24,583 bases of DNA, taken from positions 1-24,583 of the IMG/VR virus record IMGVR_UViG_3300037119_004250, one strand, 5' to 3'. Shown here in pieces: positions 1-24,583 of this stretch. The position numbers and the translations under genes are program-made. The notes under the pieces were generated by a model, which made no database searches, had not been told where the DNA came from, and saw nothing but the letters and a program-made list of their open reading frames with translations. Each line of letters begins with the position of its first letter. Position 1 is the first letter of the stretch. Origin of the DNA: a virus.

Positions 1-2
1 GT

Positions 3-41
3 GTAGGCGCATTTGCGGGGTTCCTCGTTGGCGTTGATTGA
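3..41 (+). CDS. C-terminal end of a truncated gene, probably membrane protein
   Basis: One frame is open from the left edge of the window to a TGA at 39-41. It encodes a glycine-rich hydrophobic tail (VGAFAGFLVGVD). This looks like the last transmembrane helix of a small membrane protein such as a holin-like or other phage membrane protein, but 12 residues cannot identify it. It lies 76 bases before the next rightward gene, which also encodes a small membrane protein. The call rests only on an open frame and hydrophobic composition, so it is tentative. Confidence 0.3.
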   Translation, partial: VGAFAGFLVGVD

Positions 42-117
42 CCATACCCCATTGCGCGGAACAGGCAATAGCCCAACCATTATTATTCATGCGACCTTCG
101 GATGAGGAAAGGCGGGC

Positions 118-312
118 ATGTCCTTCTGGCGCGATCACTCGCTGACCATCGTCATGGCGGCCCTAGGCCTTGCGCTGACGGCGATTGCCTTCGCCTTTGA
201 GGAGGGCAAGCTCTTCGACCTCATCCTCGGGCTGGGTCAGGGGACGCTGACCACGGCGGCCCTGTTTTTCCTGTCGCAGTATTTTCGTGAGAAGGCGAAG
301 CCCGAGGATTGA
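118..312 (+). CDS. small two-helix membrane protein, function unknown
   Basis: This 64-residue protein has a short charged N-terminus (SFWRDHS), a hydrophobic helix at about residues 9-27, a short acidic turn (EEGK), a second hydrophobic helix at about 33-54 and a charged tail (REKAKPED). Such small inner-membrane proteins are common in phage and proteobacterial genomes. The N-terminal FWRDHSL resembles the start of DUF6766-type membrane proteins, but that comparison is from memory and weak. A purine-rich ribosome site, GAGGAAAGG, lies at 104-112, just upstream of the ATG, which supports this start. A role near the lysis genes is possible because of size and topology, but nothing in the sequence shows it. 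Confidence 0.6.
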   Translation: MSFWRDHSLTIVMAALGLALTAIAFAFEEGKLFDLILGLGQGTLTTAALFFLSQYFREKAKPED

Positions 313-320
313 AGAAGAAA

Positions 321-347
321 GGGCGGGCCTGTCGCGTTGGCCCGCCC
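321..347 (-). terminator. intrinsic terminator for the leftward operon
   Basis: A perfect 9-base-pair stem (GGGCGGGCC at 321-329 with GGCCCGCCC at 339-347) encloses a 9-base loop. Read leftward, the hairpin is followed by TTTCTTCTTC, a pyrimidine tract rich in T. It lies just past the end of the leftward gene ending at 385 and just after the rightward gene ending at 312, so it may stop transcription in both directions. On the plus strand the tail is C-rich, so leftward termination is the better supported direction. Confidence 0.65.
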
Positions 348-356
348 CCCTCCCCG

Positions 357-385
357 GCGCCCGCCGATGCGGCGGTAGCGGGCGC
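357..385 (-). terminator. second hairpin abutting the leftward stop codon
   Basis: An 8-base-pair perfect inverted repeat, GCGCCCGC (357-364) with GCGGGCGC (378-385), reaches the last base of the leftward gene's TAG stop (385-387). For leftward transcripts it comes directly before the terminator at 321-347, so the two may act as a tandem terminator or protect the 3' end. It lacks its own T-tract. Confidence 0.4.
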
Positions 386-1017
386 TAAGACTTGACCTCA
401 TCGAGGAAGGTGGCGCGCTCGGCAGGCGTCGCGTTATTCCATGCCCGGCGCAGCATTTTCAGCGCGCTTGTCGATTTGACGATGCCGGCGGCGATGGCAG
501 CGGCGCGCATTGATCGGAACTCCCCACGCTCGACGGCGGCAGCGATGTCGGGCCGATCGCGCTTGATCCGGGCAGCAAGGTAGGCGGAGGAGTTGCCGCC
601 ACTAGCTTTGACATGGTCAAACCTTGTGCGCCCTCTCCCGAGCGCACCATTCTCTGCCAGGGCCGGCGTCGCCCTCATTTTCGCCGCGAGCCGAGTGGCA
701 ACCGCGCTCGGCTCGTCGTGTTTGAGCAGAGCGACGATTTCGGTCATGTCGCGTTCGGTCAGATCGTAATCGATGAGCACCTTGTTGCGCAAAAAGTCGT
801 CGCGGTCCTTGAACGTGAACCCGCCGACGTTCTTCTCCCAGAGCCGCAGCGCGTCCGTTTCCTCGATCATCTGCTTGAGGGCCTGGCAGTTCTCGCGGAA
901 CTCTCGGAAGGCAATCCGCTGCCAGCGAGAAATGACGTGAAAGAGAGCATTGCCCTCCTTCACCCCGATCGCCGACGGCAATTCGCCTGAGTCGATGGTT
1001 ACGCTTGCGCGAGCCAT
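385..1017 (-). CDS. conserved phage/plasmid-type protein of unknown function
   Basis: This 210-residue soluble protein has no signal peptide or membrane segment. The first 100 residues are mostly charged helices. The last 70 residues hold the pattern SSAYLAARIKRDRPDI, then RSMRAAAIAAGIVK and LRRAWNNATPAERATFL. I recognise this pattern as a tail found in many phage and plasmid proteins of unknown function; it may be a small DNA-binding or regulatory helical domain. A good ribosome site (GAGGGAG, leftward, at 1031-1025) lies 7 bases before the ATG, inside the 3' end of the helicase gene, and the two genes overlap by 19 bases. It is therefore very likely the last gene of the HNH-helicase operon. 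No catalytic motif is visible. Confidence 0.75.
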   Translation of the reverse strand: MARASVTIDSGELPSAIGVKEGNALFHVISRWQRIAFREFRENCQALKQMIEETDALRLWEKNVGGFTFKDRDDFLRNKVLIDYDLTERDMTEIVALLKHDEPSAVATRLAAKMRATPALAENGALGRGRTRFDHVKASGGNSSAYLAARIKRDRPDIAAAVERGEFRSMRAAAIAAGIVKSTSALKMLRRAWNNATPAERATFLDEVKS

Positions 1018-2882
1018 GACGGCACTCCCTCGCGAAGCATTTCGTTGTGCAGGCGAGCTGTCCAGCGGTGATGCTCGGTCAAAGCCGCTGCGTCGCAGTC
1101 GTCGAGGCGGCGTCCGAGATGGCGTGCGCGCTGGCGGTTGATCAGTGTTTTGATCCGCCCGCGCAACTCGCGATCATCCGACCCCATCAACCGCATGGCG
1201 AGTCCGGTCGCGTTCGACGTGATGATGTTGATTTGCATCCGGATCGATTCCTCGGTCTGACGCAGGATGATTGGCTCAAGGTTTTTGCGGTTGACCTCGC
1301 GCCACAGTTTAAGTCCTGCCTCGACCAGATCGGCGTGGTTGGGGCTTTCCTTCTCGCGGTCGGCTTCTGTCCAGCGTCCGGTATGGACAGGTCCTCCTGG
1401 CGCCGACAACGCGTTGATCATGATCCTGACGTTGGGATCGCCGGAATCGATCTCTTCCAACTCCATGAAGTTGACGATGACCGGATCTTCGTCGATGTCC
1501 CCGCCGCCGGGCCCGGTCGGTGGATCGTAGGGGCCCTCGCCGTTGTCGTCCTCGGAGCGCGGCGGCAACATATCCATTGCGTCATGCATGCGCGATCCAG
1601 TGTAGGTTTTATAGTCCGACGAGCCGTCGAAGTTGATATTGCCGGCGATCGGCTCGTGACTGACGGGCGAATTGAGGAAGCGCGCGGCGCGACCGTTCTC
1701 CTGATTGTTCTGATTGTTCATGCGCGCCGCGTTGAGATGGATGACTTCGGTGATCCACGGCGAGTCCATGCCTTCGCCGGCAATGCCGACGTGGACGAGC
1801 ACGTCAAGGGTTGGATGGGGGCGGGGTGCAAACTTTGGCTTGAGCGGACAGAACCGTTGCAGGATCGCGATATTTTCTTCCGCCCTGCGTCCGTGCGGGC
1901 CGGTGCCGACCCAGTCGACGCGCAAATGCGGGAACTCCAACTCGACCTGTGCGCAAACCGAGCGGGCGTGCGACACCGACAGGGCGCCGATCACCGCCTG
2001 CAAGGGGAAGCCGTGCTTCAAGCGTTCCCTCTCCATTCGCTGCAACGGCGTTTGCAGCAACGGGGAAATGTAGTCGGCCCGCCAGCGCATATGGTTTTCG
2101 ATCTCGATCCGCTCGATGTTCGCGGGATTGTCGCCGCCGGCCATCTCGATGATCTGGCGCGTGGTTTTGAGCTGCGGCTCGCCGTCGATGTCGACCTCGA
2201 TCAGATACTCGTAACAGTGGCCGCGGAGCGGTTTCACGGCGTCTTCCTTGACGGCCTCGTCATAGGTGACGATCACCTCCGGCTCGCCGAAAAAGCTGTC
2301 CTCGTCGGGCCGATAGGGCGTCGCCGACATGGCGAGCAGAAACTCCGGCTCGCGCTGGGCCATCAAGGTGCCGATGGTGCGGCCCCACGCTTTGGCGTCG
2401 CCGTAATGGTGATATTCATCGACGCAAATCATCCAGCGTCCCTGCGGGTCGCGCTGGAGTTCGGACATCGTGCCGAACCCTCCCGCGTGGGAGAGTGTTT
2501 GGATCGTCGTGACGAAAAACAGCACCTTGTCGCGGTAGCGTTTTGCGTCGGCAAGGACGCGCGCTGCGGAGAGATAACGGAAGTCGATGATGTGTGCGTT
2601 TTCGAGGCGCACTTTGGCGAAGTCGGCGCCCAATCCGGCGATGAATTGATCGTGCTGGTTTTCGGTCGGGACGATGACCATGACGCGATTGACTTGCGTA
2701 TCTTGCGCGTGGTGCAGGATCGAGGCTGTTCCAGCGGCGACGTAGCTCTTGCCGTAGCCGGTCGGGAGTTTACAATTCAGCCGTTTTCGGTTGTCCTCGC
2801 AGACCTTCTCGAAGGTCTCTTGCTGGCCTCGTCGCGGGTTTTGACTGAATGACAGTCCGGGCAGAGGAGTTGCATATTCCAT
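999..2882 (-). CDS. superfamily 2 DEAD/DEAH-type helicase
   Basis: The 627-residue protein has the SF2 helicase motifs in order: a Q-motif-like RRGQQ at 17-21, Walker A LPTGYGKS at 39-46, motif II DEYHH at 155-159, motif III SATPYRP at 186-192, and in the second RecA-like domain GIAGEGMDSP (367-376) followed by motif VI QENGRAAR at 394-401. It should use ATP to translocate on or unwind nucleic acid. Its likely roles are phage replication, recombination or defence against host restriction. The C-terminal 200 residues show no domain I recognise. The ATG at 2882 lies inside the HNH gene. A ribosome site (GGAGAG, leftward, 2896-2891) stands 8 bases before it, and the Q-motif region requires a start this far upstream. 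The 106-base overlap with the HNH gene therefore looks real. Confidence 0.9.
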   Translation of the reverse strand: MEYATPLPGLSFSQNPRRGQQETFEKVCEDNRKRLNCKLPTGYGKSYVAAGTASILHHAQDTQVNRVMVIVPTENQHDQFIAGLGADFAKVRLENAHIIDFRYLSAARVLADAKRYRDKVLFFVTTIQTLSHAGGFGTMSELQRDPQGRWMICVDEYHHYGDAKAWGRTIGTLMAQREPEFLLAMSATPYRPDEDSFFGEPEVIVTYDEAVKEDAVKPLRGHCYEYLIEVDIDGEPQLKTTRQIIEMAGGDNPANIERIEIENHMRWRADYISPLLQTPLQRMERERLKHGFPLQAVIGALSVSHARSVCAQVELEFPHLRVDWVGTGPHGRRAEENIAILQRFCPLKPKFAPRPHPTLDVLVHVGIAGEGMDSPWITEVIHLNAARMNNQNNQENGRAARFLNSPVSHEPIAGNINFDGSSDYKTYTGSRMHDAMDMLPPRSEDDNGEGPYDPPTGPGGGDIDEDPVIVNFMELEEIDSGDPNVRIMINALSAPGGPVHTGRWTEADREKESPNHADLVEAGLKLWREVNRKNLEPIILRQTEESIRMQINIITSNATGLAMRLMGSDDRELRGRIKTLINRQRARHLGRRLDDCDAAALTEHHRWTARLHNEMLREGVPSWLAQA

Positions 2883-3031
2883 ATTGTGGTCTCTCCGTTC
2901 TTACACCAGGGGATCACATGGTCGGCCTCGGGTTCGGGTCCGAGGTCGACCGCACATTCTGCGCAAGCACCGTCCTGGCAGATCCAGAGTGCGATGCGCT
3001 GCAAGGGGGTAGCTAAGCGCCTACTTACCAT
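2777..3031 (-). CDS. small HNH endonuclease
   Basis: The protein has 84 residues. A CAEC pair at about 23-26, EADHVIPW at about 34-41, an Asn in WNMQLLC and CPDCH..K form a complete HNH fold with its four-cysteine zinc site and catalytic His. HNH proteins of this size nick or cut DNA with a divalent metal. In phages they act in packaging, recombination or as free homing-type nucleases. The gene opens the leftward HNH-helicase operon and shares its last 106 bases with the helicase in another frame. No ribosome site is evident before the ATG at 3031, so a leaderless or short-leader transcript from the 3032-3103 region is possible. Packaging is unlikely because the terminase lies about 9 kb away. 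Confidence 0.85.
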   Translation of the reverse strand: MVSRRLATPLQRIALWICQDGACAECAVDLGPEPEADHVIPWCKNGETTIWNMQLLCPDCHSVKTRDEASKRPSRRSARTTENG

Positions 3032-3047
3032 GCTGGACGGTAAACAG

Positions 3048-3085
3048 ATTGTCGGCGAGCCGTAAAGGGTGTTTTGCCCGACAAT
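3048..3085. promoter_or_regulatory. operator-like inverted repeat between divergent genes
   Basis: ATTGTCGG (3048-3055) and CCGACAAT (3078-3085) are perfect inverted copies. Their centres are 30 bases apart, about three helical turns. They lie between the divergent HNH gene (ATG at 3031, leftward) and the HTH gene (ATG at 3104, rightward). A TATGCT element at 3086-3091 could be a rightward -10 box, but no good -35 is seen. Binding by the adjacent HTH protein is an inference. Confidence 0.4.
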
Positions 3086-3103
3086 TATGCTAATGGTTGG
3101 GGC

Positions 3104-3343
3104 ATGAAACCAAAAAACCCCTTACGCCGCTGGTTCGATCAAGACCCTAAGCCGATGGTGCAAGCCGAGTTTTGCCGCCGCTCCGGAATATCCCAGGCGG
3201 CTCTCTCCACGCTCCTGCGCGAGCGTCCGCCGTGGCCGTCGCGTCAGCGCTTGCGCATCATCGTCAAGCTCACGAAGGGCGCCGTTACGGCGGACGCCTG
3301 GCTCGCCCTCGACGATCCGCCGGTGCGGGTGCGCAAGCATTAG
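3104..3343 (+). CDS. small HTH DNA-binding protein (Cro-like regulator)
   Basis: The protein is about 79 residues from the ATG at 3104. A TTG at 3074 would add ten residues but sits inside the inverted repeat. The segment VQAEFCRRSGISQAALSTLLRER fits a helix-turn-helix: one helix at AEFCRRSG, a turn, and a recognition helix at SQAALSTLL. The following helices and TADAWL resemble Cro/YdaS-type regulators. It probably binds the inverted repeat just upstream and controls its own gene and the leftward HNH-helicase operon. It is the only rightward gene between two leftward operons, and its stop overlaps the end of the next leftward gene by 4 bases. It may be an early-gene switch protein. Identity as a regulator is likely; which promoter it controls is inferred. 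Confidence 0.65.
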   Translation: MKPKNPLRRWFDQDPKPMVQAEFCRRSGISQAALSTLLRERPPWPSRQRLRIIVKLTKGAVTADAWLALDDPPVRVRKH

Positions 3344-3933
3344 AGGTCTTTCTTCTTGCGGGGAGCATCCAGCGCGCGCCGCTTTTCCTTTCTGTGGGTG
3401 CTCATGCCGCGCAATTTCGTGCGCAACGTCGCCAGGCGGTTGTGGCGTTTTTTGGCTTCCGGGGAATCGGGGTATTTCTCGCGGACCTGATCGAAGCGAC
3501 GCCCCAAAAGCTCGCCGGCCTCCGTTTCGATGGCCTGGAAGGTCATTTCGTCAAGCCGCTGCTGGGCGCATAGGCGCCAAACGATGCCCCACGCATCCTG
3601 ACCGGCGGCGACGACCGCCTTGCGCAGTCCGCCGGACTCTTCCTGCAAGGCTTGGCGCAATTGGTTGACTTGGTAGCGGTGCTCGTCGAGGCGTTTGAAT
3701 TCCTCATAAGGCAGCGTGTTCTGGAGCTGCTTGATGGTCCAACTGTATTCCTCGGCAAGTTGCGCGAGCATGTCCTGCATGTGCCCGTATTGCTCCTTTA
3801 GGGAGTTGTAATATTCCTCCGGTTCCTTCGCCCAAGCCGGGATGGCGTCGATGCGCCCGGTTGCAGATTCCTTGGTGGCATGACTGGCGACGCGCTCAAG
3901 GTAGTTGCCGGCCTCGCTGGTCTTTTTGTACAT
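3340..3933 (-). CDS. helical/coiled-coil phage protein, function unknown
   Basis: This protein of about 197 residues is rich in Glu, Gln, Lys and Arg. Long helical stretches in the middle, from about residue 45 to 100, suit a coiled coil. The C-terminus is strongly basic (RKEKRRALDAPRKKKDL), which suggests nucleic-acid contact. No enzyme motif is seen. The ATG at 3933 is preferred over the GTG at 3936 because GGGGAG stands 6 bases before it. That ribosome site directly follows the TAA of the RecT gene, so the two are coupled. As the last gene of the recombination operon it may assist RecT/exonuclease work, but that is context only. Confidence 0.65.
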   Translation of the reverse strand: MYKKTSEAGNYLERVASHATKESATGRIDAIPAWAKEPEEYYNSLKEQYGHMQDMLAQLAEEYSWTIKQLQNTLPYEEFKRLDEHRYQVNQLRQALQEESGGLRKAVVAAGQDAWGIVWRLCAQQRLDEMTFQAIETEAGELLGRRFDQVREKYPDSPEAKKRHNRLATLRTKLRGMSTHRKEKRRALDAPRKKKDL

Positions 3934-3945
3934 CACGCGCTCCCC

Positions 3946-5157
3946 TTACGCATCCTCGCGACCGTTCTCGGCCTCGTCGGCCTCTTCCTTGGCTTCCAGC
4001 CAACCGGCTTTCCAGTTCTCGAATCTTTGCACGTCGGCGCGAATTTCGGCGTTGAGGCACCGTTTGAGGCCGGCGGCAAAATCATCGGCGCCGCGCTGGT
4101 AGTCTTTCGAGCGGCGATCGACCCCTTGCGGCTCGGTGGGCTCGTCGAGCTCGACGTCCGTAGGTTCTTGTCCCACATCCGCCGATTCGGCCGTCTCTTG
4201 TTCGCCTTCCGTTTCCGATTCGTTGCCGTCGTCCTGCAAGTCGGTCGCAGGCTCGGGCTCGTCAACTGATCCGGCGAACGCGCTGCTCGTGGCGGAAGCC
4301 TCCTTGCGGGGCCGCCCGGGTCCGCGCTTGGGGGCCGGCGGCTCGTCCGACTGGGCGGCGATGGCGCGCAGGGCGTCGGCTTTGGTCTGGCGGAGTTTTG
4401 CGGGCGTGATGTCCTCCTCGGCAACCTCGGTGAAGTCGGCGCCATCATCCTCCCGCATAAGCTCGACCACGTCGGCGGACATCGGCACGCGCTTGAGAAG
4501 GCGGGACAGGACGGTCTTTTTGCACATTTCGCCCTCGTAGTCGGCCCAAGGGGTGCTCTTGATGGCGCCTTTTTTGAAGGCTCTGTACCCGTCACTTCGG
4601 TCGCGGATTTTGTAGATCTCGCGAATGCTCATGGTTTCGAAATCTTCCGTGCCGTCCTTGTAGAGGATGTATGCAAAGAACCCGACCGGGGCGGTGTCGT
4701 CGTTGAACGGGTCGGGTTCGTAGACAAGGGTTTGCAACGTGACTTTGAAGCGCCCTTCGGCGAGCATCTTTTCGGTCACCGGATAGGCGACCAGGCGGGC
4801 AACCTCCCCAGATTGGCGGGCAAGCTTCATCTTTCCCCTAAACCCCAACTGCGCCTGCGGCTCGTCGTGGCCTTGCTTGTTCTTGCGCAGAATGAGCCAA
4901 GCCTCTCCCATCGAGGGATCAAGGCTCAAGCCGTAGTTGGCGACCCGGCTGACTTCCCTGAAAACGATGCGCGGCTCGCACCGTAAAAGTTTCGGCTGCA
5001 TCATCACGGCGATTTGGAGAGAGTTTTTGAACCGCTCCGGACTGACACCAGCCGGCAAGCGGAGCAAGACGGACGAGTTTTCCGGCAAGATTTCGTCAAC
5101 AAAAACTTCCACTTGCGTTTTTGGGCGGGGGGCGACGTTCACGGGATATGCCTCCAT
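3946..5157 (-). CDS. recT: RecT-family single-strand annealing protein
   Basis: The 403-residue protein carries the RecT signature: ANYGLSLDPSMGEAWLI at about 73-89, QLGFRGKMKLARQSGEV at 103-119, and PWADYEGEMCKKT at 203-215 followed by VLSRLLKRVPMS. RecT proteins coat single-stranded DNA and pair it with homologous strands without ATP. They work with a 5'-3' exonuclease, here the YqaJ-type protein encoded upstream in the same operon. E. coli RecT is about 270 residues. The extra 120 residues here form an acidic, low-complexity tail with an AT-hook-like GPGRPRK at 279-285. The ATG at 5157 has a weak ribosome site. A GTG at 5142 has GGAGG 8 bases before it and is a serious alternative start. 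The function call is firm. Confidence 0.92.
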   Translation of the reverse strand: MEAYPVNVAPRPKTQVEVFVDEILPENSSVLLRLPAGVSPERFKNSLQIAVMMQPKLLRCEPRIVFREVSRVANYGLSLDPSMGEAWLILRKNKQGHDEPQAQLGFRGKMKLARQSGEVARLVAYPVTEKMLAEGRFKVTLQTLVYEPDPFNDDTAPVGFFAYILYKDGTEDFETMSIREIYKIRDRSDGYRAFKKGAIKSTPWADYEGEMCKKTVLSRLLKRVPMSADVVELMREDDGADFTEVAEEDITPAKLRQTKADALRAIAAQSDEPPAPKRGPGRPRKEASATSSAFAGSVDEPEPATDLQDDGNESETEGEQETAESADVGQEPTDVELDEPTEPQGVDRRSKDYQRGADDFAAGLKRCLNAEIRADVQRFENWKAGWLEAKEEADEAENGREDA

Positions 5158-5186
5158 CTCTTGCGGTTGCGGATATTGTCGGGCGG

Positions 5187-5432
5187 CTAGTCGGGACGCA
5201 GGGCGCCGGCGGCGATGGGGTAGAGCATCAACACGGTGCCGACGTGCAGCTCGAAAATCCTTGCGCGCATGGACTCGTCGTGGCCGGCAATCAGGAGCGC
5301 CGTGAGTTCGGCAAGCGCCCGGCCGATGATGATCGGCTCTTTGCCGGCGAGCATTGGCTTGATGGCGTCAACGAGCGCGTCAGCCTCGCGCTGCATCGCC
5401 TCAAAGTCGATTTTCTTTTTCCGTTTAGTCAT
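5187..5432 (-). CDS. small protein of the recombination operon, unknown
   Basis: This protein has 81 residues. The N-terminus is very basic (MTKRKKK), followed by alternating charged and hydrophobic helices (EADALVDAIKPML, GRALAELTALLIAGHD). The segment RALAELTALLIAGHDESMRARI reads like a helical bundle, possibly a small partner protein. It overlaps the upstream small gene by 8 bases and ends 29 bases before RecT. I do not recognise a family. Reality is supported by tight operon spacing and coding character on this strand. Confidence 0.6.
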   Translation of the reverse strand: MTKRKKKIDFEAMQREADALVDAIKPMLAGKEPIIIGRALAELTALLIAGHDESMRARIFELHVGTVLMLYPIAAGALRPD

Positions 5433-5670
5433 CGAATTCGCCTTCCATGACGCGTCGGCGCAATGCGAGGACTGCGTTCTGCGCGTCGAAGTCGCCCTTG
5501 CCCTTCTCCATCTCGGCGCGCGTCCACAGCGTCTCGCAGAGCGTTACTTTTGGCGCGGCGAGCGGCGAATCGACGTCGCTGTAAAGCCCGTCCAGCGCGT
5601 CCTGCGCGGCCTCGGCCATGTCGAGCTTTTGCAGCTCGGCGGACAGCTTGCGTCTGATGTCGTCGCTCAT
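5425..5670 (-). CDS. small acidic protein of the recombination operon, unknown
   Basis: This 81-residue, mostly helical protein has many acidic residues. The first half is MSDDIRRKLSAELQKLDMAE and the second half ends in LALRRRVMEGEFDD. No motif is recognised. Its start overlaps the end of the exonuclease gene by 4 bases and its end overlaps the next small gene by 8 bases, so it is translated as part of the operon. It could be a regulator or inhibitor of a nuclease, but the sequence does not show this. Confidence 0.6.
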   Translation of the reverse strand: MSDDIRRKLSAELQKLDMAEAAQDALDGLYSDVDSPLAAPKVTLCETLWTRAEMEKGKGDFDAQNAVLALRRRVMEGEFDD

Positions 5671-6599
5671 GATCGATCCTTGACGCGCAGTTGGCGGTAG
5701 GACGTGGCGCGAACGACATGCTCGGCGCGATTGACGACTTTCGCGGTCACGAAAAAATCGCCGGCGGTGGCGGCGGTGGCGTCGCCGAGTTTGTCGCGGA
5801 TTTCGGCCTCGGCGCGGGCCTTGCGCTTCGACTCCATGGAAATAATTGCGCCGGCGGCGAGGTAGTCCGCGATCGCGGCCCGGAAGGAATTGTCGCCGTT
5901 GAGGTCAACGGGCTCGACCCTGTCGGAAACCCTTTTGTTCAACGACGCGATCAGGCCGAGATCGCGGTTGTAGTCGGCGGGCGGGCGCTCGCCCATTTCG
6001 ACGAGGCGCCAGAACTCCTTGTTGGACGCAATCAGCTTTCCCGTCAGGCCGTGGATGACCGGCATGTCGATGATGTGCAGGTCGACGCCTTGGCCGATGA
6101 CGAGGGCGACGATGGCGCCCCATTGGGCGCCGGTCATTTCCATTTCGACGGCGGTTTGAATGAGGACGTGCAAGGGGGCTTCCACGTCGCCGTCCTCGGA
6201 GAGCCAGTTGCGCTTGAAGGCGAGGGGGTCGACGTTTTTTACCTGCAAAATCCCTTCCCCGGGTCGATCGGGCGCTGTCGCGGTCGCGTCGGGCGTCGCG
6301 CAGATTTGGCTTTCGTCGTCGATGACAAGGAAGCCTCCCGGCATCGGGTTGGGTGTGATCGACCACGTTGGCCGCTCCTCGGCGAGCATGGCGAGGGCCG
6401 GCGCCTCAAGGAGCTTGCCGCGACGCATGGCGGGGTTTTCCGGCTCCGGGTCGATGCGGCCGGCTTTAAGCGCCCACAGGTGGGTGAGCGTCAGGTAGGG
6501 GTGGCAGTGAATAAGGGCGGCGGCCTCGCTGGCGCCGACGAATCCTTTTCGAATGTCGAGCCAATCGGCGCGGCTTTTTGGGGTGACGCGCTGCTTCAT
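5667..6599 (-). CDS. YqaJ-type viral exonuclease (lambda-Exo fold)
   Basis: The 310-residue protein matches the YqaJ recombinase-nuclease family. RKGFVGASEAA is at 18-28, RGKLLEAPALAML at 60-72, ATPD with the metal-binding Asp at 104, then LQVKNVDPLAFKRNW at 118-132 and a Gln/Glu helix QTAVEMEMTGAQW. The family digests one strand of double-stranded ends so that RecT can anneal the other; RecT is two small genes downstream. In most members the motif before the lysine is Glu-x-Lys. Here it reads Gln119-Val-Lys121 (codon CAG), so one expected metal ligand is changed. Glu115 nearby might compensate. The start has a 4-base overlap with the upstream gene, which supports the ATG at 6599. Family assignment is confident; activity is less so. 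Confidence 0.87.
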   Translation of the reverse strand: MKQRVTPKSRADWLDIRKGFVGASEAAALIHCHPYLTLTHLWALKAGRIDPEPENPAMRRGKLLEAPALAMLAEERPTWSITPNPMPGGFLVIDDESQICATPDATATAPDRPGEGILQVKNVDPLAFKRNWLSEDGDVEAPLHVLIQTAVEMEMTGAQWGAIVALVIGQGVDLHIIDMPVIHGLTGKLIASNKEFWRLVEMGERPPADYNRDLGLIASLNKRVSDRVEPVDLNGDNSFRAAIADYLAAGAIISMESKRKARAEAEIRDKLGDATAATAGDFFVTAKVVNRAEHVVRATSYRQLRVKDRS

Positions 6600-6817
6600 G
6601 CTGGTTTCCCTTGCCGCTCGCGTTTGGCGGCGCGCTGTTTTGTGACGTGGTGAAAATGGCGGGCGAGCTGGCGGGCGAGGCCGAGATAGGCAACGATGTC
6701 CTTGTCCTTATACTTGGCCCATTGCAGGGCCTCGATGCAGGCGACATCATCGTCGAGGCCTGAGTCGCCCATTGCGGCAAGCACGGTGGCCATTGTGCGC
6801 AAGTCGGGTTCTGCCAT
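6596..6817 (-). CDS. first gene of the recombination operon, unknown
   Basis: This protein has about 73 residues from the ATG at 6817. A GTG at 6829 also opens the frame, but GGGGAGA directly upstream of 6817 marks the ATG as the likely start. It is helical: an acidic N-terminal half (SGLDDDVACIEALQWAK) and a basic C-terminus (HHVTKQRAAKRERQG). It is the promoter-proximal gene of the leftward operon and overlaps the exonuclease start by 4 bases. No family is recognised. A nucleic-acid-binding or regulatory role would fit its position and charge. Confidence 0.6.
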   Translation of the reverse strand: MAEPDLRTMATVLAAMGDSGLDDDVACIEALQWAKYKDKDIVAYLGLARQLARHFHHVTKQRAAKRERQGKPA

Positions 6818-6846
6818 TATTCTCCCCACGAATCAGCAATCCGGTA

Positions 6847-6863
6847 TATTCGTCTAGCGAATA
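6847..6863. promoter_or_regulatory. 17-base palindromic operator-like site
   Basis: TATTCG-TCTAG-CGAATA has perfect 6-base arms around a 5-base centre, the same size as classical lambdoid repressor half-site pairs. It lies in the 111-base gap between the leftward recombination operon (ATG at 6817) and the rightward XRE gene (ATG at 6929). Weak leftward promoter elements (TTGCAG at 6874-6869 and GAATAT at 6851-6846, 17 bases apart) would place it on top of the leftward promoter. It is a plausible operator for the adjacent HTH protein. Confidence 0.5.
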
Positions 6864-6928
6864 GCAAACTGCAAGAGGGGGTTCGACCCGATTGACCCTG
6901 ACTGTGGATAAATGGAAGTTGGCAAATT

Positions 6929-7195
6929 ATGCGGCTGGCTGAATTCATGGAAAGTCGGCAACTGACCGACTTGGAACTGGCGGAGCGCGTCGGCTGTCCG
7001 GAGGTGGCCATCCGGCGCCTGCGCTGCGGCTACGTGCGGCCCTCGCTGGAACGGGCCTTTGCCATCGAGCAAGTCAGCCAGGGCGAGGTTTCCTTGGCCG
7101 ACTGGCAGTATCCGGTGAGGTACAAGCCGCACAGGCCAAAGAGCAATGCCGGTTCAACTCGATCTTCTCAAAGGCAAACGTCAGCGCGGGGTTAA
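6929..7195 (+). CDS. XRE/Cro-type HTH regulator
   Basis: The protein has 88 residues. The first 60 form an XRE-like helix-turn-helix: MRLAEFMESRQLTDLELAERVGC, then PEVAIRRLRCGYVRPSLERAFAIEQVSQGEVSLADW. The turn GCPEVAIRRLRCG is the usual recognition segment. The tail after ADW is basic and Ser/Thr-rich, and it overlaps the start of the nuclease gene by 50 bases. A GGAAG ribosome site at 6914-6918 supports the ATG at 6929. It begins the long rightward block and faces the leftward recombination operon across a 17-base palindrome, which it probably binds. Such proteins decide the timing of early genes or the lysis-lysogeny switch in phages. Confidence 0.75.
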   Translation: MRLAEFMESRQLTDLELAERVGCPEVAIRRLRCGYVRPSLERAFAIEQVSQGEVSLADWQYPVRYKPHRPKSNAGSTRSSQRQTSARG

Positions 7196-7562
7196 GCCGC
7201 CGCCGGCCTTGGAGTTTAGGACACAGTGCGCCTTGGCGGATTTGCTGCGCTATTCAGCCGATCCGGAGTGGTGGTGGACGGCATTCCCGGCGGACGGGCT
7301 GCGGAGCAAGGTCACGGCGGCGCGGATGAAGCGGGCGGGGCTGCGCGCCGGCATGTCGGATTTTGTTTTCATCTCGCCAGATGGCCGCTTTTGCGGCCTC
7401 GAAATTAAGCGGGGTCGTCTTGGCCGCCTTTCGGAAGCCCAAGAATCGTTCAAGGCGTGGTGCGACCGTCACGGTGTGGCCTATGCGGTGGCCGATTCCT
7501 ATGACGCGGCGGTCGCGGTGCTGGTCGGCTGGGGCGTGCTGAAAACGGAGGTCGGGACGTGA
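7146..7562 (+). CDS. VRR-NUC domain nuclease
   Basis: The 138-residue protein consists almost wholly of one VRR-NUC domain of the PD-(D/E)xK nuclease superfamily. An N-terminal Glu/Gln helix (LEFRTQCALADLL, 22-34) precedes RAGMSDFVFI with Asp72, LEIKRGRLGRLSEAQESF with Glu86, Lys88 and Gln99, then a C-terminal helix. Stand-alone VRR-NUC proteins in phages resemble Holliday-junction or flap nucleases and probably resolve replication or recombination intermediates. The start overlaps the XRE gene by 50 bases. Its stop overlaps the GTG start of the transglycosylase-like gene (GTGA), so the two are translationally coupled. Confidence 0.87.
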   Translation: MPVQLDLLKGKRQRGVKPPPALEFRTQCALADLLRYSADPEWWWTAFPADGLRSKVTAARMKRAGLRAGMSDFVFISPDGRFCGLEIKRGRLGRLSEAQESFKAWCDRHGVAYAVADSYDAAVAVLVGWGVLKTEVGT

Positions 7563-8197
7563 TCTACCTTTCCGGCCATTACCGGGCGGCATTGCTCGAC
7601 TTGCCGGGTTGCGGGTTTCTGGTCACGCCAAAAGGGGCGAATGCGTCGGCGGACCTGGCGGCGCTGCCGTGGGCGGTCGATACGGGATGCTTCGCGCAGC
7701 CCGAATCCTTCGATCTGGAAACCTACCTTTCCTTCCTGACCGGGTGCCGTCCTGCGGTGGCGACGTGCCTGTTTGCGACGGCGCCGGATGTGGTGGGCGA
7801 TGCGGCGGCAACGTGGGCGCGGTCGCGGGACGTGCTGCCGGCGATTCGGGCGCTCGGCTATGCGGCGGCGCTCGTGGCGCAAGACGGGATCGAGGCGACG
7901 GCGGTCGAGTGGGGCGCCTTCGACTGCCTGTTTTTGGGCGGGTCGACCCGGTGGAAGCTTTCGCATCACGCGCGCGAGGTGACGGCGGCGGCGCTTTCCC
8001 GGGGCGTGCCGGTCCACATGGGGCGGGTGAATTCCTACAAGCGGTTGCAGACGGCCAAGATGTGGGGCTGCGCCTCGGCGGACGGCACGCTCCTCGCGTT
8101 CGGGCCTGACGCCAATCTGCCGCGCGTGCGCTGGTGGCTCGACGGCCTTGCGGCGCGCCCGGTGCTGAATTTCGGGGGGGCCTCATGCTCGGACTGA
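7559..8197 (+). CDS. TGT-like (DpdA-related) 7-deazaguanine transglycosylase
   Basis: This 212-residue protein reads like a shortened tRNA-guanine transglycosylase barrel. VDTGCF with Asp41 corresponds to the DSGGFQ active-site strand, APDVVGD (76-82) to the PD..M strand, VAQDG (107-111) and FLGGS (126-130) to the base-recognition loops, PVHMGRVN (152-158) to the YLMGVG strand, and GCASADGT with Asp175 to the nucleophile region. FGPDANLPRVRWWL follows. DpdA-family phage enzymes use this fold to exchange guanine in DNA for a 7-deazaguanine such as preQ0. The start is GTG at 7559 with GGAGG 7 bases upstream. The gene overlaps a YhhQ-like queuosine-precursor transporter by 13 bases, which is the strongest support for the function. 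It is smaller than bacterial TGT (about 375 residues), and a DNA substrate is inferred. Confidence 0.72.
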   Translation: MIYLSGHYRAALLDLPGCGFLVTPKGANASADLAALPWAVDTGCFAQPESFDLETYLSFLTGCRPAVATCLFATAPDVVGDAAATWARSRDVLPAIRALGYAAALVAQDGIEATAVEWGAFDCLFLGGSTRWKLSHHAREVTAAALSRGVPVHMGRVNSYKRLQTAKMWGCASADGTLLAFGPDANLPRVRWWLDGLAARPVLNFGGASCSD

Positions 8198-8703
8198 CGG
8201 CGCTGGCCGGGTTCATTGCGACGATTCCGGCGGCCAACTGGCTGATCGGGCATGTCGGGGCGTGCATACCGGGTGGTCCGTGCGTGATCCCGGTCGGGTT
8301 CGGGCTCTCGGCGCCGTCCGGGGTGCTGGTCATCGGTTTGGCGCTGGTGCTGCGGGACGTGGTGCATCACCGGCTGGGTGCTCGCGTGGCGCTTGCGGCA
8401 ATCGTCGCCGGGGCAGGGCTGTCGGCATTGGTGGCGCCGGGGGCGCTCGTGGTCGCGTCGGCAACGGCATTCCTGTTGTCCGAAATGGCCGACTTTTGGG
8501 TCTATGCGCCGCTCTATCGCCGGCAGCTCGTTTGGGCGCTGGTGCTTTCGGGGTTGGCCGGGGCGATCGTCGATTCGGCGGTTTTCCTGTGGCTGGCGTT
8601 CGGGTCGCTCGATTTCCTGGCTGGACAGGTGGTCGGCAAGCTGTGGGCGACGCTTGCGGCGGCGGCGCTCGTCCTGGCGTGGCGGAAAACGGAGCTCGGG
8701 TGA
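8185..8703 (+). CDS. yhhQ: YhhQ-type queuosine-precursor (preQ0/preQ1) transporter
   Basis: This 172-residue membrane protein has about five or six hydrophobic helices. It contains the family hallmark PVGFGLSAPSGVLVIGLALVLRD (around 34-56), after NWLIGHVG and before VVHHRLG. These match the VUT/YhhQ family, which imports queuosine precursors in bacteria; E. coli YhhQ is about 220 residues. Further on, SEMADFWVYAPL matches the conserved charged segment of a middle helix. The ATG at 8185 has a run of seven G 4 bases before it; an in-frame upstream start at 8134 would add a non-hydrophobic leader and is less likely. It overlaps the end of the transglycosylase-like gene by 13 bases, so the two products very probably act in one pathway: import of the deazaguanine, then insertion. 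Confidence 0.85.
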   Translation: MLGLTALAGFIATIPAANWLIGHVGACIPGGPCVIPVGFGLSAPSGVLVIGLALVLRDVVHHRLGARVALAAIVAGAGLSALVAPGALVVASATAFLLSEMADFWVYAPLYRRQLVWALVLSGLAGAIVDSAVFLWLAFGSLDFLAGQVVGKLWATLAAAALVLAWRKTELG

Positions 8704-8712
8704 TACGGGCTC

Positions 8713-8747
8713 GCGTCTAATTCCTGAATAAACGGGTTTGCGTCTAA
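8713..8747. repeat. GCGTCTAA direct repeat in the gap before the replication gene
   Basis: GCGTCTAA occurs at 8713-8720 and again at 8740-8747, 27 bases apart, in the 96-base gap between the transporter and the zinc-finger ATPase. A partial copy (GGCGTC) follows near 8760. The gap is A/T-richer than the flanking genes. It may hold a promoter or protein-binding sites for the replication gene, but no clear -35/-10 pair is seen. Confidence 0.35.
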
Positions 8748-8799
8748 GGCAAGTAAAGAGGCGTCCATGCTGTAATCATTTTAAGAATTGCGAGGCCAT

Positions 8800-10281
8800 A
8801 TGATGCCGTCGAAGGCTATTCCCGGAAGGCCCGATCCAGATCAGATTTACCGCCGATTTTCCGCCCGCGATTGGTGGCGCTTCTTCGACGACGTCACCGG
8901 CGGGACGGTGCTGCATCAGCCGGACGCGCAGGGATGTCCCTTCTGCCATGCGGGGGACGGGTTGCGGGTGACGACGGCGACCGGCTTGCGACCGCCAAGC
9001 TTCCTCTGCGAGAACTGCGAGCGGCAGGGCGATGTCCTCGATTTCTTCGCGGAATATCAGGGGTTTGTCATGGAGCCTAGAACCGATGCGCTCGATTGGC
9101 TCGCGCAATGGGCCGGGGCGCACGATCTCCCGGAGGTGGCACCGAACGTGCCCAACAGGCCCAACGGTCCCAACGTCGTGCCGCTGCGCGGCGAGGATAA
9201 CGGGCAACGCCGCTTCGATCTCCTGCGGATTACCGATTTTCTCAACATGCCGGCCATCCCGGCGCTGATCGCCAACGTCCTGCCGGCCGCTCAAGTGTCG
9301 GTTTTGTTCGGGCCGTCAAATTCGTTCAAGTCGTTTCTGGCCATCGACATGCTTTGCTCGATCGCCACCGGGCGGTCGTGGCACGGTCTGGCGGTCGAGC
9401 AGGGGCCGGTGCTCTACATCGTGACGGAGGGGGCTCACGAGGCGGTCGCCAAGCGGATCGTCGGGTGGTTCGAGGACAAGTCGATCCCGATCGAGGTCGG
9501 CAACGCCGCCATCGGGATCATCAAGGTTCCGGTCATCATGAACCGGATCGGCGACGTCGATGCCTTGATTGCCACGATTCGCGAGGGGTTGCCGGGCTGC
9601 AAGCTCGCCGTGTTCGACCTTCTGGCGGGCTCGATGGAAGGAAGCGAGGCGGATTCGGAAATCGTCACGGCGTGGGTTCGGGGGACGCAACGGCTCGCCG
9701 ACGAACTGACCTGTACGCAATTGCACGTCACGCATTCGGGTTATGCCGACGCTTCCCGGGGGCGCGGCCATTCGCACCTGTGGGGGTCATTCTCGACCCG
9801 GCTCAAGGCGGAGGGCGATCCGGACGCAAAAACAACCTTCCTCTCGGTCGAACGGCACAAGGACTGGGACGCGGCCGGCTTAGGCTGGTCGTTCGATCTC
9901 GTCCAGATTCCAGTCGGGGCGGGTCATGAAACCACGCTCGTGCCACGGCTGCGCAAAGGGTCGAGCGGCGCGGCGCCGGCGCGCACCATGCGCAAGGTCC
10001 CAAAGGGGCTGCAATACCTTCGGCAATCTCTCGACGCCGTCATGGATGCGGCAACCGAAATTCAACCGTTCTTTGGCGGGCCGCCGATCAAGGCGGTGCC
10101 GCTCGAAACCGTGCGGGACGAGTTTTACCGGCGCTATCCAGGCGGCTCGGGCGACGATCTGCAAAAGGCCAACACGCGGCAAAAGGCGTGGACTGCCGTC
10201 CTTCTGCTCGCCGTGGATGCCACAAACGGCCAAGCCTGTTATCGGCAAATCGGGGAGCGGGAATGGATATGGCCACTGTGA
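8800..10281 (+). CDS. zinc-finger / RepA-like AAA ATPase, replication protein
   Basis: The 493-residue protein begins with a CHC2-like primase zinc finger: CPFCH (46-50) and LCENC (69-73), followed by GDVLDFF as in DnaG-type primases. A RecA-fold ATPase of the RepA/AAA_25 type follows, with Walker A GPSNSFKS at 171-178, VLYIVTEGA at 204-212, Walker B LAVFDLLAG at 269-277 and LHVTHSG further on. RepA-like proteins are hexameric helicases. Joined to a primase-type zinc finger, this is probably the phage replicative helicase or helicase loader/primase-like initiator; no primase TOPRIM domain is evident. The ATG at 8800 has GAGG just upstream and is preferred over a TTG at 8788. The stop overlaps the next frame as TGATG, and a repeat-rich segment follows. 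Confidence 0.83.
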   Translation: MMPSKAIPGRPDPDQIYRRFSARDWWRFFDDVTGGTVLHQPDAQGCPFCHAGDGLRVTTATGLRPPSFLCENCERQGDVLDFFAEYQGFVMEPRTDALDWLAQWAGAHDLPEVAPNVPNRPNGPNVVPLRGEDNGQRRFDLLRITDFLNMPAIPALIANVLPAAQVSVLFGPSNSFKSFLAIDMLCSIATGRSWHGLAVEQGPVLYIVTEGAHEAVAKRIVGWFEDKSIPIEVGNAAIGIIKVPVIMNRIGDVDALIATIREGLPGCKLAVFDLLAGSMEGSEADSEIVTAWVRGTQRLADELTCTQLHVTHSGYADASRGRGHSHLWGSFSTRLKAEGDPDAKTTFLSVERHKDWDAAGLGWSFDLVQIPVGAGHETTLVPRLRKGSSGAAPARTMRKVPKGLQYLRQSLDAVMDAATEIQPFFGGPPIKAVPLETVRDEFYRRYPGGSGDDLQKANTRQKAWTAVLLLAVDATNGQACYRQIGEREWIWPL

Positions 10282-10571
10282 TGTTATGGAAACCCAAAAA
10301 CAGGAAAAAGGGAATTTCCGAGTTTTCCGGAATTCCGAGTGCGGCCTCGGAGACAGGAAAAAGAAAAGGGAAAAAACCCCACAACGTAGTTGGGTTTTCC
10401 TTTTCCTTTTTCCGGGCCGTTATACCGTGCCGAAAACAGGAAAAAGCCGGGGAGGAAGGGCAACACAGTTTCCAGCGTATCAAGCGTTACAGGTTACGCC
10501 GCGTTACGCTTGATGCGGGGTGGAAACCGCTCGGGGAGGTCGCCGCCAAGCTCGTTGAGCGACTGCGATGA
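10281..10571 (+). CDS. possible small basic protein between two coupled genes
   Basis: A 96-residue frame starts with the ATG of TGATG at the end of the replication gene and ends with the TGA of ATGA at the start of the next gene. Coupling at both ends argues that it is translated. The C-terminus (TLDAGWKPLGEVAAKLVERL) has normal codon use and helical character. The first 65 residues are lysine-, serine- and phenylalanine-rich and are encoded by repeats, with about 50% G+C instead of the 60-70% around. It may therefore be a real small gene interrupted or lengthened by repeat DNA, or a chance frame across an origin-like segment. No family is recognised. Confidence 0.4.
   Translation: MLWKPKNRKKGISEFSGIPSAASETGKRKGKKPHNVVGFSFSFFRAVIPCRKQEKAGEEGQHSFQRIKRYRLRRVTLDAGWKPLGEVAAKLVERLR
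10301..10446. repeat. repeat-rich AT-richer segment, candidate origin iterons
   Basis: CAGGAAAAAG occurs three times (10301-10310, 10354-10363, 10437-10446), and an inverted GGAAAAAG lies at 10406-10413. GAATTTCCGAG and GAATTCCGAG form a further near-repeat around the palindrome GGAATTCC. The 60-base lines here contain 48-50% G+C by direct count. Repeats of this kind just after a replication gene resemble iterons of a phage origin. They could also be a transcription-termination region, since an imperfect hairpin (AAAACCC...GGGTTTT) near 10374-10397 is followed by a pyrimidine-rich tract. Confidence 0.45.
10479..10514. repeat. 9-base inverted repeat with internal GTTAC repeats
   Basis: ATCAAGCGT (10479-10487) and ACGCTTGAT (10506-10514) are exact inverted copies. 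Allowing one mismatch, the arms extend to 12 bases. Between and within the arms GTTAC occurs three times. This lies at the right edge of the CAGGAAAAAG repeat segment, within the small open frame, and could be a protein-binding site or hairpin belonging to an origin. Confidence 0.4.
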
Positions 10572-11065
10572 TCACCCCGCGCCGCCGCGAGGCCAACGGA
10601 CGCCGCGCCAGGTACCGCCCGGAGGATCCCGTCGCCGCCGCCGCCAAGCAGCCCCACCGGCGCGGCGAGCGTACCACTGTGGGCGCTACACCTTGGCAGC
10701 GGGCCATCGCCGCCGGCCGCATCGCCGACCCGTCCAGGCACGGGCTGACGCCGGGGGAGCTGGAAGCGATCGGGCTCTACTTCGCGGAATGCCGGGCGAA
10801 CTACCTCAAGGCGATCGGCGCACCGAACGGATACGCGATCGATTCAGGCGGCAACGGGCGCGATCTCTCGCCGGCCTTGCGCAAGCGCTGGCGGCTCGCC
10901 TGGGCCGAAATCGCCTTCGTGCTGACGGAACGAGACCGGCGCTTGCTGATTGCCCTACAGAGGGCTACGGACGCCCATCCGGACGCCGAGGAGCGGCTAT
11001 GGGGCGGCGAGTTCCTGTGGGCCGTCCGGGAAGCGCTCGTGACCCTCGGGCGGCATTTCCGGTAG
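10568..11065 (+). CDS. phage protein of unknown function, basic N-terminus
   Basis: This protein has 165 residues. The first 40 are very basic (RRREANGRRARYRPED, QPHRRGERT), like tails that bind nucleic acid. A helical domain follows: GLTPGELEAIGLYFAECRANYLKAIGAPNGYAIDSGG, LRKRWRLAWAEIAFVLTERDRRLLIALQR. The RREANGRR opening is typical of small alphaproteobacterial phage proteins that sit between replication and packaging genes. Its place, at the end of the replication block and before the late genes, would suit a late-gene regulator or antiterminator, but no motif proves it. Its ATG overlaps the TGA of the preceding frame (ATGA). Confidence 0.65.
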   Translation: MITPRRREANGRRARYRPEDPVAAAAKQPHRRGERTTVGATPWQRAIAAGRIADPSRHGLTPGELEAIGLYFAECRANYLKAIGAPNGYAIDSGGNGRDLSPALRKRWRLAWAEIAFVLTERDRRLLIALQRATDAHPDAEERLWGGEFLWAVREALVTLGRHFR

Positions 11066-11088
11066 GATCAGGGCAGGAGGAACACGAC

Positions 11089-11400
11089 ATGAAAGTCCTA
11101 GCAACCGAAGGCGATCTGCGAGTCATCGCCGCCGACCACCTGCAATGGGCCATCCAACGGCGGCCCCGTTTCGAGGAGCTGCCCGAAAACCAGCGCCCGC
11201 CGCGCCCGGCAGCCCCCGACGAGGAAAACTGGCGAACCATGCAGTATTTCCGGGAGCGCGACGCGCTGGCTCAACGCCTGCGGCAACTGAATGCTCCGGA
11301 AAGCCTCGTCTCAACCGCGATGGATTTGCCGGCGGAGTTCCCGGAGCCGCAGTACGTCGAACAGGACGAACGGGCGGGGCCGCAGAAGGCGCGCTCGTGA
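11089..11400 (+). CDS. small protein before the noncoding gap, unknown
   Basis: This 103-residue protein has a strong ribosome site, AGGAGG (11075-11080), 8 bases before the ATG at 11089. That fixes the start although the frame stays open far upstream. The N-terminus MKVLATEGDLRVIAADHLQWAIQ forms a short mixed fold, followed by proline-rich segments (PPRPAAPDEE) and a helical part (YFRERDALAQRLRQL). No family is recognised. It ends the middle-gene block; about 600 bases without a clear gene follow. Confidence 0.65.
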   Translation: MKVLATEGDLRVIAADHLQWAIQRRPRFEELPENQRPPRPAAPDEENWRTMQYFRERDALAQRLRQLNAPESLVSTAMDLPAEFPEPQYVEQDERAGPQKARS

Positions 11401-11556
11401 GCCTAGGGCGGTTTTGGCAGGCCGTCCTATACCCATGTACCCAAACGCGTTAGGAGGAGGCTCCACGGGGCTAAAATCCGACGCGCAAAGCATGGCTCCC
11501 GCCAGAGCGGGAAAAGTTCTGTTGTGAAGCCTGCGGGTGCTGCCGGGTTGAGGGCG

Positions 11557-11581
11557 CTAGCCTTGACCATGTCAAGGCTAG
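11557..11581. repeat. 11-bp perfect hairpin
   Basis: CTAGCCTTGAC and GTCAAGGCTAG form a perfect 11-base-pair stem around a CAT loop. CCTAGCC recurs at 11631-11637 and could pair instead with GGCTAGG at 11576-11582, so two exclusive RNA folds are possible. No T-run follows, so it is not a standard terminator. Confidence 0.6.
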
Positions 11582-11647
11582 GTGCTGCACGGCAACCCCG
11601 AGGGGCCGACTTGGGGCTTTCGGTGGCGATCCTAGCCATGCAGCCGC

Positions 11648-11713
11648 GCAAACATAGCCGAAGCGGCAAAACCGGCAAAACTCCCATCAGCAGTTGTGGC
11701 AAATCAAGCAAAC
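11648..11713. repeat. cluster of five GCAAA motifs
   Basis: GCAAA(A)C or GCAAAT occurs at 11648, 11666, 11675, 11699 and 11708. Two of these form an exact tandem repeat, CGGCAAAAC (11664-11672 and 11673-11681). Several copies of one short motif in 66 bases suggest a binding array, perhaps for the small terminase subunit encoded downstream. Confidence 0.4.
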
Positions 11714-11737
11714 GCAGTTGCTGAAGCTGCCGGTTGC

Positions 11738-11769
11738 ATTTTGGAACGCTCCGCCAAGCATTCCAAAAT
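11738..11769. repeat. long hairpin, 9-bp perfect arms plus inner stem
   Basis: ATTTTGGAA (11738-11746) and TTCCAAAAT (11761-11769) pair perfectly. After one C-A mismatch, GCT (11748-11750) pairs with AGC (11757-11759) around the 6-base loop CCGCCA. The stem is A/T-rich at its base, unlike its surroundings, and no T-tract follows. Confidence 0.55.
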
Positions 11770-11786
11770 TCAGGTTGACAGAGGTT

Positions 11787-11808
11787 CCCGGCAACATCCC
11801 GGCAACCC
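11787..11808. repeat. 11-base tandem repeat
   Basis: CCCGGCAACAT (11787-11797) is directly followed by CCCGGCAACCC (11798-11808). A partial third copy (GTCAACATC) comes next. Together with the GCAAA cluster it makes the DNA before the terminase genes unusually repetitive. Confidence 0.4.
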
Positions 11809-11934
11809 GTCAACATCTGACCCGGGAGTTGGTTGGAAAACGGCCAAGCTGTAGTGGCCACAAAAATCAGCGTCGGAAACTAGTTTCGCCGGTTATCTCC
11901 GCTTGACTTGCGGTGGAAAACTGTCGCCGCCATC

Positions 11935-11964
11935 TTGACCGTGACGGAATTGAAAGCGCTATGT
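11935..11964 (+). promoter_or_regulatory. candidate late-gene promoter
   Basis: TTGACC (11935-11940) and CTATGT (11959-11964) are 18 bases apart. Alphaproteobacterial housekeeping promoters often have TTGAC and a relaxed CTATNT -10. Transcription would begin near 11971, after the structured region and about 50 bases before the small terminase ATG at 12024. No other good candidate is seen before the late genes. Confidence 0.35.
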
Positions 11965-12023
11965 CATTTCAGCAGTCTCGGAAGTTGTGTCAGATCAGGC
12001 ACTGCCCGGGACTTTTTAATGTG

Positions 12024-12524
12024 ATGGATTATGTGGCCGCAAAAAACGGGTTAAAAGCCGTAAAACCGCTGGAAAAGGTCAGAAAAAGACCGAATAAGGC
12101 CGCTGAAGGACCGCCTGGGCCGAGACAAGACCCGAAAACAGGCAGATTCGTTCTCGGCAATGCGGGGAATGGCGGCCGCAAACTCGGAACGCGCCGCGAT
12201 CTCGAAATGAACCTCGTGGATTCCGTGGTCCGCCACTTCGCCGAGAACGGCGATGCCGCAATCGAGCGTGTCTACCGCGAAGACCCGTCGACCTACTTGC
12301 GCCTGGCCGCCGGCCTCTTGCCGAGGGAAACCAACATCAATGTCCGATCAGATTTCGGAATTGATAGCCTTATGGCGCGAATGCGAGAACTTGCCGCCAG
12401 AGCTGCAACCCGAATTCCGGGCCATGATGCCGGAAGTGCGCCGGTACTTGATCAGGAGCCGGTTAACGGAGTGGGCGATCCAGTGCGGATTCCGGCCCGC
12501 AAAACATCATCGGGTGATCATTAG
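12024..12524 (+). CDS. terminase small subunit-like protein
   Basis: This protein has about 166 residues from the ATG at 12024; in-frame starts at 11913 (GTG) and 11961 lack family character and a ribosome site. The core DPKTGRFVLGNAGNGGRKLGTRRDLEMNLVD, then GDAAIERVYREDPSTYLRLAAGLLPRE, is the pattern (GRF..GN.GNGGR..G.R; AI..V...DP..YL...A.LLP.E) seen in small-terminase proteins of many proteobacterial phages. It should recognise the packaging site and load the large subunit. The last 62 residues run 185 bases into the large-subunit gene in another frame; the family usually ends soon after LLP.E, so this tail may be dispensable. The preceding 600 bases hold repeats that could be its binding site. 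Confidence 0.72.
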   Translation: MDYVAAKNGLKAVKPLEKVRKRPNKAAEGPPGPRQDPKTGRFVLGNAGNGGRKLGTRRDLEMNLVDSVVRHFAENGDAAIERVYREDPSTYLRLAAGLLPRETNINVRSDFGIDSLMARMRELAARAATRIPGHDAGSAPVLDQEPVNGVGDPVRIPARKTSSGDH

Positions 12525-13839
12525 GGCATTGGAGGAGGTTAATCGGGGCGAGACCGACCGGCTCATCCTGACGCTGCCGCCAGGCTCGGCCAAATCGACG
12601 TATGCGAGCGTGCTGTTTCCCCCGTGGTATCTGGCCAATCATCCGCAAAACCTGATCATTGCTGCGTCGCACACGGTCGAACTGGCCGAAAGGTGGGGGC
12701 GTAGAGTTCGCAACCTCATCGAAGAGCATTCGGACTCGCTCAACTTCGGAATACGCTCCGACAATGCCGCGGCGGGCCGTTGGGAGACGACCGAGGGCGG
12801 CGAATACTTTGCGGCGGGCGTCGGCGGCTCGATCGCCGGGCGGCGCGCTGATTGCTTCTTGATCGACGATCCGCTTCGGAGCGCCGAGGACGCGGATTCA
12901 AAGATCATCCGTGACAAGCAATGGGATTGGTGGATCGGGGACGTCATGCCCCGGCTGAAGCCGGGCGCCTCGGTGATCATCATCACCACGCGCTGGCATG
13001 AGGACGATTTGGTCGGGCGGCTCTTGGTCGAGGAGCCGGAGCGCTGGAAGGTCTTAAATATCCCGATGGAATCGGAGTCGCTCGACGATCCGCTCGGGCG
13101 ACCGATCGGCGGCAGGCTGTGGCCCGAATGGTTCACGGCCGAGATGGTGGAAGTGGCCAAGCGCTCGCCACGCATCTGGTCGGCCCTGTATCAGGGCCGG
13201 CCGGCGCCCGACGAGGGGAGTTATTTCAAGCGGGAGTGGATTATCGACGTCGATAAATTCCCAAGCCGCGAAACGCTGCGGGTTTATGGCGGCTCTGACT
13301 ATGCGGTGACCAGCGACGGCGGCGACTTTACGTGTCATGCGGTCGTCGGCGTCGATGAGGATCGCAATCTCTACCTCCTCGACCTGTGGCGCCGGCAAGC
13401 CTCCTCGGATGTCTGGGTCGAGGCTTTTTGTGACCTTGTGAAGAAGTGGAAGCCCATGGGCTGGGCTGAGGAAACGGGACAGATCAAAAGCGGCGTCGGG
13501 CCGTTTCTTCTCAAGCGGGCGCGAGAACGTCAAGCGTACGTGACCCGTGAGCAATTCCCGACGCGGCATGACAAGGCGGTGCGGGCGCAATCCATTCGCG
13601 GCCGCATGGCCATGCAAGGCTTGCGTGTGCTGCGCTCGGCGCCGTTCCGGACAGACCTGATCGACGAGTTGTTGCGCTTTCCGGTCGGGGTGCATGACGA
13701 TCAGGCCGATGCGCTCGGGCTGGTGGGCCAGTTGCTCGACAAGATGCTGGCGCCGGTCAAGGACAAGATCGTGACGCTGCCGAAGCGCGACGCTTGGGCG
13801 GACGCGGAACCGCGCTCGACATCGTGGCAGACCGTGTAG
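12340..13839 (+). CDS. terL: terminase large subunit (packaging ATPase-nuclease)
   Basis: The 499-residue protein is a complete two-domain motor. The ATPase has Walker A PPGSAKST at 80-87, an adenine-side motif AASHTVELAERWG (108-120), Walker B CFLIDDP (172-178) and a coupling motif IITTRWHEDD (214-223). The RNase-H-like nuclease has GGSDYA with Asp320 and HDDQADALG with Asp454 and Asp457 as metal ligands. It pumps DNA through the portal and cuts concatemers. The ATG at 12340 lies inside the small-subunit gene. GAGGG stands 12 bases upstream, a long spacing, and a later ATG at 12427 would still keep the ATPase. The function is certain; the exact start is not. Confidence 0.93.
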   Translation: MSDQISELIALWRECENLPPELQPEFRAMMPEVRRYLIRSRLTEWAIQCGFRPAKHHRVIIRALEEVNRGETDRLILTLPPGSAKSTYASVLFPPWYLANHPQNLIIAASHTVELAERWGRRVRNLIEEHSDSLNFGIRSDNAAAGRWETTEGGEYFAAGVGGSIAGRRADCFLIDDPLRSAEDADSKIIRDKQWDWWIGDVMPRLKPGASVIIITTRWHEDDLVGRLLVEEPERWKVLNIPMESESLDDPLGRPIGGRLWPEWFTAEMVEVAKRSPRIWSALYQGRPAPDEGSYFKREWIIDVDKFPSRETLRVYGGSDYAVTSDGGDFTCHAVVGVDEDRNLYLLDLWRRQASSDVWVEAFCDLVKKWKPMGWAEETGQIKSGVGPFLLKRARERQAYVTREQFPTRHDKAVRAQSIRGRMAMQGLRVLRSAPFRTDLIDELLRFPVGVHDDQADALGLVGQLLDKMLAPVKDKIVTLPKRDAWADAEPRSTSWQTV

Positions 13840-13848
13840 GACTGTGCG

Positions 13849-14247
13849 ATGCTGGGTCCTATGACAGAGAAAACCTGGTCACAACTGATCGAGGAGCGCA
13901 TTCAAGCGGACATCCACGAGGCCGTGGATGCCTGGAAGAAAGGTGCCAGCATCGAGCTTGGTACTTCCTACGAAGACGGAAATGAGGGTCGGCTGATCGT
14001 CGAGCTCGACCTCGGGGATTGCGGGGACGAATTTCCGCTCGATGAGCGCGTGCGAGCCAACTTGGCGGATCTGCTGCGCGTGATGATCCGGCTCACGGCG
14101 ATGCATTGGATCGGCGACGGGGGGCCGCCGGATGCGGACCTGTTGGCCGCGACGATCCCGTCGCACCACGTCACGGAGCAGCGCAAGCTCAAGATGGCGC
14201 AGGATTTGCTGCGGATCGTGCTGGAATACGAGGCCACGCTCGACTAG
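13849..14247 (+). CDS. small acidic protein downstream of terminase, unknown
   Basis: This 132-residue protein (128 from a second ATG at 13861) is acidic and mostly helical. The middle part, GRLIVELDLGDCGDEF, reads as a beta hairpin. Two long helices follow, ANLADLLRVMIRLTAMHWIGD and KLKMAQDLLRIVLEYEATL. No motif is recognised. It lies in the gap between terminase and portal where phages often place small accessory or regulatory genes. No clear ribosome site separates the two possible starts. Confidence 0.65.
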   Translation: MLGPMTEKTWSQLIEERIQADIHEAVDAWKKGASIELGTSYEDGNEGRLIVELDLGDCGDEFPLDERVRANLADLLRVMIRLTAMHWIGDGGPPDADLLAATIPSHHVTEQRKLKMAQDLLRIVLEYEATLD

Positions 14248-14279
14248 CTGGCCGACCGTCTAATCAAAGGATTGGCGTC

Positions 14280-15128
14280 ATGGGGCTCTGGGATTGGCTG
14301 CTGCCGCCGTCTCAGCGGCCCGGAGCAAACACGCCACCGTTGGCTGCCTTGAACCAACCGACTGCCACGCCGCCGCCCGTGCGCGCCACAAGCTTTGCGC
14401 CGATCCCGACGACGGGGCCGACGCTGCAAAACTATCCGACGCCAGCCGACGCGGTCGCGGCTCGGGCCGGCGGCTTTGGCTACGGCGAGCCGACGAGCGC
14501 CTACATCGAGGGCTCGTCCGGGCGCATCTTCGGGACGCCCAAGGGCGCGCTGCCGATGGAGGGGCGCAAGCCGGTCACGGACAGGGACTTGGACACGGAT
14601 TTTTGGGACGTGGCGAACCGGACTTGGGCCACGCCGACGACACAGGTTGCCAACCCTAAACAGCGGGCGGTGACGCAAGACGCGGTGACGCGGGCGGCGA
14701 TTGCGGCGAACTACTCCCCGCTTGCGGCACTCGGCTTCGATCCGCGCGCTCTGATCACTGATGTCAGTGGCAAGTCCAAACTAGGTGGGCTGGCCGGCAT
14801 GACGAACCCGGACACTGGCGAGATGGTCTACAATGCCGGCGTCAGCGATCCGTCGACGATCATTCATGAGGCGATGCATCGCGCGTTGCTGACGCTCAAG
14901 GACGACAAGCGGTTACCGCCGCGGCTACAGGCGCGGTTGCAAAACCCCGACCATGAGGAATCGACCGTGCGCCAGTTTGTGAGGGCACAAGCGGGCAATC
15001 CGGAGACTGACAGCGACGCGACAGAGCAGGCGGCGCAGGGCCCGCAGTGGACGCCGGAAGAGATGGAAATCGTCAACAAGCTTGCGCAAGAGAAGATCCA
15101 AAAAAACCGCCCGCGCGGGCCACGCTAG
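14280..15128 (+). CDS. virion-region protein with HExxH zinc-protease motif
   Basis: This protein has 282 residues from the ATG at 14280, with AAAGGA 9 bases upstream. The first 70 residues are proline-, threonine- and alanine-rich and look disordered. The middle (GTPKGALPMEGRKP and FGYGEPTSAY) is unfamiliar. The C-terminal third has TIIHEAMHRALLTLK, a HExxH motif on a helix, with HEESTVRQFV about 30 residues later offering a Glu as third zinc ligand. That is the layout of gluzincin-type metallopeptidases. Between terminase and portal it could process a virion protein, be carried in the capsid, or act on entry. No signal peptide is seen. Peptidase activity is inferred from the motif alone. 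Confidence 0.7.
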   Translation: MGLWDWLLPPSQRPGANTPPLAALNQPTATPPPVRATSFAPIPTTGPTLQNYPTPADAVAARAGGFGYGEPTSAYIEGSSGRIFGTPKGALPMEGRKPVTDRDLDTDFWDVANRTWATPTTQVANPKQRAVTQDAVTRAAIAANYSPLAALGFDPRALITDVSGKSKLGGLAGMTNPDTGEMVYNAGVSDPSTIIHEAMHRALLTLKDDKRLPPRLQARLQNPDHEESTVRQFVRAQAGNPETDSDATEQAAQGPQWTPEEMEIVNKLAQEKIQKNRPRGPR

Positions 15129-15140
15129 GACATTTTCGCC

Positions 15141-17441
15141 ATGCCCCTCTCGCTCGTTGTCGACAACAAGCGCGGCGACATCCGCGACGACGAGGACGAC
15201 CCCTTTGGGTTGTCGTCGCTCGTGCGCCGTTTCGAGGAATCGGAAGAGGCATCATTCGATGCGCGTGAGTTGTCGGAGCGCGATCGGCGATACGTTGATA
15301 ACGATCAGCTCGACGAGAAGCAGATCAAGGAACTTGAGGCGCGCGGCCAGCCGGTCGTCATCATCAACCGGATCAAGAGAAAAATTGACTTCCTCGTCGG
15401 CCTCGAAAAGCAGCAACGAACCCGGCCTCGTGCGCTGCCGCGGACGCCGGCTCATGAGCAAGACGCGGAAGCCTGCACGGACGCGCTGAACTACGTGATC
15501 GACGATGCGGACTTCAAGCAAACGCGCTCGGCGGTGTGGCGCAACATGCTGGTCGAGGGGATTGGCGCCGTCGACGTATGCGTGAAGGGCTATGACGACT
15601 CGTATGCCGGCGACGCCAACGAGATTTGCATCGAGATAAACCGATTTCGGTGGGATCGCTTCTTTCACGATCCGCACTCGCTCGAACTCGATTTCTCGGA
15701 TGCCTCGTACCTGGGCGGCGTGTGGTGGATGGACCTTGAGGATGCGGTCGCGCGCTGGCCGGATCGCGAGGAGGAATTAGAGGCGACGCTGTCCGAAGCG
15801 ACCAACAGCGAGACGTACGACGACAAGCCGACCTATCAGGTGTGGGCGGATCGCAAGCGCAAGCGGCTGCGGGTCGTGCAAATGTGGATCAAGCGCAGCG
15901 GCGGCAAAAAGGCGGACGAGTGGTTCTTTGCGGAGTTCACGAAGGGCGGCATTCTCTTGCAGGGCGAGAGTCCCTACGTCACGGACGACGGCGACAGTGA
16001 ACCCGGCATGGTGGCGCAATCGGCCTATGCCGATCTTGAGGGCAACCGCTTCGGCGCCGTGCGCGAGATGATCTCGCCGCAGGATGAAATCAACAAGCGG
16101 CGCAGCAAGTCCCTGCACTTATTGAACAGCAATCAAATTCTCTACGAGGAAGGCGTTGTCGACGACTTGGAAAAGGCGCGCTCGGAAGCAGCGCGCCCGG
16201 ACGGCGTGATCAAGATTGCGCCGGGTGGGCTGGCCGAACAGCGCTTCCAATTCCGCGAGCGCACCGACCTGGCCGCCGGCCACATTCAGCTCCTGCAAGA
16301 GGCGAAGCAGGAGATCGACATGATGGGGCCGAACGCCTCGATGCAAGGCGAGGCCGGCGAGAGTGCATCCGGTCGCGCGATCATGGCGAGCCAGCAAGGC
16401 GGCATGATCGAGATGGGCGACCTTCTCGATAATCTGCGCCATTTCGACAAGCGCGTTTATCGCATGGTCTGGAATCGCATTCGTCAGTATTGGACGGGTC
16501 AAAAGTGGATACGCATTACCGACGACGAGCGAAACATTCGCTTCGCGGCGATCAACAAGCCGGCGATGACGCAACTGCCGCTGCCGACCGGCGAGGTGAT
16601 CGAGCTTCCGGACATCGACCCGGCGACCGGACAACAGCGCATCGAAAACAACATCGCGCAGAGCGAAGTCGATATTTACATCGATGACGTGTCCGACGTC
16701 GTGGCGCCGCAGATTGAACAGTGGCAAGCGCTCGTCGAGCTAAAGAAGGTCGACGTCAACAACGAGATTTCGTTTGAGGACTTGATCCAGGCGGCGCCCA
16801 ACATCCGCAACAAGGATCAGATCCTTGAGCGCATGACGCAACGCAAGCAGGAGGCGGCGCAACAGGGCCAGCCGCCATCGCCGGAAGAGCAAGCATTGGC
16901 GCTTAAGGCGAAAGAGCAAGAGATGCTCGCCGCTGCCAAGGTGCAGGATCATCAGGCAAAGCTCGCGATGGCTGCGCAGGAGCATCAGCAAAAGCTTCAG
17001 CAGCAGCGCGAGCAGCACATGCTCGAAATGGAGATCGAGACGCGCAAGGCGGAGCTGAAGGCCAAGACCGACGCGGCGCTAGCGCAAAAGAAACTTGACC
17101 ACGAACTCGTCGCGGACGCGCGCAAGCAAGAGCTGACGAGTCATTACGATGGCGAGCGCAATCGCCAGGCGCTCGATCACGAAAGCCAGCGCGAAAGTTT
17201 GAAGCAAAAGGCCGTCACTGACACGGAGATGGCCAAGACGAAGCCGCAGCGCGACGACAACGCCAAGCTCGAAAAGCAATTTGCGGCGATGGCGCAGGCG
17301 ACCGCAGCAATGTCGAGGGCGATGGAAGCGCTCGGCTCGACCATCAAGAGCGTCGACGACGGCAACCGCCAGCATCGGACGGCCGTCGCGACCGAACTGG
17401 CGCGGGTGCGCGCCGCACGGCAACAACCGCCGAAAGGGTAA
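15141..17441 (+). CDS. portal protein, P22-like
   Basis: The 766-residue protein matches P22-type portals in length (P22: 725) and in the N-terminal half: NDQLDEKQIKELEARGQP, IKRKIDFLVGLEKQQRTRP, then EINRFRWDRFFHDPHS and MISPQDEINKRRSKSLHLLNSNQ. A dodecamer forms the DNA gate at one capsid vertex, and the large terminase docks on it. From about residue 560 to 745 the sequence is a nearly unbroken charged helix rich in Gln, Lys, Glu and Ala (KEQEMLAAAKVQDHQAKLAM, HQQKLQQQREQHMLEMEIE). This corresponds to an extended C-terminal barrel/coiled coil reaching into the head. The ATG at 15141 follows AGGA in the preceding stop region. The call is firm. Confidence 0.92.
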   Translation: MPLSLVVDNKRGDIRDDEDDPFGLSSLVRRFEESEEASFDARELSERDRRYVDNDQLDEKQIKELEARGQPVVIINRIKRKIDFLVGLEKQQRTRPRALPRTPAHEQDAEACTDALNYVIDDADFKQTRSAVWRNMLVEGIGAVDVCVKGYDDSYAGDANEICIEINRFRWDRFFHDPHSLELDFSDASYLGGVWWMDLEDAVARWPDREEELEATLSEATNSETYDDKPTYQVWADRKRKRLRVVQMWIKRSGGKKADEWFFAEFTKGGILLQGESPYVTDDGDSEPGMVAQSAYADLEGNRFGAVREMISPQDEINKRRSKSLHLLNSNQILYEEGVVDDLEKARSEAARPDGVIKIAPGGLAEQRFQFRERTDLAAGHIQLLQEAKQEIDMMGPNASMQGEAGESASGRAIMASQQGGMIEMGDLLDNLRHFDKRVYRMVWNRIRQYWTGQKWIRITDDERNIRFAAINKPAMTQLPLPTGEVIELPDIDPATGQQRIENNIAQSEVDIYIDDVSDVVAPQIEQWQALVELKKVDVNNEISFEDLIQAAPNIRNKDQILERMTQRKQEAAQQGQPPSPEEQALALKAKEQEMLAAAKVQDHQAKLAMAAQEHQQKLQQQREQHMLEMEIETRKAELKAKTDAALAQKKLDHELVADARKQELTSHYDGERNRQALDHESQRESLKQKAVTDTEMAKTKPQRDDNAKLEKQFAAMAQATAAMSRAMEALGSTIKSVDDGNRQHRTAVATELARVRAARQQPPKG

Positions 17442-17444
17442 GCG

Positions 17445-17843
17445 ATGACTGTTCAGACTGATGTGGCCGTGCGCAACGCGCGCCTCGACGCGATTTCGAC
17501 GGTGTGGGGCGCCAGCCCGAAAATCCATCTTTACACCGGCACGCAACCCGCCAACACGGGCACGGCGGCGTCTGGGACAAAGATTATCGAGGTGACGATC
17601 GCGCCCGCGGCGGCGTCGGCGGCGTCGAAGGATATGTTAGGCGGCGCCAAGTCGGGCGCGGCGACCGGCGGCGGCACCAACGTCGCGGGTTATTACCGGG
17701 TTTACAATACCGCCGGCTCGACCTGTTACGAACAGGGCTCGGTCGGCACGTCCGGCACCGATTTGATTATCGACAATACGAGCATCAACAACGGCCAGAC
17801 GGTGAACTTCAACACGTTCACGAAGACCGAACCGGGCACCTGA
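17445..17843 (+). CDS. small phage structural-region protein of unknown role
   Basis: The 132-residue protein begins VRNARLDAISTVWGASPKIHLYTGTQPANT and continues with Ala/Gly/Ser-rich segments, then GYYRVYNTAGSTCYEQGSVG and IIDNTSINNGQTVNFNTF. The order RNARLDAI...G..P.I.I.TG..PA....A.SGT, then Y.YN..GT.C..QG.V, then L.NTSI..GQ.V..N.F is a pattern I recall from many phage proteins near portal and capsid genes whose role is not settled. It is probably an all-beta virion-surface or head-decoration protein. It follows the portal stop by three bases and ends in TGATG with the next gene. Confidence 0.75.
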   Translation: MTVQTDVAVRNARLDAISTVWGASPKIHLYTGTQPANTGTAASGTKIIEVTIAPAAASAASKDMLGGAKSGAATGGGTNVAGYYRVYNTAGSTCYEQGSVGTSGTDLIIDNTSINNGQTVNFNTFTKTEPGT

Positions 17844-19825
17844 TGGCACTGTCTTCTGTCTTCATCGCAAAAGGCGTTGCTAGTTTCGGTGCGACGACGG
17901 CAGCGCTGACGCCTGCCTTTCCGGCGGTCGGTGTTCTTGCGGATGACATCGCAGTTTGTGTCCATTTCGCGGACACCACGTCGGCAGTCACATGGCCAGG
18001 CGGCTGGACGGTCCTCACGGCGGCGACGACCACCAACTGGGAATCGCAAGTCGCCTGGAAGCGCTGCACAGGCACTGAGGCGGGCACCACGATCTCGCTC
18101 ACGCAAGCAACTGCGGTTGTTAAGGGCGCTCAGATCTACATCTTCCGGCTCTGCATTGCACCCGGAACGCCTTATGAGGACTACTCGACTGCGACAGGTA
18201 CATCAACCAGTGCCACATCGAACGCAACAACGGTCTCGGGTGTTGATCGACTTGCTGTCCGTATCACCGCCAACTCGGACGATGTCACGGGCTCCACCCC
18301 TGCTGGATACACATCGCCTGTTGCAGACACGACGACGCTCGGCAACGACGGTGCTCTCACTCTCGACTTCAAGGTAGTTCCTTCTGCGACGACGGTTGCA
18401 GCATCCACGCGCAGCATTACGTCAGGTGCATTTACGGTCCACGACTTCGCGCTTATACCACTCGCTACGGCTCCGACATACTCATGGAGCACGATTGACA
18501 AGACGGCCGACATTACCCTTTCCGGGAGCAATCTAACTGCTACTACGACGGCAGGTCTGTTCCTCTTGGTCCGCGCCACGCTCGGGCATCATGTCGGCAA
18601 GTTCGTCGTTACGGGCACGGCAACTGTAATCGATACTGTGGCTGATAGCTGGTCGTTTGGTTTTGCGGCGGGAACGCTTACCAATTCCGATGGAGCTATC
18701 TGGTACGGGTCGAACTCACAAGGCTTTGCGACGTATGCTGACGGTGATGTTGGGTTTAATAATGCCAGCGCACCGGGTGTCTCAGTTCTCCCATTTATCC
18801 AGGGCGATGATGTTACTTGGGCTATAGACTTCGACAACCGCAAGATGTGGCGCCGGATTAATGGAGGAAACTGGAACGGCAGCGGGACGGCAAACCCTGC
18901 AACGAATACAGGTGGTGAAAACATCCCAGCCGTTGATGCTGGTGCACTGTTCCTCGCTTGGGGTTCTGGACATAGTACAGACGCAATTACACTTAAACCA
19001 ACGGCGAGTGTTCCAAGCGGGTTTACTGATCTGCTCGCATCGACAGCGGTCAACGTCACGACGGGCGCGCAAACCGTATCGGCCACGACCCAAACCAGCG
19101 GCGTCAAGGTTGGGCTGGCTGTCACGGGCTCGCAGAATACAAACGCGACGACGCAGACGAGCACAACAAAGCTTCTCGCGGCCGTCACTGGCGCACAGAC
19201 GACAGACGCGGCGACGCAGAGCGCCACGGCGACAGTCACGGACGCCCCGCGTGCGGTCACCGGATCGCAGGCGACGAATGCCACGACGCAAACGAGCGGC
19301 GTCAATGTCACGCTCGCAGTCACCGGCGGACAGACTCTAAGCGCAGTCACGCAGACAAGCGCGATTGCGCCCGGCCTGGCGGTCACGACCGGAAGTCAGA
19401 CGACGCAACTCGCCGCGACGACCGGCGCGATTGTTCTCTCGATTCCCGGACAAGCGACTGTCACCGGATCGCAGACGATGAGCGAGGCCACGACGGCCGG
19501 CGCGATCGTGCTGACGCCTGCGGTCGAGCCGCCGGTCGAGCTGCCCAGCGGTGGCGGTGGTGGATCGCGGGCCTATCGCAGGCGCCTGCGCGAGTCGGTC
19601 GAGCGGCGCCGGGCCTTTGAGGAAGAGCGCGAGAAGCGGATTGCGGCGCTGGGCGTCGTGATCGAGCGCCCGCCGCTCGTGCCGGCACCCGAAACGGTCA
19701 CGATGATCGCCCGGGTGCTTTACGAGCCGATCGTCCGGCCGCTGGAGATCGAGCCGGCGCCACAACAGGAAATCGAGGATGACGGCGGGGAAGAGGAGCT
19801 TTTGCTTCTCCTCTTCGCTGCCTAG
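17843..19825 (+). CDS. mosaic virion protein with SPRY-like region and repeats
   Basis: This 660-residue protein starts at the ATG of TGATG. Residues 1-205 are beta-rich, of a type found in phage structural proteins (WPGGWTVLTA, GAQIYIFRL). Residues 211-386 resemble a SPRY lectin-like fold: YSWSTIDKTADITLSG, IWYGSNSQGFATYADGDVGF, then GDDVTWAIDFDNRKMWRRINGGNWN, the usual final strands. Residues 402-552 hold about seven degenerate units of the form VTGSQxTxATTQTSG. A PSGGGGGS linker at about 565 leads to a charged helix (RAYRRRLRESVERRRAFEEERE) and an acidic end. G+C by direct count is 50-53% in lines around 18721-19020 but 73% at 19561-19620, so the parts seem to have different origins. A host-binding or head-fibre role is plausible but unproved. 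Confidence 0.7.
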   Translation: MALSSVFIAKGVASFGATTAALTPAFPAVGVLADDIAVCVHFADTTSAVTWPGGWTVLTAATTTNWESQVAWKRCTGTEAGTTISLTQATAVVKGAQIYIFRLCIAPGTPYEDYSTATGTSTSATSNATTVSGVDRLAVRITANSDDVTGSTPAGYTSPVADTTTLGNDGALTLDFKVVPSATTVAASTRSITSGAFTVHDFALIPLATAPTYSWSTIDKTADITLSGSNLTATTTAGLFLLVRATLGHHVGKFVVTGTATVIDTVADSWSFGFAAGTLTNSDGAIWYGSNSQGFATYADGDVGFNNASAPGVSVLPFIQGDDVTWAIDFDNRKMWRRINGGNWNGSGTANPATNTGGENIPAVDAGALFLAWGSGHSTDAITLKPTASVPSGFTDLLASTAVNVTTGAQTVSATTQTSGVKVGLAVTGSQNTNATTQTSTTKLLAAVTGAQTTDAATQSATATVTDAPRAVTGSQATNATTQTSGVNVTLAVTGGQTLSAVTQTSAIAPGLAVTTGSQTTQLAATTGAIVLSIPGQATVTGSQTMSEATTAGAIVLTPAVEPPVELPSGGGGGSRAYRRRLRESVERRRAFEEEREKRIAALGVVIERPPLVPAPETVTMIARVLYEPIVRPLEIEPAPQQEIEDDGGEEELLLLLFAA

Positions 19826-19913
19826 CCGGGCCGCCTCCGTTAAGGGCGCTACGGGTCGCCGCCGCACGGGCGCTTCGCTCGCTGAGCGCATCAGCATTTA
19901 GGGAAACACTGCA

Positions 19914-20759
19914 ATGCCAAGTGCCGAGGAAATCCTCAAGGCGCGCGATGAAGGTGCGCCCGTTGCCGAGGAAAGAGTTGCCACCGATTTCTCAGAAGAG
20001 AATCCGGCCATCGAGCGCGACGAGGGCGACAAACCCGCGCTGCCGCAACGTGAGCCGGACTCTGACGACGATGGTGACGACGATAAAGGCCCAGTGCCCT
20101 ACCAGGCGCTGAAGGCGGAACGTCAGAAAGCGAAGCGCTACACGGAGGAGGTCGCCGACCTTCGCCGGCAGCTCTCCGACCTGACGAACGCCGTGCTGCA
20201 ACAGCGGCAACAGCCGCAGCAGCCGCGACAGCCGGAAGCGCCGCCGGAATTCGATTGGGACAATCCGCACCTGACGATCGACCAAAGGATCGAGCAACGG
20301 GTCGGGCAAGAGCGGGCGGCCATCCAAGCCGAGTTTCAACGCCAGCGCGAGGCGGTGCAGAGCCAATTCGCGATCACCCGACACGGCGAGGACGTCGTCA
20401 AGACGGCCTATCACGCGCTTCAGGCGGCGCGGGACACGGACCCGCAATGGGGCGCGGACTATCAACGCATCATGCGCTCGCCGGATCAGTACGAAGCCAT
20501 GGTGCAGTGGCACAAGCAAAAGACGGCATTGCAGGAAGTCGGCTCCGATCTCGACGCCTACAAGGCGCGGATACGGGCCGAATATCTCGAAGAACTGCGG
20601 ACGGGACGCGTGACGGACGAACCACGGGATGAACAGTCCCGCGCAAAGCCGGCGAGCGTCATGCCGTCCAATTTGAGCGCGGCGCGAAGCGTCGGCTCCC
20701 GAAACGGTTCGGCCTGGTCTGGGCCAGCCAGCATCAAGGACATCCTCGGCAATCGCTAG
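19914..20759 (+). CDS. capsid scaffolding protein
   Basis: This 281-residue protein has the composition of a scaffold. The N-terminus is acidic and disordered (DSDDDGDDDKG at 49-59), the middle helix is charged (QALKAERQKAKRYTEEVADLRRQLSDLTNAVLQQRQQPQQP), and helical segments continue to about 240. The tail ends MPSNLSAARSVGSRNG...SIKDILGNR. It lies directly before the major capsid gene, the standard place. Scaffold binds coat protein and leaves during maturation. No protease motif is present, so it is released rather than self-cleaved, unless the HExxH protein upstream cleaves it. Position and composition make the call; sequence identity across scaffolds is low. Confidence 0.8.
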   Translation: MPSAEEILKARDEGAPVAEERVATDFSEENPAIERDEGDKPALPQREPDSDDDGDDDKGPVPYQALKAERQKAKRYTEEVADLRRQLSDLTNAVLQQRQQPQQPRQPEAPPEFDWDNPHLTIDQRIEQRVGQERAAIQAEFQRQREAVQSQFAITRHGEDVVKTAYHALQAARDTDPQWGADYQRIMRSPDQYEAMVQWHKQKTALQEVGSDLDAYKARIRAEYLEELRTGRVTDEPRDEQSRAKPASVMPSNLSAARSVGSRNGSAWSGPASIKDILGNR

Positions 20760-20788
20760 CGCGAGGGTTTTTCGCATAGGGGCCAATC

Positions 20789-21883
20789 ATGGCCGACACA
20801 CTTGCAGCCACGGGCCTACGGGTCCAGCGCTGGGAAGACAAGTTTTTCACTGAATACCTCACCGAAAACAGATTCTCCGAAAGCATGGGCTCCGATGAAA
20901 ACTCGGTGATCCAGGTCAAGGAAGTCTTGGGCAAGGGCAAGGGCGATTCAACGACGATTGCCCTCGTTAACCGGCTCACCAACACTGCCATTCTCGGCTC
21001 GAATATGTTGGAAGGGTTCGAGGAAGACATGTCAAGTAGATCCCAGAGGATCTACATTGACAAAAGAAGGAACGCCGTAAGAATTGCGGAGATGGAGGAG
21101 ATTAAATCCGCGATTGATCTTCGCGATGCCGGCAGGGCCACGTTGAAAGACTGGGCCATGAAAGACACGGAGCAAATGATTATTGATGCTCTGGCGTCGA
21201 CCAATGCCGGCACGCCGTTCCTGCCGCTCGACGCGGCGACCCGCAACACGTGGAACACGTCGAACTTCGACCGGGTGCTCTACGGCGCTGCGAAAGGCAA
21301 CAACGGCGCCACGGCGGGCTCTGTGACGCACGCCAACGCGCTGATTACCATCGACAACGCGACCGACAAACTGACGCCGCAAGCGCTGTCGCTCATGAAG
21401 GAAATTGCGGTTCAGGCCGACCCGAAAATCACGCCGATCCGGGTCGAAAAAACGAAGGGGCGCCGGTACTACGTGGCCTATGCCAACTCGCGCGCCTTCC
21501 GTGATCTCAAGACGAATGCCACGATCACGCAAGCACAACGCGAGGTGTCTCTAGAAGTCGAGAATAACCGGCTCTTTGAGGGCGGTGACATTCTCTGGGA
21601 CGGAATTATCGTCAAAGAAGTCGCAGGTATTGGCTTCGTGACGAACGGCACGATTGAAGTGGCCCCCGTGTATCTGTGCGGCGCACAGTCGCTTGCGCTG
21701 GTCTATGGCAAGCGTTGGCACACGATTACGAAGACCTTCGACTATGGGGATAAATACGGAATCGCCATCGAGGGGATCCTCGGCGCGCGCAAGATCCAGT
21801 TTGGATCAGGTGCCAACGATCTCGACACGCTGAAGGACAATGGGGTCGTCACAGGGTGGTTCGCAGCGGTCGCTTCTGTTTGA
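20789..21883 (+). CDS. major capsid protein, N4-gp56 family
   Basis: The 364-residue protein shows the N4-gp56 pattern near its start: WEDKFFTEYLTENRFSESMG, VIQVKEVLGKGKGDSTTIALVN, then LEGFEEDMSSRSQRIYIDKRRNAVRI and RATLKDWAMKDTEQMIIDAL. The family forms the icosahedral shell with an HK97-type fold. N4 gp56 is about 400 residues. The C-terminal half has GRRYYVAYANSRAFRDLK and DILWDGIIVKEV typical of the central domain. The ATG at 20789 has AGGGG upstream. A strong hairpin follows the stop. Pairing with a P22-type portal and gp10 makes the head genes a mixed set. Confidence 0.92.
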   Translation: MADTLAATGLRVQRWEDKFFTEYLTENRFSESMGSDENSVIQVKEVLGKGKGDSTTIALVNRLTNTAILGSNMLEGFEEDMSSRSQRIYIDKRRNAVRIAEMEEIKSAIDLRDAGRATLKDWAMKDTEQMIIDALASTNAGTPFLPLDAATRNTWNTSNFDRVLYGAAKGNNGATAGSVTHANALITIDNATDKLTPQALSLMKEIAVQADPKITPIRVEKTKGRRYYVAYANSRAFRDLKTNATITQAQREVSLEVENNRLFEGGDILWDGIIVKEVAGIGFVTNGTIEVAPVYLCGAQSLALVYGKRWHTITKTFDYGDKYGIAIEGILGARKIQFGSGANDLDTLKDNGVVTGWFAAVASV

Positions 21884-21891
21884 TGATATCT

Positions 21892-21918
21892 ATCCGGGCG
21901 CACGTATAGCGCCCGGAT
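21892..21918 (+). terminator. 10-bp perfect hairpin after the capsid gene
   Basis: ATCCGGGCGC (21892-21901) and GCGCCCGGAT (21909-21918) form a perfect 10-base-pair G/C-rich stem with a 7-base loop, nine bases after the capsid stop. No T-tract follows (CTACTTAAGG), so it is at best a partial terminator or 3'-end stabiliser that raises capsid mRNA over downstream genes. Confidence 0.5.
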
Positions 21919-21938
21919 CTACTTAAGGAATGCTTGGC

Positions 21939-22352
21939 ATGGTCAAGTATCGGCTGCTTCCCGACGAGGAGGAAAAACCCGTGGCGAAATTTAAATATGT
22001 CGGCAGTCAGGAATTCGGAACGCAGAAGGAAATCACCTTCTACGGGCTTCAGTGGAAGCTCGGCGAAGTAACCGAGGTGGCTGACGAATACGCAGCCAAC
22101 AAGCTCCGCAATCACTTCGACGAGGCTTTCGAGGAAGAGGACGGCGAGGACGCGCCGCGCAAGCGCGGGCGCCCGAAAAAGACCGACGAGGAACGCGAGG
22201 CGGAAAAGGCCGAACGCGAGGCCGACAAGGCGCAGCGCGACGCCGAAAAGGCTCGCCGCGAGCAGGAGCGCGAAGACGCCAAGGCAGAACGCGAGAAAGT
22301 CGAAACCGACGTCGGTCCGGATGAGCCTTGGGACGATCCGGAGCAACCGTGA
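21939..22352 (+). CDS. charged coiled-coil protein after the capsid gene
   Basis: The protein has about 137 residues. An N-terminal beta-rich part of about 45 residues (KFKYVGSQEFGTQKEITFYGLQWKLG) is followed by an AT-hook-like KRGRPKK and a long charged helix (REAEKAEREADKAQRDAEKARREQ), ending acidic. The role is unknown. A head-completion, coat-decoration or nucleic-acid-binding function would fit its place. Starts compete: ATG at 21939 has AAGGA 9 bases upstream, while GTG at 21981 has GAGGAGG 8 bases upstream and begins right at the folded part (VAKFKYVG). ATG at 21930 has no room for a ribosome site. It ends TGATG with the next gene. Confidence 0.65.
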   Translation: MVKYRLLPDEEEKPVAKFKYVGSQEFGTQKEITFYGLQWKLGEVTEVADEYAANKLRNHFDEAFEEEDGEDAPRKRGRPKKTDEEREAEKAEREADKAQRDAEKARREQEREDAKAEREKVETDVGPDEPWDDPEQP

Positions 22353-22693
22353 TGCCGAAAAGCTCCATTGAGTTGATCACGCGGGCGTTGGAACGCTTGC
22401 AGCGCGTCGGGGCCGGCCAGGACCCCTCGGCCGAGGACGCGCAGCTCCTGCGCGATCAGCTGCCGTCGCTGCTTGAGGAACTGGCGCAGCAGGAAGTGAT
22501 CTTCATCGCCGACACCGAGGCGATTCCCGACATTGTCTTCCTGCCGCTCGCCAACCGGCTGGCGGCAGAAGTCTCGGCCGACTTCGGGCTCGGCGCTCAA
22601 GATCCGGCGATCATCAACAGCCTCAACACGCGGCTAAGGCTGACCTGGGTTTCCAAGCCGCTCTATCACACTCAGCGAGCTTCGTACTTCTGA
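22352..22693 (+). CDS. gp4-like tail accessory / head-tail adaptor
   Basis: This 113-residue all-helical protein has IELITRALERLQRVGAGQDPSAEDAQLLRDQLPSLLEELAQQ, then FLPLANRLAAEVSADFGL and LRLTWVSKPLYHTQRASYF. The layout (two long helices, then ANRLA..., then a tail) recalls P22 gp4 and related adaptors, which bind under the portal and start the tail. It lies immediately before a gp10-like gene, the order found in P22. It shares TGATG junctions at both ends. Similarity to gp4 is structural-looking rather than a motif match, so the name is inferred partly from context. Confidence 0.68.
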   Translation: MPKSSIELITRALERLQRVGAGQDPSAEDAQLLRDQLPSLLEELAQQEVIFIADTEAIPDIVFLPLANRLAAEVSADFGLGAQDPAIINSLNTRLRLTWVSKPLYHTQRASYF

Positions 22694-24168
22694 TGCCAGC
22701 GACGCCCATCGAATTCCCGCAATCATCGTTCCCGTACTTTTACGGAAATCATCCGGCCGAAAGCCAAGGAAGACTTCTTAATGTCTTCGTCGAGCAGGAA
22801 CAGCAACAGTCGGTCTACAAGCGAATTCCCGGCACGCTGAAATATACCGACGTCGGCAAGAACCATCCGCGCGGTTTCATCGAGTCGGATGGTTTCGTGT
22901 ATGGCGCTTACGAGGATTGCGTCGTCCGGATCGAGCTTGACCGCACGGTGACGGTGCTAAGCGGGGCGCTGCCGGGCACCGACCGCGTCACCTGGGCCAA
23001 GAACAACCAGCTGAACACGCCGCCGCGCGATATGGTGGCGGTATGCGAGGCTGGCGTCTATGCGGTGACTCCATCCTCGGTCGGTCCCTATCCTGGCACG
23101 ATCCTGCCGCCCAACCCGACGAGTTGCTGCTCGCTCGACGGCTACATCTTTTTTACCTACGCCAATGGCCGCATTTACGCCACCGGGCTGAATACGCTGG
23201 GCTCGAACCGCCCGCCGCCTGACGACGCCGACATCGACCCGCTGTCGGTCACCACGGCGGAAGCCAACCCGGACGGCGTCTTGCGCGGCATTGTCTCGGG
23301 CCGGCAACTGTTTGCAATGGGGCAAGCGTCGATCGAGGTCTATCAGAATGTCGGGTCAAGCCCCTTTCCGCTGGCGCGGGCGGCGGTGATTCCGGTCGGC
23401 ATCATCGGGACATATGCGGCAGCCGGCGGCAACGAGACGGACGGCTGGGATTCGATGCCGCTATTCGTCGCCGCCGACGGCACCGTGCGTCAGTTCCGCG
23501 GCTACGAGCCGACCATCGTCTCGACCCGCGCCGTCGAGCGGTTTATCGAAAGCGTCGCCAATCCGGCCAGCCTGACGGCGTATGTGTATACGTTTTACGG
23601 CAACTCGATCTGGGGCGTTCGCGCCGACGGCGGCACGCCGCAGGAGCGCTGCTGGGAATACAACACCTCGACCGGGCAGTGGCACGAACGGCAGTCGCAA
23701 GGGTATTTTACCTGGCGCGGCCATCGCACCATCCGCTCGTGGGGCAAGTGGCTCGTCGGCGACGTCGGCTCGACGCATTTGCGGGCCATCGAGGCGACCG
23801 CGCAGGGTGAGGAATTCGACCAGATTCCGTGCCGGATCGAGTCGAAAGTCATGCGCAACTTCCCGGATCGGCTGGCCATTTCCCGCGCCGATTTTTCGTT
23901 CGCGCAGGGCAGCGGCATCGCCGCCGGCCAGAATCCCATCCAGACCGATCCGGTCGCCGAGATCTCGTGGTCCGACGACGGCGGCGGCACCTGGTCAAGG
24001 CCGTTGCGGCGCACGCTCGGCCGACAGGGCCAATTCGGCTGGGACGTGCGCGTCAATCGCACCGGGCTGACGACCAAGGCCGGGCGGCGCTGGCGCATCG
24101 ACTTCGCCGATCCGGTGCCGGTCACCTTCCTAGGCGCGACGATGGACGTCGAGGCGCGCCCGACATGA
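22693..24168 (+). CDS. gp10-like packaged-DNA stabilisation tail protein
   Basis: The 491-residue protein has the P22 gp10-type opening QSSFPYFYGNHPAESQGRLLNVFVEQE...YKRIPGTLKYTDVG, and repeated beta strands after it: ESDGFVYGAYEDCVVRIE, SLDGYIFFTYANGRIYATG, PLFVAADGTVRQFRGYEP. In P22, gp10 (472 residues) forms the middle ring of the tail tube, closing the portal after packaging and holding the needle. Later strands (RCWEYNTSTGQWHERQSQGYFTWRGHR) fit the same beta-propeller-like fold. It starts at ATG 22693 within TGATG and ends in ATGA with the fibre gene. The match in size, opening motif and position is strong. Confidence 0.87.
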   Translation: MPATPIEFPQSSFPYFYGNHPAESQGRLLNVFVEQEQQQSVYKRIPGTLKYTDVGKNHPRGFIESDGFVYGAYEDCVVRIELDRTVTVLSGALPGTDRVTWAKNNQLNTPPRDMVAVCEAGVYAVTPSSVGPYPGTILPPNPTSCCSLDGYIFFTYANGRIYATGLNTLGSNRPPPDDADIDPLSVTTAEANPDGVLRGIVSGRQLFAMGQASIEVYQNVGSSPFPLARAAVIPVGIIGTYAAAGGNETDGWDSMPLFVAADGTVRQFRGYEPTIVSTRAVERFIESVANPASLTAYVYTFYGNSIWGVRADGGTPQERCWEYNTSTGQWHERQSQGYFTWRGHRTIRSWGKWLVGDVGSTHLRAIEATAQGEEFDQIPCRIESKVMRNFPDRLAISRADFSFAQGSGIAAGQNPIQTDPVAEISWSDDGGGTWSRPLRRTLGRQGQFGWDVRVNRTGLTTKAGRRWRIDFADPVPVTFLGATMDVEARPT

Positions 24169-24583
24169 CAAAACCGCCGCCGATGCCGGAATTCGACGTG
24201 CCGATTGCGTCGGATCCGTCTGGGCGGCTGACCACGATCTGGTGGGATTGGCTGCAACGTTATTTTCGCTGGAGCGAGGAAAGCGCCGGCGGCGGCGGCG
24301 AACCCGGGCCACCGGGTCCGGCGGGTCCGGCAGGGCCAGCGGGTCCGGCAGGGCCAGCGGGCAGCGGGACCGTCACCGCGGTCACCGGAACGGGGCCGGT
24401 TGTGTCGTCCGGGGGCAACACGCCGGACATCTCGATGCCGCCGGCGCACGGGTTCGGCCACGGCTACCTAACATCCGCCGACTGGACGGTGTTCAACGGC
24501 AAGGCGCCACTCGCCTCGCCCGCCTTCACCGGCAACCCGACGGCGCCGACGCCGACCGCCGGGGACAACGATACGAGCATTGC
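24165..24583 (+). CDS. tail fibre, collagen-like, N-terminal part only
   Basis: 139 complete codons are visible before the window ends. The N-terminus has WWDWLQRYFRW, an aromatic segment that probably docks to the tail. Residues 45-65 are collagen-like (GEP, GPP, five GPA triplets, then GSG), encoded partly by an exact 18-base tandem duplication at 24324-24359. Next come the beta segment GTVTAVTGTGPVV and LTSADWTVFNGK, and then LASPAFTGNPTAPTPTAGD, a repeat typical of tail fibres before a receptor-binding tip. Collagen triplets help trimerisation. The fibre should recognise the host surface; the tip is outside the window. It overlaps the gp10-like gene by 4 bases. Confidence 0.87.
   Translation, partial: MTKPPPMPEFDVPIASDPSGRLTTIWWDWLQRYFRWSEESAGGGGEPGPPGPAGPAGPAGPAGPAGSGTVTAVTGTGPVVSSGGNTPDISMPPAHGFGHGYLTSADWTVFNGKAPLASPAFTGNPTAPTPTAGDNDTSI
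24324..24359 (+). repeat. 18-base tandem duplication in the fibre collagen repeat
   Basis: Two exact 18-base units, each starting GGTCCGGCAGGG and encoding GPAGPA, lie at 24324-24341 and 24342-24359. Copies of this kind change number easily by slippage, which would lengthen or shorten the collagen-like stalk. Confidence 0.8.

Follow-up and report, generated by a model that had tools for sequence, protein, structure and literature searches.

A putative tailed-phage module for salvage-type 7-deazaguanine modification, pairing a compact DpdA-like transglycosylase with a YhhQ-type transporter

Gene content of the locus

The window, by which we mean the whole stretch of DNA analysed, is an entire viral contig of 24,583 bases that may be a fragment of a genome; searching phage records with the full window at near identity returned no match. 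Given the presence of RecE/RecT-type recombination genes, a terminase, a portal, and a major head protein, the window is taken to derive from a tailed phage. Three overlapping genes on the plus strand form a run: (i) a VRR-NUC domain nuclease gene (7146..7562; PF08774, E 1.7e-5, just over the cut-off; phrog_824, E 1e-22), (ii) a gene for a short (clade I) DpdA-like guanine transglycosylase (7559..8197; GTG start, 212 aa; phrog_15826, E 1e-59), and (iii) a gene for a YhhQ/QPTR-type (COG1738, Vut_1) predicted 7-deazaguanine precursor importer (8185..8703; ATG start, 172 aa). The end of the nuclease gene overlaps the start of the dpdA-like gene by 4 bases, and the latter overlaps yhhQ by 13 bases. 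Since a GGAGG Shine-Dalgarno site lies directly 5' of the dpdA-like GTG and the genes overlap, the gene starts are well supported. As upstream neighbour in the same overlapping run, the nuclease gene is only a candidate member of a module with the other two.

A preliminary description of this DNA, made from its letters, had placed both open reading frames at these positions, including the 13-base overlap, and had listed enzyme motifs and a YhhQ hallmark. All of them are present: VDTGCF (D41), APDVV (D77), VAQDG, FLGGS, HMGRVN (H153, R156), and SADGT (D175) in the enzyme, and PVGFGLSAPSGV in the second protein. It had also pointed to a lack of queuosine-synthesis genes, and neither QueC nor QueD is found in the window, an absence that is weak on its own given that the contig may be a fragment.

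The second protein scores 39.2 bits against the Pfam model Vut_1 (PF02592), above the cut-off of 27.2, and 32.9 bits against TIGR00697 ('queuosine precursor transporter'), under the cut-off of 50.95; a relative from an alphaproteobacterial genome (L104) also falls under the latter cut-off (34.0). Hydropathy and alignment reveal several hydrophobic membrane-spanning segments and conserved columns, and the protein is 49-73% identical to YhhQ proteins of bacterial genomes, mostly alphaproteobacterial. By profile, it is assigned to the YhhQ/QPTR family (COG1738, PF02592), and it would thus be predicted to transport preQ0 or preQ1.

Family, residues, and predicted fold of the enzyme

The 212-aa enzyme gave no match in Pfam at E values up to 1 and none in NCBIfam. 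The model for canonical tRNA-guanine transglycosylase (TGT; PF01702) has no match in the window, and the model for long phage DpdA (PF23859) does not match the enzyme; PF23859 likewise leaves the DpdA of Escherichia phage CAjan unmatched, and it finds the long DpdA of locus L046 at E 2e-43. The family that does match, PHROG 15826 (E 1e-59), is listed with unknown function. The nearest database relatives of the enzyme, about 50% identical, are already annotated as DpdA-like tRNA-guanine transglycosylases in Mycobacterium and Arthrobacter phages, so the preliminary description, which had suggested a distinct branch of DpdA, overstated the novelty of the enzyme. Membership in DpdA2 was dropped on length (464 aa versus 212 aa).

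In an alignment with 44 relatives, D41, G43, D77, H153, R156, and D175 are invariant, which argues that the motifs did not arise by chance; Asp41 and Asp175, the two residues that had been singled out beforehand, are among them. Together with a GG segment present in the enzyme, these positions follow the order of the TGT active site, and by that order they probably represent two base-binding/general-acid aspartates, a Gly-rich segment, and a nucleophilic aspartate. The invariant H153 aligns with the profile column of the histidine in the CAjan HAFG motif. In the literature the conserved histidine of DpdA is position 196; H153 was compared with the CAjan column only.

The expected barrel was recovered as a compact one in an AlphaFold2 model (pLDDT 92, pTM 0.88, eight strands), which predicts the (beta/alpha)8 fold of the TGT/DpdA superfamily. 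A fold search of the PDB placed many tRNA-guanine transglycosylase entries among the best matches, mixed with transaldolases and ribulose-phosphate epimerases; because these barrels also match, the fold alone does not fix the family. Viral fold matches included phage queuine tRNA-ribosyltransferases, and sequence searches of the PDB, with the single protein and with the family profile, yielded nothing useful.

Homology to proven DpdA was traced by profiles. A short-family profile containing no long DpdA finds CAjan DpdA among 6,401 ORFs at E 1.3e-8, with the landmark residues aligned. When the profile is split by clade, this link is carried by clade II (E 4.6e-8), whose profile also matches the barrel of Pantoea phage MED16 gp38 at 194 bits, and clade I, that of the window, is joined to clade II by hhalign at a probability of 92% (E 7e-7). 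The first PDB matches of the clade II model are Cap10 (a CBASS protein), human TGT, and archaeosine TGT, and MED16 DpdA has been linked to Thermotoga maritima TGT by a published HHpred match (PMC8306585). The profiles therefore connect the window enzyme to proven DpdA stepwise only, from clade I through clade II to CAjan and MED16, and suggest common descent with it. Direct hhalign comparison of clade I with TGT detected no link; given that the long PF23859-type DpdA fails in the same comparison (1.3% probability), we read this as insensitivity of shallow alignments.

A different compact TIM-barrel enzyme with no transglycosylase activity, such as a nucleosidase or a phosphodiesterase, would fit the fold search, where other TIM barrels score as high as TGT, and the failure of curated TGT/DpdA models to match. 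We consider it very improbable, given that the invariant residues follow the TGT order, that the profile link via clade II reaches proven DpdA, that the clade II fold matches TGT-type enzymes first, and that YhhQ, QueE, and QueD recur in the context described below.

Recurrent pairing of yhhQ with dpdA

Loci were fetched by the window YhhQ alone, so that DpdA was not presupposed, giving 61 phage loci (42 clusters at 90% identity) and 79 from bacterial genomes. DpdA lies beside YhhQ in all 59 phage loci that could be checked, the other two being cut at a contig end, and near YhhQ in only 7 of the 79 loci from bacterial genomes. A short DpdA on the same strand is found within about 0.5 kb of YhhQ in 57 of the 61 phage loci, and in two (L046, PF23859 E 2e-43; L062) a long DpdA occupies the same place. 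Adjacency of the homologues to yhhQ in other phages, which the preliminary description had proposed as a check, is thus strikingly frequent, and this pairing is a stronger result than the identification of the enzyme.

A Fisher test on these counts takes no account of how the loci are related, and its value should be read with that reservation; exchange of partners provides a better argument. Transporters that are up to 87% identical adjoin DpdA partners that are only 12-20% identical and come from the two short clades, DpdA sequences having been clustered by average linkage: YhhQ is 87% and DpdA 16% identical between L041 and L050, and the corresponding values between the window and L012 are 72% and 20%. 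The long DpdA constitutes a third lineage that also occurs beside YhhQ. Because similar YhhQs adjoin very different DpdA lineages, partners were swapped while the pairing was kept. The converse pairing is incomplete: in loci that span only a few kilobases and are in some cases themselves incomplete, YhhQ is present in 25 of 46 fetched with clade II DpdA, near only one of seven close relatives of the window enzyme, and in the flanks of 3 of 37 long DpdAs. The enzyme consequently seems often to work without YhhQ.

These patterns bear on whether the two genes act jointly. DpdA and YhhQ might be separate cargo of an inherited phage cassette, the transporter working for the queuosine metabolism of the host, as could be argued from the many short DpdAs that lack YhhQ and from a weakly supported tree region that holds most of the pair-bearing phage YhhQs. 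Gene order varies, however, with either dpdA or yhhQ first; the two genes are mostly close or overlapping; and adjacency persisted through exchanges of DpdA between lineages that are 12-20% identical. We therefore regard mere neighbourliness as improbable.

Several further features of these loci were recorded. A conserved ORF of about 80 aa (CPxD...EDI...HxGVxT) adjoins short dpdA in L004, L005, L011, L012, L043, L047, L055, L063, and L238/L239; those examined have no meaningful Pfam match, and the suggestion of a mini QueD for the small ORF by dpdA found no support. Another family of small ORFs (EPRFIIERADGKPI...APAQHRYA) lies between dpdA and yhhQ in L025, L050, L055, and L076, and L223 contains two short DpdA copies at one locus. 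In Escherichia phage phiG7 (L072, 5881-6473) a relative of the window-clade DpdA is split over two ORFs between polymerase genes; this phage also has an intact long DpdA.

Precursor supply, proposed module, and known systems

QueC was absent from every pair-bearing record examined, many of which are 35-67 kb long and of unmeasured completeness; QueD was absent from one set of pair-bearing records, QueC having been checked in further records, and FolE from ten records. Elsewhere, Arthrobacter phage Sonali combines a clade I DpdA with QueC and QueD, and the 8.5 kb of it that were examined contain no YhhQ. In L257, a window-clade DpdA is immediately followed by QueE, and in Caulobacter phage DMCA a clade II DpdA is immediately preceded by a QueD-like gene. 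L257 and Sonali fit a pattern in which the enzyme goes with either import or synthesis of the precursor. Of the seven pair-carrying bacterial genomes examined, five contain full-length QueC and two only weak partial matches, so that the pair occurs with and apparently without host preQ0 synthesis. QueC lies beside yhhQ in L206 and L207 (Metarhizobium and Rhizobiales genomes), L207 also having QueE- and QueD-like ORFs; as judged by eye, neighbouring genes at both loci may be defence-related.

The same genomes help to weigh tRNA as the substrate. Bacterial YhhQ serves tRNA queuosine, queG lies near one bacterial-genome relative of the transporter (L109), and the enzyme belongs to the TGT superfamily; a compact tRNA transglycosylase fed by YhhQ could therefore maintain queuosine in host or phage tRNAs in the course of infection or lysogeny. 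Neither function is missing from the hosts, however, as every one of the seven pair-carrying bacterial genomes already has tgt at full length (E 1e-150 or below) and yields additional Vut_1 matches. The 212-aa enzyme is also far shorter than TGT, and its relatives with data (CAjan, MED16) belong to phages with modified DNA. This role is accordingly judged unlikely.

The best reading, to which we assign a probability of roughly 0.7, is that the two genes form a tailed-phage module for 7-deazaguanine modification of the salvage type. The coupling of a TGT/DpdA-type enzyme to a YhhQ-type importer, as put forward in the preliminary description, is supported. In such a module, YhhQ would sit in the host inner membrane and import a base that serves as queuosine precursor, most likely preQ0 and possibly preQ1. 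The compact DpdA would then use the double-displacement chemistry of TGT to take guanine out of the target nucleic acid and put the imported base in its place, with D175 as the putative nucleophile, D41 as general acid/base, and D77 in the base pocket, as assigned by homology. The target would most likely be the phage's own DNA, and modified DNA may be less visible to host nucleases and protected from restriction. Trace or no modification has been reported for the DpdA-only phages measured so far (7-11, MED16, Orion) (PMC8306585, PMC6884629), and the importer could lift the precursor limit that would leave them in this state.

More broadly, phages may possess a separate, salvage-based class of DNA hypermodification that joins an importer to a compact DpdA, has been put together repeatedly from three or more DpdA lineages, and suits precursor-poor hosts, with the window as its clade I version; we would give this proposal even odds. 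Mycobacterium smegmatis mc2 155 is one host that lacks genes for preQ0 biosynthesis (PMC6884629). DpdA phages without precursor genes have so far had no explained source of the base, and the near-obligate linkage of YhhQ to DpdA offers a concrete, testable supply route, which predicts that modification hinges on environmental bases. The linkage further suggests a likely function for PHROG families 15826 and 4899, both of which are listed as unknown. Our literature search turned up no base analysis for any such phage.

The idea of salvage is not new. Hutinet et al. (2019) brought together 76 phages with DpdA alone, proposed uptake, and reported YhhQ in some phages with 'no correlation' with phage group (PMC6884629), and thus had already raised salvage by DpdA-only phages, phage YhhQ included. 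In EC151 and Seuratvirus phages, a transporter lies beside the full set of synthesis genes (PMC8310023). For the linkage of YhhQ to DpdA we found no earlier report in a literature coverage that is incomplete, and the clade may already bear another DpdA name.

Known systems share parts of this arrangement. CAjan has a homologous transglycosylase (gp35), whose deletion showed that dPreQ0 requires it (PMC6884629), and a YhhQ-type preQ0 transporter (gp41); unlike in the window, its DpdA is 306 aa long and lies within a full folE-queD-queC-queE set, and the transporter is not adjacent. Among phage transglycosylases, DpdA2 of Vibrio phage nt-1 likewise falls outside the first group of DpdA (PMC6884629), but it is 464 aa long and accompanied by de novo preQ0 genes. 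The long PF23859 DpdA (phiLM21, mycobacteriophages) sits in the corresponding position next to YhhQ in L046 and L062, yet it is about 270 aa long, belongs to another lineage, and usually lacks YhhQ in the flanks examined (present in 3 of 37). Like the window, MED16 (gp38) and Salmonella phages SEN1 and SW9 ('DpdA/TGT_1' cluster) have a short DpdA and no phage preQ0 genes; MED16 DpdA, however, belongs to clade II, with no YhhQ within 3 kb on either side of gp38 as annotated, and in MED16, the nearest DpdA-only phage with measured DNA, dADG amounts to no more than a trace (about 0.13% of G) and protection is not visible (PMC8306585). While their gene order is reversed (yhhQ first) and their YhhQ is annotated only as a hypothetical or membrane protein, Mycobacterium cluster P-type phages (Majeke gp53-gp54, gp54 being annotated as a DpdA-like tRNA-guanine transglycosylase), Arthrobacter phage Aoka, and Rhodococcus phage ReqiPine5 resemble the window in that a short clade I DpdA of about 50% identity has a YhhQ-type membrane gene next to it or close by.
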